Of a stretch of DNA of 64,000 nucleotides, positions 1-64,000 are shown one piece after another. The notes below the pieces were generated by a model. That model was not told where the DNA came from. It saw only the letters and a list, made by a program, of their open reading frames with translations, and ran no database searches. Source of the stretch: Acidobacteriota bacterium (GTDB lineage Bacteria > Acidobacteriota > Blastocatellia > Pyrinomonadales > Pyrinomonadaceae); contig JAIVJZ010000041.1 of assembly GCA_020199775.1 (NCBI GenBank), forward strand, positions 124,001 through 188,000, written 5' to 3'. Made by a program: the position numbers and the translations under genes. Each line of letters opens with the position of its first letter. Positions within the stretch are counted from its first letter, which is position 1.

Positions 1-393
1 TGCGCTCTCAATACGCTTGCGTGGTTCTTTAGAGGAACGGTGGTCAAGCAAACTAGGCAGCCTTAGAGAGTGGCACCTCGAAGCAATTTCAGTCTCAGTA
101 AATGACCTTGCCCGTCGATCATGGGCAAAATCATTTCGTATTCTCCGAATTAGATTAAGGTCGTGATACACCTCATGGCTTATTAAGCCGAGCACATAGG
201 CAAATTTGATCTTTGAGCTAAAAGTAGAAAGGGGTTGCATCTGCTGAAAAAGCTCGTTCGTCTCCTTTATATCGCGCATAAATCGGCGTAGGAGTATTTC
301 AAGCTCATGATCTAAAAATGCGGCGCAGAGCACGGCGGAGGCCCTATCGCTTTCATTATCGAGTTCAAGGTAAACGTGGTCGGATTCACTCAT
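1..393 (-). CDS. MltR-family (mannitol repressor-like) protein, partial at window edge
   Basis: An open frame reads from an ATG at 393 to the window edge without a stop, 131 codons. The stretch from about residue 57 to 92 (SSKIKFAYVLGLIS, then HDLNLIRRIRNDFAHD) fits the MltR family, whose core has an F-x-x-K-x-x-x-x-x-x-LGLI segment followed by IRxIRNxFAH. In E. coli MltR represses the mannitol operon, but most homologues occur away from mannitol genes and are of unknown function. Nothing here points to mannitol use. The 3' end lies outside the window, so length and completeness are unknown. The frame is less GC-rich than the pyrimidine genes that follow. Confidence 0.7.
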   Translation of the reverse strand, partial: MSESDHVYLELDNESDRASAVLCAAFLDHELEILLRRFMRDIKETNELFQQMQPLSTFSSKIKFAYVLGLISHEVYHDLNLIRRIRNDFAHDRRARSFTETEIASRCHSLRLPSLLDHRSSKEPRKRIESA

Positions 394-499
394 AGGCTTA
401 CTATTAACTCAGCGGGCTAACGCATATTATACCGACTCATTCGCCCTAACTCCGCAATAGGGCGTGGGAGGCCGGGTGAGGCTTCCATAAAGCTCGCGG

Positions 500-1816
500 C
501 TAGGGACGACTGGCAGCAGCGACGGCCGTTTCGTCGCGACGGTAGACGAGGCGGCCGGAGACGATGGTGGCGACGGGCGCGCCGCGCATCGTCCGGTTGT
601 CGAAGGGCGTGTTGCGGCTTTTGGATTTCGAGGCGGAGGCTTTGAATGTCCAGACGTGTTCGGGGTCGAGGATGGTCACGTCGGCGTGTGCGCCGGGGCG
701 GAGCGTGCCGCGATTCGCGAGTGAGAAAATCTTCGCGGGGTTGACCGAGCAGAGTTCGACGAGTCGTTCGAGGCCAACGACGCCACGGTGGACGAGTCGT
801 TCGAAGGCGAGGCCGACGGCCGTCTCAAGGCCGGTGATGCCGAAGGGGGCTTGATCGTATTCGAGGGCTTTTTCGTCGGCGTGGTGCGGGGCGTGGTCGG
901 TGGCGATGGCGTCAATCGTGCCGTCGGCGAGGGCTTCGATGATCGCTTCGAGGTGTTCGCGGCTGCGCAGAGGGGGGCACATTTTCGTGTTCGTGTCGTA
1001 GTCGCGGACGGCTTCGTCTTCGAGCGTGAAGTGGTGCGGCGTGACCTCGCATGTCACGTTCAGGCCGCGCTCCTTGGCGCGACGGACGGCCGCGAGCGCG
1101 CCGCGCGTGGAGACGTGCGCGAGGTGGACGCGCGCGCCCGTCAACTCGGCGAGCGCGATGTCGCGCAGGGCGTCCATCTCTTCGGCGAGCGCGGGGTGGC
1201 CGCGCAGGCCGAGGCGCAGAGACCAGTTCCCTTCGTGCATCACGCCGCCCGCCGTCAGGCTGCGATCCTCGCAGTGGTCGACGACGGGAAGGTCGAAGCC
1301 GCGCGCGTACTCCAACGCGCGGCGCATCACGCCCGCCGAAGGCACGGGGCGGCCGTCGTCAGAGACGGCGACGACGCCAGCGCGCCGCATCTCGCCCATC
1401 TCCGCGAGTTCCACGCCCTCGGAATTTTTGGTGATCGCGCCGACGGGAAAGACGTTCGCGGCGCGGGCGCGCTCCGCCTGCTCGATGATGAAACGCGTCA
1501 CGGCCGGGTTGTCGTTGACGGGGTCGGTGTTGGGCATCGCGCACACGCTCGTCCAACCGCCCGCGACGGCCGCCTGCGCGCCCGTCTCAATCGTCTCCTT
1601 GTATTCCTGCCCCGGCTCGCGCAGGTGCGTGTGCATGTCTATGAAGCCGGGCGCGACGACGAGACCCGTCGCGTCGAACACCTCTGCGCCTTCGGGCACG
1701 CCGTCATTGTGCGCGACGAGTGCGGCGACGCGTCCGTCCTCGATCAGTAAATTCTTACCGCCGTTCAACCCTTGCGTGGGGTCTATGAGGTAGCCGTTCG
1801 CGATGAGCAGTTTCAT
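500..1816 (-). CDS. pyrC: Dihydroorotase, class I
   Basis: Catalyses reversible cyclisation of N-carbamoyl-aspartate to dihydroorotate, the third step of de novo pyrimidine synthesis, in the cytoplasm. The 438-residue length matches the bacterial class I enzymes. The binuclear zinc ligands are all visible: HTH at 62-64, Asp at 153-154 (VSDDG), His 181 (DHCED), His 234 (HLAHVS) and Asp 307 (ATDHAPHH). The start at 1816 gives the usual [13 protein letters not shown] opening. It lies 65 bases downstream of pyrB on the same strand, so the two are very probably co-transcribed. The C-terminus has a short Ala/Thr-rich tail. No strong terminator follows it. Confidence 0.96.
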
Positions 1817-1881
1817 GGGAGGCTGTCGGTAGTCGGTTGCCCGTGGGCAGTTGCCGCTTGCCGTCGGTCAGTTATTCGTGG

Positions 1882-3009
1882 TCAGTTGGAATCCGCTGTT
1901 TTGACCCGCCGCTTTTGTTCCGCTCCGGCCTGTCCTCCTGCGGCGACGGGTTCGAGTTGTTCGGCCGCACTATTCGACGAAGTGACGGCCGGCGTCGCCC
2001 CGGCGCGCGGGTCGGCTGTTGTGTTCGCGGTCTCGGGTTTGGTCTGCGAGAGCATGTTCTGGTTGAGCACCGAGCCGCCCGCGAGCAGGTAGAGCACGGC
2101 CATGCGGACGGCGAGGCCGTTGGAAACTTGATCGAGTATCAGCGAGCGCGAGCCGTCGGCCACGTCGGAGGCGATTTCGATGCCGCGATTCATCGGGCCG
2201 GGGTGCATGACGATGGCATCGGGCTGCGCGCCGCTCAGGCGTTTCAGGTTGAGGCCGTAATGCACCGCGTACTCGCGCAGGGAGGGAAAGAAGGCCGCAT
2301 CCTGCCGCTCGCGCTGAATACGCAAGACCATCACCACGTCCGCGCCTTCAATCGCCTCTTCGATGCGACTCGCCACGCGCAAGTTCCCCCCGGCGACGAG
2401 TTCTTCAAACTCCGCGGGGACGAGCGTGCCCGGCCCGGCGAGACTGACCTGCGCGCCGAGTTTTGTCAGGAGGTGCATATTCGAGCGCGCCACGCGCGAA
2501 TGGAGTATGTCGCCGATGATGGCGACGCGTAAGTTTTCGACGCGCCCCTTGTGCTGGCGGATCGTCATGGCATCGAGGAGGGCTTGCGTCGGGTGTTCGT
2601 GCGCGCCGTCGCCCGCGTTGATGACGGCGGCGCGGCAGATGCGCGCGAGCGCGTGCGGCGCGCCCGCCGAAGGATGCCGGATGACGATGAAGTCGGGCGA
2701 CATCGCTTCGAGGTTGCGCGCCGTGTCGAGCAGAGTCTCGCCTTTGGTCACGCTCGAAGTTGACGCGCTGATGTTGATGGTGTCGGCCGAGAGCCGCTTG
2801 CCCGCGAGTTCAAAGGAGGTGCGCGTGCGCGTCGAAGCCTCGAAGAAGAGGTTGATGACGGTGCGCCCGCGCAAGGTCGGCACTTTCTTGATCTCGCGTT
2901 GCGAGATAGCGCGAAAAGTCTCCGCCGTGTCGAGGACGTGCACGATCTCCGCGGACGTGAGTTCGCTGATTCCGAGCAGGTGTTTGCTGGCTAGACCCAT
3001 GTAGTTCAC
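1882..3009 (-). CDS. pyrB: Aspartate carbamoyltransferase catalytic chain
   Basis: Condenses carbamoyl phosphate with aspartate to give carbamoyl-aspartate, the second pyrimidine step. The carbamoyl-phosphate loop STRTRTS is at 59-65, the mobile 80s-loop region SVTKGE is near 86-91, and HPTQ is at 139-142. At 375 residues it is about 60 longer than usual. The extra length is a C-terminal Ala/Thr/Gly-rich tail after about residue 315 with no recognisable domain. No regulatory chain (pyrI) is present, as expected for this subclass, which often pairs with a dihydroorotase-like protein. Residues about 149-191 are the source, or a homologue of the source, of the foreign segment found in the neighbouring pyrR. 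Cotranscription with pyrR and pyrC is likely. Confidence 0.96.
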
Positions 3010-3068
3010 GCGCCCCTCAAATGTAAGACTCCCGCGCCATTAACTTTTATGCGCCCGCGTTACATACG

Positions 3069-3093
3069 AAAAAGGCGGCCAACTGAGGCCGCC
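3069..3093 (-). terminator. Rho-independent terminator between pyrR and pyrB
   Basis: On the minus strand a 7-bp stem GGCGGCC/GGCCGCC with a 6-base loop is followed directly by five T residues. It begins 5 bases past the pyrR stop and ends 60 bases before the pyrB start. It could end a pyrR transcript or act as an attenuator for pyrBC. In Bacillus, PyrR controls such intergenic terminators through RNA binding. I could not find a clear PyrR-binding loop upstream. Confidence 0.75.
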
Positions 3094-3097
3094 GTCC

Positions 3098-4554
<1,457 letters not shown>

Positions 4555-4669
4555 GTCGTTTCCTTTCGGGTGAGGGTCGGGGCGTTGGCGAGGCTCGCCC
4601 CTTCCGGTGGGTTTCACTCTTCATCAAGAGAGTTAAAACGTGATGAGAAATAGCCGTGGCGAGCAGCCT

Positions 4670-4816
4670 TCACTCGCTGTGCTGCACGGGGTTGATCCCC
4701 TTAGTGGTGGACTGTGTCTCGGAGCCGTTTAGCCCCGTCCTGGGCGCGAAGTTTCCGCCGATGCCGAGCCCCGAACCGACGGCCAGTATGATTGATAACA
4801 CCATCGAGATTGTCAT
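4670..4816 (-). CDS. Small 48-residue peptide with N-terminal hydrophobic segment
   Basis: A short frame begins ATG ACA ATC TCG with a strong AAAGGAG site 8 bases upstream. It encodes MTISMVLSIILAVGSGLGIG, then a polar tail (NFAPRTGLNGSETQ and on) ending in HSE. Residues 4-20 could be a single membrane helix or an uncleaved signal, and the tail would then lie outside. I do not recognise a family. The good ribosome binding site and the co-directional gene downstream argue that it is real. It could be a secreted peptide, a toxin-like small membrane protein or a leader. Confidence 0.55.
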   Translation of the reverse strand: MTISMVLSIILAVGSGLGIGGNFAPRTGLNGSETQSTTKGINPVQHSE

Positions 4817-5138
4817 TTTTCTTTCTCCTTTCAGCTAACGCACGGGCTTTCCCCGCGCGTCTTTTGTACTCACCTGTATAAGCGACGAAAGCGAAGGAAA
4901 CTGCTCACCATGCGGGAAGAATTTTTTCGGCGTCCCGGAGCGTCAGGCGTGGGTCGCGCCTCCGGCCTGAAAAGCCGGAAGAAACGGGCGGCGATTTACG
5001 ACGCTCTTTCATTTCTCGATAAAGGGCGGCGCAGGCAAATTCACTTCGCAAAAATGCGGTCGCTTCGCCCGCGCGATCATCGCCGGGTCTGTTTTCATCG
5101 GGCAACGCGCGGAGCGGGACACTGCTGAAACTGCGACG
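4817..5138. other. Intergenic stretch without recognisable gene
   Basis: Between the small peptide gene and the fold-back element before pyrD. An open minus-strand frame (4905-5192) exists, but it has no start signal or family likeness and runs through the fold-back repeat, so I do not call it. The stretch must hold the promoters of both neighbours, but I see no convincing -35/-10 pair. Confidence 0.5.
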
Positions 5139-5199
5139 GTGACAAGTGACAGGTGACAAGATAAACTCCGTCTCGCTCTTGTCACCTGTCACACGTCAC
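5139..5199. repeat. Fold-back tandem-word element, GTGACAAGTGACAGG type
   Basis: Left arm 5139-5160 is three copies of a GTGACA(A/G)-like word. The right arm 5178-5199 is its reverse complement with two mismatches. It ends 13 bases before the pyrD start. Confidence 0.85.
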
Positions 5200-5212
5200 C
5201 GATCACTCTCCG

Positions 5213-6334
5213 ATGCTCTATCGCTCGCTCGTGCGTCCCGCCCTGTTTCGTCTTGCGCCTGAGACGGCGCACGAGTTCGCTATGCACGCGCTCGTCGCCG
5301 CCTTGAAGCCGGAAGCGGCGAGGCGTCTGGCCGCGCGTCGTTTGCGGCGCGCGCCGTTCGGCGCGCTTGAACGCTTCGGGTTGAGTTTCGACAATCCGGT
5401 GGGGCTGGCGGCGGGCTTCGATAAGAACGGAAGGGCGGTGCGCGAATTGGCCGCACTCGGGTTCGGCTTTCTGGAAGTGGGGACGGTGACGCGGCTCGCG
5501 CAGCCGGGCAATCCACAGCCGCGCCTGTTTCGACTGCCGCTGGATCGCGCGCTCATCAACCGTCAGGGCTTCAACAACGAAGGCGCGGCCGCGCTCGCCT
5601 CGCGGCTTGAGAGCCGTGGACGCCCCGATTGCGTGCTCGGCATCAACATCGGCAAGAGCCGCGTCGTCGAACTGGCAGAGGCCGCCGCCGATTACCTCGC
5701 CAGTTTCGAGATCGTGCGCCCGCACGCGGACTACATCACGATCAACGTCAGTTCGCCGAACACGCCCAACCTGCGCGAACTGCAACGCGCCGACGCGCTC
5801 GACGAATTGCTCTCCGCGCTGCAAACGCGCAACCGCGAATTGTCGCGCGCCGCCGGGGGAGACGCGGCAGCGGCGCGGCCTGTGCCGCTGCTGGTGAAAG
5901 TCGCGCCCGATCTGGAAGAGGGCGACCTCGAAATGATTGTCGATGTCGCGCGGCGCAACGGGATCGACGGCATCATCGCGACCAACACGACGATTGCGCG
6001 GGAGAAGTTATCGAACACACCGGCGAGCGTCGTCTCCGGCATGGGCGGGGGGGGGTTGAGCGGCGCGCCGCTCAGGGCGCGTTCGACGGAGGTGATTCGC
6101 GCGTTGTATCGTCTCTCGCGCGGCACGATCAAGCTCATCGGCGTCGGCGGCATCTTCGACGCGGCGGACGCGTGGGAGAAGATTTGCGCCGGGGCGAGCC
6201 TCGTGCAACTCTACACGGGTTTCATCTACGAAGGCGTCACCGCCGCGCGCGACATCAACGAAGGACTGGCGGAGATTCTCCGGCGCGAAGGCTTTCGCAC
6301 ACTCGACGAGGCCGTCGGCTGCCGCGCGGAATAG
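5213..6334 (+). CDS. pyrD: Dihydroorotate dehydrogenase (quinone), class 2
   Basis: Oxidises dihydroorotate to orotate with membrane quinone as acceptor, using FMN. At 373 residues with an N-terminal helical extension (about 1-50) it fits the membrane-associated class 2. NPVGLAAGFDKNG at 61-73 is the FMN/substrate entry motif, INRQGFNNEG lies near 115-124, and the class 2 catalytic serine sits in NVSSPNTPNLR near 178-188. The TIM-barrel phosphate-binding loop GVGGI is near the C-terminus. It is divergent from pyrB/pyrC but pairs with pyrF 142 bases downstream, the gap between them being filled by a fold-back element. The ATG is preceded by the 5139-5199 element and has no obvious ribosome binding site. 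Confidence 0.96.
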   Translation: MLYRSLVRPALFRLAPETAHEFAMHALVAALKPEAARRLAARRLRRAPFGALERFGLSFDNPVGLAAGFDKNGRAVRELAALGFGFLEVGTVTRLAQPGNPQPRLFRLPLDRALINRQGFNNEGAAALASRLESRGRPDCVLGINIGKSRVVELAEAAADYLASFEIVRPHADYITINVSSPNTPNLRELQRADALDELLSALQTRNRELSRAAGGDAAAARPVPLLVKVAPDLEEGDLEMIVDVARRNGIDGIIATNTTIAREKLSNTPASVVSGMGGGGLSGAPLRARSTEVIRALYRLSRGTIKLIGVGGIFDAADAWEKICAGASLVQLYTGFIYEGVTAARDINEGLAEILRREGFRTLDEAVGCRAE

Positions 6335-6340
6335 CTCTTA

Positions 6341-6467
6341 GCCGTCAGCTATCAGCTATCAGCTATCAGCTATCAGCTTTAAGCGTTACCCGTTTCGCGG
6401 TCTACCGATGACCAAACGCCGTTAATTCTGTCTTTAAGCTGACGGCTGATAGCTGATAGCTGACGGC
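6341..6467. repeat. Fold-back tandem-word element, CAGCTAT type
   Basis: Left arm 6341-6382 has four tandem copies of ATCAGCT after a GCCGTCAGCT unit. The right arm 6434-6467 is the reverse complement with fewer copies. The spacer is about 50 bases. It fills the pyrD-pyrF gap from 6 bases after the stop to 9 bases before the start. The same word occurs at 18522-18600 and 51421-51572. Confidence 0.9.
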
Positions 6468-6476
6468 TCTACCACT

Positions 6477-7193
6477 ATGAACAACAAACTGATCATCGCG
6501 CTCGACGTGGAGACTGCGGACGAAGCGCGCCGTTTATTCTCGCTGCTCGGCGTGGAGGCGGGCATGTTCAAGATCGGCTCGCAACTGTTCACCGCCGCCG
6601 GGCCTCAGTTCGTGCGCGAGATCGTGGCGCAGGGCGGGCGCGTCTTCCTCGACCTCAAATTCCACGACATCCCGAACACGGTCGCCTCCGCGTGTCGCGA
6701 AGCGGTCAGGCTCGGCGTCTCGCTCTTCAACGTCCACGCGAGCGGCGGCGGCGAGATGATGCGGCGCGCGGCGGCGGCGGCCGGCGAGACGGCCGAACGC
6801 GAAGGCTTGCCGCGACCCGCGCTCGTCGGCGTCACCGTGCTCACGAGCGCGGACGCGAGCGTGCTCGCGGAGGTCGGCGTCGCGCGCGCGCTGGGGGAGC
6901 AGGTGCAGAGTTTGGCGAAGCTGGCCGCGTCGAGCGGACTCGACGGCGTGGTCGCCTCGCCGCACGAGATTGCGCTCGTGCGTGCGGTCGTCGCGCGCGA
7001 AAATTTCCTGCTCGTCACGCCCGGCGTGAGGCCGTCCGCGTCAACGCACGACGATCAAAAACGCGTGATGACGCCCGCCGAAGCGGTGCGCGCCGGGGCG
7101 GATTACATCGTCGTCGGGCGCGCGATCCTGAACGCGACCGATCCCCTACGCGCGGCGCGTGAGATCGTGGCGGAGATGGAGCGCGCTCGATAG
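6477..7193 (+). CDS. pyrF: Orotidine 5'-phosphate decarboxylase
   Basis: Last step to UMP: decarboxylation of orotidine monophosphate. The 238-residue protein has Asp 10 in LIIALD, Lys 32 in FKIG, and the catalytic DxKxxD charge network as DLKFHD at 59-64. The phosphate-binding loop GVRP is near 182-186, and the GADYIVVGRAI segment is near the C-terminus, as in the short bacterial type. It follows pyrD on the same strand. With pyrB, pyrC and pyrD it gives most of the pathway; carAB and pyrE are not in this window. Confidence 0.96.
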   Translation: MNNKLIIALDVETADEARRLFSLLGVEAGMFKIGSQLFTAAGPQFVREIVAQGGRVFLDLKFHDIPNTVASACREAVRLGVSLFNVHASGGGEMMRRAAAAAGETAEREGLPRPALVGVTVLTSADASVLAEVGVARALGEQVQSLAKLAASSGLDGVVASPHEIALVRAVVARENFLLVTPGVRPSASTHDDQKRVMTPAEAVRAGADYIVVGRAILNATDPLRAAREIVAEMERAR

Positions 7194-7429
7194 TGGCCTA
7201 TAGTTTGGGCTGCCGAATCTTACTGCGCTCCAAGGCAACCGCGCCTGTCAATCTCGCGTGCGGCGGGTCGCCGACAGGTGCGCGGGCGCGGTCGAGTGTT
7301 GTAAGCTAGTGGACATTAATTCTCCCGTCGAAGATTTAGGAACGGCATGCGTGCCTGCGGCGTGTAATGCTCACGTCTCGCTGTGCGCCGCGCGTGACCC
7401 GAGAGAGAAGTTCGAGCGAACCTGTGGAA

Positions 7430-9028
7430 ATGAGGAAGTTACTTTTGCATCGAAGAGACAGACTGCTTCAAGCGGCGTTCACTTTCCTGTTCGCATCTCT
7501 GGTATTCTCCGCGCCCGCCTTCGCGCAGCAAACTTCGAGCGCGGCCGCCGCTGTCACGGCGGGTGAATTTTCCCCCGCGCCCTATCTGGCGGGCGAGAAA
7601 CTGACCTACAACGTCTCCTTCTCCAACTTCACCTCCGCCGGTCACGTCGAATTGTTCAATGCCGGACGCGGCCGTTTCTTCGACCGCGAAGGCTTTGAGT
7701 TGCGCGCCCGCGTCCAGACCGTCGGCGTCGTGCGCGCCGCGCTCTATGCCATCGATAACGAGTACACGTCTTACGTTGACACGCAAACCGGGCTTCCCTT
7801 TCGCACACGATTCCTGAGACTCGAAGGCGGCGCCGCGTCGGCCGCCTCGATTGGCGCAGGCCAGCCCGCGCCCGCCATTGAAGCCACGCCCACGACTTAC
7901 GATTTTCTCTCCGCCGCCTACCGCCTGCGCGCGCTGCCGCTCGCGACGGGCGCGGCTTATCCCATCAGGGCTGAGGGCGACGGCATACAGTACGAGGCCG
8001 AGTTGCGCGTCGTCGGGCGCGAGGCGGTGAAAACTCCCGCGGGCTCTTTCAACACCATCGTGACGCAACTGCGGGCGCGCAACAATTCAGCAGTGAACGA
8101 CTACCGCCCGCGCATCTATTTCAGCGACGACGCGCGACACGTGCCCGTGCTCTTGACGGCCAGACTCAAGACCGGCGAAATACGCGTCGAACTAGCAAGC
8201 TCGGAGTTGATTAACCTGACGACGACGCTCCCGGCGGGCAACGTCGCCCAAAACGCGCAACCGCCCGACACGACCCCGACCCCGGCGCGCGTGGTTGTGC
8301 CGACGCCCGCCGGAGGCGGCGCGGCTGCGGCCGACAGAGCGGCGACCGATACGCCTTCCGATCTGCCGTTCAAAGTCGGCGAGCAGTTGAACTTTAATTT
8401 CTTCCTCGGCACGTCGCCGCAACCCGTCGGCGTCGCCAACTATCACGTCCGCGCGCGCACCAGATATGCGGGGCGCGACGGCCTCTGGTTCTCGGCCACG
8501 ATGGCGACCACCAACGCCCTCCAACAAGTCTTTCCCGTCACCGATAAGATCGAGACTTACGTTGACGTGAAGACCCTGCTGCCCTTCCGCAGCCAGTTGC
8601 AAATCCGCGAGGGCACACATCGCTTGCAAGGCGTCGTCTCGCTCGATCAGGAACGCGGCTCGGCCACCGTCACCGACGGCAGCACCATCGAGATTCCCGT
8701 CGGCACTTATGATCTCGTCTCGGTCATCTACGCCCTGCGCTCGTTCGACCTGACGCCGCCCAAGCGCAACGCCGTCTCCCTGCTCATCAACAAACGCCCC
8801 CGCACGCTCTTTATCACCTCGCTCAGACGCGAGACGATTGAACTCGGAGGCAAACGCATCCCCACCTACCAACTCGCGCTCGCCACCGACGAGGCGCAGG
8901 GCGACCGTCTCCAACTGCGGCTCTGGGTCGGCGCGGATCGCCGCCGCTTGCCCTTGCGCCTCACGGCCACCACACCCCTCGGCCCCGTCCGCGCAGACCT
9001 CTCCATCATCCCGCTCGACACTCAGTAG
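7430..9028 (+). CDS. Exported protein with two DUF3108 domains
   Basis: The frame opens at 7367, but the ATG at 7430 gives a typical signal peptide: MRKLLLHRRDRLLQ, a hydrophobic run, then AFAQQ with likely cleavage after AFA near residue 31. The mature protein has two similar halves, about 65-245 and 330-530 in the 532-residue product. Each begins with GEKLTYNVSF or GEQLNFNFFL and includes a YVD-x-x-T(G/L)LPFR(T/S) motif, the hallmark of DUF3108. Members are periplasmic or cell-surface proteins with a beta-rich lipocalin-like prediction and no established function. A Pro/Thr/Ala-rich linker joins the halves. The gene stands alone between pyrF and the feo operon. Confidence 0.85.
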   Translation: MRKLLLHRRDRLLQAAFTFLFASLVFSAPAFAQQTSSAAAAVTAGEFSPAPYLAGEKLTYNVSFSNFTSAGHVELFNAGRGRFFDREGFELRARVQTVGVVRAALYAIDNEYTSYVDTQTGLPFRTRFLRLEGGAASAASIGAGQPAPAIEATPTTYDFLSAAYRLRALPLATGAAYPIRAEGDGIQYEAELRVVGREAVKTPAGSFNTIVTQLRARNNSAVNDYRPRIYFSDDARHVPVLLTARLKTGEIRVELASSELINLTTTLPAGNVAQNAQPPDTTPTPARVVVPTPAGGGAAAADRAATDTPSDLPFKVGEQLNFNFFLGTSPQPVGVANYHVRARTRYAGRDGLWFSATMATTNALQQVFPVTDKIETYVDVKTLLPFRSQLQIREGTHRLQGVVSLDQERGSATVTDGSTIEIPVGTYDLVSVIYALRSFDLTPPKRNAVSLLINKRPRTLFITSLRRETIELGGKRIPTYQLALATDEAQGDRLQLRLWVGADRRRLPLRLTATTPLGPVRADLSIIPLDTQ

Positions 9029-9072
9029 AGTTTTTATCCGCATCGCGCCTTTGCCGGTTTCATCACCCTAAA

Positions 9073-9106
9073 TGAAATTGAAAATTGATTTCAACTAGGC
9101 TATACT
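9073..9106 (+). promoter_or_regulatory. Probable sigma-70 promoter with Fur-box-like palindrome upstream of feoA
   Basis: TTGAAA (9078-9083) and TATACT (9101-9106) are separated by 17 bases, a near-ideal housekeeping promoter. The palindrome TGAAAT...ATTTCA at 9073-9093 covers the -35 region; its inner part TGAAAAT-T-GATTTCA resembles the 7-1-7 Fur site. Iron-dependent repression of feoAB would follow, as is usual for feo operons. The local sequence is strikingly AT-rich for this window. Confidence 0.6.
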
Positions 9107-9210
9107 CCCGCTTGGTCGGCGTCATTTGCAACTTATACTGCTGCCTGCTCCCATATTCAGGCCGAAGCAACTGTTAAAACCGGAGCGCGTGAACGCTGAA
9201 GCGATCAAAA

Positions 9211-9528
9211 ATGGGTTCCCCGGACAACAATTTGACTGACATGAACGTGCCGGGCGCACGCGCCGCCGAGGCCGGACGCCGCATGGGAACGACGCTCAAC
9301 ACTCTACCGCACGGCACGGAGGCGCGTGTCGTTTCGGTTGACGGCGAAAGCGCGGTGGCGCGTCGCCTGATGGAGATGGGAGTCGTGCCCGGCGCGCCCG
9401 TGTGCGTTATCAAGGCCGCCCCGCTCGGCGACCCCATCGAGGTGCGCGTGCGCGGCTACCACCTCGCCCTGCGCCGCACCGAAGCACAGACGATTAGAGT
9501 AGTGACAGGTGACGAGGTAAAGCCGTAA
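9211..9528 (+). CDS. feoA: Ferrous iron transport protein A
   Basis: Small SH3-like cytoplasmic protein that supports FeoB-mediated Fe(II) uptake. The FeoA core runs from about residue 29: TLNTLPHGTEARVV, then a RRLMEMGVVPGAPV segment and a DPIEVRVRGYHLALRRTEA ending, all typical. The call at 105 residues includes about 25 extra N-terminal residues. Internal ATGs at 9241 and 9283 are alternatives and none has a strong ribosome binding site. It is the first gene of the operon, followed 78 bases later by feoB. The right end of the coding region touches a fold-back element whose left arm overlaps the stop codon. Confidence 0.9.
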   Translation: MGSPDNNLTDMNVPGARAAEAGRRMGTTLNTLPHGTEARVVSVDGESAVARRLMEMGVVPGAPVCVIKAAPLGDPIEVRVRGYHLALRRTEAQTIRVVTGDEVKP

Positions 9529-9599
9529 ATCGTGAATCGTAAATCGTGAATAGAAAGAACGAGTCTTAAGCTATTCACGATTTACGATTCACGGTTTAC
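9525..9599. repeat. Fold-back tandem-word element, CGTGAATCGTAAAT type
   Basis: Arms 9525-9552 and 9572-9599 are reverse complements with one mismatch in 28 bases. Each is built of alternating CGTAAAT/CGTGAAT 7-mers. The left arm overlaps the feoA stop codon and the right arm ends 7 bases before the feoB start. A sibling lies at 16640-16713. Confidence 0.92.
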
Positions 9600-9606
9600 T
9601 TTTCTT

Positions 9607-11952
9607 ATGACTACGACCCTGAAATCCCCCGCCCCGGTTCTGGAAACCGCCCCGACGCAAGCGGGCGACGCGGCGACGCGGCCGCTGACCGTTGCGCTCG
9701 CGGGCAACCCGAACGCGGGCAAGACGAGCCTCTTCAACGCGCTCACGGGCTTGCGGCAAAAGGTCGCCAACTACCCCGGTGTGACGGTGGAGCGCAAAGA
9801 CGGGCACTGGCAACTCGCGCCCGACCTGCCCGACGCGCAACTCATCGACCTGCCCGGCCTCTACAGTCTCGACGCCAACTCGATTGACGAACAGATCGCG
9901 CGCGACGTGATCACGGGGCGGCTCACGAGCGTTCCCAAACCCGACTGCATCATCGCCGTCGTCGATGCCACCAACCTCGAACGCAATCTCTATCTCGCCA
10001 CGCAACTGCTCGAAACCGGCCGCCCGCTCGTCGTCGCCCTGACGATGATCGATCTGGCCGAACGGCACAAGTTGGAGATCGACGCGGCGCGCCTGTCGGA
10101 CGCGCTCGGCGTGCCGGTCGTCCCCGTAGTCGCGAAGCTGCGACAGGGTCTCGACGCGCTGGCCGCGGCAGTCTTGCGCGCCGCCGAGTCTGCCCCGCCC
10201 GTCGCGGGTTGGCGTCTCTCCGCCGAAGCCGAACGTGAACTCGAAGCCCTCGCCGCGCTCGACGCGCCGGTCAACGGTGACGGCATCACACCTACCGTCG
10301 CGGCGACGACAGACGCGGCGACGACGGACGTGGCGACGGATGCGAGCGCGCGACGCTACGGCGCGCTCGTCGAACTTTACGCGGAAGAGTTGCCGGAGGA
10401 GGCCGGGCATCAGGCGGCCGTCGCATCGGCGCGCGCGCGGCTCGCCGAAGGAAATCCGCGCTGGTGGCAAGAGCCGCTGCTCGCGCGTTACAACTGGATC
10501 GAAGGCGTCGCGCGCCGCACGGTGCGCGACCATAAACCGGGGCGCACGCGCCGCACGGATCGCATAGACCGCTTCGTCACGCACAGATTTTTCGGCCCCC
10601 TCATCCTGTTCGCGTTGATGCTCCTCATCCTCCAGACGATCTTTTCGTGGGCGCAACTGCCGATGGATGTGATTGACGGCGGCTTCGGCCGTCTCGGCGA
10701 ACTGGTGCGCGCGACGCTCGCACCCGGCCTGTTGACCGACTTGCTCGTCGACGGCGTGATCGCGGGCGTCGGGGGCGTGCTCGTCTTCCTGCCGCAGATT
10801 CTGCTGCTCTTCTTCTTCATCTCGCTCTTGGAGGACAGCGGCTACATGGCGCGCGCCGCGTTTCTCATGGACAGGTTGATGCGCGGGGTGGGCTTGCACG
10901 GCAAAGCGTTCATGCCGCTCCTGAGCAGTTTCGCGTGCGCCATTCCGGGCATCATGGCGACGCGGACGATTGAGAACCCGAAGGATCGTCTGGCGACGAT
11001 CTTGATCGCGCCGTTTATGAGTTGCTCGGCGCGCCTGCCGGTCTACACTTTAATGATCGCGGCCTTCTTCTCAAGGCAGGAAAAACTGCTCGGCGTGCTG
11101 TCGGTGGGCGTCGTCATCATCATGGCGATGTACCTGCTCGGCATCGTGGTGGCGGTCGCCGTGGCGTGGGTTTTGAAGCACACGATTTTGAAGTCGCCGC
11201 CGCCGCCGCTTGTTTTGGAGTTGCCGCCCTACCGGATGCCGAACCCCGTCAACGTGCTTCAGACCATTCGCTCGCGCTCGTGGATGTTCGTGCGCCGCGC
11301 GGGCACGGTCATCCTCGCCATCTCGATTTTGCTCTGGGCGCTCGTCACCTTCCCGCGCGTGAATGCGGCGACGGGAGACGCTGACGGCGGCGCAGCGGCG
11401 GCGACTGCTAACGCGACGGGGAGCGCACCCGACGAACGCGCGACGACGGCCGGGCGCGACGAGACGGTGCAGCCCGCCGCCGGGGCGTCGAACGTGGCGG
11501 AGGCGGTGGACGGCGACGCGGGCGAGCAGATTCGGCAGAGCTATGCGGGGCGGCTCGGTCATCTGATCGAACCGGCCATCGCGCCGCTCGGCTTCGATTG
11601 GAAGATGGGCATCGGCCTCGTCGCCTCGTTCGCCGCGCGCGAAACGCTCGTCTCGACTTTGAGCATCGTCTATAACGTCGGCGAAGACGCGACGGAAGAA
11701 TCGAACTCTTTGATCGAGGCGGTGCGCAACGCGCGCCGCGCCGACGGCAGCCCGGCGTGGACGCCGCTCGTGGCCGTCTCGATGATGGTCTTTTTCGTGC
11801 TGGCCTGCCAGTGCATGTCAACCATCGCCATCGTCAGGCGCGAGACGAATTCGTGGCGGTGGCCGCTGTTCATGGTGAGCTACATGCTTTTGCTGGCTTA
11901 CGTCGCGTCGTTCATCACGTATCAGGGCGGGCGGCTGTTGGGGTTCAGTTAA
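9607..11952 (+). CDS. feoB: Ferrous iron transport protein B
   Basis: Inner-membrane Fe(II) permease with a cytosolic GTPase. G1 GNPNAGKT is at 33-40 followed by the switch VANYPGVTVE, G3 is DLPG near 81-84, and a G4-like TMID is near 143-146. The membrane part starts near residue 330 and includes the paired gate motifs: LEDSGYMARAAF with KAFMPLLSSFACAIPGI, and later the ARETLVSTLSIVY block. At 781 residues the length is normal. Two Ala/Thr/Asp-rich insertions stand out, one in the helical linker after the G domain (about 220-245) and one within the membrane half (about 585-640); both look disordered. It is followed 4 bases later by the Cys-rich partner. Confidence 0.97.
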   Translation: MTTTLKSPAPVLETAPTQAGDAATRPLTVALAGNPNAGKTSLFNALTGLRQKVANYPGVTVERKDGHWQLAPDLPDAQLIDLPGLYSLDANSIDEQIARDVITGRLTSVPKPDCIIAVVDATNLERNLYLATQLLETGRPLVVALTMIDLAERHKLEIDAARLSDALGVPVVPVVAKLRQGLDALAAAVLRAAESAPPVAGWRLSAEAERELEALAALDAPVNGDGITPTVAATTDAATTDVATDASARRYGALVELYAEELPEEAGHQAAVASARARLAEGNPRWWQEPLLARYNWIEGVARRTVRDHKPGRTRRTDRIDRFVTHRFFGPLILFALMLLILQTIFSWAQLPMDVIDGGFGRLGELVRATLAPGLLTDLLVDGVIAGVGGVLVFLPQILLLFFFISLLEDSGYMARAAFLMDRLMRGVGLHGKAFMPLLSSFACAIPGIMATRTIENPKDRLATILIAPFMSCSARLPVYTLMIAAFFSRQEKLLGVLSVGVVIIMAMYLLGIVVAVAVAWVLKHTILKSPPPPLVLELPPYRMPNPVNVLQTIRSRSWMFVRRAGTVILAISILLWALVTFPRVNAATGDADGGAAAATANATGSAPDERATTAGRDETVQPAAGASNVAEAVDGDAGEQIRQSYAGRLGHLIEPAIAPLGFDWKMGIGLVASFAARETLVSTLSIVYNVGEDATEESNSLIEAVRNARRADGSPAWTPLVAVSMMVFFVLACQCMSTIAIVRRETNSWRWPLFMVSYMLLLAYVASFITYQGGRLLGFS

Positions 11953-11956
11953 GCGT

Positions 11957-12214
11957 ATGTTTCAGGACTGGCAAACCGTCGCGGTGTGGTTAATCATTCT
12001 GGCCGCGCTCGCCTACTTGGGGCGGCGCGGTTGGGCGCGCGCCCGTTCATTTCGCGCGGGCGATAAGGGACAAGCAAGCGCGTCTTCGTGCGCGAGCGGG
12101 TGCGGCAGTTGCGGCGACGCGCAGGAGGCTCCGGCGAAGGCGAACGTGGCGAGGCCGCAAAAGGTACTCGTGCAGATTACCAACGCGGGGGGCGCGTCGC
12201 GGCGATCCAAATAA
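11957..12214 (+). CDS. FeoB-associated Cys-rich membrane protein
   Basis: An 85-residue protein with one N-terminal membrane helix (about 8-22: WLIILAALAYLGRR) and a short Cys cluster SSCASGCGSCGD near 43-54. This matches the FeoB-associated Cys-rich membrane family, thought to assist or modulate FeoB, possibly by binding iron. It starts 4 bases after the feoB stop, so translational coupling is likely. The C-terminal tail is basic and has no visible motif. It is the last gene of the feo operon, which is closed by the hairpin at 12249-12281. Confidence 0.85.
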   Translation: MFQDWQTVAVWLIILAALAYLGRRGWARARSFRAGDKGQASASSCASGCGSCGDAQEAPAKANVARPQKVLVQITNAGGASRRSK

Positions 12215-12248
12215 GCGACGGCGTCGTGTATGTGCCGCGCAAACAAGA

Positions 12249-12281
12249 AGGCGGGCGGGAGTTTCAAACTCCCGCCCGCCT
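12249..12281. terminator. Palindromic hairpin after the feo operon
   Basis: Arms AGGCGGGCGGGAGTTT (12249-12264) and its exact reverse complement (12266-12281) flank one C. It sits in the convergent gap 35 bases after the feo operon. There is no T-run, so if it terminates transcription it is a non-canonical or bidirectional terminator. Its one-base centre resembles the palindrome at 3691-3731. Confidence 0.6.
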
Positions 12282-12344
12282 GAGCCTTGCCCGACAATTC
12301 AAAATCGACATCCTATAGCGAGTTGCAGCTGAGTATGACCTTTC

Positions 12345-12397
12345 GCGTCTTTGCGCCTTTGCGTGCGAATCAGTCTCACGCAAAGGCGCAAAGACGC
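12345..12397. repeat. Fold-back tandem-word element, GCAAAGGCGCAAAGACGC type
   Basis: Perfect 21-bp arms 12345-12365 and 12377-12397 made of GCAAAGRCGC-like words, with a loop of 11 bases. It sits in the 312-base convergent gap between the feo operon and the TonB-domain gene, where I see no gene. Siblings lie at 15440-15490 and 49691-49771. Confidence 0.9.
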
Positions 12398-12526
12398 AAA
12401 GGAACGCAAAGAAGGGTTACGCGCAATCGCAGACGGCTATAATATTGCGCGCAGCTGGCAAGTGGGCTACCGGCCTCTTCTGGTCAAACCTTAGTTGTCG
12501 GGCAAAGCTATGGCCGGACGCAAACG

Positions 12527-13756
12527 TTAAAGTGTGAAGTTGAAATTGATGTAGCCGGAGACGCGCACCGGCTGGCCGTTGACGACCGTCGGGCGAAACT
12601 TCCAACGGCGTGCTGCGTCGGCCGCCGCTCCGCGCAACATCTCAGGCCCATCCGTGCGTTCGACCTTCGAGACCATACCCTTCTCGTCCAACATCAGGAA
12701 GACCGTGACGCGGCCGGTGATGCGTGCGGTGCGCGCCGTGGGCGGATACGACGGCGCGGGTCTATCCGTCGCTATCGGCAGGAGCGATCCGACTTCGAGC
12801 GGCCTTCCGTCAGCCGCCGCCGCCGCTGTAGTGGCTTGAGAGTTCGCGGGCGCGGGTCTTGTTGTCTCGCCACTTTGCGTCGTGTTCGGCTGCGCGTTTC
12901 TTCCGCGGGTGGCGGGGGCGTTGGTCTGTGGCGTGAGCGCGGCGTTCGCAGGTGTCGGAGAGGGTTGCGCGATGGGTTGGCTCGCCGCCGCCACGGGTGT
13001 TGAACTAACCTGCGCGCGCGGGGCCGGAGGGGCGGCCGTTCCGTTACTCGCCACGCGCCGATCCGCGCCGATGAGACGCTGGCGCGCGTCCGTCACCTCT
13101 GCCTGCCAGCGCGCGCGCTCGTCATCCTTGCGCGCCAGACGCACGCGCACGCCCGCCGCCTCTTCCAGCAACGCCGTCGCGTCCATGTTCCGCGCGTTCT
13201 CATCGCGTAACTGCCGCCCTTGTGCGAACACGCGCTCGATGAGCGTCCGCAGCCGATCCAGATCGCCCGCCGCCTCCGTCGGCAAATCGTCGTCGGCCAC
13301 GTTCAACCCGAACACGCGATAGCGTTCGAGGCGCGCGCGCACGCCGCCCAGCAGTTGCCCCGCCAGCACGAAGTAAGCGCGCGCCGCGCTCTCGCCGCCC
13401 GCCGCCCGCGCGGTAAACGCGGCGTTCAACAAATTCTCCGCGTAAGAGTAATCGGCTTGATCAATGTAGATTCCGGCGAGCAGCACGAGCGTGATTTCGC
13501 GCACCGACGCATCGACGCCCGCCGTGCGTTGCAGGGCTTCGAGTTCGCTGCGCGCCGCCGGGAGATTGCCCGCCGCCGCCAGCGCACGGGCGCGCGTGAT
13601 GCGCCGCTGGATGCCGTCGGCGTCCAGATCGCTCGCGGGAGTCTGCGCGCGCAGGATCGACCCGAACGCGACGACGATGAATAGCGTGAAACTGATTTTA
13701 ACGAGGTGCGGCTTAGAACGTATGAGACGACTTCCCTTCACTTGTGACAACTCCAT
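12527..13756 (-). CDS. TonB C-terminal domain protein (energy-transducer-like), exported
   Basis: The N-terminus has a basic stretch and a hydrophobic segment (about 20-36) ending LRAQTPA, a signal peptide or anchor. The middle (about 45-215) is helical and TPR-like (ARALAAAGNLPAARSELEAL; YSYAENLLNAAFTARA), followed by a Pro/Thr/Gln-rich linker. The C-terminal 80 residues are a TonB_C fold: YPPTARTARITGRVTVFLML, then EMLRGAAADAARRWKFRPT and a closing beta strand. ExbB/ExbD and a receptor are absent nearby, so coupling to outer-membrane transport is uncertain. In this kind of bacterium many such proteins are of unknown role. A hairpin terminator of the next gene precedes the start. Confidence 0.8.
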   Translation of the reverse strand: MELSQVKGSRLIRSKPHLVKISFTLFIVVAFGSILRAQTPASDLDADGIQRRITRARALAAAGNLPAARSELEALQRTAGVDASVREITLVLLAGIYIDQADYSYAENLLNAAFTARAAGGESAARAYFVLAGQLLGGVRARLERYRVFGLNVADDDLPTEAAGDLDRLRTLIERVFAQGRQLRDENARNMDATALLEEAAGVRVRLARKDDERARWQAEVTDARQRLIGADRRVASNGTAAPPAPRAQVSSTPVAAASQPIAQPSPTPANAALTPQTNAPATRGRNAQPNTTQSGETTRPAPANSQATTAAAAADGRPLEVGSLLPIATDRPAPSYPPTARTARITGRVTVFLMLDEKGMVSKVERTDGPEMLRGAAADAARRWKFRPTVVNGQPVRVSGYINFNFTL

Positions 13757-13765
13757 AAATGTGAA

Positions 13766-13785
13766 AGCGAGCGTTGACGCTCGCT
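13766..13785 (-). terminator. Hairpin terminator after the exported amidohydrolase
   Basis: On the minus strand AGCGAGCGT and ACGCTCGCT form a 9-bp stem with a two-base centre, followed by TTCACATTT. It lies between the amidohydrolase stop and the TonB-domain start. Confidence 0.6.
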
Positions 13786-13838
13786 CGAAGGATGATCTGT
13801 GATCAGCGCGAATATTATCGCCCCTCGCCGCGAATCAA

Positions 13839-15374
13839 TCAACTCCGCCGCGCCGGTTTTTTGCGCGGGGGGGCGGGCGCATTGCGCTTCGGCGCACGCG
13901 TCGCGCCGCCCGTGCCTCGCTCCCTCTGTGGCGGCGCGGCCGGACTGACCGCGGCCGGGGCGAGGCTCTCGGAAATCCGCGCGCGGTAAGCACGCGCGTC
14001 GCGCTTGATCGCCCCTTCGTCGAGCGTCAGGAGGCGGCGGTCGCGCATCACCACACGCCCTTCGATGACGACAGTTCGCACATCGTTGGCCTTCGTGGCG
14101 TAAACCAGATGCGAGTAGACGTTGTACAAAGGCGTCTGGTGCGGCGCGTCCATATCGACCACGATCAGGTCGGCGCGCTTGCCGTGTTCCAAAGAGCCGA
14201 TGTCGCGTTCGAGATGCAGGGCGCGCGCGCCGCGAATCGTCGCCATCTCCAACACCTCGCGCGCCGACACCACGCGCGGATCGTTCGAGGTCAACTTGTG
14301 CAGCTTCGCGGCCGTGTCCATCTCCTCCCACATGCTCAGATCGTTGTTCGACGCCGCGCCGTCCGTCCCCAGCCCCAACGACAAATCCGCCTTCAGCATC
14401 TCCGGCACGCGCGCCACGCCCGACGCCAGTTTCATGTTCGACTGCGGGTTATGCACCGCGCCCACGCCCAGACGCTTCAACAACTCGATCTCTTCCGTCG
14501 TCAGGTGAACCGTATGCGCGGCGATCACGCGGTCGTACAAAAACCCGATGCGCGCCAGATAAGCGACGGGCGATGCGCCGTGGTCGCGCGTCACGTCTTC
14601 AACCTCTTTCCGCGTCTCCGCGACGTGAATCACAATCGTTGCCTTCAAGCGGTTCGAGAGATCGCGCACGGCCTTGAGCTGCTCCTCCGTGACGGTGTAA
14701 GGCGCGTGCGGCGCAATCGCGGGCGTGACGAGCGCGTGCCCGCGCCACTTCTCGATAAACTTCTCCGTGTAGGCCATCGCCTCCGCGAAGGTCTTGTTGT
14801 CCGCCACCGGGAACTTGATCACCGTCTCGCCGAGCACGCCGCGCATGCCCGCCTTGGCCGTCTCGTCGGCGATGGCGTCCTCGAAGTAGTACATGTCGCA
14901 ATAGGTCGTCGTGCCGCCGCGAATCATTTCGACGAGGCCGAGCCGCGTGCCGACGCGCACGAAGTCCTCCGTCACGTTTTTCGCTTCCGCCGGGAAGATG
15001 TATTTGGTGAGCCACTCGTTGAGGTCGAGGTCGTCGGCGAGGCCGCGAAACAGCGTCATCGGCACGTGCGTGTGGCCGTTGACGAGGCCGGGCATCACGA
15101 CGCGCCCGCGCGCCTCAATCGTCTCGCGCCCCGCGAAATCCCTGTCGATGTCGGCGCGCCGCCCCACGGCCACGATACGCCCGCGATGCACGGCCACCGC
15201 GCCGTCCTCGATCAAAGTTCCGCGCCCGTCCATCGTCACGATTGTCCCGCCGCGCACGACGAGGTCAACCGGGCGCGGGGCGAAGGCTTCGACGCGCGCG
15301 CCCGGCGCGACGATGAAGGCGCACAGAAGAAAAATTACAGACACCCGCCGCCAGAGCATTCGAGATAGTTTCAT
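13839..15374 (-). CDS. Exported amidohydrolase, MtaD/SsnA-like (S-adenosylhomocysteine/methylthioadenosine deaminase family)
   Basis: The domain is a metal-dependent amidohydrolase of the cytosine/guanine deaminase group. In this 511-residue product HTHVPMTLFRGLADD (near 84-98) supplies the first metal ligands, HAPYT and HVAET lie near 220-255, HTVHL near 282, and the GTDGAASNN block near 334 carries the catalytic Asp. Family members deaminate S-adenosylhomocysteine, methylthioadenosine or chlorinated triazines. Starting at the ATG at 15374 gives a clear signal peptide, MKLSRMLWRRVSVIFLLCAF ending VEAFA, which is unusual because characterised MtaD enzymes are cytoplasmic. The C-terminal 45 residues are a Pro/Arg/Lys-rich tail. 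It is the last gene of the nucleoside block, after cdd, so a purine-nucleoside-like substrate in the periplasm is plausible but unproven. Confidence 0.8.
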   Translation of the reverse strand: MKLSRMLWRRVSVIFLLCAFIVAPGARVEAFAPRPVDLVVRGGTIVTMDGRGTLIEDGAVAVHRGRIVAVGRRADIDRDFAGRETIEARGRVVMPGLVNGHTHVPMTLFRGLADDLDLNEWLTKYIFPAEAKNVTEDFVRVGTRLGLVEMIRGGTTTYCDMYYFEDAIADETAKAGMRGVLGETVIKFPVADNKTFAEAMAYTEKFIEKWRGHALVTPAIAPHAPYTVTEEQLKAVRDLSNRLKATIVIHVAETRKEVEDVTRDHGASPVAYLARIGFLYDRVIAAHTVHLTTEEIELLKRLGVGAVHNPQSNMKLASGVARVPEMLKADLSLGLGTDGAASNNDLSMWEEMDTAAKLHKLTSNDPRVVSAREVLEMATIRGARALHLERDIGSLEHGKRADLIVVDMDAPHQTPLYNVYSHLVYATKANDVRTVVIEGRVVMRDRRLLTLDEGAIKRDARAYRARISESLAPAAVSPAAPPQRERGTGGATRAPKRNAPAPPRKKPARRS

Positions 15375-15439
15375 CACGCCGGTTATTTCAGTCCTCATTA
15401 ACTTCATGATCAATAGCAATCAGCCTGCCTTCTTCCCGT

Positions 15440-15490
15440 CTTCCTTTGCGCCTTTGCGGGATTAAATTTCACGCAAAGGCGCAAAGGAAG
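15440..15490. repeat. Fold-back tandem-word element, GCAAAGGCGCAAAGGAAG type
   Basis: Perfect 19-bp arms 15440-15458 and 15472-15490 with a 13-base AT-rich loop, between cdd and the amidohydrolase. The arm word GCGCAAAGG is shared with 12345-12397 and 49691-49771. Confidence 0.9.
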
Positions 15491-15516
15491 ACATGTAGAG
15501 ATTTTATTCAGCGGTC

Positions 15517-15939
15517 TCAACCTTCTTCGCCTACTTCTTCGAGAAACTTCGCGTCGAAGGGGCGCGGCAAAAGGAAGGCCATTTGCAGCGTCTCGGTGTC
15601 GCCGCGCAGGTTGGCGAGCACGACGGGAATGTCGCCGCAAAACTCCCAGATGATCTGGCGGCACGCGCCGCACGGCGGCGTGAGGCGTTCCGTGTCGGCC
15701 ACGACGGCGATGCGTGTGAACTTTCGCGCGCCCTCCGAGAGCGCCTTCCAGATCGTCACGCGCTCGGCGCACATGGTCAACTCGTAGGCCGAACTCTCGA
15801 TGTTGCAGCCCGTGTAAATCGTCCCGTCCTCGGCTTCGAGAGCCGCGCCGACGCAGAACTTCGAGAACTGCGCCAGCGCACAGTCGCGTGCGCCCGTCGC
15901 CGCCTCGATGATCGCTTCCTCAACTCCTGTTGTAGTCAA
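15517..15939 (-). CDS. cdd: Cytidine deaminase
   Basis: Deaminates cytidine and deoxycytidine to uridine forms in salvage. It is a 140-residue homotetrameric-type enzyme. Zinc and catalytic residues are Cys 57-Ala-Glu 59 (TMCAERV) and PCGAC with Cys 90 and Cys 93; the substrate motif GCNIESSAY is at 44-52. It lies 25 bases downstream of udk in the nucleoside-salvage run. Together with deoA and udk it completes interconversion of imported pyrimidine nucleosides. Confidence 0.95.
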   Translation of the reverse strand: MTTTGVEEAIIEAATGARDCALAQFSKFCVGAALEAEDGTIYTGCNIESSAYELTMCAERVTIWKALSEGARKFTRIAVVADTERLTPPCGACRQIIWEFCGDIPVVLANLRGDTETLQMAFLLPRPFDAKFLEEVGEEG

Positions 15940-15964
15940 ACTCTTCCTCTGCTCCTCTTCTCAC

Positions 15965-16621
15965 TCAATTACCGGCTCCGGCGTTGCCGCCGCTACCGCG
16001 TCGCCGCTGTTGCTCGTCGGCCAGCCGCTCGCGAATCTTTCCGCTGAGCAGGCCGATGCTCACGAGGTTGTGCCCGCCTTCGGGGATGATCACGTCCGCA
16101 TAACGCTTCGACGGTTCGACGAACTGCATGTGCATCGGGCGGACGGTGGCGAGATATTGTTCGATGACGGAATCGACCGTGCGCCCGCGTTCGGCAACGT
16201 CGCGGCGCAGGCGTCGGATGAAGCGTATGTCGTCGGGCGTGTCCACGAACACCTTGATGTCCATCTCGTCGAGCAGCCGCTTCTCGTTAAATATGAGGAT
16301 GCCTTCGAGGATCATGATCAACTTCGGCTTCATGCCGAGCGTCTCCTTGCGGCGCACGTGATTCTTGAAGTCGTAGATCGGAAGCTCGACCGCGCGCCCC
16401 GCCTTCAGCGCGCGGACGTGTTCCACCATCAGATCGTTGTCGAGCGCGTCCGGGTGGTCGAAGTTCACCTGTTGCTTGTAGTCGAGCGGCATCCGGTCGA
16501 GGTCGTGGTAATAAGAGTCCTGCTGGATGAAGGCCACCTCGTTGGCGCTCACCGCTTGCAGAATCTTGTTCGCCACGGTCGTCTTCCCCGACCCCGTGCC
16601 CCCACAGATACCAATAATCAT
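15965..16621 (-). CDS. udk: Uridine/cytidine kinase
   Basis: Phosphorylates uridine and cytidine to UMP and CMP. The 218-residue product starts MIIGICGGTGSGKTT with the Walker A loop at 7-15. The frame extends upstream into a fold-back element, but the ATG at 16621 with GGGGAG about 11 bases before it is the sensible start. Other family features are YYHDLDR near 40-46, NFDHPDA near 55-61, and a LIMILEGILIF segment near 101-111 followed by a lid rich in Arg. It sits between punA and cdd. Confidence 0.94.
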   Translation of the reverse strand: MIIGICGGTGSGKTTVANKILQAVSANEVAFIQQDSYYHDLDRMPLDYKQQVNFDHPDALDNDLMVEHVRALKAGRAVELPIYDFKNHVRRKETLGMKPKLIMILEGILIFNEKRLLDEMDIKVFVDTPDDIRFIRRLRRDVAERGRTVDSVIEQYLATVRPMHMQFVEPSKRYADVIIPEGGHNLVSIGLLSGKIRERLADEQQRRRGSGGNAGAGN

Positions 16622-16639
16622 TCCGTCGTTTAGCTCCCC

Positions 16640-16713
16640 GTAAATCGTGAATCGTAAATCGTGAATAGAAGCAAACAAGGTTTATCTATTGACGATTCAC
16701 GATTCACGATTCA
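16640..16713. repeat. Fold-back tandem-word element, CGTGAATCGTAAAT type
   Basis: The left arm (16640-16666) and right arm (16687-16713) are tandem CGTRAAT 7-mers in opposite orientation, from the udk start to the punA stop, which the right arm overlaps. The left arm is nearly identical to that of 9525-9599, 7 kb away. Confidence 0.9.
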
Positions 16714-17550
16714 CGACAGTTTCGGTATCGTCCGCCGCAGCAATTCCGTAAACGTGACGCGCACCTGTTCGCCGGTTTCCATGACTTCGGCGTGGTCGAT
16801 GGGGCGGTCGAGCACGCCCGCGGCCATGTTCGTGATGCACGAGATGCCGAGCACTTTAATGCCCATGTGGCGCGCGACGATTGATTCCGGCACGGTGCTC
16901 ATGCCGACGGCGTCCGCGCCGAGCGCGCGCAGCATCCGTATTTCCGCGGGCGTCTCGTAACTGGGGCCGGTCAGGGCGGCGTAGATGCCGCGCTTGAGTT
17001 CGAGCTTCATCGCGTGCGCTTCGCAGATGGTGGCCTCTTGAAACTCGCGGTCGTACACATCCGACATGTCCGGGAAGCGCGTGCCGAAGCGCGCGTCGTT
17101 CGCGCCTCGCAGGGGGTTCACGCCCATCAGATTGAGGTGGTCGCTAATCAACATCAGCGCGCCCTGCTTGAACGAGTTGTTCAACCCGCCCGCCGCGTTC
17201 GTCAGCACGAGCGACTTGATGCCGAGCAGCCCGAGGACGCGGACGGGAAACGTCACCTCGTCGAGCGCGTAGCCTTCGTAGAAGTGAAAACGCCCCTGCT
17301 GCACGACGACGGGCACGCCCGCGACACGGCCGAGCACGAGCCGCCCCGCGTGCCCTTCGACGGTCGAACGCGCGAAGCCCGGAATCTCTTCGTAAGGGAT
17401 CGCGACCGCCTCTTCGAGATCGTCCGCAAACGCGCCGAGGCCGCTGCCGAGCACCAACCCGACGCGCGCCTCTTCAGCGCCTCTCGCGCGAATCGTGCGC
17501 GCCGCGTGTTCGGCGCGTTCATACAATGTGTCCTTGCTCGAAGTTTCCAT
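16711..17550 (-). CDS. punA: Purine-nucleoside phosphorylase (trimeric, PNP/MTAP family)
   Basis: Phosphorolyses inosine and guanosine, and their deoxy forms, to free base and (deoxy)ribose 1-phosphate. The 279-residue protein has the phosphate loop LGSGLG at 34-39, His 67 (GHAGR), GRFHFYEGY at 86-94, LTNAAGG near 116-122 and TGPSYETPAEIR near 194-205. SCITNMAAG near the C-terminus carries the Asn that selects 6-oxopurines. Its place directly after a nucleoside importer and before udk supports a salvage role. Confidence 0.95.
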   Translation of the reverse strand: METSSKDTLYERAEHAARTIRARGAEEARVGLVLGSGLGAFADDLEEAVAIPYEEIPGFARSTVEGHAGRLVLGRVAGVPVVVQQGRFHFYEGYALDEVTFPVRVLGLLGIKSLVLTNAAGGLNNSFKQGALMLISDHLNLMGVNPLRGANDARFGTRFPDMSDVYDREFQEATICEAHAMKLELKRGIYAALTGPSYETPAEIRMLRALGADAVGMSTVPESIVARHMGIKVLGISCITNMAAGVLDRPIDHAEVMETGEQVRVTFTELLRRTIPKLS

Positions 17551-17558
17551 ATCTTTTT

Positions 17559-17635
17559 AGTGAGCGGCGAGCGGTAAGCAGTGGGCGGTACGAGAACAGT
17601 TTTAACTGCTCACTGCTTACTGCTCATCGCTCACT
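17559..17635. repeat. Fold-back tandem-word element, GCAGTGAGCAGTAA type
   Basis: Left arm 17559-17589 and right arm 17604-17635 are imperfect reverse complements of RGCAGTGAG/GCAGTAA words. The right end overlaps the permease stop codon and the left end lies 9 bases before the punA start. A sibling lies at 24745-24833. Confidence 0.82.
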
Positions 17636-18518
17636 TCTCCTTCTGGTACGGGATGCCCAGAGCGCGCGGCGCGCGTGAGAGGCCGATGAATCCCGCGAGG
17701 ACGACGATGGTCAGAACGTAGGGCACGATGCTGATGAACTGGACGGGGATTTCTTCGCCCCACGGTTTGAAGACGCCCTGCATCTGGATCGAAATGGCCT
17801 CCGTGAAGCCGAACAGCAGGCACGCAAGCATCGTCTGGACGGGTCGCCACTTGCCGAAGATCAGCGCGGCGAGCGCGATGAAGCCGCGCCCCGAAGTCAT
17901 GTTGCGCGTAAAGAGCGACGACTGGCCGATGGACAGGTACGCGCCGCCGATGGCCGCCAGCGCGCCCGACAACAAGACCGCCGAATAGCGCACGCCGTTC
18001 ACGTTCACGCCCGCCGCGTCCGCCGCCTCCGGGTTTTCGCCGACGGCGCGCAGCCGCAGGCCGAAGGGTGTGCGATACAGCACGTACCACGTCACGCCCA
18101 CGAGCAGGAGCGCGAGCACGACCGGTGTCCAGGGGATCAGATCGTCCCTGGGAATCTGCGGCGTCGAACCCGAAGAGAGAAACAGCGCGCCGCTCAACAT
18201 CGCCGGAACGCCCGTCATCAGGATGTTGATCGCCGTGCCGCTCACCACCTGATCGGCGTTGAAGCGGATACAGGCGACGGCGTGGATGGCGGCGACGAGC
18301 ACGCCCGCGCCGATCCCGGCGAGCAGACCCGCCCACGGGCTGCCCGCGTAATGCGTCACCGCGGCGGCCGTGAACGCGCCCGCCAGCATCAACCCTTCGA
18401 GCGCGATGTTGATGACGCCCGCCCGCTCCGAGTACAGCCCGCCGAGCGCGGCAAGCAAAAGCGGCGTCGCCGTCCGGATCGTCGAGAAGATGAGCGCGAT
18501 GGTGAAAATTTCAGTCAT
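17631..18518 (-). CDS. Nucleoside ABC importer, second permease (BPD_transp_2/RbsC type)
   Basis: A 295-residue integral membrane protein with about eight hydrophobic segments. The early block LGGLYSERAGVINIALEGLML (about 25-45) is the hallmark of the YufQ/NupC permeases of BMP-dependent nucleoside importers, and the GLRLRAVGENPEAADAAG segment near 172-189 is the cytoplasmic coupling loop (EAA-like). It would pair with the first permease (18603-19718) and the double ATPase. Fold-back elements flank it on both sides, in place of the overlaps often seen between such genes. Confidence 0.92.
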   Translation of the reverse strand: MTEIFTIALIFSTIRTATPLLLAALGGLYSERAGVINIALEGLMLAGAFTAAAVTHYAGSPWAGLLAGIGAGVLVAAIHAVACIRFNADQVVSGTAINILMTGVPAMLSGALFLSSGSTPQIPRDDLIPWTPVVLALLLVGVTWYVLYRTPFGLRLRAVGENPEAADAAGVNVNGVRYSAVLLSGALAAIGGAYLSIGQSSLFTRNMTSGRGFIALAALIFGKWRPVQTMLACLLFGFTEAISIQMQGVFKPWGEEIPVQFISIVPYVLTIVVLAGFIGLSRAPRALGIPYQKEK

Positions 18519-18521
18519 AAA

Positions 18522-18600
18522 ATAGCTATCAGCTATCAGCCGTCAGCTTTCAGCAAATTCAACCCGTCTGGCTGATTGCTGATGGCTGATAGCTGATGGC
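18522..18600. repeat. Fold-back tandem-word element, CAGCTAT type
   Basis: Arms 18522-18556 and 18571-18600 are reverse complements of CAGCTAT/CAGCCGT words. It spans the gap between the two permease genes from 2 bases before the stop of the first to 4 bases upstream of the second. Same word as 6341-6467 and 51421-51572. Confidence 0.88.
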
Positions 18601-18602
18601 TC

Positions 18603-19718
18603 TTAGACTTTCGATCTTTTCAACAAACCAAATCTGCCGAACGAGCCGCGGAACAGAGCTTCGCAGGCGACGAAGAGAATGACGATGGCTTGCAGCACTT
18701 CGACCAAATCTTTGGAGACTTTGCCCGAGAAAGCGTCTACGAAAATGCCGCCGCGAATCAACATGCCGAACAGGAGCGCGGAGAGCAGCACGCCGACCGG
18801 GTGATTGCGGCCGAGCAGCGCGACGGCGATGCCCGTGAACCCGTAGTTGGCCGAGAAGCCGTCGTAGTAGCGATAGCGGTAGCCGAGCACTTCGTTGACG
18901 GCGACCATCCCGGCGAGCGCGCCGGAGACGGCCATCGCGAGCACAATCTGTTTGCCCGTCGAGATGCCGCCGTATTCGGCGGCGGTCGGGTTCGCGCCCG
19001 TCGCGCGAATGGCGTAGCCCCACTTCGTGCGCCACAGGAAAATGTAGACGAGCACGCAGGCGACGAGGGCGAACAGGAACGCGAGGTTGAGAGGGATGCG
19101 CGTCGGGAGACCGGGGATGAAGCTGCCGAGTCGCGGCAGATGGACGCCCGCGCCGACCGGCACGGTCTGGAGAATCGGGTCGCCCGCCTGTTTGAAGTGG
19201 TACTGCGTGAAGTAGCTGACGAGCGCGATGGCGATGAAGTTCAACATGATCGTGTTGATGACTTCGTGCGAGCCGAAGCGCGCCTTGAGGACGCCCGGAA
19301 TCGCGCCCCACGCCGCGCCCGCGACGATGGCCGTCACGATGGCGAGCGGGACGAGCAGGACGGCGGGCAGCGTCACCCACGAATAATTGACGGGCGTGCC
19401 GAACACGTCCACGACCGTGCCGCCGAACTTGATGCCGACCCACGCGGTCGCAAACGCCGCGACGTAGAGTTGACCCTCCGCGCCGATGTTCAAGAGGCCG
19501 CAGCGGAAGGCGACGGCCACGGCCAGCCCCGTGAAGATGAGCGGCGTCGCGTAAAAGAGCGTGTAGCCGATGCCATCAGGCCACGAGAACGCGCTGCCGA
19601 TCAGTAGGCGGTAGGTCTCGAAGGGGTTGTCGCCGATGATCCAGACGAAGATGCCGCCGAGCACGAAGGCCGCGAGCACGGCGACGAGCGGGAAGAACAG
19701 TTCGCGAAGCAGTTTCAT
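18603..19718 (-). CDS. Nucleoside ABC importer, first permease (BPD_transp_2 type)
   Basis: A 371-residue membrane protein with about nine hydrophobic segments. AFRCGLLNIGAEGQLYVAAFA near 69-89 is the counterpart of the INIALEG motif in its partner, and GYAIRATGANPTAAEYGGIS near 234-253 is the coupling loop facing the ATPase. Homologues (YufP/NupB) import purine and pyrimidine nucleosides. It starts 6 bases downstream of the ATPase gene stop, and a fold-back element separates it from the second permease. Confidence 0.92.
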   Translation of the reverse strand: MKLLRELFFPLVAVLAAFVLGGIFVWIIGDNPFETYRLLIGSAFSWPDGIGYTLFYATPLIFTGLAVAVAFRCGLLNIGAEGQLYVAAFATAWVGIKFGGTVVDVFGTPVNYSWVTLPAVLLVPLAIVTAIVAGAAWGAIPGVLKARFGSHEVINTIMLNFIAIALVSYFTQYHFKQAGDPILQTVPVGAGVHLPRLGSFIPGLPTRIPLNLAFLFALVACVLVYIFLWRTKWGYAIRATGANPTAAEYGGISTGKQIVLAMAVSGALAGMVAVNEVLGYRYRYYDGFSANYGFTGIAVALLGRNHPVGVLLSALLFGMLIRGGIFVDAFSGKVSKDLVEVLQAIVILFVACEALFRGSFGRFGLLKRSKV

Positions 19719-19724
19719 AAGAAA

Positions 19725-21242
19725 TTATTTTCCGCCGGTCATCAACAGGCCGATCTCTTCCACGGTCGCACGCTTCGGGTCAACTTCGCCCACGACGCTC
19801 CCCTCGCGCATGATGAGGAGGCGGTCGGCCAACGCCGTCACCTCTTCGAGTTCGGCCGAGACGAGCAGGACGGCGCAGCCCGCATCGCGCAGGGCGACGA
19901 GTTTGCGGTGAATGAATTCGATTGCGCCGATGTCCACGCCGCGCGTCGGCTGCGAGACGAGCAGCAGCTTCGGATTGATCTCAAACTCGCGCCCGATGAT
20001 CAGTTTCTGCTGGTTGCCGCCGGAGAGAGAGCGCGCCGGAAGGTCTGGGTCGGGCGGGCGCACGTCGAAGTCGTTGATCACTTGCAGGGCGCGCGCGCGG
20101 ATGCCGCGGTCGTTCAAAAACACGTTGCCGAAGCCGGAGACGGCGGGCTTGCGGTAGTGGTCGCCGAGGATGGAATTCTCCGCGAGGTCGAAGTCGAGCA
20201 GCAGGCCGCGCCGGTGCCGGTCTTCGGGGATGTGCGCGACGCCGAGTTCGCGGCGCGCGCGCGAATTGAGACGCGTGATGGCGCGCCCTTCAAACTCCAC
20301 CTCGCCCGACGCCGTGTGTCCCGTGGCGGTGAGCCCGGCGAGCGTTTCGATGAGTTCCGTCTGGCCGTTGCCCTCGACGCCCGCGATGCCGACGATCTCG
20401 CCCGCGCGCACCTCGAACGAGACGCCGTCCAGACGCCGCTTGCCGTCGCGCGCCGTGACCGTTAAATCTTTCACGCCGAGCACGGCCGCGCCGTCGCCCG
20501 CCGCGTCCGTTTTTTCAACTCTCAACAGCACGTCGCGGCCGACCATCAAACGCGCCAACTCGGCCGCGTTCGTCCGGCTCGTCTCGACGCGGCCGACGAC
20601 GCGGCCGTCGCGCATCACCGTCACGTCGTCCGAGATGGCGAGCACTTCCGAGAGTTTGTGCGTGATGATGACGACCGTCTTCCCCTGCTCGCGCATGCGC
20701 CGGAGGATGGCGAAAAACTCTTCGACCTCCGGCGGCGTCAACACGGCCGTCGGCTCGTCGAGGATCAACAGTCGCGCGCGCCGGTAGAGCGCCTTCAACA
20801 ACTCCACGCGCTGCTGCTGCCCGACCGACAGGCTCTCCACGGTCGCGCGCGGATCAACCGACAACTTGAACTCGTCGGAAAGCGCGCGTATCTCGTCGGC
20901 GGCCTTGCCCAGATCGAGCGACGCGACGCCGCCCGTCTCCGCGCCGAGCACGATGTTTTCGGCCACCGTCATCGGCTCGACCAGCATGAAGTGTTGATGC
21001 ACCATGCCGACGCCGAGCGCGATGGCGTCGTGCGGCGTCGAGATGCGCCGCACCTCGCCGTCAACGAGGATGTCGCCGCCGTCGGCCGTGTAGAAGCCGT
21101 AGGCGATGCGCATCGCCGTGGACTTGCCCGCGCCGTTCTCGCCGACGATGGCGTGAATCGTCCCCGGCCGCACCTTGATGCTCACGCCGTCGTTCGCCAG
21201 AACATTGCCGAAGCGTTTGGTGATGTCTCGCAGTTCAAGCAT
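19725..21242 (-). CDS. Nucleoside ABC importer, fused double ATP-binding protein
   Basis: A 505-residue protein with two ATPase domains in one chain, as in RbsA and YufO/NupA. Domain 1 has Walker [10 protein letters not shown] near 35-43, signature [10 protein letters not shown] near 144 and Walker [11 protein letters not shown] near 163-172. Domain 2 has a degenerate Walker [10 protein letters not shown] near 286, signature LSGGNQQKL near 405 and [12 protein letters not shown] in place of a full Walker B. The second site is therefore likely to be catalytically weak, as is normal for the family. It powers the two permeases encoded next to it. Confidence 0.94.
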
Positions 21243-21249
21243 GGAAGGA

Positions 21250-21316
21250 ATTGATCCATTTCTTCATTGCTCCATTGATTCAATGAAGAAATGAATCAAT
21301 GAGGCAATGAATCAAT
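21250..21316. repeat. Fold-back tandem-word element, AATGAATCAATGAGG type
   Basis: An almost continuous inverted repeat (arms about 33 bases, almost no loop) built of ATTGATTCA/CATTGCTC words, filling the gap between the osmC stop and the ATPase start. Confidence 0.85.
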
Positions 21317-21319
21317 CTC

Positions 21320-21745
21320 TTATGATTCGAGGCGCGCTTCCAAAGTGATCTTCGCATTGAGCACGCGCGAGACGGGACAACCGGCCTTCGCGTTGTTGGC
21401 CGCCGTCTCGAACTGTTCCTGACTCGCGCCGGGCACGCGCGCCGCGACGCTCAAATGAACTTCGGTGATGGTGAAGCCCGCGTCGGTCTTCTCTAACTTG
21501 ACGCCCGCCGTGGTCTTGATGCTTTCGGCGACGAGACCGGCGTTGCCGAGTTGGCCGGAGAGCGCCATCGAAAAACACCCGGCGTGCGCCGCCGCGATCA
21601 GTTCTTCGGGGTTCGTGCCCTGCCCGTCCTCGAAACGCGTCGAGAAGGAATACTGTGTATTTTCGAGGACGCCGCTGTCGGTCGAGATCGTGCCCCGGCC
21701 GTCTTTGAGTCCCCCCCGCCACTCGGCGGATGCGTTACGTTTCAT
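21320..21745 (-). CDS. osmC: OsmC family peroxiredoxin
   Basis: A 141-residue protein of the OsmC/Ohr fold, a thiol peroxidase of organic hydroperoxides. It opens MKRNASAEWRGGLKDGRGT as OsmC proper does, with TRFEDGQGTNPEELIAAAHAGCFSMALS near 36-63, whose Cys 57 is the peroxidatic residue. The resolving Cys appears in AKAGCPVSRVL near 117-127. It is inserted within the nucleoside importer operon between the lipoprotein and the ATPase, where a stress enzyme is not expected. Start and ribosome site are ordinary (GGGAGCAAC before the ATG). Confidence 0.92.
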   Translation of the reverse strand: MKRNASAEWRGGLKDGRGTISTDSGVLENTQYSFSTRFEDGQGTNPEELIAAAHAGCFSMALSGQLGNAGLVAESIKTTAGVKLEKTDAGFTITEVHLSVAARVPGASQEQFETAANNAKAGCPVSRVLNAKITLEARLES

Positions 21746-21788
21746 CGAGTTGCTCCCTTTGCTTGAATTGACTATTCCTCACGTGGAA

Positions 21789-22832
21789 TTATTTCGCCAT
21801 CGCGTCCGTCACCTGAATCTCGCCCTTGATAATCTTCTGCCGCGCGGCTTCGACTTCCTGCAAGATCGACGGGTCGATGAGCGACTGGTTGTACTGATCG
21901 AGCGAGAAGGCCACGCCGTCCTTGTCGAGTCCGAAGACGTGGACGCCGCCTTGAAAACGTTTGTTCTTCACGTCGTTGACGATGTCGTAGACGGCGTTGT
22001 CCACGCGCTTGACCATGCTGGTGAGGACGTAACCGGGCTTGACCATGTTCTGGTTCGAGTCCACGCCGATGACGTAATGCGTGGCGCGGCCGTCCGCCCC
22101 TTTGCCCGCCTGTTCCACCGCGTCGAACGCGCCGAGGCCGGAATTGCCCGCCGCCGTGAAGATCACGTCCGCGCCTTTGCCGATCTGCGAGAGCGCGAGT
22201 TCCTTGCCCTTGCCGGGGTTGTTCCACGCGCTGTCGGTCACGCCGACGAAGTTTCGGTAGACCGAGATGTTCGGGTTGACGGCCTTCGCGCCCTCTTCGT
22301 AGCCGGTGGCGAAACGGTGTATGAGCGGGATGTCCATGCCGCCCACGAAGCCGAGTTTGCCGGTCTTGGTCGTGCGCGCCGCGATCATGCCGACGAGGTA
22401 AGAGCCTTGATGTTCCTTGAAGACGAGCGAGGCGACGTTCGGCAGTTGGCTCACGCCGTCGACGATGGCGAAGTTGATGTGCGGGTAATCCTTCGCCACG
22501 ATCTCCATGATCGGGGCTTGCGCGAAGCCGACGCCGATCACCAGATCGTAACCGCGCTCGGCGAAGGCGCGCATCGCGGGTTCGATTGAAGTGGGGTTGC
22601 CCGGCTCGACATCGCGCAGGACGACGCCGAGTTCGCGCTCCGCCCGCTTGACGCCCTCGAAGGCCGCCGCGTTGAACGAGCGGTCGTCTTTGCCGCCGAT
22701 GTCGAAGACGATGCCGACGCGCACGCGCGCAGGGTCGTCCGCCTCGTTCTTCGCGCCCGTGCAGGACGACGAGCAGGCGAGCGCGGCGAGGCACAACAAC
22801 AGCGCGGGCAATTTCGGTCGGTTAAACTTCAT
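21789..22832 (-). CDS. BMP-family nucleoside-binding lipoprotein of the ABC importer
   Basis: The 347-residue substrate-binding protein has a lipoprotein signal, MKFNRPKLPALLLCLAALAC, with the lipobox LAAC at 17-20. RVGIVFDIGGKDDRSFNAAAFEGV near 37-60 is the diagnostic opening of the BMP (basic membrane protein/PnrA/YufN) family, and GVDSNQN lies near 245-251. Relatives bind purine and pyrimidine nucleosides. Its start overlaps the end of deoA by four bases (ATGA), so translation is probably coupled, a strong hint that thymidine or uridine is a transported substrate. Confidence 0.93.
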   Translation of the reverse strand: MKFNRPKLPALLLCLAALACSSSCTGAKNEADDPARVRVGIVFDIGGKDDRSFNAAAFEGVKRAERELGVVLRDVEPGNPTSIEPAMRAFAERGYDLVIGVGFAQAPIMEIVAKDYPHINFAIVDGVSQLPNVASLVFKEHQGSYLVGMIAARTTKTGKLGFVGGMDIPLIHRFATGYEEGAKAVNPNISVYRNFVGVTDSAWNNPGKGKELALSQIGKGADVIFTAAGNSGLGAFDAVEQAGKGADGRATHYVIGVDSNQNMVKPGYVLTSMVKRVDNAVYDIVNDVKNKRFQGGVHVFGLDKDGVAFSLDQYNQSLIDPSILQEVEAARQKIIKGEIQVTDAMAK

Positions 22833-24151
22833 GCGGTGATTACTTCCTTGATGAGTTTCACGGGCGCGGGCGGCTCGTCGCCGACCGTGTAGGCCGCGCG
22901 GATTCGCTCACCGGCCGTCGCGGCTTGCGCGTCGTCGCGGCAATAGAGCGTGCCGAGCGCGCCGCCCGCTCCTACTTGATCGCCGTGCTTCACGTCCGCG
23001 ACGAAGCCGATTTGAAAATCGATTTCGTCTCCGACGCGCGTACGGCCGCCGCCGATGCCTGAGACGGCGTAACCGATTTCGGCGGCCTCGACTTGGGTGA
23101 TGAATCCGGCGCGGGGGGATTCTACCTTAACGGCGCGCAGGGTCGAAGTCTGAAGCAAGCGCGCCGGGTCGTCGCACACGCGCGGGTCGCCGCCCTGCGC
23201 CTCGACGTTTCGCCGGAAAGATTCCAACGCCGCGCCCGACTGAAGCGCGTGAAGCGCACGCGCTCGCGCCGCCTCAAGCGTCGGCTCGACGCCCGCGAGC
23301 GCGACCATGCGCGCCGTCAATTCGACGGAAAGATCGACGACCGGCTGCGCCGCCGCGTGCGCGTGCCCGCGCAAAATCTCGATGCACTCGTGGACTTCGA
23401 GCGCGTGGCCGACGGCGCGACCCAAAGGTTGATTCATGTCCGTGAGTAGGGCTTCCGTCCGCACGCCGCATGAGTTTCCGGTGGCGACCAGTGCGTGCGC
23501 CAGTTCGCGCGCGCGCGCCTCTTCGCGCATGAACGCGCCCGTGCCGGTCTTCACGTCGAGCGCGAGCGCGTCCAAGCCCGCCGCCAGTTTCTTCGACATG
23601 ATCGAGGCGACGATGAGCGGGATCGTCTCGACGGTCGCCGTCGCGTCGCGCAGCGCGTAGAGCTTGCGGTCGGCGGGCGCGATCTCGGCGGTCTGTCCCA
23701 TCATCGCGAAGCCGCAGAGCTTGAGCACGCTGCGAAACTCCGCGAGCGCCAGTTTGACGCGATAGCCGGGGATGGATTCGAGTTTGTCGAGCGTGCCGCC
23801 GGTGTGGCCGAGGCCGCGCCCGGAGATCATCGGCACGGCGACGCCGCACGAGGCCGCGAGCGGGGCGATGACGAGCGAAGTTTTATCGCCGACGCCGCCG
23901 GTCGAGTGCTTGTCGGCTTTCGGCAGGGGGATGTCGGAGAAGTCGAGCGTCTCGCCCGAACGCAGCATCGCCTCGGTGAGCGTGCGTTGCTCGGCCTCGT
24001 CCATGCCGCGACAGTAGATCGCCATCAACAGTGCGGCCGCCTGATAGTCCGTGAACTCGCCGCCCGTCACGCCCTGCACGAAAAACTCGATCTCTTCAGC
24101 GGAGAGCGCGCCCCCCTCTCGTTTTCGCCGTATCACGTCCTGCGGTCGCAT
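22829..24151 (-). CDS. deoA: Pyrimidine-nucleoside (thymidine/uridine) phosphorylase
   Basis: Cleaves thymidine, deoxyuridine or uridine with phosphate. The 440-residue protein shows the phosphate motif KHSTGGVGDKTSLVI at 81-95, the RGLGHTGGTLDKLESIPG block near 111-128, and a C-terminal cap with YAVSGIGGGRTRVGDEID. It is first of the salvage genes and overlaps the lipoprotein gene by four bases. It is 112 bases downstream of ispF with no clear promoter, so it may belong to a longer transcript from yacL. Confidence 0.95.
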   Translation of the reverse strand: MRPQDVIRRKREGGALSAEEIEFFVQGVTGGEFTDYQAAALLMAIYCRGMDEAEQRTLTEAMLRSGETLDFSDIPLPKADKHSTGGVGDKTSLVIAPLAASCGVAVPMISGRGLGHTGGTLDKLESIPGYRVKLALAEFRSVLKLCGFAMMGQTAEIAPADRKLYALRDATATVETIPLIVASIMSKKLAAGLDALALDVKTGTGAFMREEARARELAHALVATGNSCGVRTEALLTDMNQPLGRAVGHALEVHECIEILRGHAHAAAQPVVDLSVELTARMVALAGVEPTLEAARARALHALQSGAALESFRRNVEAQGGDPRVCDDPARLLQTSTLRAVKVESPRAGFITQVEAAEIGYAVSGIGGGRTRVGDEIDFQIGFVADVKHGDQVGAGGALGTLYCRDDAQAATAGERIRAAYTVGDEPPAPVKLIKEVITA

Positions 24152-24263
24152 AAAGAAACAGGTCTTGCCCTACGCCTGAACCCGGTTATTCGGATGTTCG
24201 ATTTGAAATTCGAGAAGCCGAAACGAATACTAACACCGGGCGGCACGCATCCGAAACGGAGGC

Positions 24264-24740
24264 TCACAAGCGACCGAGCAGGACGACCGCCTGCGCCACG
24301 ACGGCGCGCCCCTCGCCCACCGCGTCCAGCCCCTCGCCCGTCTTTGCCTTGACGCTCACACAACTCGTCTCGACTGACAGCACCTGTGCGAGACGCTCGC
24401 GCATCTCCTGTATGTGCGGGCGCAGGCGCGGGCGTTCGAGCGAGATGTTCGCGTCGACGTTGACCACCTTGTAACCGCTCTGGCTCGCCAGCCAGACGAC
24501 GCGCGCCAGCAGTTGCAAACTGTCGGCGTCTTTCCAACGCGGGTCGCGGTCGGGGAAATGCACGCCGATGTCGCCTTCGCAGAGCGCGCCGAGGATGGCA
24601 TCGGTGATCGCGTGCGCCAGCGCGTCGGCGTCCGAGTGACCTTCCGCCCCGCGCTCCGACTCGATCTCCACCCCGCCGAGGATCAGCGGCCGCCCTTCCG
24701 CGAGCCGGTGCGTGTCATGTCCGATGCCGATACGAAACAT
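24264..24740 (-). CDS. ispF: 2-C-methyl-D-erythritol 2,4-cyclodiphosphate synthase
   Basis: Fifth step of the non-mevalonate isoprenoid pathway. The 158-residue protein begins MFRIGIGHDTHRLAEG with metal ligands Asp 9 and His 11; the third ligand His lies in GHSDADALAHAI near 34-45, and the substrate loop HFPDRDPRWK near 62-71. VSVKAKTGEGLDAVGEGRAVVA near 128-149 is the conserved C-terminal segment. It is downstream of ispD on the same strand, the usual pairing, but separated by a fold-back element. Confidence 0.95.
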   Translation of the reverse strand: MFRIGIGHDTHRLAEGRPLILGGVEIESERGAEGHSDADALAHAITDAILGALCEGDIGVHFPDRDPRWKDADSLQLLARVVWLASQSGYKVVNVDANISLERPRLRPHIQEMRERLAQVLSVETSCVSVKAKTGEGLDAVGEGRAVVAQAVVLLGRL

Positions 24741-24744
24741 AGTT

Positions 24745-24833
24745 AGTAAGCAGTGAGCAGTAAGCAGTGAGCAGCGGGCAGTGAGAAAGCAGTTCGCCTT
24801 TTACTGCTTACTGCTCACTGCTCACTGCTTACT
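24745..24833. repeat. Fold-back tandem-word element, AGTAAGCAGTGAGC type
   Basis: Left arm from 24745 with six or more tandem AGCAGTRAGC words; the right arm 24803-24833 is the reverse complement of its beginning and overlaps the ispD 3' end. Same words as 17559-17635. Confidence 0.88.
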
Positions 24834-25505
24834 CTCCCTGAGCAATATTTCCGCGAGCGCGAAATCTTCGGGGCGCGTGATCTTGATGTTGCGCGTATCG
24901 CCTTCGACGACGGCGACGTGCGCGCCGAGCATTTCGACGAGCGCGCTGTCGTCCGTCGCTTCGATGCCTTCGGCGCGGGCGCGTTCGTAAGCGCGCCGGA
25001 GCAGTTCGTAGCGAAAGCATTGCGGCGTCAGCGCGCGGCGCAAACTCGCGCGCGGGGGCGTGCTCGCGATGCGCCCCCCCTCGCACATTTTGATCGTGTC
25101 CGAGACGGGCGCGCACAGGACGGCCGCGCCCCACTCGACGGCGGCGCGCATCGTGCGCTCGATCTCTTCCGGCGTCACGAAGGGACGCGCGCCGTCATGC
25201 ACGGCGACGATCTCAACCTCTCCGGCGTTCAAAGACTCAAGGCCGCGCCAGACCGACCCGGTACGCGTCGCGCCGCCTTCGACGACGCGCACGAGTTTCC
25301 TCAACTCGCCGCCGTCGGCCGCGACGTGAACAGCCGTCTCTTTGACGGGCGCGACGAGGACGATCTCGTCCACGGCCGCGCACGCCTCGAATCGCCTCAG
25401 TGTGTGAATGATGAGAGGGACGCCCGCCAGCGCGCGAAACTGCTTCGGCTCTCCGCCCCCGGCGCGCGTGCCCCTCCCGGCGGCGACGATGATGGCGACA
25501 TTCAT
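24822..25505 (-). CDS. ispD: 2-C-methyl-D-erythritol 4-phosphate cytidylyltransferase
   Basis: Third step of the non-mevalonate pathway: couples methylerythritol phosphate with CTP. The frame extends upstream, but the proper start is the ATG at 25505 (MNVAIIVAAGRGTR), giving 227 residues. The nucleotide loop AAGRGTRAGGGEPKQF is at 8-23, the HDGARPFVT segment near 106-114 and ATDDSALVE near 186. The codons upstream of 25505 come from a fold-back element. No ribosome site is visible because that element reaches the start codon. The last codons overlap the next element's right arm. Confidence 0.93.
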   Translation of the reverse strand: MNVAIIVAAGRGTRAGGGEPKQFRALAGVPLIIHTLRRFEACAAVDEIVLVAPVKETAVHVAADGGELRKLVRVVEGGATRTGSVWRGLESLNAGEVEIVAVHDGARPFVTPEEIERTMRAAVEWGAAVLCAPVSDTIKMCEGGRIASTPPRASLRRALTPQCFRYELLRRAYERARAEGIEATDDSALVEMLGAHVAVVEGDTRNIKITRPEDFALAEILLRESKQ

Positions 25506-25598
25506 AGGGATGAGGGATGAGGGATGAGGGATGAAAGGAAGCATTCAAGAAATTGAATGATCTTGATTTTCATCCCTCATCCCTCATCCTTCATCCCT
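25506..25598. repeat. Fold-back tandem-word element, GGGATGA type
   Basis: Arms 25506-25536 and 25568-25598 are reverse complements with one mismatch in 31 bases, each with four tandem GGGATGA 7-mers. The loop contains a second small hairpin, CATTCAA/TTGAATG (25542-25559). It fills the gap between the ispD start and the yacL stop completely. Confidence 0.92.
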
Positions 25599-25601
25599 TG
25601 A

Positions 25602-26750
25602 TTAATGTTCTTCCGGCTCGATGCTGCGGGCGGAGACGGTGTGCGGGCGCGGGTCGCTGCGGTAGGGTCGGCGCGAGGTGTTGCCGCCGCCGTTGATGCC
25701 GCGCGTGTCGGTGCTGTGGATGCTCGCGCCGTTCTCGTGCGGCTCTTCGGAGAGCCGCCCGAAGATCATTTTTCCGGCGGTGGTTTGCAGCACGCTCGTC
25801 ACGGAGATGTCGGCGTTTTTGCCGATCATCTTGCGCGCGTTGTCCACGACGACCATCGTGCCGTCGTCGAGGTAAGCCACGCCCTGATTGTATTCTTTGC
25901 CTTCTTTGAGGATGAAGACGCGCATCAGTTCGCCGGGCAGGACGACGGGCTTGAGAGCGTTGGCGAGTTCGTTGATGTTGAGGATGGAGACGCCGTGCAG
26001 TTGCGCCACCTTGTTCAAGTTGAAGTCGTTGGTGACGACCACGGCGTCGAGTTGCTTGCTCAGTTCGAGCAGTTTGAGATCAACTTCGCGCACCGCCGGG
26101 AAGTCCGTGTCCACGACCTGTATGTCGAGCGTGTTGTTGGTCTGGAGGCGGTTGAGCATGTCGAGGCCGCGACGCCCGCGTTGCCGCTTGTTGGAATCGG
26201 GCGAGTCGGCCACCTGCTGCAACTCGCGCAGGATGAACTGCGGGATGATAATCGCGCCGCTCAGGAACCCGGCCTCGGCGATGTCGGCGATGCGGCCGTC
26301 GATGATGACGGACGTGTCGAGGATTTTGAAATCGCGCCGCGCCGTCTTGTCGCTGAAGATGCCGCCGAGCGCGGAGAGGTCGAGATAGTCGCCCTTCGTC
26401 GCGCCGACGACGAGCCCGATGTAGGCCATCAGGAAGGTGAGCGCGAGCGTCAGGAAAGTTTTCGTCCCCGGCGCGACGGCGTCGGAGTGCTGGGTGCTGA
26501 TGAGCGAGCCGACAAGGTATGCGCCGACGATCCCCAGGATCGAGCCGACCGCCGCGCCGATCAGAGTCTTCAGCGAAGCGCGCTGGATGCGCCGCTCGAA
26601 CATGATGATGGCGAACGCGATGAGGGCGGCGACGCCTGCCGACAAGAGCGGCTTGCCCTGGATCGGATGCAGCACGTATCCGGCCGCCACCAGTAGCGCC
26701 GTGAAGACCAGACGAATGAGGATCAAATCCGTTTTCATAACGGCGTGCAT
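25602..26750 (-). CDS. PIN and TRAM domain membrane protein, YacL-like
   Basis: A 382-residue protein with four N-terminal membrane helices (about 9-25, 36-52, 64-84, 97-116). A PIN-domain nuclease fold follows, starting FKILDTSVIIDGRIADIAEAG (about 143-163) with acidic active-site residues and DAVVVTNDFNLNKVAQ near 236-251. A TRAM-like RNA-binding region occupies about 275-335. The Arg/Pro/His-rich tail is unstructured. The YacL-ispD-ispF order is the one known from Gram-positive and other bacteria. The biological substrate of these membrane-anchored PIN proteins is not known. An AAGGG site 9 bases upstream supports the ATG at 26750. Confidence 0.88.
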   Translation of the reverse strand: MHAVMKTDLILIRLVFTALLVAAGYVLHPIQGKPLLSAGVAALIAFAIIMFERRIQRASLKTLIGAAVGSILGIVGAYLVGSLISTQHSDAVAPGTKTFLTLALTFLMAYIGLVVGATKGDYLDLSALGGIFSDKTARRDFKILDTSVIIDGRIADIAEAGFLSGAIIIPQFILRELQQVADSPDSNKRQRGRRGLDMLNRLQTNNTLDIQVVDTDFPAVREVDLKLLELSKQLDAVVVTNDFNLNKVAQLHGVSILNINELANALKPVVLPGELMRVFILKEGKEYNQGVAYLDDGTMVVVDNARKMIGKNADISVTSVLQTTAGKMIFGRLSEEPHENGASIHSTDTRGINGGGNTSRRPYRSDPRPHTVSARSIEPEEH

Positions 26751-26794
26751 ATTAACACGCCCTTAACAGGCGCGTCACGAAAAGGTTTTCAGGA

Positions 26795-26823
26795 TTGTGG
26801 ATTTAGCATTCACTAAGTTAGAT
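26795..26823 (+). promoter_or_regulatory. Possible promoter for the 26854 gene
   Basis: TTGTGG (26795-26800) and TTAGAT (26818-26823) are spaced by 17 bases, 30 bases before a gene with a good AGGAG site. The match to consensus is moderate. Confidence 0.35.
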
Positions 26824-26853
26824 TAACTTTCAGCCTCACGTAGGAGCAAAGAT

Positions 26854-27303
26854 ATGGGACTCAATCTCACCAAAGTTAAATATGAAACCTTGAACGCGCG
26901 GCAACAAGAAAACTATAACTATCAAAAGCTGTCCGCCGTGCTAGCGGACTATGGCTTTGTCACCATGCGGTTGAGTGATGATTGGAAAGGTGCGGATTTG
27001 ATTGCACAGCACATTGATGGCGAAACTTTCTTAAAGGTGCAATTGAAGGGGCGACTTACACTTTGTAAGAAGTATATTAACAAATCCCTTCATATCGCCT
27101 TTCCTTACCGGGATGCTTGGTACCTTTATCCACATGATGAGCTATTAGAAATAATACAGGCCAATAGCAAAAGAACTTTTCCTTGGAGTAACAAGGGAGA
27201 GTATTCGGTTAGATCGCCTGCTAAACAATTACGTCAAATTCTAAATCCATACCTTATAGAGCCAACTCGGAATCGCCAATTGAAGTTAACATTAAATGAT
27301 TAA
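26854..27303 (+). CDS. Conserved hypothetical protein, possible PD-(D/E)XK nuclease-like fold
   Basis: A 149-residue protein of a family found scattered in many bacteria with no assigned function. The start has AGGAG 7 bases upstream. The segment SDDWKGADLIAQH (about 45-57) followed by FLKVQLKGR (about 64-72) has the spacing of the D...(E/Q)xK core of the PD-(D/E)XK nuclease superfamily, with Gln-Leu-Lys as the second half. This is my inference, not an established assignment. The gene is clearly AT-richer than its neighbours, is oriented against them and stands alone between yacL and radA, which suggests recent transfer. Confidence 0.6.
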   Translation: MGLNLTKVKYETLNARQQENYNYQKLSAVLADYGFVTMRLSDDWKGADLIAQHIDGETFLKVQLKGRLTLCKKYINKSLHIAFPYRDAWYLYPHDELLEIIQANSKRTFPWSNKGEYSVRSPAKQLRQILNPYLIEPTRNRQLKLTLND

Positions 27304-27345
27304 CCTTTTGCAGAGTTAAAGAAAGCGATTGTTTTCAATTCGCAA

Positions 27346-28716
27346 TCAAAAGAGTTCGCGCAACGCTTCTTCCACCGAGCGCACGCCGACGACGCGCAGA
27401 CCCAGCAGGCGTTGCAAGCCCTCTGCGTTCGAGGCGGGCAGGATCAACCTTTTGAAGCCGAGGGTTTGTGCCTCGCGCGCGCGCACCTGCGCCTGCATCG
27501 CCCCGCGCACTTCGCCCGTCAAACCGACCTCGCCGAACACGGCGGTTTTACCGTCGAGCGGCCGGTTCTTATAACTCGACACGAGCGCGGCGACCACGCC
27601 GAGGTCGGCGGCCGGTTCGTCGATGTCCAGCCCGCCCGCGACGTTGACGAACACGTCGTTGTTCAGCAAGGGCAGTTCGAGCCGCTTCTCCAGCACCGCG
27701 AGCAGCAGCGCGATGCGGTTCGCGTTAAAGCCCTGCGCCGTGCGCAGAGGGTAATTGTATTTCGAGCTCGCCACCAGAGCTTGCACCTCGACGAGCACCG
27801 GCCGCGTCCCTTCCATGCAGGCCGTGACCACCGACCCGGCGGCGTTTTCGGGTCGCTCCTGTAAAAAAATCTCCGACGGGTTGGCGACGGGTTTCAGCCC
27901 CGCGCCCGTCATCTCGAACACGCCGAGTTCGTTGGCCGCGCCGAAGCGATTCTTCGTCGCGCGCACGATGCGATGGTTGTGATGGCGGTCGCCCTCGAAG
28001 TAGAGCACCGTATCGACGATGTGTTCCAGAGCCTTCGGCCCCGCGATTGAGCCTTCTTTCGTGACGTGGCCGATGAGAAAGACGGGCACGCCGCGCGACT
28101 TCGCGAACGTCAAAAATCGCCCCGCCACCTCGCGCACCTGTGAGACAGACCCCGGCGCGCTTTCGATCTGCGAGGAGAAGACCGTCTGAATCGAATCCAC
28201 GATCACCGCGCCCGGCTCTTCGCGTTCCATCTCGGCGAAGATACTTTCGAGGTTCGTCTCCGGCAACAGGTACAAATTCTCGGCCACGACGCCCAGCCGC
28301 TCGCCGCGCATCTTGATCTGCCGCTCCGACTCTTCCCCCGACACGTAGAGCACGCGCGCGCCGCCCGCGCTCAACTTGTCCGCCACTTCGAGCAGCAGCG
28401 TCGATTTTCCGATGCCCGGGTCGCCGCCGATGAGGACGAGGCTTCCCGGCACGATGCCGCCGCCGAGCACGCGGTCAAACTCCGTGATGCCGGACGAGAC
28501 GCGCACGTCGTCCTGCGATTCGATGTCGGCGAAGGCGACCGGCTTCGCCTCGCGCGCGTGGAGGCCGCCGCGCGCCGCCGCGCCTTTCGGGACGGCGCGC
28601 GCGCGCTCCTCGACGAACGTGTTCCATGCGCCGCACGCCGGGCATCTGCCGAGCGACTTGGGCGACTGCTTGCCGCAACTCTGGCAGACGTAAATTGTTC
28701 CCGCACCCTTTGCCAC
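27346..28716 (-). CDS. radA: DNA repair protein RadA/Sms
   Basis: A RecA-like ATPase that promotes branch migration in homologous recombination. The 456-residue protein has an N-terminal zinc finger (Cys 11, 14, 25, 28: CQSCGKQSPKSLGRCPAC). Walker A is GGDPGIGKST near 97-106, the RadA-specific KNRFG lies near 256-260, and a Lon-protease-like C-terminal domain runs from about 330 (VNVAGGLDIDEPAADLGV). All key parts are intact. It lies 3 bases downstream of the ArsC-like gene, so those two are probably cotranscribed. Confidence 0.95.
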   Translation of the reverse strand: MAKGAGTIYVCQSCGKQSPKSLGRCPACGAWNTFVEERARAVPKGAAARGGLHAREAKPVAFADIESQDDVRVSSGITEFDRVLGGGIVPGSLVLIGGDPGIGKSTLLLEVADKLSAGGARVLYVSGEESERQIKMRGERLGVVAENLYLLPETNLESIFAEMEREEPGAVIVDSIQTVFSSQIESAPGSVSQVREVAGRFLTFAKSRGVPVFLIGHVTKEGSIAGPKALEHIVDTVLYFEGDRHHNHRIVRATKNRFGAANELGVFEMTGAGLKPVANPSEIFLQERPENAAGSVVTACMEGTRPVLVEVQALVASSKYNYPLRTAQGFNANRIALLLAVLEKRLELPLLNNDVFVNVAGGLDIDEPAADLGVVAALVSSYKNRPLDGKTAVFGEVGLTGEVRGAMQAQVRAREAQTLGFKRLILPASNAEGLQRLLGLRVVGVRSVEEALRELF

Positions 28717-28719
28717 GAG

Positions 28720-29088
28720 CTATCCCTTCTGCGCTAAAAACTCCCGAATCTTCTCCACCGGGCGACCGAGCACGGCGCGCTCGCCCCGCTCGACGATGGG
28801 GCGTTCGATGAGTTCGGGATGCGCGACCATGAGCGCGATTGCTTCGTCGTCCGTCAGTTCGCGGCGGTCTGGATTCAACTCGCGGTAGAGGGCTTCTTTC
28901 GTGCGCAGTAGTTCGCGCGGCGCGATGTTCATCTTGGCGACGAGCGCGCGCAGTTTCGCTTCGCCGAGCGGCTCGGTCGTGTAATTGACCTTCTCGAATT
29001 CGAGGCCGCTCTCACGGAGCAGGCGTCCCGCCTCGCGGCAGGCGCTTCAAGTCGGTTTCTCGTAGATCGTGATCTTGTCGTCGTTCAT
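28720..29088 (-). CDS. Probable selenoprotein of the ArsC/Spx (arsenate reductase-like) family, Sec encoded by TGA
   Basis: Read through one TGA, the frame from the ATG at 29088 gives 122 residues, the normal family length: MNDDKITIYEKPT-U-SAC, then REAGRLLRESGLEFEKVNY. The TGA (29047-29049) is codon 14, exactly where ArsC, Spx and YffB proteins carry their catalytic cysteine (KPTCSxCR). It would give a UxxC redox motif with the resolving Cys at 17. The second half (about 52-122) is a sound ArsC C-terminus: ELLRTKEALYRELN, then LIERPIVERGERAVLGRP with the conserved Arg residues. The ATG has AGGA 7 bases upstream. A small hairpin with a G-led loop starts 13 bases after the TGA. No selA/B/C/D gene is in this window. 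The alternative is a Cys-to-stop mutation, with the 70-codon remnant starting at 28932. True arsenate reduction versus another thiol role is open. Confidence 0.72.
29021..29046 (-). promoter_or_regulatory. Candidate bacterial SECIS element
   Basis: On the minus strand AGGCG (29033-29029), loop GGA, CGCCT (29025-29021) form a 5-bp stem. The loop begins 19 bases after the TGA, inside the 16-37 base window described for bacterial SECIS elements, and has G as its first base. A competing stem with a GCGA tetraloop can form closer to the TGA. Confidence 0.5.
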
Positions 29089-29159
29089 TTCGTTCCTCAT
29101 TCGCGCGTGACGGGTGAAGCGTCGCGGCGCGCGCGGGTCGGCCGCGCGCGGTTCGGGCG

Positions 29160-29471
29160 TCAGTGGTCTTCGGCCTTCTCTTCGATTTCGAGGATGTCGC
29201 CTTCGGTGAAGAGGTAGGTGCGCATGTGCTTGTCGAAAGCGGGACTCATGCGGCGCAGGTATTCGAGCGCCATCATGGCGTGCTCGATCTCTTCGTCGCG
29301 GTTGTGTTCGAGGATGCGACGCAGTTGATCGTCCGTCGTCACTTCGGCGCGCTGGTTGTACCAGTCAACCGCTTCCAACTCTTCCTGCACGGACTTGACG
29401 GCGCGTGAAAAATTCAACGTCCGCTCGCTCATTTTCTCGTAACTCTCATGCCACTCTGCGCTGGTTGCCAC
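29160..29471 (-). CDS. Encapsulated-ferritin-like protein (EncFtn family)
   Basis: EncFtn proteins are short ferritin-like ferroxidases that assemble as decamers inside encapsulin shells. The frame opens at 29570, but an AGGAGG site 8 bases upstream fixes a GTG start at 29471, giving 103 residues. The family hallmarks are present: EELEAVDWYNQR (30-41) with the metal Glu and the entry-site Trp-Tyr, and HNRDEEIEHAMM (56-67) with the E-x-x-H pair 61/64. The C-terminus is acidic (DILEIEEKAEDH) and lacks a recognisable encapsulin-targeting peptide. No shell gene lies next to it. It is the neighbour of the putative selenoprotein, and both fit oxidative or metal stress. Confidence 0.85.
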   Translation of the reverse strand: MATSAEWHESYEKMSERTLNFSRAVKSVQEELEAVDWYNQRAEVTTDDQLRRILEHNRDEEIEHAMMALEYLRRMSPAFDKHMRTYLFTEGDILEIEEKAEDH

Positions 29472-29651
29472 GTGGTTTTTTCCTCCTGAAAGTGCGTCGC
29501 CGAAAACTTCGCCACATCCTACCCCAGTCTCCGAGTCAAAGTCTAAAGCCGGAAACTTCGGCGGGAACAAGACGCGCGGCGGCGGGGTCTAACCTTATCG
29601 AGTCCGCTCGTTCTAGACCCGTCGGCACCGGCACAGAGAGGACTAAAAGTT

Positions 29652-30479
29652 ATGTTCACACACTTGGTCGAATCCGGCTCGCACAAAAAAGACATGGCGC
29701 GCCGGGGGCGTTTCTTTCTCGGCACGCTCGGCTTCTACGGCTTCCTCCTGTTGGTCGCGGGCGTGGCGAGCGTCTACGCTTACGATACGCACCTCGGCAA
29801 ACAGAATCTCGAACTCTACTCGGTGACGATGATCCCGCTCCCGCCCGCGCAGCCGCACACGCCCGACCGGCCACAGCCCGCGGCGGGCGGTTCGCGTCCT
29901 GATGAACTCATTCAACGCGCCGCGGCTATCGCGCCGCTTCTCGACAACACGCGACCGCCCGACACCGTCTCGACCGAGCGCAACCGCTCCGCCGAGATAC
30001 CGCGCAACAACGCGCCTTACGTCGTCAACGGCACGGACGTTGACCCGAGGAATCGCGGCGGCGGCGTCTTGAACGCGCCCCCTGGCGGCAACTATCCGAA
30101 CAACACGAATCGTGCGGCCGTCGTCGTGCCCGTCAAGCCCGCCGAAGACCCGTTGCCGCCGACGCCGACGCCCACGCCCGCCAAACGGCGCGAGCAGATC
30201 AGGGTCTCAGGCGCGGTCATCAGCAGCAAGGTCATCAGCAAGCCCGTGCCCGCCTACCCCATGCTCGCCAAACAGGCGCGCGTGCAGGGGACGGTTACGG
30301 TCGAGATCGTGATTGACGAACAAGGCCGCGTCGTGGCGGCGCAGGCGACGAGCGGCCACTCGCTCCTGCGCATGGCCGCCCAACAGTCGGCCTATCAGGC
30401 GCGCTTTTCGCCGACCTCGATCTCCGGCCAGCCCGTCAAAGTGTCCGGCGTCATCACCTACAACTTCATCCTTCAATAG
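29652..30479 (+). CDS. TonB family protein with N-terminal membrane anchor
   Basis: A 275-residue protein. A short basic cytoplasmic leader is followed by one helix (about 25-44: LGTLGFYGFLLLVAGVASVY), a long Pro/Asn/Thr-rich periplasmic region (about 58-185), and a TonB C-terminal domain (about 190-275: KPVPAYPMLAKQARVQGTVT, then ALL-type SGHSLLRMAAQQSAYQARFSP). The architecture is that of TonB itself, but ExbB and ExbD are not adjacent. The start has AGAGGA 11 bases upstream. It is divergent from the EncFtn gene and convergent with alr, so it is its own transcription unit. Confidence 0.82.
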   Translation: MFTHLVESGSHKKDMARRGRFFLGTLGFYGFLLLVAGVASVYAYDTHLGKQNLELYSVTMIPLPPAQPHTPDRPQPAAGGSRPDELIQRAAAIAPLLDNTRPPDTVSTERNRSAEIPRNNAPYVVNGTDVDPRNRGGGVLNAPPGGNYPNNTNRAAVVVPVKPAEDPLPPTPTPTPAKRREQIRVSGAVISSKVISKPVPAYPMLAKQARVQGTVTVEIVIDEQGRVVAAQATSGHSLLRMAAQQSAYQARFSPTSISGQPVKVSGVITYNFILQ

Positions 30480-30540
30480 ATCGCACAGAAAGGAGACTTC
30501 GCAAGAGCACACAGCAAAACTCAGGAAGGTACAGACCCGA

Positions 30541-30652
30541 AAGGGGAAAAGGGGAAGGGGTAAAGGGGAAAGGTAAAAGTGGGAAAGAGCTTCGCCAAAG
30601 CGCGCGGGCGTTGTCTCCACCCTTTACCCCTTCCCCTTTTCCCCTTCCCCCT
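30541..30652. repeat. Fold-back tandem-word element, GGGGAAAAGGGG type, reaching into alr
   Basis: Left arm 30541-30577 and right arm 30618-30652 match in 25 of 26 core bases. The right arm and an adjoining 20-base direct duplication (30650-30668 and 30670-30688) are translated as the C-terminal tail of alanine racemase. Confidence 0.9.
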
Positions 30653-31856
30653 TCTTCTTTGAATCTTCCCCTTCTTCTTTGAATCTTCTCGGCACGCGCG
30701 CGCTGATGCCGCAGGTGATTTCATACGAGATCGTGCCCACGATTTTGGCGATGTCTTCGGCGGGCACCGAGAGGTGGCCGTCCGCGCCGATGAGCGTCAC
30801 TTGGTCTCCGCGTTCGACGCCCGGCACGCCCGTCACGTCAAGCAGCGTCATATCCATCGAGATGCGGCCGACGACGGGCGCGAAGCGGCCACGCACGATA
30901 ACGCGACCGCTATTCGAGAGCGGGCGCGCGTAGCCGTCGTGATAGCCGATAGGCACGGTGGCGACGAGCGTCGGGCGCGTCGCCGCGAATGTGCAGCCGT
31001 AGCCGAGCATCTCGCCCGCCCCGATCCACTTCAGCAGGATGATCTGCGAACGCACGTTCATCACCGGGCGAAACTCCGGCAAGCCATCCTGCGGCCGCTG
31101 TAGCACGTCGCGCCAGAGGCCGTAGAGCACGCCGCCCGGTCGCACCATGTTGCCGTGCGTTGCGGGGTGGGCGAAAGTCGCCGCCGAGTTCGCCAGATCA
31201 AAGAAGGTCGGCGCGTGTCCCGCGGCGCGAAACGCTTCGCGCGCCTCACGAAAGCGCGCCAACTGTTCGGCCGTGAATGAATCGCGCCCCGCATCGTCGG
31301 CCGAAGCGAAGTGCGTCATCAGGCCGTCCACCCGGAGGTTCGCAAAATTTTTGATCTCGCGCGCAAACTCCGCCGCCCCTTCGTGTCGCACGCCGAGCCG
31401 CCCCATGCCCGTGTCAATTTTGACGTGGACATCGGCGACGACTCCCGCCTCGCGCGCCGCGCGGTCGAACGCCTCCGCCGTGTCGCGCCGGTAGACGACG
31501 GGCGTGAGCCGGTGTTGAATGAGCGCGCCCGCTTGTCCCTCCCAGAAGCCTTCGAGACAGAGTATCGGCTGCGCTACCCCGGCGCGGCGCAACTCGATCC
31601 CCTCTTCCGGCAGCGCGACGCCGAACCAATCGACGCCTTCCGCCGCGAGCCGCCGCGCGCAACCGACCGCGCCGTGCCCGTAGGCGTCGGCCTTCACGAC
31701 GGCCATCACCCCGACTTCGCCCCCGACCGTGCGGCGCACCGCGCGGAAGTTCGCGGCGAGCGCGTCGAGATCGATCTCAGCCCACGTCGGACGCCGGGCG
31801 AACGTCTCGGCGTCGCCGTCGGTGTCTGTTTGTTGCGTCTGGTTTTTAACCTTCAT
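30624..31856 (-). CDS. alr: Alanine racemase
   Basis: PLP enzyme that makes D-alanine for peptidoglycan. The 410-residue protein carries the PLP lysine at about 55 in VVKADAYGHGAVG and the second-domain catalytic Tyr in EMLGYGCTF near 285. DQVTLIG lies near 351 and TCGISARVPRRF near 381-392, where the family normally ends. The last 18 residues (KEEGEDSKKKGEGEKGKG) are extra and come from a 20-base tandem duplication and the arm of the fold-back element. The N-terminal 20 residues are a polar extension. It lies downstream of dnaB behind a hairpin. Confidence 0.94.
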   Translation of the reverse strand: MKVKNQTQQTDTDGDAETFARRPTWAEIDLDALAANFRAVRRTVGGEVGVMAVVKADAYGHGAVGCARRLAAEGVDWFGVALPEEGIELRRAGVAQPILCLEGFWEGQAGALIQHRLTPVVYRRDTAEAFDRAAREAGVVADVHVKIDTGMGRLGVRHEGAAEFAREIKNFANLRVDGLMTHFASADDAGRDSFTAEQLARFREAREAFRAAGHAPTFFDLANSAATFAHPATHGNMVRPGGVLYGLWRDVLQRPQDGLPEFRPVMNVRSQIILLKWIGAGEMLGYGCTFAATRPTLVATVPIGYHDGYARPLSNSGRVIVRGRFAPVVGRISMDMTLLDVTGVPGVERGDQVTLIGADGHLSVPAEDIAKIVGTISYEITCGISARVPRRFKEEGEDSKKKGEGEKGKG

Positions 31857-31871
31857 GATTCATAAAGCGAA

Positions 31872-31919
31872 GTCCCGCGAGGGACGTTTGAATCGAACAT
31901 TCAAACATCGCCGCGGGAC
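31872..31919 (-). terminator. Nested hairpin between dnaB and alr
   Basis: GTCCCGCG (31872-31879) pairs with CGCGGGAC (31912-31919), and an inner GTTTGAA pairs with TTCAAAC. On the minus strand it is followed by TTCGCTTT. It probably ends the ribosomal protein-dnaB transcript. Confidence 0.6.
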
Positions 31920-31960
31920 AGAAACTTATACACCCGTGTGTCGGCTGCTGGCGGTCGCCC

Positions 31961-33325
31961 CTACTCTTTCCACATGTTCTCGAAGCGCGTGAACTCTTTG
32001 AGGAAGGCCAGTTGCACCGTGTCGGTCGGGCCGTTGCGCTGTTTGGCGACGATGACCTCGGCGATCCCCGCGTTCTCTTCCGTACGGTTGTACTGCTCCT
32101 CTCGATAGATGAAGGCGACCACGTCGGCATCCTGCTCGATTGCGCCCGACTCGCGCAAGTCCGAGAGTTGCGGTCTGTGATCCGTGCGCGCTTCGGGAGC
32201 GCGCGAGAGTTGCGAGAGCGCGACGAGCGGCACGTTCAACTCCTTCGCCAGCCCCTTCAACTCGCGCGAGATTTGCGACACTTCTTGCTGCCGCGACTCC
32301 GAACGCTTCGACGAGCCGGACATCAACTGCAAATAATCGACGATGATCAGATCGAGCCGCTTCTGTTCCGCCGCCAGCCGCCGCGCCTTCGCGCGCATCT
32401 CCAGCACGGAGATGCCGGGCGTGTCGTCTATGAAAATTTTCGTCTCCGAGAGCGTGCCGAGCGCGCCCGCGAGCCGCGCCCACTCGTCGCGCGACAGGAA
32501 ACCGGAGCGGAAGCGGTGCGCGTCCACATGCCCCTCGGAACAGAGCATGCGCATTACCAGAGACTCCTTCGACATCTCCAGCGAGAACACGCCGACGACG
32601 GCGTTGGCCTGAATCGCCGCGTTCTGCGCGAGCGTCAGGCAGAGCGAAGTCTTGCCCATTGAGGGGCGCGCCGCGACGATGATCAAGTCCGACGGTTGCA
32701 GCCCCGATGTCAGCCTGTCGAGTTCGGCGAAGCCGGTCGTCAGCCCGGTCAAGACCGAACCGCGACCGCCGAGTTCCTGCACCTTTTCGAGAATCCCGTC
32801 GGCCACGGGCTTGACGTGCGCGAAGCCCTGACGCGTGCGCTCGTCGGCCAGCGCGAAGATCATTTGCTCGGCGTGGTCGAGGATGAGCGTGGCCTCGTCC
32901 TCTTCTTCGAGGGCTTCGCTCGTGATCTTGTTGGCGACCTTGACGAGTTGCCGCAGCATGGACTTGTCTTTCACGACCTTGGCGTAGTGCGCGAGGTTCG
33001 TGAAGTGCGGCAGGCCGTAGGTGAGTTCGGAGATGAAGGCGATGCCGCCGACCTGTTCGAGCGCGCCGTCGCGGCGAAGTTCCTCGCCGAGCAGGATGGG
33101 GTTGATCTCCGCGCCGCGCTCGCTCATCGAAATCATGGCGCGGAACAGGTGCTGGTGCGCGCGGACGTAAAAGTCGTCGGGGCGCAAAAGTTCGATCGCC
33201 TGATTGACGTGGCCGTTGTCGAGGACGATAGCCCCGAGGATGGCACGCTCGGCGTCCGCGCTGTGCGGCAGCGGGCGTTCGAGCATTTGATCGCGCGTCG
33301 AATCGGGAGCGAAATTTTTGACCAT
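31961..33325 (-). CDS. dnaB: Replicative DNA helicase
   Basis: Hexameric 5'-3' helicase of the replication fork. The 454-residue length is standard. The N-terminal helical domain starts [18 protein letters not shown] (near 19-36). The C-terminal RecA core has Walker [12 protein letters not shown] near 220 and Walker [15 protein letters not shown] near 320-333, followed by the [31 protein letters not shown] block. No intein is present. It follows rpsF-rpsR-rplI, a common bacterial order. The start is the ATG at 33325; a long frame on the same strand that starts further upstream is a shadow. Confidence 0.96.
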
Positions 33326-33449
33326 CGGGAGACTCGGGAGCTTCGGAAGTCAGAGGAAAGACCGGACAAAAAAACTGCTGTAAGCGGTGGCCGCTCTCAA
33401 CTAAAACCACCCGCCGGGAGCAACGCGCCTACAGCATACTATAGCCAAA

Positions 33450-33482
33450 GCGGGCGCGACAATGTTTAGTCGGCGCGCCCGC
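33450..33482 (-). terminator. Hairpin after rplI
   Basis: GCGGGCGCG (33450-33458) pairs with CGCGCCCGC (33474-33482), 15 bases past the rplI stop. On the minus strand only a short TTT follows, so termination may be partial and dnaB could be read through. Confidence 0.5.
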
Positions 33483-33496
33483 TCGGTTGTTTGATT

Positions 33497-34054
33497 TTAC
33501 TCGCCGCCGGTCTGCGTCTCGTCGGCGGTCGCTCCCGTCGTAGCGGCGTCCGTCGCGTCCGCGCCGGTCGTGGCTGTGGCTTCCGCCGCCGCCGCCGCGC
33601 CGCCTTCGGCCGTGACGATGACGGGGATGTCCACGTTTACTTCGCGGTGCAGCCGCACGCGCACGGAAAACTCTCCCGTCTCCTTGATCGCTTCCGCGAG
33701 GTGGATGCGGCGACGGTCAAACTCGTAGCCCTTCTCTTTGAGGGCTTCCTGAATGTCCATCGAAGTGACCGAGCCGTAGAGCATGCCGTGTTCGCCGACC
33801 TTGCGCTCGAAGGTCAGGCGCAAAGCGTTCATCTGCCCGGCCTGCGCTTCAGCCCCGGCGCGCTCCGTCGCTTCCTTACGCAAGAGCGCGGCGCGCTCCT
33901 GTTCGATCTGCTTGACGTTCGAGGCCGTGGCCTGCACGGCGAGTTTGCGCGGCAGCAGGTAGTTGCGCGCGTAGCCCGCGCGGACTTTGACGATCTCGCC
34001 GCGCGCTCCCAAATTATCAATATCTTCACGCAAGAGGACTTGTGTGTTTGCCAT
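33497..34054 (-). CDS. rplI: 50S ribosomal protein L9
   Basis: Binds 23S rRNA at the base of the L1 stalk. The conserved opening QVLLREDIDNLGARGEIVKVRAGYARNYLLPR (5-36) is followed by the long connecting helix and a C-terminal domain to about residue 150. The final 35 or so residues are an Ala/Thr/Asp/Gly tail without Lys or Arg, unlike normal L9 of about 150. It is 22 bases downstream of rpsR. Confidence 0.95.
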   Translation of the reverse strand: MANTQVLLREDIDNLGARGEIVKVRAGYARNYLLPRKLAVQATASNVKQIEQERAALLRKEATERAGAEAQAGQMNALRLTFERKVGEHGMLYGSVTSMDIQEALKEKGYEFDRRRIHLAEAIKETGEFSVRVRLHREVNVDIPVIVTAEGGAAAAAEATATTGADATDAATTGATADETQTGGE

Positions 34055-34076
34055 GATCTGTAGAGTCCCTCCTTAT

Positions 34077-34424
34077 TTACGAGTCGGCGGCGTAGGGTAA
34101 GAGCGCGATGTTGCGCGCGCGTTTGATGGCCTCGGCCAGCATGCGTTGGTGCGGCGCGCACGATCCCGAAATGCGGCGCGGCAGAACCTTGCTGCGTTCG
34201 GGGATGTAGTTCGTCAGCAACTTCACGTCCTTGAAATCGATGATGTCAACTTTGTCCAGACAGAAGCGGCACACTTTGCGCCGGCGGAATCTGCCGCCGC
34301 TGCGCCCGCCGCCCGCGCCGCCGCGACCGCCGCCACCACCACCACCGCCGCCGCCGAAGCGACCGCCGCGGTCGTCGTCATTTCCGAAATCACGTTCCCG
34401 ATCACGATCAAAATTTCTCGACAT
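34077..34424 (-). CDS. rpsR: 30S ribosomal protein S18 with Gly-rich N-terminal extension
   Basis: The S18 core is residues about 50-115: [21 protein letters not shown] and [30 protein letters not shown]. In front of it is a 48-residue Asp/Arg- and Gly-rich leader with a run of ten glycines and RGG-like motifs, which resembles RNA-binding disordered tails. CRFC retains a CxxC pair typical of zinc-type S18. The gene order rpsF, rpsR, rplI is standard, though ssb, often found between S6 and S18, is absent. Confidence 0.94.
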
Positions 34425-34581
34425 AGATTTTCCTCTTTCAAACTTTTCCGGCCACTCCGCCGGTTGACCGACCCGACTGTCGCGCTTGCGCTCGCGCGAG
34501 TTATCAACTCGCTAAGGCGCGCTGTTCGAGGTCGCGTATGGTTCAACGCCCGCCCGTAAGCAGGGGCGACACGTGTCCGGG

Positions 34582-35046
34582 TTACGCTTCGGCGTCCCCT
34601 TCGTCGGCGACCGCGACGGCGGCGGCAGCGGGTGCGGCGGCAGTCGCGGCATAATTGCCGCCGCCCTGGCCGCGTCCTCCCGCGCCTTTCTCGGGGCGTC
34701 TGCTCGCTTTGCGAATACGGCGTTCCTTGAACTTCTCGGCGCGGCGGCGGTCTTCATCCACGCGCACGGTGAGATAGCGCATCACTTGATCGCTGACGCG
34801 CATGCGGCGTTCGAGTTCGGCGATCTCGCCGCCCGTGCCTTCGATCTCGAACAGCATGAAATGGCCTTCGGTGTTGCGCCCGATGCGGTAGGCCAACGGC
34901 CTGCGCCCCATGCTTTCGGATTTGGTGATCGCGCCGCCCTGATCGGTGACGATTTTTTGCAGGTTTTCGACGAGGCGGGTCGAGTCTTCTTCGCCCGTCG
35001 CCGGGTCTATGATGAAGACCACTTCGTAAATTCTCTTCTCAGCCAA
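34582..35046 (-). CDS. rpsF: 30S ribosomal protein S6
   Basis: Partner of S18 in the small subunit. The core is about 100 residues: RIYEVVFIIDPATGEEDSTRLV, then GRRPLAYRIGRNTEGHFMLFEIEG and MRYLTVRVDEDRR. After about 115 there is a Gly- and Ala-rich tail, longer than usual and acidic at the very end. It is the first gene of the small ribosomal cluster; an AGGAGG-like site lies just upstream of the ATG. A fold-back element separates it from pth. Confidence 0.95.
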   Translation of the reverse strand: MAEKRIYEVVFIIDPATGEEDSTRLVENLQKIVTDQGGAITKSESMGRRPLAYRIGRNTEGHFMLFEIEGTGGEIAELERRMRVSDQVMRYLTVRVDEDRRRAEKFKERRIRKASRRPEKGAGGRGQGGGNYAATAAAPAAAAVAVADEGDAEA

Positions 35047-35107
35047 AATTCATCCTCCTTATGGATGTCTAGCCTCGGCCTCGTGGCCGAAGCAAGAAGG
35101 AAAGGTT

Positions 35108-35191
35108 GAAACGATGAAGTAGGAACGCTGAACGATGAAGTAAAAGCCCTTGTCTTTCATTCATCGTTCCGCGTTCCGACTTCATCGTTCA
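35108..35191. repeat. Fold-back tandem-word element, ACGATGAAGTAGGAACGC type
   Basis: Arms 35108-35139 and 35160-35191 pair with two mismatches over 29 bases. It occupies the rpsF-pth gap and touches the pth stop. A related element lies at 44107-44182. Confidence 0.88.
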
Positions 35192-35746
35192 ATTATATGT
35201 TGCCATCGCTTTGTCAATGCCGTCGCGGAGGACGGCGCGGATCGCTTCGACGCTCCGCTCTAAAACTTTTTCCAGTTCCGCGCGCGCGCCTTGCGGGAAA
35301 CGTTCGAGGACGTATCGCGCGGCGTCGGCGAGCGGGTGTTCGGGTTGAATCCCGACGCGCAGGCGGATGAATTCGTCCGTGCCTACTTGCGCGATGATAC
35401 TTTTCAAACCGTTGTGACCGCCGCTCGAACCGCGCGGACGGAGACGCAACGCGCCGAAAGGCAACGCGAGGTCGTCGCTGACGACGACCAAATCCGTCGC
35501 CGTTTTCAACTCGCGTTTGCGCAGCAGGCACTGAACCGACTCGCCGCTCAAATTCATGTAAGTCTGCGGCTTGACGAGTTCGACCTTCCGGCCTTCGATC
35601 TCTGCGCGCCCGACGAGCGCGCGACACTCCTCGCGCCGCACGTCGCGCCCCGCCTCGCGCGCCAACAAATCCACGACCATGAAGCCGAGGTTGTGGCGCG
35701 TCAATTCATACTGCGCGCCCGGATTGCCCAGCCCGACGATAAGCAT
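35189..35746 (-). CDS. pth: Peptidyl-tRNA hydrolase
   Basis: Releases tRNA from stalled peptidyl-tRNA. The frame extends to 35854 through a fold-back element, but MLIVGLGNPGAQYELTRHNLG from the ATG at 35746 is the family start, giving 185 residues. His 18 is the catalytic residue (RHN), with QTYMNLSGESV near 63-73, VVSDDLALPFG near 88-98 and RPRGSSGGHNGLKSI near 102-116. There is no ribosome site because the element abuts the start codon. Confidence 0.95.
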   Translation of the reverse strand: MLIVGLGNPGAQYELTRHNLGFMVVDLLAREAGRDVRREECRALVGRAEIEGRKVELVKPQTYMNLSGESVQCLLRKRELKTATDLVVVSDDLALPFGALRLRPRGSSGGHNGLKSIIAQVGTDEFIRLRVGIQPEHPLADAARYVLERFPQGARAELEKVLERSVEAIRAVLRDGIDKAMATYN

Positions 35747-35758
35747 CAGAAAAGAGGG

Positions 35759-35846
35759 TGAGGGGCAAAGAGGGGAAGGGGCAAAGGGACGAAACCCGCG
35801 CCGCCCGGATCGGGCACTGCGCCCTTTGCCCCTTCCCCCTTGCCCA
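35759..35846. repeat. Fold-back tandem-word element, GGGGCAAAGAGGGGAAGG type
   Basis: Purine-rich left arm 35759-35788 and pyrimidine-rich right arm 35822-35846, reverse complements with a two-base indel. It lies between the pth start and the rplY stop. Same word class as 30541, 46021, 47538 and 57122. Confidence 0.88.
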
Positions 35847-35860
35847 TTTCCCAAACTCCG

Positions 35861-36526
35861 TTAGGCTTCGTCGGCCTCGTCGTCCTTCTTGCCCTTGCCG
35901 ATAACTTCCGGCTCCGCGCCTTCTTCCTCTGTCACCACAGGGGCTTCGACCGGCTCTTCGGCGATGATGCCGACGGTGGCAAGCACCGTGTCGGGCTCGT
36001 TCAGGATTTCGATGTTTTCCGCCACCTGTAAATCGGAGACGTGCAGCACGTCGTGGACGCCGAGGTTCGAGACATCGAGGTCGATGGCGTCGGGGATGTC
36101 GCGCGGCCTGACGCGGATTTGAATTTCACGCACCATCTGTTCGAGCACGCCGCCGCCTTCGGTCACGCCGATAGGCTCGCCCGTCAGGTGAAGCGGCACG
36201 GCGACTTCGATCTTCTGGCCGCGCACGAGGCGGCGCAAATCGGCGTGGACGAGGCGGCCGCGCACCGGGTCGATCTGGCGGTCGAGGAACATCACGTCGT
36301 GACCTCCTTCGCCGTCGATGTCGAGCGTGAAAATGGTGTTGTGACCCGACTCCGTGCGCAGGATGGCCGCCAGTTCGGCGAGCGACGCGGAGGCCGAAAC
36401 GGATTCGCCCTCGCCGCCGTAAATCGTGAGCGGCACGCGGCCGGCGGCGCGCACGCGGCGCGCGTCGTTCTTCCCGCGCCCCTCGCGACGCGCGGCCTGG
36501 ATCGTAAATTCTTTCTTCTCTGCCAT
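35861..36526 (-). CDS. rplY: 50S ribosomal protein L25/general stress protein Ctc
   Basis: Binds 5S rRNA. The 221-residue product from the ATG at 36526 (MAEKKEFTIQAARREGRGKN) has the L25 N-terminal domain (about 1-95, with DVMFLDRQIDPVRGRLVHADLRR) and the TL5/CTC C-terminal beta domain (about 100-185, VPLHLTGEPIGVTEGGGVLEQ). The end is an acidic Glu/Asp/Lys tail. The upstream part of the open frame is repeat-derived. prs-rplY-pth is a widely conserved order. Confidence 0.95.
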   Translation of the reverse strand: MAEKKEFTIQAARREGRGKNDARRVRAAGRVPLTIYGGEGESVSASASLAELAAILRTESGHNTIFTLDIDGEGGHDVMFLDRQIDPVRGRLVHADLRRLVRGQKIEVAVPLHLTGEPIGVTEGGGVLEQMVREIQIRVRPRDIPDAIDLDVSNLGVHDVLHVSDLQVAENIEILNEPDTVLATVGIIAEEPVEAPVVTEEEGAEPEVIGKGKKDDEADEA

Positions 36527-36540
36527 AATTAAATTACCGT

Positions 36541-36621
36541 GTTTCAAGTTACAGGTTCCAAGTTTCAGGACTGAGGTTCTTTGCGTCTTAACTTGAAACC
36601 TACAACTTGAAACCTGAAACC
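36541..36621. repeat. Fold-back tandem-word element, GTTTCAAGTT type
   Basis: The left arm 36541-36569 and right arm 36590-36621 carry GTTTCAAGTTNCAGG words in opposite orientation, filling the gap from the rplY start to the prs stop. Related to 37590-37670. Confidence 0.85.
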
Positions 36622-36638
36622 AAATTAGTGTTTGCCCT

Positions 36639-37586
36639 TCACACGAAGAGCGAAGAGACGCTGGTCTCCTCGTGGATCGACTTGATCGCTTTCGCCAGCA
36701 GCGGCGCAATGCTTAACACCTTGATGTTATCCGCCTCACTCTTGCTCTCGTTGAACGGGATCGTGTTCGTCGTGACGACCTGCTCGATGTCCGACTTCGC
36801 CAACTGCTCGCAGGCGTGACCCGACAATACCGCGTGCGTGAAACAGGCGTGGATGCTCGCCGCGCCCGCGCTCTTGAGAGCCTTCGCCACCTTCGTCAGC
36901 GAACCGCCCGTGTCGCACATGTCGTCAACCACCAGACAATTGCGCCCGCGCACGTCGCCGACGACGTTCATCACTTCGGCCACGTTCGCCTTCTCGCGCC
37001 GCTTGTCGCAGAGCGCGAGTTCGGCGTTGAGCCGCTTGGCGTAGGCGCGCGCGCGTTCCGCGCCGCCCGTGTCGGGCGCGACCACCGTCAGGTTCGGCAT
37101 CGGGTTCGCCTGATAGTGGCCGATGAAGACGGGCGCGGCGTACAGGTGATCCACCGGGATGTCAAAGAAGCCTTGAATCTGCGCGGCGTGCAAATCCATC
37201 GTCAGGACGCGATGCGCCCCGGCCGTCGCGATCAGGTTCGAGACGAGCTTGGCGGCAATCGGCACGCGCGGGCGATCCTTCTTGTCCGAACGCGCGTAAC
37301 CGTAATACGGGATCACGGCCGTCACGCGCTCGGCCGACGAACGCCGGAAGGCGTCGAGCATGACGAGCAGTTCCATCAGATTCGCGTCCGTGGGCGGGCA
37401 GGTCGGCTGGACGATGAAGATGTCGCCGCCGCGCACGTTCTCGGTGATCTGGAAGTTGAATTCGCCGTCGGAAAAACGCCCGATGGTCGCGCTGCCCGGA
37501 TCGCAACTCAGGTAGTTGCAAATCTCCAGCGTCAACTCGCGGTTCGCGTTGCCGGAAAAAACTTTGATGCCGCCGGTCGTGCTCAT
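36639..37586 (-). CDS. prs: Ribose-phosphate pyrophosphokinase
   Basis: Makes PRPP, the precursor of both pyrimidine nucleotides (pyr genes in this window) and purines. The 315-residue class I enzyme has GRFSDGEFNFQI near 37-48 and PPTDANLMELL near 64-74. The catalytic-flap region DLHAAQIQGFFDIPVDHL is near 131-148, and the PRPP-binding loop CLVVDDMCDTGGSL near 218-231. It follows tRNA-Gln on the same strand and is probably cotranscribed with it. Confidence 0.96.
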   Translation of the reverse strand: MSTTGGIKVFSGNANRELTLEICNYLSCDPGSATIGRFSDGEFNFQITENVRGGDIFIVQPTCPPTDANLMELLVMLDAFRRSSAERVTAVIPYYGYARSDKKDRPRVPIAAKLVSNLIATAGAHRVLTMDLHAAQIQGFFDIPVDHLYAAPVFIGHYQANPMPNLTVVAPDTGGAERARAYAKRLNAELALCDKRREKANVAEVMNVVGDVRGRNCLVVDDMCDTGGSLTKVAKALKSAGAASIHACFTHAVLSGHACEQLAKSDIEQVVTTNTIPFNESKSEADNIKVLSIAPLLAKAIKSIHEETSVSSLFV

Positions 37587-37589
37587 AAA

Positions 37590-37670
37590 AAAGTTTCAAG
37601 TCTCAGGTTTCAAGTTTCAGGTCTGAAAGTTTGTGAACTCGGAACCTGAAACCTGAGACTTGAAACTTTT
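37590..37670. repeat. Fold-back tandem-word element, GTTTCAAGTCTCAGG type
   Basis: The left arm is five words long; the right arm (37643-37670) is its reverse complement lacking one 7-base unit, a clear slippage difference. It lies between prs and tRNA-Gln. Confidence 0.9.
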
Positions 37671-37676
37671 GAAGAA

Positions 37677-37751
37677 TGGCTGGGGCGGAAGGATTCGAAC
37701 CTACGAATGCCGGATCCAAAGACCGGTGCCTTACCACTTGGCGACGCCCCA
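37677..37751 (-). tRNA. tRNA-Gln (anticodon TTG)
   Basis: A 75-base gene that includes an encoded CCA end. Acceptor arm TGGGGCG/CGCCCCA is perfect, the D arm is GCC-AAGTGGTAA-GGC, the anticodon loop is CTTTGGA and the T loop is TTCGAAT. A T-T mismatch is seen at the top of the anticodon stem and one in the T stem, which is tolerable. It is downstream of ispE and upstream of prs. Confidence 0.95.
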
Positions 37752-37773
37752 ATGTTGCTCGCGCGAACATGCC

Positions 37774-37803
37774 CTTATACAGGCACGCTCATTTAAAACT
37801 CAA
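37774..37803 (-). promoter_or_regulatory. Probable promoter for tRNA-Gln and prs
   Basis: On the minus strand TTGAGT (37803-37798) and TATAAG (37779-37774) are 18 bases apart, 23 bases upstream of the tRNA. The -35 overlaps the last codons of ispE. Confidence 0.6.
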
Positions 37804-38725
37804 TCGCGCCGACGGCCTGCGCGTAAGCGACGCGCGCGAGCGTCTCACAGGCGAAAACCTGCCAGCCCCTCTCGACTCTCAAACTCACCCGCGCGCCGTC
37901 GCGCACCTCCGCATTTTCAAAGAGGCCGAAGACGCTCGCCCCGCTGCCCGAGAGCAACGCGCCGCTCGCGCCCGCCGCCGTGAGCGCGTCGCGCGCCCGC
38001 CCGATTTCGGGATGAAGGCCGTAGACGACCGACTCGAAATCGTTCCTTAGTGCTGCATGCGGCAAACCCGAAATTTCGGCCTGTGCGCGCGAAACAGCGA
38101 GATTAGCGGGCGCAACTGCCTTTGTCAAGGCATGCGCGTTCAACGACTTGTAAGCCGCCGCGGTCGAGACTTCGATGTGCGGCGTGACGATTAAAAGTTG
38201 CTGTGGCGGCATATCCGGGAGCGCATGAATGCCTGTTCCCCGCCCCGTGCCGAGCGCGGTGCCGCCCGTCAGGAAGAAGGGCACGTCCGCGCCGAGCGAC
38301 GCGCCGATTTCCGCGAGCGCGCGCCGGTCGGTCTCTATTTTCCACAGGCGCGCGAGGCCGACGAGGGCGACGGCGGCGTTCGACGAGCCGCCGCCGAGAC
38401 CGCCGCCCGCCGGAATCTTTTTCTCCAAATTGATGCGCGTGCCGCGACCCGTGCCGTAACGTTGGCGGAGAGCGACGGCGGCGCGGTGTACGAGATTCGT
38501 TTCGTCGCAGGGGACGCCGGGCGCATCGCAGGCGAGTTCGATCTGTCCGTCGTCGCGCGCCGCGAACGTTAGTCGGTCGTGGAGCGTGACGGTTTGAAAG
38601 ACGGTTTCGATTTCATGGTAGCCGTCCGTGCGGCGTCCCAAGACGCGCAGGGTGAGATTAATCTTGGCGAAGGACGGGAGTGTGAATCGTGCGTCGGACA
38701 CAGTGGGCAAAATTTCACCGGGCAA
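37793..38725 (-). CDS. ispE: 4-diphosphocytidyl-2-C-methyl-D-erythritol kinase
   Basis: GHMP-family kinase, fourth step of the non-mevalonate pathway; with ispD and ispF it gives three of the pathway genes in this window. The 310-residue protein has FAKINLTLRVLGRRTDGYHEIETVFQ near 18-43, the ATP loop PAGGGLGGGSSNAA near 105-118 and GSGASVFGLF near 260-269. The N-terminal 12 residues before FTLPSFAK are extra and the start could be slightly further in. It lies upstream of the tRNA and prs, its usual place. Confidence 0.94.
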   Translation of the reverse strand: MPGEILPTVSDARFTLPSFAKINLTLRVLGRRTDGYHEIETVFQTVTLHDRLTFAARDDGQIELACDAPGVPCDETNLVHRAAVALRQRYGTGRGTRINLEKKIPAGGGLGGGSSNAAVALVGLARLWKIETDRRALAEIGASLGADVPFFLTGGTALGTGRGTGIHALPDMPPQQLLIVTPHIEVSTAAAYKSLNAHALTKAVAPANLAVSRAQAEISGLPHAALRNDFESVVYGLHPEIGRARDALTAAGASGALLSGSGASVFGLFENAEVRDGARVSLRVERGWQVFACETLARVAYAQAVGAIEF

Positions 38726-38732
38726 AAGTAGA

Positions 38733-38767
38733 GCGGCCGGCCTCTCTTAAGATTGAGCGCCGGCCGC
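38733..38767 (-). terminator. Hairpin between the CAP-domain gene and ispE
   Basis: GCGGCCGGC (38733-38741) pairs with GCCGGCCGC (38759-38767). On the minus strand it is followed by TCTACTTTT. It probably ends the CAP-domain transcript. Confidence 0.55.
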
Positions 38768-38795
38768 CGCAAATTTTCGCATCCGGGTCGCGGCT

Positions 38796-39461
38796 CTAGC
38801 GCGTGACGAATACCTGCGTGAAGAAGACGCGGCCGTCGGCGGCGCGAGCCACGCCGACGCCGGAATGCGTAAAGCCCTGACGCAGCAAGTTGGCGCGGTG
38901 CTTGGACGAAGTCATCCAACGCTCGACGGCGAAGCCCGCCGGATCGTCGTAGCCGGAATTATACGCGATGTTCTCGGCAATCGCGCTCCAACCGCAGACG
39001 CCGCACGCGCGGGCGCGCATCGTCATGTTCTGACCTTGCGGGTCTATATGATCGAAGAAGTTTTGCCGCGCCATGTTCTCGGAATGCAGCCGCGCCATGC
39101 GCGTCAGTTCCGCGTCCCAGACGAGCGACGACTCGCCGCGCGCGCGCCGCTGCGCGTTGATCAGATCAAAGGCGCGCCGCTCGTCGCCGGTCGCGCTGAC
39201 GCGCGCCGTGCGCGAACGGGCGTTCGTCAAAGAAGCGTTCATGGTGCGCGCCTGCGTCTCGCACGAGTCCGCGCTCAAATTGACGCGCGCGGCGCCACTG
39301 TTCGAGACCCCGACGAGCCGTGCGACGGGGCGCATCGCCTGTGCTTCGACGCTCGCGGCGAACAGGCCGGAGACGAACAGACAGGCGACGGCGGAGAGCG
39401 CGAAACGTGCGTGTCTGCGCACACGCAGACCTAGACAGGGGGACAAATTGTAGCGCGTCAT
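38796..39461 (-). CDS. Secreted CAP-domain (SCP/PR-1-like) protein
   Basis: The 221-residue product has an N-terminal signal peptide (hydrophobic run about 20-36, cleavage near VEAQA). The CAP domain covers about 95-221: DLINAQRRARGESSLVWDAELTRMARLHSENMA with the first conserved His, FFDHIDPQG, AENIAYN and HRANLLRQGFTHSGVGVA. Bacterial CAP proteins are secreted and of mostly unknown role, some of them sterol- or lipid-binding or protease-like. Two Cys in ACGVCG may form a disulphide. It stands alone between ispE and a TPR gene. Confidence 0.88.
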   Translation of the reverse strand: MTRYNLSPCLGLRVRRHARFALSAVACLFVSGLFAASVEAQAMRPVARLVGVSNSGAARVNLSADSCETQARTMNASLTNARSRTARVSATGDERRAFDLINAQRRARGESSLVWDAELTRMARLHSENMARQNFFDHIDPQGQNMTMRARACGVCGWSAIAENIAYNSGYDDPAGFAVERWMTSSKHRANLLRQGFTHSGVGVARAADGRVFFTQVFVTR

Positions 39462-39624
39462 TGGGGGTAGAACTCTCTTCTTTTAATTTAGACTTTTTAA
39501 CTGATGAGGAGGGTTCTTGCTTGCGGTCTGAACGAAACTTGGGGCAAACGTTCAGACTAACGGCAGTGTAGCGTGAGGGCTGCACACCGTCAATATGTCA
39601 AATTTACACTCCGAATCGTGTAGC

Positions 39625-41724
39625 TTACTTGCCCGTTTCGCCGTTGATTTTGGCCTTGAGACGGGTGATGTCCGAGGCGTCGGTGGTGAGTCCGAGGGCT
39701 TTGCGCCAGGCGGCGCGGGCTTCGTCGAGCTTGCCGCGTTTCCGGTAGAGGTCGCCGAGGTGCTCTTGCACGGTGGAGGAACGCGTGTTGCGGCGCGCGG
39801 CGTCGTTGAGGTAGCGTTCGGCTTCGTCGAGTTGGCCGAGTTTGAAGTAGACCCAGCCGAGACTGTCGAGATAGTTGGGGTTGGTCGGCTCGGCTTTGAC
39901 GGCGCGCTTGATCATGTCGAGCGCGTCGGGGAGGCGTTCGCCCCGCTCGGTGAGAAAGTAGCCGAGGTTATTGAGCGCGGTCGGGTCGTTCGGCGTTCGC
40001 GAGAGAATGCGGCGCAGAGACTCTTCCGCGCCCTTCGGGTCGCCCGCGCGCTCCTGCGCGGAGGCGAGCATGATGAGAGCTTGGGCGACGAGTTGCGGCT
40101 GCGTGGGCGGGGCGAGTTCGAGCAGTTTGCGCGCGGCCACGACCGCCTCTTTGCCCCGACCCGCTTGCAGGTAGAGATTCGCGATGGAGAGATACGCCGG
40201 GTAATCGTCTTCGACCTTGCCCGTGATGCGCGCACGCAGGAGCGTCGCGCCCTCTTCGACCTGACCGAGTTCGGCCAGCGTCTCGGCTTCCAAACTTAAA
40301 AACTCGGACACGCCCGGATGTTTCAGACGCGCGGCGCGCACGGCTTCCAGAGCTTCGCGCCGTTTGCCCTGTTCGCGCAGCACGGCGACGGAATAAAAAT
40401 CGGCGCGCGGATCATTCGCGCCGAGCACACGGCGCATGCGCGCGGCGGTCGCGAAGGCGTCGTCCAAACGTCCGGCCTGCCGCTGCAAGTTGATGATGCG
40501 TTCGAGCAGCGGGCGCACCGCCTCTTTGTCGCTGTCTGAGGTGAGCGGCGCGTCGGCGCCCGCGCCGCGCGCTTTGAGTTGGTCTTCGTAGGTGGCGATG
40601 GCTTCGTCGTAGCGCAGCGCGTCGGCGAGCACCCCGGCGAGGTCGTCCACGAGGCGACTTCGTTGTTGCTGCAACTCGCGCGTGTCGCCGGGGCGCGCGG
40701 CGGTGGCGGCGCGCAGCGTTGCGACGGCGGCGTCAACTTTGCCGGAGCGCGCCTGCGCGTGCGCGAGCAGACTGATGGCGGCGAGGTTGGTCGGGTTCGC
40801 CACGATCATGCGCTGCAACTCGGTGATGGCGACATCGCTGTCGCCGCCCGCGTCTATCGCCTCGCCGAGCAGCGCGAGATACCCGCTGTTCCCCGGATTG
40901 ATGGCGAGCGCGCGACGGATGGCGTCAACCGACTCGGCGGTGCGACCGGCCTTGAGTAATGCTTCGGCGAGACGCGCGGCGGCGGCGTCGGGCGAAAGCT
41001 CGCGCCCCTGCGTGATGACTTTGTAGAAGTTCGTATCGACGGTTGCGCGCGCGCCCATCCAACGGCGGAACGCTTCGATGGCTTCCGTTTCGCGTTCGGT
41101 TCTCGTGTAAAACTCGCCGAGCAGGGCGAGGGCTTCCGGGTCGTTCGGGTCGAGACGAAGCACTTCTTTGAGGGCGGCGATGGCGCGGTCGGCGGCGGCG
41201 CGGTCGGTCTTGTCAGAATCGAGTCCGGCCTTGAGCGAGTAGATGCGCGAGAGGATGCGGTGCGCGCCGAAGTTGTTGTTGTCGATGCGGACGGCGGCGG
41301 ACGCTTCGCGTTCGGCGAGCGTCTGATCGTCGAGGAAGAAAAAGGCGATTTCGGCGAGCGCGGTGTGGGCTTCCGAAAGAGTTGGGTCGAGCGCGGCGGC
41401 CTGCTCGAAGGCCGCTTGCGCCGTGCGCAAATCCTCGCGCGTGATGCCGCCCCGGCCGCGCGCGTTCGTGAAGAAACGCTGGCCTTCCATCAACTTCGCG
41501 TAAGCCTTGACGCGGCGTTCGCGCGGCGTGAGCGACGCCTGCGCGGAGGGCTGCGCCGGAGTCTTCTGCGCGGGCATGGCCGCCGGCACGGGGCGCGGCG
41601 CGCGGGGCGCGGGCGTGGGTTGCGCGTCGGGAGTTTGCGTTCGCGCGCCGGTCGAGACCGGACAGGCGATGGAGCACGCCGAGACCGCGAAGGCGAGCGA
41701 GGCGAGGCGGGCGTAAAACTTCAC
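39625..41724 (-). CDS. Exported tetratricopeptide-repeat protein
   Basis: A GTG start at 41724 with AAAGGA 9 bases upstream overlaps the preceding stop codon as GTGA, implying translational coupling. The 699-residue product has a signal peptide or lipoprotein-like leader (ASLAFAVSACSIAC, possible lipid Cys near 15-20) and a Pro/Ala-rich region. TPR units follow throughout (DLRTAQAAFEQAAALDPTLSEAHTALAE; DPNDPEALALLGEFYTR; NPNYLDSLGWVYFKLGQLDEAERYLNDA; HLGDLYRKRGKLDEARAAWRKAL). It is a probable periplasmic scaffold; the ligand is unknown. Confidence 0.85.
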   Translation of the reverse strand: MKFYARLASLAFAVSACSIACPVSTGARTQTPDAQPTPAPRAPRPVPAAMPAQKTPAQPSAQASLTPRERRVKAYAKLMEGQRFFTNARGRGGITREDLRTAQAAFEQAAALDPTLSEAHTALAEIAFFFLDDQTLAEREASAAVRIDNNNFGAHRILSRIYSLKAGLDSDKTDRAAADRAIAALKEVLRLDPNDPEALALLGEFYTRTERETEAIEAFRRWMGARATVDTNFYKVITQGRELSPDAAAARLAEALLKAGRTAESVDAIRRALAINPGNSGYLALLGEAIDAGGDSDVAITELQRMIVANPTNLAAISLLAHAQARSGKVDAAVATLRAATAARPGDTRELQQQRSRLVDDLAGVLADALRYDEAIATYEDQLKARGAGADAPLTSDSDKEAVRPLLERIINLQRQAGRLDDAFATAARMRRVLGANDPRADFYSVAVLREQGKRREALEAVRAARLKHPGVSEFLSLEAETLAELGQVEEGATLLRARITGKVEDDYPAYLSIANLYLQAGRGKEAVVAARKLLELAPPTQPQLVAQALIMLASAQERAGDPKGAEESLRRILSRTPNDPTALNNLGYFLTERGERLPDALDMIKRAVKAEPTNPNYLDSLGWVYFKLGQLDEAERYLNDAARRNTRSSTVQEHLGDLYRKRGKLDEARAAWRKALGLTTDASDITRLKAKINGETGK

Positions 41725-42239
41725 GCAGTTGTTCCTTTCGCGGGCGTGCCGTCGGTGGTCAGCCCTTCCGTTGTTTCCGTCGCCTGCCAGACTTTCATCC
41801 ACGCCGCGCGGCGCGGATAGGTGTAGAGCAAAATGGCGACGGCGATGACGCCCGCCTTCAACATGTCGCTCGGATAACCCGAACGGGTGAACAGCAGATA
41901 ACCGACGAGGGCGATGGCGATGCCGAATAGGGCGACGAGCACGGTCGTCTTGTGCAACGTGGCGAGCAGCGCGGAAGCCCCCTTCGCCTCCGCGATGGTT
42001 TGCAATCTGAGCGCGCCGAAACGCATGCGCCTGAGCGCGATTGCGCCGAGTCCGAGTCCCGCGATGACGATCCAGAGCGCGCCGTACAGAGTGGGGTCGA
42101 GCAGGCTCGCGGGCAGGCTCGGCCGCACGCCCGCGTAGGCCAGCACGACGAGCGCGAGCGTGAGCGTGATGAACGCCGCCACCACGCCCGCGGCGGCGCG
42201 GTGGCGGCGCGTCAATTCGTCAGAGGTCTGTTCGGCCAT
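41721..42239 (-). CDS. Four-helix membrane protein of unknown function
   Basis: A 172-residue protein with a short polar N-terminus and about four hydrophobic helices (about 18-37, 49-68, 96-116, 124-140). Basic loops and a short cytoplasmic tail follow. I recognise no family. It is coupled by overlapping start and stop codons to the TPR gene downstream, so the two probably act together at the inner membrane. A strong hairpin of the next gene lies just upstream. Confidence 0.75.
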   Translation of the reverse strand: MAEQTSDELTRRHRAAAGVVAAFITLTLALVVLAYAGVRPSLPASLLDPTLYGALWIVIAGLGLGAIALRRMRFGALRLQTIAEAKGASALLATLHKTTVLVALFGIAIALVGYLLFTRSGYPSDMLKAGVIAVAILLYTYPRRAAWMKVWQATETTEGLTTDGTPAKGTTA

Positions 42240-42362
42240 AAGAGTTCGTCCCAGTTCCCCGCCGGAGACGCCGCGCGCTCAAACTCATTTCGTTAACGCT
42301 GTTGGAGGTGAAAAAATTCTAACACTGACGAACTGAAGTAGAAAGCGACAGGGCGACTAAAT

Positions 42363-42418
42363 AAAAGGCGAAAGTGGAGACCGGAGTTTTCGCGTGCTCC
42401 GCTCCACTTTCGCCTTTT
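42363..42418 (-). terminator. Terminator after the BamD-like gene
   Basis: Perfect 17-bp arms AAAAGGCGAAAGTGGAG (42363-42379) and 42402-42418, with an inner CGGAG/CTCCG pair. On the minus strand the stem runs into TTTTATTT. It has the shape of the fold-back elements, but the words are not tandem. Confidence 0.75.
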
Positions 42419-42437
42419 GCCAATTCGACCTGCTGCT

Positions 42438-44084
42438 TCAATTCACGGGCGGACGTTGCGCGGGCGGCGCGCTCGGCGTGTCGCCGGTCGCCGGGGGGCC
42501 GGGGTTGGCCGGCGTCAACTGGACGCCGTTAGCCGGTTTGTCCGCCGGTCGGGGCGTCGGCTGCGCCTGCGGCGCGGGCGTGACCGACGAGACGCGACGC
42601 GTGATGGTCGGCGCGTTCGGCGTCGTGACGGGAAGCATTCCCTTGTTTTCGATCACGACATCGATGAGGCTGCTCTCGTTGCCGTCCTTGTTGATGAGCA
42701 CGCCGTTTTTGTCAACCGTGACGGTCGCCGTGCCGAACATCTGCTGGAGGAAACGCGAGGTCATCGAACGCTTCTCCGGCGGCAGTTTGTTCAAGGCTTT
42801 GGGGTCGGCCTGCGGCTTGGGCGCGCCGATGGCGTCGAGTTGTTCCTGCGCCTTCTCGGCGTATTCGCTGTTCGGGAAGTTGCGCACGATCTCCTGAAAA
42901 TACTTGGCCGCTTCGTCAGGCTCTTCTTCGAGCACGTAGGTGTTGGCTAAGAGATAGAGCGCGCGGTCGCGGCGCGAGAAGTTCGGGTATTTCTCGACCA
43001 CCTCGCGGTAGCGCGACTGCGCGCCCTTCGGGTTCGGGGCGACGCCGCGCTCGTAGCGATCCATGTAGAAGTTGCCGACCTGAAAAGTGTGCATCCCCAG
43101 ATTTTCCTGCACCTCGCCGAGACGCACCTGCGCGTCGGGGCGCAAGGCCGTGTTCGGGTACTGCTGCAAGAGCGCCTTCAGGAGTTGCTCGGCCTTGCGC
43201 GCGTGCGCCACGTCGCGGTCGGGCAAGCCCATCTGCCGCATCTCGACTTCGGCGACTTTCAACATCACTTCGTCGGCCAGCGGGTCGGTCGGGAAGAAGG
43301 TCTGCCACTCGCGGTAAGAGTTGGCCGCCTGAATGAGCGCGCTCGTCGTCCCTTCGAGATAGAAGGTGTCGGCGATGGCGAGTTTGGCGTGCGGCAGGTA
43401 AGGCGAATCGGGGTAGGTCGTGATGATCACGTTGAAGAGGTAGCGTGCGGTCTCGTACCTGTTCTTGCGCGCGAGTTTCGCCGCCTCCTCGAACAACTGG
43501 CGGTCGCGTCCCGGCGCGATGCCGCCGACCAACTCGTCGTACTCGCCGCCGTCGTCGCCGCGCCCCAGAATGCGACCGAAGAATCCGGGCTTCTTCTTAT
43601 TCTTGGTCGTCACGCCGCCGGAAGCGACGGTCGCTTCGCGGCGCGCACCGGCCGTCGCCTGTAGGCCGGAGTCGATCCGCCCGTTCAGTTCGGCGTGCGC
43701 GCTTTCCAACCTCTCCACCTCGGAGATTTCGGATTTCTCGCCACGGTCGATCTTCGCGCGCAGTTCGGCCACCTCGTTCAGCAGCGAACCGGCCTCTTTC
43801 TCAAGACCGCGCAGGCGCGAGACGGGGTCGTCCGACACCTTCTTATCTTTATCTTTCTTCTGCTTATCGTCGCCGGCGTTGAGACCCGCAATCGCGCCGT
43901 TGAGCGTGCGCCGCGCTGTCTCCAACCGTTGGCGTATCACCTCAAGTCGCTGTGCCGGCGTGCCCTCGGTCTGCGCGCCCGAAGGCCGCGGCTGTTGCTG
44001 ACCGCGCACGCCCGACCCGGCGGGCAACCCGCTCGCAAGCAACGCGCACAAGCTGGCGACCAATAAAAATTTGCGTAAACGCAT
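42438..44084 (-). CDS. Exported BamD/YbgF-like outer-membrane assembly protein with coiled coil
   Basis: A 548-residue protein with a clear signal peptide (MRLRKFLLVASLCALLASGL, then PAGSGVRGQQQ). Residues about 85-135 are a predicted coiled coil (VSRLRGLEKEAGSLLNEVAELRAKID). From about 190 to 385 come TPR-like repeats with the BamD pattern, such as RKNRYETARYLFNVIITTYPDSPYLPHAKLAIADTFY and YPNFSRRDRALYLLANTYV. Then come a DKNGVLI segment and a Pro-rich tail. BamD family proteins join the beta-barrel assembly machine, and YbgF-like ones support Pal/Tol. The position of the coiled coil before the TPRs fits either. Confidence 0.78.
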   Translation of the reverse strand: MRLRKFLLVASLCALLASGLPAGSGVRGQQQPRPSGAQTEGTPAQRLEVIRQRLETARRTLNGAIAGLNAGDDKQKKDKDKKVSDDPVSRLRGLEKEAGSLLNEVAELRAKIDRGEKSEISEVERLESAHAELNGRIDSGLQATAGARREATVASGGVTTKNKKKPGFFGRILGRGDDGGEYDELVGGIAPGRDRQLFEEAAKLARKNRYETARYLFNVIITTYPDSPYLPHAKLAIADTFYLEGTTSALIQAANSYREWQTFFPTDPLADEVMLKVAEVEMRQMGLPDRDVAHARKAEQLLKALLQQYPNTALRPDAQVRLGEVQENLGMHTFQVGNFYMDRYERGVAPNPKGAQSRYREVVEKYPNFSRRDRALYLLANTYVLEEEPDEAAKYFQEIVRNFPNSEYAEKAQEQLDAIGAPKPQADPKALNKLPPEKRSMTSRFLQQMFGTATVTVDKNGVLINKDGNESSLIDVVIENKGMLPVTTPNAPTITRRVSSVTPAPQAQPTPRPADKPANGVQLTPANPGPPATGDTPSAPPAQRPPVN

Positions 44085-44106
44085 TTAAAAAAACCTCCAA
44101 AGTAAC

Positions 44107-44182
44107 GAAACGATGAACTATGAACGCCGAACGCGGAATGAAAGATTTTTATTCATCGTTCCCCGTTCCGCATTCATCGTTT
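44107..44182. repeat. Fold-back tandem-word element, ACGATGAACTATGAACGC type
   Basis: Left arm 44107-44140 and right arm 44150-44182 share CGATGAA, GAACGC and GCGGAA words in inverted order with several mismatches. It fills the gap from the BamD-like start to the rpe stop. Related to 35108-35191. Confidence 0.8.
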
Positions 44183-44186
44183 GCTT

Positions 44187-44849
44187 TCATACCCACTGCG
44201 CGGCGGACGCCAACAGGTCGCGAACGCCTTGCGCCGGGTCGTCGCCGCCGAAAACGGCCGTCCCGGCGACGATGATTTCAGCCCCGGCGGCGGTGATGTC
44301 GGCGATGTTCGTGCGGTCGATGCCGCCGTCAACTTCGATGCGCGTCTCTAGTCCGCGCTCCTCGATCATGCGCCGCAAGCGGCGCACTTTATCAAGCATG
44401 GTCGGGATGAATTTCTGACCGCCGAAGCCGGGGTTGACGGTCATCAAGAGAACGTAGTCGGCGAAGGCCAGCGATTCTTCGAGCGCGGCGAGCGGCGTCG
44501 CCGGGTTGATGGCGATGCCCGCCTTCGCGCCCTTCTTGCGAATGGCGACGAGCGTGCGGTTCAGGTGCGGGTCGATCTCGACGTGGACGGAGACCATATC
44601 CGCACCCGCTTCGACAAATTGCTCAGCATAACGCCCCGGCTCGGAAATCATTAGATGCGTGTCGAGCGGCAAACGGGTTGCGCCCCGCAGAGACTTTACG
44701 ACGGGCAAGCCAATCGTGATATTCGGGACGAAATGGCCGTCCATCACGTCGCAATGAACGACGCCCGCGCCGCCGCGCTCGATGGCCGCGATCTCCTCGC
44801 CGAGCCGCGCAAAATCAGCAGATAAAATAGATGGGGCGATCTCTATCAT
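44187..44849 (-). CDS. rpe: Ribulose-phosphate 3-epimerase
   Basis: Interconverts ribulose 5-phosphate and xylulose 5-phosphate in the pentose phosphate pathway, also upstream of PRPP. The family start is the ATG at 44849 ([20 protein letters not shown]), giving 220 residues; the longer frame upstream has no likeness. Metal and catalytic residues are in [17 protein letters not shown] near 34-50, HLMI near 68-71, NPGFGGQKF near 145-153 and EVDGGI near 178-183. It is downstream of the PASTA gene on the same strand. Confidence 0.95.
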
Positions 44850-45056
44850 CGTTGCCTTACCCGAACGGGCAAAATTAGTTGGGCGGATTCGGGACACCTT
44901 GCCGTCGCCGTTGTGAAATGCAAGGTTTCGAGTGAAAACTGAATAAAAGCTGCTTGAACGAGACTGTCTGCGTCCGGCATTTCGCCTGCTGCCGCGCCTG
45001 CGTGAAAATCCGCCGCCCTTCCACACGAACCGCGCTCCCTTGCGCGCACACGACCT

Positions 45057-46004
45057 TTACGGCCGCGTGCTGTTGGCGTTCGGGCGCGCCGGTTGCGCGG
45101 TGGCGGGGCGCACGTTGCGATTGCCCGGCGGGTTCGGGCTCGCGTTACGATTAGACGCGGCGTTCGCGTTCGGCGTCGCGGCCGCGTTCCGGTTGACGGG
45201 GTTGGGATTATTGCTGTTCGGGCGCGCGTTCGAGTTGCGCCCGGCGGCGGGGCGTCCCGGGGCGTTGCGATTGTCGGCATTGCGGCTGTTGGTCGTCAAG
45301 TTGGTGTTCAGGTTCGAATTGACGTTCCCGTTTGCGCGCGTGTTGCCGTTGGTGTTCCGGTTGTTGGCGTTGGCGTTGGCGTTTTTGTTCTTGTTGGTGT
45401 TGCGCTTCGGGCGATTCTCGTTCGCGTTGTCGTTCGCGTTGTCGTTCGCGTTGTCGTTCGCGTTGTCGTTCGCGTTGTCGTTCCGGTTATCGCCGGACGC
45501 CGCAGGCTCGTTCTGATTACCGGGACTGTTCTGGTTGTCGGTCTTCGGTTGATCGTCGCGCCGGATGCCGACTGAACTCTCGCCCTCTTTCGCCTCGGCG
45601 CGACTGACGACGACGGCGATGGTCTGCCCGGCTTTGACATGGTCGCCCGCGCGCGGCGTCTGGTCGAGCACGGTGTCGGCCGCGACTTCCGCGCTGTAGC
45701 GCGAGGCGCGACGACGCACGTTCAACCCGGCGTCGGCGAGAATCTTCTCGGCTTCGAGGATGTTCTTGCCCGTCACTTCGGGCACTTCGACTTCCGGGCT
45801 GCGCAGGGAGAGGTAGACCGTGCCCGCCATGCCGACGAGAAAGAATCCCGCGATGGCGATCAACACGGCGACCTTGCCTAACGCCGATCCGAGCGCACGA
45901 TTTGTTCCGGCCAAGTTTTTTTTATTACCTCTCAGACGCGCGCCCGAAAGGGCGTTTTGCGGACGCGAGAGTCTAACATCGGCGCACGCGAAAGCAAAAG
46001 CCAA
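45057..46004 (-). CDS. Single-PASTA-domain membrane protein with long Asn-rich tail
   Basis: PASTA domains bind muropeptides or beta-lactams and usually sit on penicillin-binding proteins or Ser/Thr kinases. This 315-residue protein has one membrane helix (about 44-67) and a PASTA domain (about 72-133: VEVPEVTGKNILEAEKILADAGL, then DTVLDQTPRAGDHVKAGQTI). From about residue 165 the rest is Asn-rich low-complexity sequence with tandem NDNA units. No kinase or transpeptidase domain is present. The true start is uncertain because the first 30 residues look non-native; a TTG start near 45909 behind GAGAGG is possible. Confidence 0.75.
   Translation of the reverse strand: MAFAFACADVRLSRPQNALSGARLRGNKKNLAGTNRALGSALGKVAVLIAIAGFFLVGMAGTVYLSLRSPEVEVPEVTGKNILEAEKILADAGLNVRRRASRYSAEVAADTVLDQTPRAGDHVKAGQTIAVVVSRAEAKEGESSVGIRRDDQPKTDNQNSPGNQNEPAASGDNRNDNANDNANDNANDNANDNANENRPKRNTNKNKNANANANNRNTNGNTRANGNVNSNLNTNLTTNSRNADNRNAPGRPAAGRNSNARPNSNNPNPVNRNAAATPNANAASNRNASPNPPGNRNVRPATAQPARPNANSTRP
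45421..45480. repeat. Perfect 12-base tandem repeat, five copies
   Basis: TTCGCGTTGTCG repeated exactly five times, coding for DNAN-type units in the Asn-rich tail of the PASTA protein. The lack of any substitution suggests recent slippage. Confidence 0.95.
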
Positions 46005-46020
46005 TCGGAGTGGGAATACA

Positions 46021-46118
46021 GGGTCAAGGGGAAGGGCGAAGGGGGAAAGCTACTGAAAGAAAACCCCACGCTTCCGGCTCGTTTTTTTACCTTTCCCCTT
46101 TCCCTTTAACCCTTACCC
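46021..46118. repeat. Fold-back tandem-word element, AAGGGGAAGGGCGAAGG type
   Basis: Purine left arm 46021-46050 and pyrimidine right arm 46090-46118, imperfect inverted copies with a spacer of about 40 bases. It lies between the PASTA start and the rsmB stop, and the right arm encodes the last residues of RsmB. Confidence 0.8.
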
Positions 46119-47527
46119 GTTCGCCTCTCGAATGCCGCGACGAAAAACCCGTCCGTGTCGTCGCGCTGCGGCCAGGTGCGCGCCGCGCCTTCTCTCGTCA
46201 GCAGACGTCCGGGCACATCGGGCCGGATCAACTCGAACGCCGGATGCGCTTCGAGAAACGCCCCGACGACCTCTTCGTTCTCTTCGGGTTCGACCGAACA
46301 GGTCGAGTAGACGAGTCTGCCGCCGACGCCGACCACGCGCGCGGCGTGCGAGAGAATGCGTCGCTGCCGCGCGGCGAGTTCGGCGATGTCGGCGGTTGTG
46401 ATGCGCCAGCGAATTTCCGGGTTGTGCCTGAGCGTGCCCGTCCCCGTACACGGTGCGTCGACGAGCACGCGCCGGAACGCGCCCGCCGCGAACGGCAGCG
46501 GCGCGTCTTCCGCGTCATACGCGACGGTTTGGATGTTCTCCAACCCCTGCCGCGCGGCCGACTCGCGCACGACGCGCAGGCGATGCCCGTGGAGGTCGCC
46601 CGCGACGACGAACGCGCCCTCGCCCGCGCTCGCTGCGATCTGCGTCGTCTTGCTGCCCGGCGCGGCGCACACGTCGAGCACGCGCTCCCCTTCGCGTAGG
46701 CCGACGACTTGAGCCACCAACTGCGACGCCTCATCCTGCGTGTAGATCGCGCCCTCCGACGTGAGCGCGCGCAACTGCGTCGCCGCCGCCGCCGCCCCGC
46801 CGCCCGACGCCTCCACGCGCCACGCCCCCGAAGCAACCTCCGACGGCCGCACCGCGACGCCCTCCGCATGCAGACGGGCGATCACTTCATCCACTTTTGC
46901 ACGCCCGGGATTCACGCGAAACGCGACGGGCGGCGTGCGGTTGTTGGCGCGCGCGAAACTTTCGGCTTCGACCGCGCCGAAGAATTTGATCCAGCGTTCG
47001 ACGAGCCAAGCGGGATGAGAGGTGGCGACGGCGAGGCGTTCGAGTTCGGTCGGCGCGTCGGCGGAAGGTTCGTAATGCGGCTCGCGCGTGGCGCGGCGCA
47101 ACACGGCGTTGATGAAGTTGGCCGCCGAGCGCAGCCGCGCCTCGTGTGCGAGATTTACGGATTCGTTGACGGCGGCCGACGCGGGTATGCGCGTGAGGAA
47201 ACGCAGTTGGTACAGTCCGAGCCGCAGTGCGCGACGCACGGGGGCGTCGAGATTCGCGGCCACGCGCCCGGCATAATGTTCGATCAACTTGTCGAGCCAG
47301 AGTTGGCGACGCAGGACGCCGAGCACGAGTTCGTAACAGAGCGCGCGATCATCTGCGCGCAACTCTTCGCCCGCGCTCGCCAGCAGCACCGCCGCGAACG
47401 CCCCGTCCTCTTCCACCCGGCGCAAAATCTCCGACGCCGCGCGCCGCGAAGCCGACACGCGCCGCGCGCTCCCATCTTTCTTCGCCGCGCCCCGCCCGCC
47501 GTTTTTTTTGACCACGCGAATCGCCAT
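46106..47527 (-). CDS. rsmB: 16S rRNA (cytosine-967 C5)-methyltransferase
   Basis: SAM-dependent methyltransferase of 16S rRNA. From the ATG at 47527 the 473-residue protein has an N-terminal NusB-like domain (about 25-165) and a Rossmann methyltransferase domain. The SAM loop VLDVCAAPGSKTTQIA lies near 290-305, the first Cys motif is DAPCTGTGTLRHNPEIRW near 365-382, and the catalytic Cys is in YSTCSVEPEENEEVV near 415-429. Upstream codons of the open frame derive from a fold-back element. The gene precedes fmt; the usual neighbours are fmt, def and rsmB, here with def 4 kb away. Confidence 0.93.
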   Translation of the reverse strand: MAIRVVKKNGGRGAAKKDGSARRVSASRRAASEILRRVEEDGAFAAVLLASAGEELRADDRALCYELVLGVLRRQLWLDKLIEHYAGRVAANLDAPVRRALRLGLYQLRFLTRIPASAAVNESVNLAHEARLRSAANFINAVLRRATREPHYEPSADAPTELERLAVATSHPAWLVERWIKFFGAVEAESFARANNRTPPVAFRVNPGRAKVDEVIARLHAEGVAVRPSEVASGAWRVEASGGGAAAAATQLRALTSEGAIYTQDEASQLVAQVVGLREGERVLDVCAAPGSKTTQIAASAGEGAFVVAGDLHGHRLRVVRESAARQGLENIQTVAYDAEDAPLPFAAGAFRRVLVDAPCTGTGTLRHNPEIRWRITTADIAELAARQRRILSHAARVVGVGGRLVYSTCSVEPEENEEVVGAFLEAHPAFELIRPDVPGRLLTREGAARTWPQRDDTDGFFVAAFERRTGKG

Positions 47528-47537
47528 ATAAAAAATT

Positions 47538-47641
47538 GGGGGAAGGGTGAAAGGGTAAAGGGCAAAGGTGAAAGAAAAGTAGCGCATAGCGAACGCGGCG
47601 CGCGTCTTTTCCCTTTACCCTTTACCCCTTTCCCCTTCCCC
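47538..47641. repeat. Fold-back tandem-word element, GGGTAAAGGGCAAAGG type, reaching into fmt
   Basis: Left arm 47538-47576 and right arm 47608-47641 pair with few mismatches. The right arm is translated as the last residues of fmt (GEGERGKG). Confidence 0.9.
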
Positions 47642-48616
47642 CACGCCTTCTTCCCCGCCGAGTCGCTCGCCCGCCTGCACGCGCATCCCGTTGATAAAAT
47701 CGCGCGCGCTCATGCGCCGCCTGCCTTCCGGTTGAACTTCCGACAATTGCAAACGCGTGCCCGCGCCGCACGCGACTTCGAGATCGTCGCCGTGCGCCGT
47801 TCGTACTTCCCCCGCGACACTGCCGTCGCCGTGTGCCCCGGCCGCAAATTCCGCAAATTCCTCAAGCGCGTTTCGCGCAGCGGCCTGATAGATGACGAGC
47901 CGCTGCCCGCGAAACTGCGTGTGCGCGTTCGGCCACGGCTGGAAGCCGCGCACGCGTCGTTCGATCTCGAATGCGCTTGCGCTCCAGTCGATCAACCCGT
48001 CTTCACGCCGCAGGATGGGCGCGTGCGTCGCCTCGTCTTCACGTTGCGGGCGCGGCTCCAGTTCATCCAGCCGCGCGAGCGTCTCGCCGAGCAGTTCCGC
48101 GCCGAGCGCGGCGAGTCGCGCCAGCACTTGCGGCGCGGTTTCGGCGTCGCCAATCGGCGTCGCGCGTTGCAGGTAGATCGCGCCGGTGTCGAGTCCCACG
48201 TCGATCTGCATCGTCGTCGCGCCCGTCTCCGTTTCGCCGCGCGCGATTGCCCAGTTGACGGGAGCCGCGCCCCTGTATTTCGGCAGCAGCGAGAAATGGA
48301 CGTTGATGCAACCGCGACGCGGCGCACTGAGATAGGAAGCGGGGAGGATGCGCCCGTAGGCGACGACGATGCACGCGTCCGCCTCGTGCGACGCGAACAA
48401 CTCGCGCGCCTCATCCGTCTTGATCTTCGCGGGCTGGTGCACGTCGAGGCCGCGCGACAGGGCGAACTCTTTGACGGGCGACGCGCTCAACTTGTTGCCG
48501 CGCCCCGCCGGTCTGTCCGGCTGCGTCCACACGGCGACGACCTCGTGCCCATCTTCCAGACACCGCCTGAGCGTCGGCACGGCCGTCTCCGGCGTGCCCA
48601 TGAAAACTAAACGCAT
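47615..48616 (-). CDS. fmt: Methionyl-tRNA formyltransferase
   Basis: Formylates initiator Met-tRNA. The start at 48616 (MRLVFMGTPETAVPTLRRCL) is the family start; the open frame continues upstream to 49795, but that part is a shadow of another gene. The formyl-THF site is NVHFSLLPKYRGAAPVNWAI near 108-127, and the C-terminal OB fold holds ALE-type DGLIDWSASAFEIERRVRGFQPWPNA near 202-227. The family usually ends near GERL. Here a tail of about 14 residues (GGEEGVGEGERGKG) comes from the fold-back element. Confidence 0.95.
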   Translation of the reverse strand: MRLVFMGTPETAVPTLRRCLEDGHEVVAVWTQPDRPAGRGNKLSASPVKEFALSRGLDVHQPAKIKTDEARELFASHEADACIVVAYGRILPASYLSAPRRGCINVHFSLLPKYRGAAPVNWAIARGETETGATTMQIDVGLDTGAIYLQRATPIGDAETAPQVLARLAALGAELLGETLARLDELEPRPQREDEATHAPILRREDGLIDWSASAFEIERRVRGFQPWPNAHTQFRGQRLVIYQAAARNALEEFAEFAAGAHGDGSVAGEVRTAHGDDLEVACGAGTRLQLSEVQPEGRRRMSARDFINGMRVQAGERLGGEEGVGEGERGKG

Positions 48617-48675
48617 GGTTGAGAGAGAACCTGACGACGGCGACGACTTCAACGTCGCGTCGAATGCGCGCCGGA

Positions 48676-49623
48676 TCAGAAAGCGCAACGGTAGTTTTGA
48701 AATTCCTGTATGCGCGACCAGCCCTTCGCGCCCTTCTTGTAGATCGCGTAGTTCGTGCCCTCGAAGCTGTAGCTGATGGTGAAGACCTCGCCCGTGCCGT
48801 CGGCGTCCACGTCGAGTTGGTCGAGCAGAATCTCCGTCTGGAACGCGCTCTGCCCGACGCTCTCCAACGACTCCGGATCGTTGAAGTCCGTGCCTTTCAT
48901 TTGCTCGTGGCGCGCGAAGCCGACGCGGAGGCCGCCCTCCGCCGTCGGCTCGGCCAGCACGAACAACTGGTCTATGAAAATTTCCGCCCCGTCGCGCCGG
49001 ATCATGTACGTGCCGATCAACTCGGCCGCGCCGTCGTTGTTCAAGTCGGTTGCCGTCAGGTTGATCGTCCGCAACTTGTCGAGCGCGCCGGCGGGCACGC
49101 CCTTCTCTCGAAAAATCCGCTCGACGTGTGTTTTGATCTGCGCGCGTTCGGCGTCGGTCGGCGCGCGGCGCGACGACTTGGCGAGGCCGAGCTTCGGCGC
49201 GTTGGTCGCCAGCGCCATGCGATTGCCGCCGAGTTGCACGGACGTTTGCACGTCCGCGGTCGCGGCGGCCTTCGCACAGTCGCTCTCCTGCTGCGACTGT
49301 TTGGCGACGACCGTGCCCGACTCCGCGCCGCCCCAGATGAGGCGGTAGCGTTGACCCGCGCGATAATAGTTCTTGGCGAAGCGCGTCAGTTCGGCGGGAC
49401 TCGATTCGCCCGTGACAGACCCGGCGAACGCGCCGCGCCGGTAAGCAGCAATCGGCTCGAACGCGAACTCCGCGTCGCCGCTTCGCGTGACGGCGAAGAT
49501 GACGGTATCCTGTGCGCCCGCCACGCGCTGCTGCGCCCACGCCCTGTCGAAATTGCCCGCCAGTGAAAGCGAAAACACGAACGCCGCAAGCGTCGCGCAG
49601 ATGGGGGAATGATGAAGCTGCAT
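48676..49623 (-). CDS. Exported hypothetical protein with Asp/Asn repeats
   Basis: A 315-residue protein with a signal peptide (FVFSLSLAGNFDRAWAQQ, cleavage near residue 30). I recognise no family. The C-terminal part has two FG-GAP/EF-hand-like calcium loops, DLNNDGAAELIG near 203-214 and DVDADGTGEV near 282-291, suggesting a secreted calcium-binding beta-propeller-like fragment. A Cys at 115 and one near the C-terminus could pair. It lies 60 bases upstream of fmt and is separated from the aldehyde dehydrogenase gene by a fold-back element. Confidence 0.7.
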   Translation of the reverse strand: MQLHHSPICATLAAFVFSLSLAGNFDRAWAQQRVAGAQDTVIFAVTRSGDAEFAFEPIAAYRRGAFAGSVTGESSPAELTRFAKNYYRAGQRYRLIWGGAESGTVVAKQSQQESDCAKAAATADVQTSVQLGGNRMALATNAPKLGLAKSSRRAPTDAERAQIKTHVERIFREKGVPAGALDKLRTINLTATDLNNDGAAELIGTYMIRRDGAEIFIDQLFVLAEPTAEGGLRVGFARHEQMKGTDFNDPESLESVGQSAFQTEILLDQLDVDADGTGEVFTISYSFEGTNYAIYKKGAKGWSRIQEFQNYRCAF

Positions 49624-49690
49624 AGTCTCTATTCTTCTCCGGTCGAGAGAATGTCTTTGGAGCTTGAGTGTGCTGACAAAACTTTCTAAC

Positions 49691-49771
49691 AGTCTTCCCT
49701 TTGCGCCTTTGCGCCTCCAGCGTGAGTTTTATTGTTCGGCAACTATAAGTCTCATGCAAAGGCGCAAAGAC
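49691..49771. repeat. Fold-back tandem-word element, GCAAAGGCGCAAAG type
   Basis: Left 49691-49712 and right 49754-49771 carry AGTCTT/TTTGCGCC words inverted around a spacer of about 40 bases that itself has GTGAG/CTCAT ends. Third member of the class seen at 12345 and 15440. Confidence 0.82.
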
Positions 49772-49802
49772 TGCAAGCGACTGCGGATTTTGCAACGCGC
49801 TC

Positions 49803-51395
49803 TCAGATGGCCGTGCGTTTCTCTTTCGCGTTCTCGCCCCCGGCGCGCACCTTCTCCGCCCAGACTTTCGCCTGCATGAAGAGGCCGAGGTAATCGCGCC
49901 CGCCCGCTTTCGAGTCCGTGCCCGACATGTTGAAGCCGCCGAACGGGTGGACGCCGACGAGCGCGCCCGTACACTTGCGGTTGAGATAGAGATTGCCGAC
50001 GTGGAACTCGCGCTTCGCGCGTTCCAACTTCTCCGGGTCGTTCGTGTAGACCGCGCCGGTCAAGCCATACTCGGTATCGTTAGCGATCCTCAACGCGTCG
50101 TCGAAGTCCTGCGCCTTGATACAAGCGAGGACGGGGCCGAAGATTTCTTCCTGCTCGATGCGGTCGCCGGGTTTCACGTCGGCGATGACCGTCGGCTCGA
50201 TGTAGAAACCCTGCTCGCCGTCCGTGCCGCCCCCCGCGATGACGCGCCCGCCGTCGGCCGTGCCCTTTTCGATGTAGTCGCTAATCGTCTTGAAAGCCTT
50301 CTGGTTGATCACCGCGCTGAGGTTCGTCGCGCCGTCGGTCGGTTCGCCGAGTTTGAGTTTCTCCGTGCGCGCGGCGATCCGCTCAAGCATCTCGTCGTAC
50401 ACGCCCGCGTGGATGATGGCGCGCGAACAGGCCGAGCACTTCTGACCCTGAAAGCCGAAGGCCGACTGCACGACGCCCGTCGCCGCATCGTCCAAGTCCG
50501 TGTCGGCATCGACGATGATCGCGTCCTTGCCGCCCATCTCGGCGACGACGCGCTTGATCCAGACCTGCCCCTCTTGATGTCTGGCCGCGCGCTCGTTGAT
50601 GCGCAGGCCGATCTCCTTCGAGCCGGTGAAGGCGACGTAGCGCGTGCGCGGGTGATCGACCACCACGTCGCCCACTTCCGCGCCCGAACCCGTCATGAAA
50701 TTGACGACCCCGGCGGGCAGCCCCGCCTCTTCGAGTATCTCGAAAAACTTGTAAGCGATGGCCGGCGCGTCTGACGAAGGCTTGAGGACGACGGTGTTGC
50801 CCGTCACCCAGGAGGCCACGGTCATGCCCGCCATGATCGCGAGCGGGAAGTTCCACGGCGGGATGACGACGCCGACGCCGAGCGGGATATACTGCAAGCG
50901 GTTCTCTTCGCCTTCGAGCGTGACGATGGGCTGCGGCGCGCTGTAGCGCAGCATCTCGCGCGCGTAGAACTCGCAGAAGTCAATCGCCTCGGCCGTGTCG
51001 CCGTCGGCCTCCGCCCACGTCTTCCCGACCTCGAAGATCATCCACGCCGACAACTCGTGCCGCCGCTCGCGCAAAATCGCGGCGACGCGAAACAGCAACT
51101 CCGCGCGTTCCTCGGCCGGAGTGCGCGCCCAACTCTTGAAGGTCTCGTCGGCCGTCTCTACCGCGCGGCGCGCGAGTTCCTCCGTCGCCTTCTGAAAACG
51201 CCCGACCACCTCGGTCTTCTTCGCCGGGTTGATGCTGTCGAACGTGCGCCCCGTCTCGACGCGCTCGCCGCCGATGACGAGCGGGTAGTCGCGCCCCAAC
51301 TCGCCGCGAACTTTCTCAATCGCCGCGCGCATCAATTGCGCGTTCTCTTCCCTGCTGAAATCTGTAAACGCCTCGTTACGAAATTCGCCGTGCAT
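49803..51395 (-). CDS. pruA: L-glutamate gamma-semialdehyde dehydrogenase (delta-1-pyrroline-5-carboxylate dehydrogenase)
   Basis: Oxidises glutamate semialdehyde to glutamate, the second step of proline breakdown. The 530-residue length and layout fit the monofunctional RocA/PruA enzymes. VIPPWNFPLAI near 177-187, FTGSKEIGLRI near 255-265, EMGGKDAIIVDADTDLD near 290-306 and the catalytic Cys in FQGQKCSACSR near 320-330 are present, as is HPFGGFNMSGTDSKAGG near 484-500. No proline dehydrogenase gene is adjacent. The gene opens with an ordinary GAGCGATG-type site. Confidence 0.93.
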   Translation of the reverse strand: MHGEFRNEAFTDFSREENAQLMRAAIEKVRGELGRDYPLVIGGERVETGRTFDSINPAKKTEVVGRFQKATEELARRAVETADETFKSWARTPAEERAELLFRVAAILRERRHELSAWMIFEVGKTWAEADGDTAEAIDFCEFYAREMLRYSAPQPIVTLEGEENRLQYIPLGVGVVIPPWNFPLAIMAGMTVASWVTGNTVVLKPSSDAPAIAYKFFEILEEAGLPAGVVNFMTGSGAEVGDVVVDHPRTRYVAFTGSKEIGLRINERAARHQEGQVWIKRVVAEMGGKDAIIVDADTDLDDAATGVVQSAFGFQGQKCSACSRAIIHAGVYDEMLERIAARTEKLKLGEPTDGATNLSAVINQKAFKTISDYIEKGTADGGRVIAGGGTDGEQGFYIEPTVIADVKPGDRIEQEEIFGPVLACIKAQDFDDALRIANDTEYGLTGAVYTNDPEKLERAKREFHVGNLYLNRKCTGALVGVHPFGGFNMSGTDSKAGGRDYLGLFMQAKVWAEKVRAGGENAKEKRTAI

Positions 51396-51420
51396 GCATC
51401 GCTCCTTAATTAAAGTAGTC

Positions 51421-51572
51421 AGCCGTCAGCTATCAGCCGTCAGCTATATTCATTATTCATTTACCATTCAGAGACGCTTGTCATTCAGCGACACTCAATA
51501 GAGTTGGGGCGACCACTCACGCCCGGCTGTGAAGTTTCCAAGCTGATTGCTGATAGCTGACGGCTGATGGCT
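51421..51572. repeat. Fold-back tandem-word element, CAGCCGTCAGCTAT type
   Basis: Arms 51421-51447 and 51541-51572 are inverted copies of CAGCTAT/CAGCCGT words, with the longest spacer of the set (about 90 bases). It lies between the pruA start and the def terminator. Same word as 6341 and 18522. Confidence 0.85.
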
Positions 51573-51592
51573 AAATGTTATCACAACCCGGA

Positions 51593-51641
51593 CGCGAAAA
51601 CGCGGTCGGCTCACATCCCCGCAAGCCGACCGCGTTTCGCG
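51593..51641. terminator. Strong hairpin terminator between def and pruA
   Basis: CGCGGTCGGCT (51601-51611) pairs with AGCCGACCGCG (51624-51634), extended by outer CGCGAAA/TTTCGCG. On the minus strand TTTT follows the inner stem, so it ends the def transcript. Confidence 0.78.
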
Positions 51642-51667
51642 TAGTCTGAATTGTCTGAGCGGCGTTT

Positions 51668-52180
51668 TTACATCTTCGCCATGCGCGCCAGTTTGCGCAT
51701 CTTGCGTTTGACCATCTCGCGCTTGAGCACGGTCGTGTGGTCGATGAAGACGATGCCGTCGCAGTGGTCGGTTTCGTGCAGCATGCAGCGCGCGGTTAAA
51801 TCCATCCCGTCGAGTTCAAACGTCTCACCCGTCACGTCCTGCGCCCGCACGACGGCGCGCAAGGAACGCTTGACGGGAAAGAAGACGCCGGGGAACGACA
51901 GGCATCCCTCGTCGCCGTTCTGCTCGCCTTCCACACTCAGCGCCACCGGGTTGACGAGCGCGACGCGCTGTTTCGGATCGCGCCCGCCCGAACAATCCAT
52001 CACGAACAGACGACGCGAGACGCCCACCTGCGGCGCGGCCAGCCCCACGCCCGAAGCCGCGTCCATCGTCTCGAACATGTCCGCGACCAACTTCCGCAAC
52101 CCCTCGTCAAACACCGTCACCGGCTCGCCCGGCGTCTCAAGCACCGGGTTCGGATAAGTCATGATCTCCAATAAAGCCAT
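51668..52180 (-). CDS. def: Peptide deformylase
   Basis: Removes the formyl group from new N-termini, the counterpart of fmt. The 170-residue enzyme has all three motifs: GVGLAAPQVG near 45-54, EGCLSFPGV near 91-99 with the metal Cys, and the zinc site HETDH near 134-138 (HExxH). It has no neighbour on its transcript. It is well spaced from the HicBA locus upstream. Confidence 0.95.
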   Translation of the reverse strand: MALLEIMTYPNPVLETPGEPVTVFDEGLRKLVADMFETMDAASGVGLAAPQVGVSRRLFVMDCSGGRDPKQRVALVNPVALSVEGEQNGDEGCLSFPGVFFPVKRSLRAVVRAQDVTGETFELDGMDLTARCMLHETDHCDGIVFIDHTTVLKREMVKRKMRKLARMAKM

Positions 52181-52305
52181 TTACGTCTTCTTCCTCAACC
52201 GCCGGAAATATTGTCGCCCTCTCGCGCGCTCCACCGGAGGCGCGACCCGCACGTTGATTTTACGGTAACTCCCGCCCTCATGCCAAAGCCTCAACCGAAC
52301 AGCCT

Positions 52306-52524
52306 TTAAAGTTGCTCCCACTCGTCCTTATTGATTCCGGCTTGACGGAGAATGCGGATTAACAACTCTCTGCCAATATCAGTCTGATGCGGGTTAGGGA
52401 TGCGGAGGGTGAGATTTCCCTTACTCATGAATTGATGTTTCCCGCCGGAATAAGGGCCGTCGAAGCCGAGTTGACGCAAATGACGAATCAACTCCTTACG
52501 TGAGATTGAGCCGAAGCGCGGCAC
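52306..52524 (-). CDS. hicA: HicA-type toxin (mRNA interferase)
   Basis: A 72-residue double-stranded-RNA-binding-fold toxin that cleaves mRNA. It has the family signature SRKELIRHLRQLGFDGPYSGGKHQFM (about 7-32) with the catalytic His in KHQFM, and RIPNPHQTDIGRELLIRILRQAGI after it. The start is GTG at 52524, one base after the hicB stop codon, so translation is probably coupled. The order here is hicB then hicA, the reverse of the commonest arrangement. Confidence 0.85.
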   Translation of the reverse strand: MPRFGSISRKELIRHLRQLGFDGPYSGGKHQFMSKGNLTLRIPNPHQTDIGRELLIRILRQAGINKDEWEQL

Positions 52525-52525
52525 G

Positions 52526-52768
52526 TCAGGCCACTTCCCTGACTTTCAGTTCTAGGCCGTCAACGACGGGTAGCGGCAAACCTTTCGAGACGCGAAACAG
52601 CACCCACTCCTCCAACACTTCCGCTAACTCTTCGCGGCAATTTTCAAGCGTCTCTGCGTTGGCATAAACGCCCTCGAAGTTCGGGATGTCGCCGTAGTAA
52701 CTCCGGTCATCCGCGAGTATTTCGTAGTGCGCGTGACGCAAAGCAGCGTTGATGTAGTTGATTAGCAT
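52526..52768 (-). CDS. hicB: HicB-type antitoxin
   Basis: An 80-residue partially degraded RNase-H-fold antitoxin. The pattern YEILADDRSYYGDIPNFEGVYANAETLENCREELAEVLEEWVLF (about 15-58) is the HicB core that neutralises HicA. The C-terminus is short (LPVVDGLELKVREVA) and has no evident DNA-binding domain, so autoregulation may depend on another factor. With hicA it is a complete toxin-antitoxin pair. Confidence 0.85.
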   Translation of the reverse strand: MLINYINAALRHAHYEILADDRSYYGDIPNFEGVYANAETLENCREELAEVLEEWVLFRVSKGLPLPVVDGLELKVREVA

Positions 52769-52862
52769 TTCCCGTCTCCGTTCTGGCTCAATCCTATCAC
52801 ATCAACTTTCAGCCCTCCCCACACCTTTATCACAATCTATTAGCTAGCTGGGAAAGCCTCGT

Positions 52863-53249
52863 CTATTGTGCCTCTACAAATGAATTAAGAGCATTGAGTT
52901 TTGCCGTCAACGTTAGAGCATGAGCCTGATTCGGCAAAGCTCTTTCTGATTTCTCCTGCGCCTCAGCCGACCGTCTCAACGCTGCTCTTGTCATTTCGAG
53001 TTCATTACGCTGTAGCTCAAGTTCGCGCCTCTGAAGAAAGATAGCGTAAATAACTCCGGCAAAAGCCAAACCTGAAAAGAGCGTATTCACCGCCCCGAAC
53101 ATCTCTCCAAAATCCGCTCTATTATTCCACGTATCATGTTTCAGATAGATGATATATCCAGCCACAAACTGAATTATGATCACAACGGTTGAGATTAAAA
53201 AAAGGCTCTTAAAAGAAATGTTTGAACTTACTTCTTTGTCTTTGCTCAC
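52863..53249 (-). CDS. Two-helix membrane protein with cytoplasmic coiled coil
   Basis: A 128-residue protein: helix 1 about 14-34 (LFLISTVVIIIQFVAGYIIYL), a polar loop with FGEMFGAVNTLFSG, helix 2 about 57-72, then a charged heptad region QRRELELQRNELEMTRAALRRSAEAQEKSE. Similar proteins occur widely, often next to phage-defence or mobile genes and sometimes named abortive-infection proteins, but without proof. It overlaps the helix-turn-helix gene by four bases (ATGA) and is AT-richer than the chromosome around it. Confidence 0.7.
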   Translation of the reverse strand: MSKDKEVSSNISFKSLFLISTVVIIIQFVAGYIIYLKHDTWNNRADFGEMFGAVNTLFSGLAFAGVIYAIFLQRRELELQRNELEMTRAALRRSAEAQEKSERALPNQAHALTLTAKLNALNSFVEAQ

Positions 53250-53482
53250 TTCTTACCGCCTCTCTTTTTACTTCCCTGCTTCAACGCCTGTTCAGCTTGC
53301 GCTGTGCGCGGCCTGCCGGGTGGCTTCAACTCAACGGCATCCAAATCCTGTCGGCGTATCATGTAGACATCGGCAAACTTTTGCGCGGGGAGGCGGCCAT
53401 CGTTGATGTACTGCAAGATGCGCTGGCGCGTGACACCTTTAATTTCTGCTGCCTCGTTGACTGAAACGTGATCGCTGCTCAT
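53246..53482 (-). CDS. Helix-turn-helix DNA-binding protein (excisionase/MerR-like)
   Basis: A 78-residue protein: VSVNEAAEIKGVTRQRILQYINDGRLPAQKFADVYMIRRQDLD (about 6-48) is a winged helix of the excisionase/MerR group. A basic Lys/Arg tail (SKKRGGKK) ends it. It starts the two-gene unit with the membrane protein and probably represses it. The direct repeat CAGAATATC(TC)TTGTCA at 53496-53510 and 53550-53566 in its upstream region is a good operator candidate. Confidence 0.72.
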   Translation of the reverse strand: MSSDHVSVNEAAEIKGVTRQRILQYINDGRLPAQKFADVYMIRRQDLDAVELKPPGRPRTAQAEQALKQGSKKRGGKK

Positions 53483-53495
53483 ACACTTAAAATTA

Positions 53496-53566
53496 CAGAA
53501 TATCTTGTCACAAGTAAAGAAAAGTCCTTGACAGGAATAAGTGGAAGAGCAGAATATCTCTTGTCA
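53496..53566. promoter_or_regulatory. Direct-repeat operator candidate upstream of the helix-turn-helix gene
   Basis: CAGAATATCTTGTCA (53496-53510) and CAGAATATCTCTTGTCA (53550-53566) lie 39 bases apart in the AT-rich region before the gene. No other such pair was seen. Whether they bind the adjacent regulator is a guess. Confidence 0.45.
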
Positions 53567-53690
53567 GAAAGAAAGCTAAAGAAGCGGCGAGACTCAATAG
53601 TCAAAGGGCTTGAGAATGAGCGTCTACTTTCAACGGAAGCCGCTCACCCCAAGCCCTACATCAGCAACTACTCTTTGAAAGGAACTACTG

Positions 53691-54032
53691 ATGCGAAAAG
53701 ATAATAGCACGCGCGCGCCTCACGCACGCCAGCAGCGAGAGCCGGATTTCGATGAACCGATCAGGCGTTGGTCAACTTTGCCCCTGACAGGAGAAAGGGC
53801 GAGCGAATTGGTGGATGCCTTCACACGCTACGACGACGGCGACATGATCGACGCCTTGATCCGGTTGATCTGTGGTCTAGCTCCGCCGCCCGCGCCGGAC
53901 GAGCAGTGGGACTTGGACGAGCGGCGTGTGGCCGGGACGGCCGCGCTAGAGCGCGCCTTCACCTATACGCGGCGGGCGCACAACGAACTCGGCGCGTATG
54001 TCGTGGAATTGAAGTGCGGAGAGTGGGAGTAG
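53691..54032 (+). CDS. Small acidic hypothetical protein
   Basis: A 113-residue soluble protein starting MRKDNSTRAPHARQQ, with a run of acidic and aromatic residues (FTRYDDGDMIDALIRLICGL near 44-63) and an all-helical look. I do not recognise it. A GAAAGGA site lies about 10 bases upstream. Its codon use is that of the chromosome. It is convergent with the phosphopantetheinyl transferase gene. The preceding open frame 53468-53704 is AT-rich and lacks support. Confidence 0.45.
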   Translation: MRKDNSTRAPHARQQREPDFDEPIRRWSTLPLTGERASELVDAFTRYDDGDMIDALIRLICGLAPPPAPDEQWDLDERRVAGTAALERAFTYTRRAHNELGAYVVELKCGEWE

Positions 54033-54051
54033 TGTGGAAGAAGATGTGGAG

Positions 54052-54789
54052 TCATAGCTGCCAGAGGCGCAGCGTGTAGTCCGTGCCTTGAACGACGACG
54101 GCGGCGGCGTAAGCCTCGCCCACGTCGAGAGAGTGGAGCGACCAGCGGGTGAGTTCTCGCGGGTCGCCGCGCGTGCCGAGCAGCGCGGCCGGTTCGCCCG
54201 GGATGAGGGACACGTCGAACGCGTCGAGCGGGTGCGACAGCCCTTCGCCTCTGGCCTTGATGTAAGCCTCTTTGCGCGTCCAGCAGTTGAAGAAGGCCGG
54301 GGTGCGCGCCTCCGCGGGGAGCGTGCGCAACATGCTCACCTCGCGCGCGGAGAAGAAGCGTTCGGCAATGTCTTCGCCCGCGAAGTCGGGGCGCATGTGT
54401 TCGAGGTCAACCCCGAGTTCGCGCCCGCGCGCGAAGGCGTAGAGGGCGAGTTCGTGCGAGTGTGAGAGGTTGAAGCGCAGGTCTTGTGCGGCGGCGGCGG
54501 CACCGCCGAGCGACGGCTTGCCGTATGCGCCGTATGCGAATCGAAGACTGTCGGGCGGCTGTGCGAGATAGCGGCCGAGGAGACGCCGGAGCAGGCCGCG
54601 CGCGGCGATGAAGTGGTCGCGGTCTCGCGGGAAGTGGAAGCGCGCGGCTTTCGCCGCCTCGTCGGGTGCGAGCGTCGAGTGGAGTCGGCGCAGGGCGTCC
54701 GGCGTTTGCGCCAGAGACGCGCGCCAGAGATGAACCTCGCCGTCGGCGAGGGGCGTGTCCGTCGGCAAATTGACCCACGTCTGCGTCAT
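54052..54789 (-). CDS. 4'-phosphopantetheinyl transferase, Sfp type
   Basis: Transfers phosphopantetheine from CoA to carrier proteins of polyketide, non-ribosomal peptide or fatty acid synthesis. The 245-residue length fits the Sfp type. FNLSHSHELALYAFA near 103-117, the metal-binding GVDLEHMR near 124-131 and WTRKEAYIKARGEGLS near 170-185 are the three classic motifs. No biosynthetic cluster is adjacent, so the carrier is elsewhere. An in-frame extension is not needed; the ATG at 54789 is acceptable. Confidence 0.92.
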   Translation of the reverse strand: MTQTWVNLPTDTPLADGEVHLWRASLAQTPDALRRLHSTLAPDEAAKAARFHFPRDRDHFIAARGLLRRLLGRYLAQPPDSLRFAYGAYGKPSLGGAAAAAQDLRFNLSHSHELALYAFARGRELGVDLEHMRPDFAGEDIAERFFSAREVSMLRTLPAEARTPAFFNCWTRKEAYIKARGEGLSHPLDAFDVSLIPGEPAALLGTRGDPRELTRWSLHSLDVGEAYAAAVVVQGTDYTLRLWQL

Positions 54790-55069
54790 GCGAACCGGTT
54801 GAAACTGTTGTGCCGGGGCAATTGAAATTCCCCTGCCGAGACAAATCCCGCGAGAGCGTTTTTAAACAGAGCGGCTGCGCGCACTGTAGTTGAAAAAGTG
54901 ATCGGCGGGCAAGAGGCGCGGTTTGAACGCTGCGGCGGTTTGCGGTCGTCAACAGTGCATTGGACGGAGGCGATTCGGGCGTAATGGGTGTTTCATCTTT
55001 CAAGCGCGTTCGGATCGGTGTTAGCATCGTTTCAACTAGATTGACACGCGGGAGACGAGTTAAGAATCA

Positions 55070-55930
55070 ATGGGACAGACAGGTTCGGCAATCGAGGACG
55101 TAAAAGACGCGGCGGACGAAGTTGCGGAGAAGGTCGGGAAGCACCCGTGGGTGGAACGCCTCGCGCGTTTCGGTTACGCGGCGAAGGGCGTGGTCTACAT
55201 CGTGGTGGGCGCGATTGCGACGCAGGCGGCGTTGGGGATGGGCGGCGAGGCGACGGGCACGCAGGGCGCGATGCGTTCAATCGCGCGGCAGCCCTTCGGT
55301 CGCATCATGCTCGGCATCGTCGCCTTCGGCCTCGTCGCTTACGTCATCTGGCGTTGGGTGCAGGCGATCACCGACGCCGACGATAAGGGGACGAAGGCCA
55401 AAGGCATCGCCCTGCGCCTCGGCTACACCGGCAGCGGACTCATCTACGCCGGTCTCGCCTACTCGGCGGCGCGCATCGTCTTCGGCGCGGAAGAGGACGG
55501 CAAGCCGAGCGCGGCCGAGTCCTGGACGGCGAGCGTGATGGAATACCCTTACGGCAACTGGCTGGTCGTCCTCGCCGGTCTCTCCGTGATGAGTTACGGT
55601 CTCTACCAGTGTTACAAGGGCTACGCGGCGAAGTTTCGCAAGCGTTTGAAGATCGGAGAGATGAGCGAGCGCGCCGTCCTCTGGGCGACGCGCGGCGGAC
55701 GCTTCGGCTTTATCGCGCGGGGCGTCGTCTTCCTAATCGTCGGCGGCTTCCTCATACAGGCCGCGTTGCACTACGACTCGTCGGAAGCGAAGGGACTGGA
55801 CGGCGCGCTCCAAGTCCTCATCCAACAATCCTACGGCAAATGGCTGCTCTGCCTCGTCGCCCTCGGCCTCGTCGCCTACGGCCTCTACATGCTCGTCGAA
55901 GCACGCTACCGCCGCATCGCCGGCTCATAA
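55070..55930 (+). CDS. DUF1206 membrane protein
   Basis: A 286-residue protein with about six membrane helices in three similar pairs: WVERLARFGYAAKGVVYIVVGAIA near 25-48 with its partner, GIALRLGYTGSGLIYAGLAY near 113-132, and GRFGFIARGVVFLIVGGFLI near 205-224. Each pair contains an R-x-G-(Y/F) turn, the DUF1206 pattern. The function is unknown. The 280 bases before it (54790-55069) hold the divergent promoters but no site I can name. Confidence 0.9.
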   Translation: MGQTGSAIEDVKDAADEVAEKVGKHPWVERLARFGYAAKGVVYIVVGAIATQAALGMGGEATGTQGAMRSIARQPFGRIMLGIVAFGLVAYVIWRWVQAITDADDKGTKAKGIALRLGYTGSGLIYAGLAYSAARIVFGAEEDGKPSAAESWTASVMEYPYGNWLVVLAGLSVMSYGLYQCYKGYAAKFRKRLKIGEMSERAVLWATRGGRFGFIARGVVFLIVGGFLIQAALHYDSSEAKGLDGALQVLIQQSYGKWLLCLVALGLVAYGLYMLVEARYRRIAGS

Positions 55931-55940
55931 AAATAGTTCA

Positions 55941-57116
55941 TCAGTAATCGCGTAACTGTGCGCGGTAGCCGTCGAAGTTGCGTCGCATCTCCGTGAGGCT
56001 GTCGCCGCCGAACTTCTCGCGCATGGCGCGGGCGAGGACGAGCGCGACCATCGCTTCGCCGATGACGCCCGCCGCCGGGACGGCCGTCACGTCGGAACGC
56101 TCGAAGGCGGCGGCCTCTTCCTCTTTCGTGTCTATATCGACCGAGCGGAGCGCGCGCCTGAGCGTCGAGATGGGCTTGAGATGGCCGCGCGCGCGCAACT
56201 CTTCGCCGTTCGTGATGCCGCCCTCCAACCCGCCCGCGCGATTGGTCGGGCGCGTGAACGCGCGCGCTTCTCCGTCGTAATTGATCTCGTCGTGTACCTC
56301 AGACCCGGCAAGCGCGCTCGCCTCCACGCCCGCGCCGACGGCGACGGCCTTCACCGCCGGAATAGACATCAACGCCTGCGCCAGCCGCCCGTCCAACTTC
56401 TCTCCCCAGGACGTGTGCGCGCCGAGACCTGCGACGACGCCGCGCGCCACGACTTCAAAGACGCCGCCGAGCGTGTCGCCCTCGCGCCGCTTCTCGTCGA
56501 TCAACTCGACCATCCGTGCCTGCGCGCCCGCGTCGCCGCAACGAAGCGGCGCGTCATCGGGAATCGCCGCGATCTCATCCCACTTCAATTCCAGCGGCAC
56601 GGCGGGCACGCCGCCGAGCGCGACGACGTGGCTCAGAATTTCCACTTGAAACGCGGCGAGCAATTGTTTCGCCAGCGCGCCGCAGGCGACGCGCGCCGCC
56701 GTCTCGCGCGCCGACGCGCGTTCGAGCACATCGCGCAAGTCCCGCGCGCCGTACTTCAAACCGCCCGCGAGGTCTGCGTGACCGGGGCGCGGACGCTTCA
56801 CCCGTCGCGATTTCTCCGGCGCGATCTCCCCGGCGCGCGCCTCCGCCGACATCACCTCAGTCCAGTTCTTCCAATCCTTATTCTCGATCATCAAAGCGAC
56901 GGGCGAACCGAGCGTCAGCCCGTGCCGGACGCCGCTCAAAATCTCCGCGCGATCCCGCTCGATCTTCATCCGTCCGCCGCGCCCGTAGCCCCACTGCCGC
57001 CGCTCAAGCTCGCGGTTGATCAACTCGACCTCGACGGGGACGCCCGCAGGCAGACCTTCTACTATCGCGACGAGCGCGCGCCCGTGAGACTCTCCGGCCG
57101 TGGTGAAATGAAACAT
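55941..57116 (-). CDS. aroC: Chorismate synthase
   Basis: FMN-dependent last step of the shikimate pathway. The 391-residue protein opens [26 protein letters not shown] (about 1-26) and has the conserved [18 protein letters not shown] near 41-58, [16 protein letters not shown] near 109-124 and [18 protein letters not shown] near 133-150. Catalytic histidines are present. The N-terminal [11 protein letters not shown] is the less common long-form start. The aminoterminal context and neighbours give no aro operon. Confidence 0.95.
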
Positions 57117-57121
57117 GGATT

Positions 57122-57195
57122 GAAAGGGTAAAGGGTAAAGGGTAAAGGGTAAAGGTAAAAATCACCTTTGCCCCTTCCCCTTTACCCTTTAACCC
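57122..57195. repeat. Fold-back tandem-word element, AAAGGGT type
   Basis: Left arm: four exact AAAGGGT 7-mers plus AAAGGT; right arm 57163-57195 is the reverse complement with substitutions. It fills the gap between the aroC start and the stop of the FAD oxidase. Confidence 0.9.
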
Positions 57196-57204
57196 GCTGT
57201 CTCC

Positions 57205-58701
57205 TTAAAAATACTCTTCCCCGAAAATGTTCCCGCGGCCGAGGATGCAGGCGGGGTCGAAGGCGCGTTTGAGGGCGGCCATCTGGCGCAGGTGCTCGTC
57301 GCCGTAGAGCGCGCGCAGGTAGTCGCGTTTGATCTTCCCGACGCCGTGTTCGGCCGAAATCGTGCCCCCGGTCGCGACGGCGCGTGCGATGAATCGTCCG
57401 TAAATCTCGCGCGCCGTTGCGGCCTGCGCTTGATCGCGCGGGAGTATGTTGACGTGGACGTGGTTGTCGCCGATGTGGCCGAAGATAACGTATTGCAGGC
57501 CGCTCGCGCGCAAGGTGTCCTGATAGAAGCGGAGCATCGCGGCGAACGCCTCGTCGGGAACGGACATGTCGGTCGAAACTTTGCGCTGCCCGTGGCGCGC
57601 GATCCATTCGTTGACGAGCACGGGGAGCGCGTGGCGAAAGTCGCGCAGCCGCACCTGATCGCGCTCGTCCGTGGCGAACCATGAAGCGTCGAGCGCGGCG
57701 TCGTGTCGTTCGAGCAGCGCGAGCCACGCGTCCATGAGTCGTTCTTCCGTCGCTTCGGTCGTCTCTTGCTCGAAGAAAATTGCGCCCTGCGCGTCTGCGG
57801 GGATGCTCGGATATTTCTCACGCAGGAAGTTGAGGGCTTCGGCGTCGAAGAACTCAAGCGCGCGAGCGTCCAACTCGCCGGGGACGTTTCCGGCGCGCGT
57901 GTCGAGCGACGCCGCGCGCGCGGCGCGGACGAAGGCGAGCAGTTTTTCCTCATCCGTGAAGAAGACGACGCCGCTCAGGACTCCCTCCGGTTTGGGCAGC
58001 AGCGCGGCCTCGATTTCGACGACGACGCCGAGTGTGCCCTCGCTCCCGATGAAGAGATCGAGCGCGTCCATCCCCGGCTCGACGTAATAACCGGCGGCGT
58101 GCTTTCGCGTCTGCGGCATCCGGTAGGCGGGCAGTTGCGCGTTGATCGCGCGCCCCGCGCCGAGCGGAATACGCAGCCGCCCCCCGGCGTCGGCGAACAC
58201 CTCGCCGCGCGCGAGCGAGAGCAGGTCGCCCGTCGCCAGCGCGATCTTCAGACGGCGTATGTAACGGCGCGTCGCGCCATACTTGAACGTGCGCGCGCCC
58301 GAAGCGTTCGTCACCACCGTGCCGCCCATGTAGCAACTCCACTCGGTCGGGTCGGGCGGGTACAACAGGCCACGGCTCTCCACCTCGCGCCGAAAATCCG
58401 CGAGCGTCACGCCCGCCTCGACCGTCCCACGCCCGCCCCCCTCATCGGCCACAATTTCACCGATGCGATTCAATTTGTCGGTCGCTAGTACGATCCCGCC
58501 GAACGGTACGCGCCCGCCCACCACGCCCGTGCCCGCGCCCGACACCGTGACCGCGATGCCCGCCGCCGAAGCCTCGCGCAAGACGCCCGCCGCTTCCTCC
58601 GCCGTCTCCGGAAACACGACGCGCGCCGCGTGCCCGCCCGCGAGGTTGCTCGCGTCTGAGAGATAGGATTGCATCTCGTCAGGATTAGACTTTTCCAGCA
58701 T
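57205..58701 (-). CDS. FAD-linked oxidase, D-lactate/glycolate dehydrogenase type (GlcD-like)
   Basis: A 498-residue flavoprotein of the vanillyl-alcohol-oxidase fold. The FAD-binding PCMH domain includes AARVVFPETAEEAAGVLREA near 25-44, VSGAGTGVVGGRVPFGGIVL near 54-73 and the pyrophosphate-contacting YPPDPTEWSCYMGGTVVTNASG near 113-134. The C-terminal cap ends TGGTISAEHGVGKIKRDYL. The substrate is probably D-lactate, glycolate or a similar 2-hydroxyacid; no Fe-S partner (glcE or glcF) is adjacent. It lies 2 bases downstream of the zinc-ribbon gene. Confidence 0.9.
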   Translation of the reverse strand: MLEKSNPDEMQSYLSDASNLAGGHAARVVFPETAEEAAGVLREASAAGIAVTVSGAGTGVVGGRVPFGGIVLATDKLNRIGEIVADEGGGRGTVEAGVTLADFRREVESRGLLYPPDPTEWSCYMGGTVVTNASGARTFKYGATRRYIRRLKIALATGDLLSLARGEVFADAGGRLRIPLGAGRAINAQLPAYRMPQTRKHAAGYYVEPGMDALDLFIGSEGTLGVVVEIEAALLPKPEGVLSGVVFFTDEEKLLAFVRAARAASLDTRAGNVPGELDARALEFFDAEALNFLREKYPSIPADAQGAIFFEQETTEATEERLMDAWLALLERHDAALDASWFATDERDQVRLRDFRHALPVLVNEWIARHGQRKVSTDMSVPDEAFAAMLRFYQDTLRASGLQYVIFGHIGDNHVHVNILPRDQAQAATAREIYGRFIARAVATGGTISAEHGVGKIKRDYLRALYGDEHLRQMAALKRAFDPACILGRGNIFGEEYF

Positions 58702-58703
58702 TG

Positions 58704-59144
58704 TCAGTTGAACGAGTTACGAAGAATGAGAAAGAAGATCTCCCTGAAGATGAAACCGGGGATCGACGCCGCCCACAGCAGGAGGGCGATATTTTTTGAA
58801 CGTTTGGCCTTTTGATAATCAGGATCAGCGGTGTTGATGTTGCTAAATCTCAACTGCCAGCGAATGATCAAGAAGATTAACGTGAAGAAGATGAATATCG
58901 AGGCATAAGAGATAAAGGCGATGAACGGGATTATACTCGCGGCTAAGACACCCCATAAGGTGAAAGCGGCGGTCTTGAGATAACTGGCGTCGCTGTATGC
59001 CTGATTCACTTTGCTCTGGACTTCCGCGGCGGCTTGCGCCACGCCCTTATCGATGGGCGCGCCGCAATATTTACATTGTTCCGCGCTGTCGCTGATGATC
59101 TCTTTGCAACTCGGACAGGGGAAACGCAGCGTTTGCTCAAACAT
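58704..59144 (-). CDS. Zinc-ribbon membrane protein of unknown function
   Basis: From the ATG at 59144 the product is 146 residues. An N-terminal zinc ribbon CPSCKEIISDSAEQCKYCG (about 9-27) is followed by a helical stretch and three hydrophobic segments (about 60-75, 80-100, 125-142). The frame also opens at a TTG at 59189, which is less likely. I cannot assign a function. It is coupled to the FAD oxidase by a two-base gap and follows the uvrB end. Confidence 0.7.
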   Translation of the reverse strand: MFEQTLRFPCPSCKEIISDSAEQCKYCGAPIDKGVAQAAAEVQSKVNQAYSDASYLKTAAFTLWGVLAASIIPFIAFISYASIFIFFTLIFLIIRWQLRFSNINTADPDYQKAKRSKNIALLLWAASIPGFIFREIFFLILRNSFN

Positions 59145-59210
59145 GTAACTTTTCCCTACGGCTGTAAACGTCGGGTCGGAATTGAACAATCAATAATCTA
59201 TACGCCGCCA

Positions 59211-61199
<1,989 letters not shown>

Positions 61200-61302
61200 G
61201 CGGATAGGATAACCCGACGCGAGCGCAAGCTCAAAAAGCGGCGCGGGTATCCTTCCCGAAGTGGGTTGAAATTGTGGAAACTTGAAAGGAAAGCCGGATG
61301 CC

Positions 61303-61932
61303 TTAAGCGGCGGGCTTGGTGAGAGCCTGCAAATCGCTCTGTGCGCCGTCGAAGCGGTTGTGATCCGCTGCGCCGGAGACGCCGGGGATCGAAAGGCTTT
61401 GCGAGTATTGCCAGAACGTCCAGTTTGCCCAACCCTTCGGGAGCGGTTCGGGTGCGGAACTGTAGTGCGCGAGCCAGAGCGGGAACTTGCCAAACCCGTC
61501 GTTCATGTATTCGTTCCAGAAGTAGGTGGCGGTGTAGATCATCGGGGTCATACCCGTCGCCTGCGCGACCGTGTCGATCCAGTTGCCAACTCCGGCGATG
61601 AGCGCGCCGCCCATCACGCCGTCGTTCAATTCGATGTCGATGACCGGCGGGAGATCGCCCGGTTCGAGTTGGACGACTTGCAGGAAATGATTGGCCTGCT
61701 CGACGGCGTTCTGCTCCGGGCGAAAGAAATGATATGCGCCGCGCACGAGTCCCACGCTTTTCATGCCGCTCCAGTTGGCCGCGAACTCGGGATCGACGAT
61801 GGAGGTTGATTCGGTCGCCTTAGCGAAGGCGAAAGCGCAGCCCGCGCCTTTCACCTCCCGCCAGTTGACCGCGCCCTGATAGTGCGAAACGTCAATCCCG
61901 GTGAGGTAGTTCGTTTGTGCACCGTTAGACAT
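61303..61932 (-). CDS. Glycoside hydrolase family 25 (lysozyme-like muramidase)
   Basis: Cleaves the MurNAc-GlcNAc bond of peptidoglycan. The ATG at 61932, with AAGGAG 11 bases upstream, gives 209 residues. [21 protein letters not shown] (about 11-31) carries the first catalytic Asp; the Asp/Glu pair is in PVIDIELND near 95-103, and WTFWQYS is near 171-177. There is no signal peptide, so export might need another route, or the enzyme is a phage-type endolysin. It stands alone next to uvrB. Confidence 0.9.
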
Positions 61933-62030
61933 AAGTTCGGCTTCTCCTTCAAGTGTGGGGTGGTAGCGCAAGCTTCGGTCAGAGGCGAAGCATGAAGCCC
62001 GCTCGACGCTCTCCGCGCTAAAAGTTCAAA

Positions 62031-62067
62031 CGGGCGGGCGGCGCATGTTTAGTGCGTCTCCCGCCCG
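62031..62067 (-). terminator. Hairpin after the HEAT-repeat gene
   Basis: CGGGCGGG (62031-62038) pairs with CCCGCCCG (62060-62067), with an inner GCGCAT/AGTGCG pair. On the minus strand it is followed by TTTGAACTTTT. It probably ends the transcript of the large protein. Confidence 0.6.
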
Positions 62068-62102
62068 ATCAATGTTTGCGGCCACCGGCAGTTTCAATTC
62101 GC

Positions 62103-64000
62103 TCAGGTCGCGGGCGTGGCCGCGTTCGGCTGACTGCTGATCTGGTAGATGGCCTCCATCACGGCGGAACGCACTTCGGCCGGGAGCGAGCCGCGCACGG
62201 CGAGACGGCGGAACGAGGGGAGGATTTCGTGCTGGCCGGAGAGCGCGAGCAGTTTGACGACGGCGAGGCGCACTTCGTTGTCGTGATGGCTCTCGATGGC
62301 GCGAATCAGCGGCGCGACCTCGCCCGCCTTCGCCATCAGGAAGAGCAGCGAGAAGGCGTCGTAGGTCTTGTCGCGGCTCTCGCCCGTGAGGTTGCCGATG
62401 GCTTCCTCGGCGAGACCCGACCCGGCGAGCGCGGCCCCGATGTGGCGGCGACGCTCGACGGGCGACTCGCGCAAGACGCGCGTGAATGAGTCGGCGCGGT
62501 CTTCGTTCAAGTTGTAGATGGCGCGTGCGGCGGCGTTGCGCACCTCTTCGGCGGGGTCGTCGAAGGCTTCGCAGATTTGGCCGAAGGCTTCGTCCGTGTT
62601 CAGGCGCGAGAGCGCGAGGACGCTCTGCGCGCGTTCGCTCGCGTCGTCGCTCGTGAGGCGCAGTTGGATGCCCTTCGGGATGATCGAATAAGTGTGTTCG
62701 TCCGAGCCGTCGGCGACGCTCAACCCCTTGTCCGCGACCGTCAACCCCGTGCTGCGCGGCAGTTCGTCGTCGTCCTCGGACGCCGAAGTTGCTCGGTGAC
62801 TCTCGAAGGCGAGCGGCTGCGTGTCCGCTTCTTCGATGTGGGCGAACTCGACTGGCGGCGGCGGCGCGGCGACGGGCGCGGGTTCGGCGGCCTTCGTTTC
62901 GAATGCTTCGATCTCCAGCGTGTCGAACAGCGAATCCGTCTCGTCGCGGCGCGCTTCGGGAGCGCCCGTCGTGTGCGCCGCCGTCTGCTCGCCCGCGCCC
63001 TCCGCGTAGAAGGGGCCGAGCGGCGCGGCGGGCGGCGCGGCATAGGGTTCGATGGCTTGAACCGTCACGGCTTGCTCGTCGGCGTCGAGATCGATCCAAT
63101 CATCGTCGCCCACGCCCGGGTGGCCGGAGCCGGAGGCGAAGTCGGAGCGATAGACGGGCTGTGGCTCGGCGTGCGGAGTCGCTGCGAGAGGCTCGACGAT
63201 CTCCGTCGCGCCCGCACTCTCCGCACGTTCGCTCTCGCGCCTGCGCGCTTCGATGATGCTGGCCTCTTTGGCCGCGAGCGCGGCGGCGAGATCGGTTTCG
63301 GCCGGAGGGATAAACGCCTCCGTCGTATCGGTCTCAACCCCGGCCGTCGGCTCGTGCGCTGCGGGTTCGGCGTGCGGGGCCTTAAACGCGAATGCCTCCG
63401 TCTCCCGAACTTCGATGGCCTTGGTTTCTTCCTCGGCCGTCACCAACTCGACCGTCGCCGTGTCCTCGACGGCGAACGGCGCGGCGGGCGCGGCCGTCTC
63501 CGTCGCGTCCAAGGTTGGCGACTCGACCGTCAACTCTTGGTCTGTCGCGTCTGCCTCTTCGGCTGCGGCGACGGGCGACTCCGCGACATCTGAAGTCACT
63601 TCCGCGGCGACCGGAGTCGCGTAGGCAAGTTCGAGCTCTTTCGTCTCGGTTTCTTCCGTCGCTGTTTCTTCCGTTACCGTCGCTTCCGTTACCGTCGCTT
63701 CCGTTACCGTCTCCGGGCTCGCCGTCTCTCTCGCTTCGATCTCCGTCGTCCCGGCTTTTTGAATTTCGGTGGCGGCCAGCGCGGACGCCGCGCCGCTTTC
63801 CGCAATGGGCGTCGGCGTGTTGTCTGCAACTACGGATGGGGCGACTTCTTCCTCCGCAACCTTGCTCGCTTCGATGGCGCGCTGGATGAGCGTGCGCGGC
63901 ACTTGCCGCGACGTTTCGCGCCAGCGCAGGGCTTCGAGCGCGTTGACGGCGGCCGGGTCGCGCAGTTCGGCCAAAGCCTCGACCGTCGTGCGGCGCACGT
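62103..64000 (-). CDS. HEAT-repeat protein with long disordered acidic linker, partial at window edge
   Basis: The frame is open to the window edge, so the N-terminus lies outside. The visible part begins inside a HEAT-like repeat (VEALAELRDPAAVNALEALRW). A stretch of roughly 370 residues follows, rich in Glu, Ala, Thr and Val and probably disordered, with 15-base tandem repeats at 63668-63711 (coding TVTEA units). At about 430-610 several HEAT repeats return, such as LTSDDASERAQSVLALSRLNTDEAFGQICEAFDDP and RDKTYDAFSLLFLMAKAGEVAPLIRAIESHHDN. Such proteins usually act as scaffolds. No catalytic domain is visible. Confidence 0.75.
   Translation of the reverse strand, partial: VRRTTVEALAELRDPAAVNALEALRWRETSRQVPRTLIQRAIEASKVAEEEVAPSVVADNTPTPIAESGAASALAATEIQKAGTTEIEARETASPETVTEATVTEATVTEETATEETETKELELAYATPVAAEVTSDVAESPVAAAEEADATDQELTVESPTLDATETAAPAAPFAVEDTATVELVTAEEETKAIEVRETEAFAFKAPHAEPAAHEPTAGVETDTTEAFIPPAETDLAAALAAKEASIIEARRRESERAESAGATEIVEPLAATPHAEPQPVYRSDFASGSGHPGVGDDDWIDLDADEQAVTVQAIEPYAAPPAAPLGPFYAEGAGEQTAAHTTGAPEARRDETDSLFDTLEIEAFETKAAEPAPVAAPPPPVEFAHIEEADTQPLAFESHRATSASEDDDELPRSTGLTVADKGLSVADGSDEHTYSIIPKGIQLRLTSDDASERAQSVLALSRLNTDEAFGQICEAFDDPAEEVRNAAARAIYNLNEDRADSFTRVLRESPVERRRHIGAALAGSGLAEEAIGNLTGESRDKTYDAFSLLFLMAKAGEVAPLIRAIESHHDNEVRLAVVKLLALSGQHEILPSFRRLAVRGSLPAEVRSAVMEAIYQISSQPNAATPAT

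Follow-up and report, generated by a model that had tools for sequence, protein, structure and literature searches.

A predicted UxxC selenoprotein of the ArsC family and TGA/cysteine interchange among its relatives in Acidobacteriota

A 2006 study reported two ArsC-like selenoproteins (PMC1794560), the 2008 GOS survey contained ArsC selenoproteins with UxxS and UxxC motifs (PMC2398784), ArsC-type selenoproteins were listed again in 2022 (PMC9312934), and in 2026 UxxS selenoproteins were given under TIGR00014 and UxxC selenoproteins under NF041106 (PMC13188914). The protein described here is encoded in a 64,000-nucleotide stretch of an Acidobacteriota genome (the window) and resembles the UxxS form (ArsC 1 in PMC2398784; the TIGR00014 row in PMC13188914) in belonging to PF03960, in the predicted selenocysteine (Sec) at the position of the catalytic Cys and in a bacterial SECIS following the UGA, but has a Cys (UxxC) where that form has a Ser. 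With C in place of Sec it scores just under TIGR00014 (arsenate reductase, glutaredoxin; 102.7 versus 106.05 bits), so that it formally falls outside this arsenate reductase equivalog; a TGA-bearing relative of the known UxxS form in another Acidobacteriota genome (L122 of G412, YHNPG-[U]-SKSR) reaches 150 bits. NF041106 (ArsC_rel_Se_1 selenoprotein) has the UxxC motif and the ArsC fold family in common with the window protein, which scores 17.1 bits against its cut-off of 85. “Arsenate reductase 2” (cd03032; PMC2398784) is perhaps also a UxxC relative. The open-licence literature searched yielded no paper on ArsC-type selenoproteins from this bacterial family. The original prediction of a “probable new selenoprotein” is borne out as to the selenoprotein by the machinery, the TGA/Cys pairs and the covarying SECIS presented below, but “new” was overstated, because ArsC-family UxxS and UxxC selenoproteins had already been catalogued. 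The subfamily itself is captured by no curated NCBIfam selenoprotein model and may be new, and the protein probably represents a distinct branch of ArsC selenoproteins.

The gene (Table 1) reads MNDDKITIYEKPT-[TGA]-SACREAGRLLRESG...VEKIREFLAQKG-TAG, and re-reading of the minus strand agrees with the prediction that the TGA at codon 14 is the sole internal stop of a 122-residue frame that is otherwise open. After the TGA the ArsC-family frame runs SACREAGRLL...EFLAQKG-TAG, and the downstream Cys of the proposed UxxC motif is indeed kept. The read-through protein matches Pfam ArsC (PF03960) over residues 9-117 (3.5e-22; 78.9 bits, over the gathering cut-off of 24); the standard ORF list holds the 70-residue tail alone (28720-28932), which is the fragment that a gene finder had been expected to report. 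The AGGA site before the ATG is present, but its spacing is 5 nt and not the 7 bases first given. Downstream of the TGA the dN/dS is 0.36 (NG86, window gene versus its counterpart in G001), well below 1, indicating from the sequence comparison that the amino acids encoded there are under purifying selection.

Table 1. Features of the ArsC-family locus, in window coordinates.
Feature	Position	Strand	Remarks
Encapsulated-ferritin-like protein (EncFtn, TIGR04535, just over cut-off)	29160-29570	minus	Upstream of the ArsC gene, same direction; not part of the Sec mechanism
AGGA, Shine-Dalgarno-like site	29097-29094	minus	5 nt upstream of the ATG at 29088
ArsC-family gene, predicted selenoprotein	29088-28720	minus	122 residues, predicted Sec at position 14 (U14-x-x-C17); TGA/Cys pairs in relatives
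In-frame TGA, predicted to be read as Sec	29049-29047	minus	Position of catalytic Cys12 of R773 ArsC (gapless alignment to 1jzw, offset 2)
Originally predicted stem AGGCG/CGCCT, loop GGA	29033-29029/29025-29021	minus	Shares CU with the conserved hairpin
Candidate SECIS hairpin	29022-29006	minus	Stem CUGCUC/GAGCGG (29022-29017 / 29011-29006), loop CGUGA (29016-29012)
radA/sms	27346-28716	minus	Downstream, 3 nt after the ArsC stop codon

The ArsC gene is placed between the EncFtn gene and radA, with no ars operon around. Near relatives retain the radA neighbourhood, and the ArsC gene and radA are likely co-transcribed. That the upstream EncFtn gene might tie the locus to an encapsulin system was considered and rejected, since no encapsulin shell gene (PF04454) was found in the window genome or its genus mates, nor in 19 of the 20 genomes searched; the EncFtn cargo ferritin may work without a shell in the window genome. 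Between radA and a minus-strand gene at 25602-26750 lies a 149-residue ORF on the plus strand (26854-27303) with no Pfam or NCBIfam match.

AlphaFold predicts with confidence an ArsC fold (pLDDT 88) whose best PDB matches are the arsenate reductases 3rdw and 3f0i of Yersinia and Vibrio (TM 0.85-0.89). The nearest solved structures include that of R773 ArsC and rank ahead of most Spx structures. The E. coli R773 enzyme (1jzw, 1i9d) has the same fold, with about 36% identity in the structural match, but differs in its Cys nucleophile, in having no nearby resolving Cys (CGTS) and in a longer C-terminus. Its catalytic residues are C12, R60, R94 and R107, and a gapless alignment places U14, R62, R96 and R109 on them, in accordance with the claim that the TGA sits on the catalytic Cys. 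All four positions are invariant in a 14-member alignment (A1), and the catalytic Cys/Sec is thus accompanied by equivalents of Arg60, Arg94 and Arg107. From Sec14, Arg62, Arg96 and Arg109 we infer arsenate-reductase chemistry, and arsenate reductase is the activity that these residues lead us to favour, if by a narrow preference. The protein could instead be a true selenoprotein without arsenate reductase activity, acting as an Spx/YffB-like regulator or a general thiol-disulfide oxidoreductase, to which we assign a minority but substantial probability. Spx (1z3e, 3gfk) has the same fold (about 27% identity, TM 0.72-0.81 for Spx structures) and a CxxC at its N terminus that the UxxC resembles, the second NCBIfam match is TIGR01617 (Spx/MgsR; 73.2 bits, under the cut-off of 75.05), and the neighbours of the gene are not ars genes. 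By contrast, TIGR00014 scores about 30 bits above TIGR01617, the closest structures are those of arsenate reductases, and none of the three ArsC catalytic arginines varies.

Relatives came from two screens, a protein search in 60 related genomes and an alignment search covering 396 genomes from the phylum. These yielded 53 distinct members of the subfamily; 28 of them (window gene included) have TGA at the codon of the predicted Sec and the other 25 have TGC or TGT there, which answers the question, raised with the prediction, of whether homologues have Cys or TGA at codon 14. The 27 other TGA members lie nearly all in separate genomes, and the window genome and the two genus mates that were searched all have TGA there. 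The TGA is thereby aligned to a conserved functional Cys and has TGA homologues in independent genomes; together with the low dN/dS after the TGA, its recurrence in 28 members agrees with the argument that a chance stop exactly on the catalytic Cys is improbable. A contig scan with the query P0001 returned a single near relative (71%, with TGC, in an Acidobacteriota MAG) together with distant homologues from Proteobacteria that have Cys. A protein tree was built with the Sec codon masked and with 15 additional, more distantly related ArsC proteins that also carry TGA; it rests on a small number of columns and leaves many forks unresolved. By parsimony it requires 11 Sec/Cys changes, of which well-supported (starred) branches force at least five. 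Many premature stops in relatives, which the original prediction had named as evidence against itself, were not seen: the TGA-bearing relatives are otherwise open, except for L020 (G032), which has one additional in-frame TAG 25 codons 3′ of the TGA and whose copy may be damaged or misassembled. An apparent replacement of TGA by TAG in G036, G012 and G004 was discarded: these have TGC or TGT at the Sec site, and their TAG is the ordinary stop codon. Near the intact gene, G197 (L114, oriented positions 602 and 1527) and G034 (G034:C15:129773-130110) also hold extra, truncated or frame-shifted copies of it, which point to recent duplication and decay.

The bacterial SECIS model in the literature (PMC13188914) has an apical loop of 3-9 nt with a G among its first two nucleotides, an upper stem of 4-16 bp, a distance of 16-37 nt to the UGA and an MFE of -7.5 or below. 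The window hairpin lies within these bounds, with a 6-bp stem that includes one U.G pair, the loop CGUGA, a UGA-to-loop distance of 30 nt and -8.5 kcal/mol when folded alone; as a single sequence its local fold is unexceptional (z of -1.27 for 50 nt and -1.99 for the hairpin alone). In the TGA members the stem occupies columns 25-30/36-41 (24-30/36-42 where an outer pair forms) and encloses a five-base loop CG[U/G]GA (CGGGG in one), while the stem itself varies (CUGCUC/GAGCGG, CUGUUU/AAACGG, UUGUUU/AAACAA, CUGUUC/GAACGG and others). Across 24 TGA members 95.2% of cells are paired and 22 show changes on both sides; the shuffles, which leave phylogenetic relatedness in, average 87% and 7 (0/500 each). 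RNAalifold chooses this same stem in the TGA members and finds no consensus fold in the Cys members. Hairpin and CG[T/G]G[A/G] loop occur together in 25 of 28 Sec members versus 3 of 25 Cys members (Fisher p 9e-9, the relatives not being independent). The Arg codon of the loop is CGT or CGG in 25/25 and never CGC, although CGC makes up 64% of the Arg codons in six window genes; this avoidance of the favoured codon is in keeping with the G[G|U] rule of that model (PMC13188914). Three Cys members that retain the Arg, by contrast, use CGC. In the three Cys members with hairpin and loop (L016, L019, L111) the hairpins are likely relics of a recent Sec-to-Cys switch. The three TGA members that lack the hairpin at these columns (L105, L115, L116) instead form different strong hairpins downstream of the UGA, with loops led by G. 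The stem first proposed as the SECIS, AGGCG/CGCCT, is present in the window but is not conserved (55% of cells paired across the 24 TGA members, with covariation no better than in shuffles, 144/500), and it is probably not the SECIS; the conserved hairpin lies 3′ of it.

The genome containing the window (G000; 5.9 Mb, 92% complete, 77 contigs) encodes SelA, SelB, SelD and tRNA-Sec(UCA), the four components whose presence had been proposed as a check. The profile scores are 540 bits for selA, 364 for selB and 363 for selD, and the tRNA-Sec, at C40:74303, is called SeC (tca) by ARAGORN. It is the one strong tRNA-Sec match in this genome, the examined lower-scoring matches being tRNA-Ser, Leu and Tyr. 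Furthermore, selD (L084, G000:C11:556720-557646) has a single in-frame TGA within NCAG-U-AAKL, which we take to be the usual Sec/Cys site of SelD, followed by a hairpin CGCUCAG-GUU-CUGGGCG. Thus selD is another TGA-interrupted gene in the organism, of a type known to include selenoproteins, and on its sequence a probable second selenoprotein gene. Among the first 60 genomes searched, all 18 with a TGA member of the subfamily have selB and tRNA-Sec over cut-off; of the Cys-bearing genomes, G022 is without selB and tRNA-Sec, G027 without SelB over cut-off and G036 without a tRNA-Sec match. A second, differing tRNA-Sec(UCA) gene is seen in each of G003, G011 and G026 (L135, L136, L137), through contamination or true duplication.

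That the TGA is translated as Cys or Trp, by a suppressor tRNA or one of the selC* type, or is passed by leaky read-through, is highly improbable: tRNA-Sec-like genes with a GCA (Cys) anticodon do occur in two genomes of the same class, but the only strong tRNA-Sec match of the window genome has the tca anticodon, the SECIS hairpin and the Sec/Cys pairs are what SelB decoding requires, and SelD has its own TGA at the usual Sec site. The GCA-anticodon genes (L138:694-784, minus, in G044; L139:664-757, plus, in G052) stand beside a normal tRNA-Sec(UCA) in both genomes. They resemble the selC* tRNA-Cys reported from Firmicutes, Thermodesulfobacteria, Nitrospirae and Proteobacteria (PMC7609411), and may extend its range to Acidobacteriota. 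A sequencing error or recent nonsense mutation, in an ordinary Cys ArsC gene or a decaying pseudogene, is scarcely credible, for while a single-base error is possible in principle in an assembly of 77 contigs and close homologues with TGC or TGT exist, it is refuted by TGA at the same codon in the 27 other members and opposed by the selection past the TGA, the hairpin that covaries in TGA members with no consensus fold in Cys members, and the full Sec machinery.

The complete machinery, the TGA/Cys interchange and the covarying SECIS support the reading of the gene as encoding a selenocysteine-containing ArsC-family protein, to which we give a probability of about 0.95. SelB, loaded with the Sec-tRNA(UCA) that SelA and SelD help to make, would bind the CGUGA-loop hairpin after the UGA, and Sec would be inserted at position 14; without this insertion the ribosome would halt after 13 residues. 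Sec14 would then stand where arsenate reductase has its catalytic Cys, and the enzyme would most likely reduce arsenate, or else a similar oxyanion or a thiol, via a Se-adduct held by Arg62, Arg96 and Arg109. Cys17 is placed to resolve a selenylsulfide, which suggests an intramolecular selenylsulfide with recycling by thioredoxin, although glutaredoxin could also serve.

Further TGA-bearing ArsC proteins were observed outside the subfamily. A second clade, LIC..T-[U]-xxCRKAVALL (L120, L121, L123-L132; TGA at oriented positions of about 1500-1600), is found in several Acidobacteriota families, and most of its members have a strong hairpin GCAAGGC-GGUC-GCCUUGC whose loop is 17 nt downstream of the UGA; L127, L131 and L132 show compensatory changes in it. 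L121, the single member run against NCBIfam, stays below the cut-offs. Another type, YHKPT-[U]-TSCRKAK (L133 and L134, in G216 and G247), has Spx-like best NCBIfam matches, also under cut-off.

Tentatively, and at somewhat less than even odds, we propose for the window protein an uncatalogued UxxC ArsC branch that is widespread in one Acidobacteriota family, has undergone repeated Sec/Cys exchange with relic SECIS elements in Cys members, and acts as a self-resolving, thioredoxin-coupled arsenate reductase via Sec14-Cys17. If true, such an enzyme would be unlike the glutaredoxin-dependent Cys enzyme. The selenoprotein reading would correct a gene that ORF calling otherwise trims to its C-terminal fragment. 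Moreover, the approximately 53 variants of this small enzyme, with Sec or with Cys, form a naturally matched set in related genomes, which makes the benefit of Sec to an ArsC-type enzyme, as well as the gain and decay of SECIS elements, directly testable.
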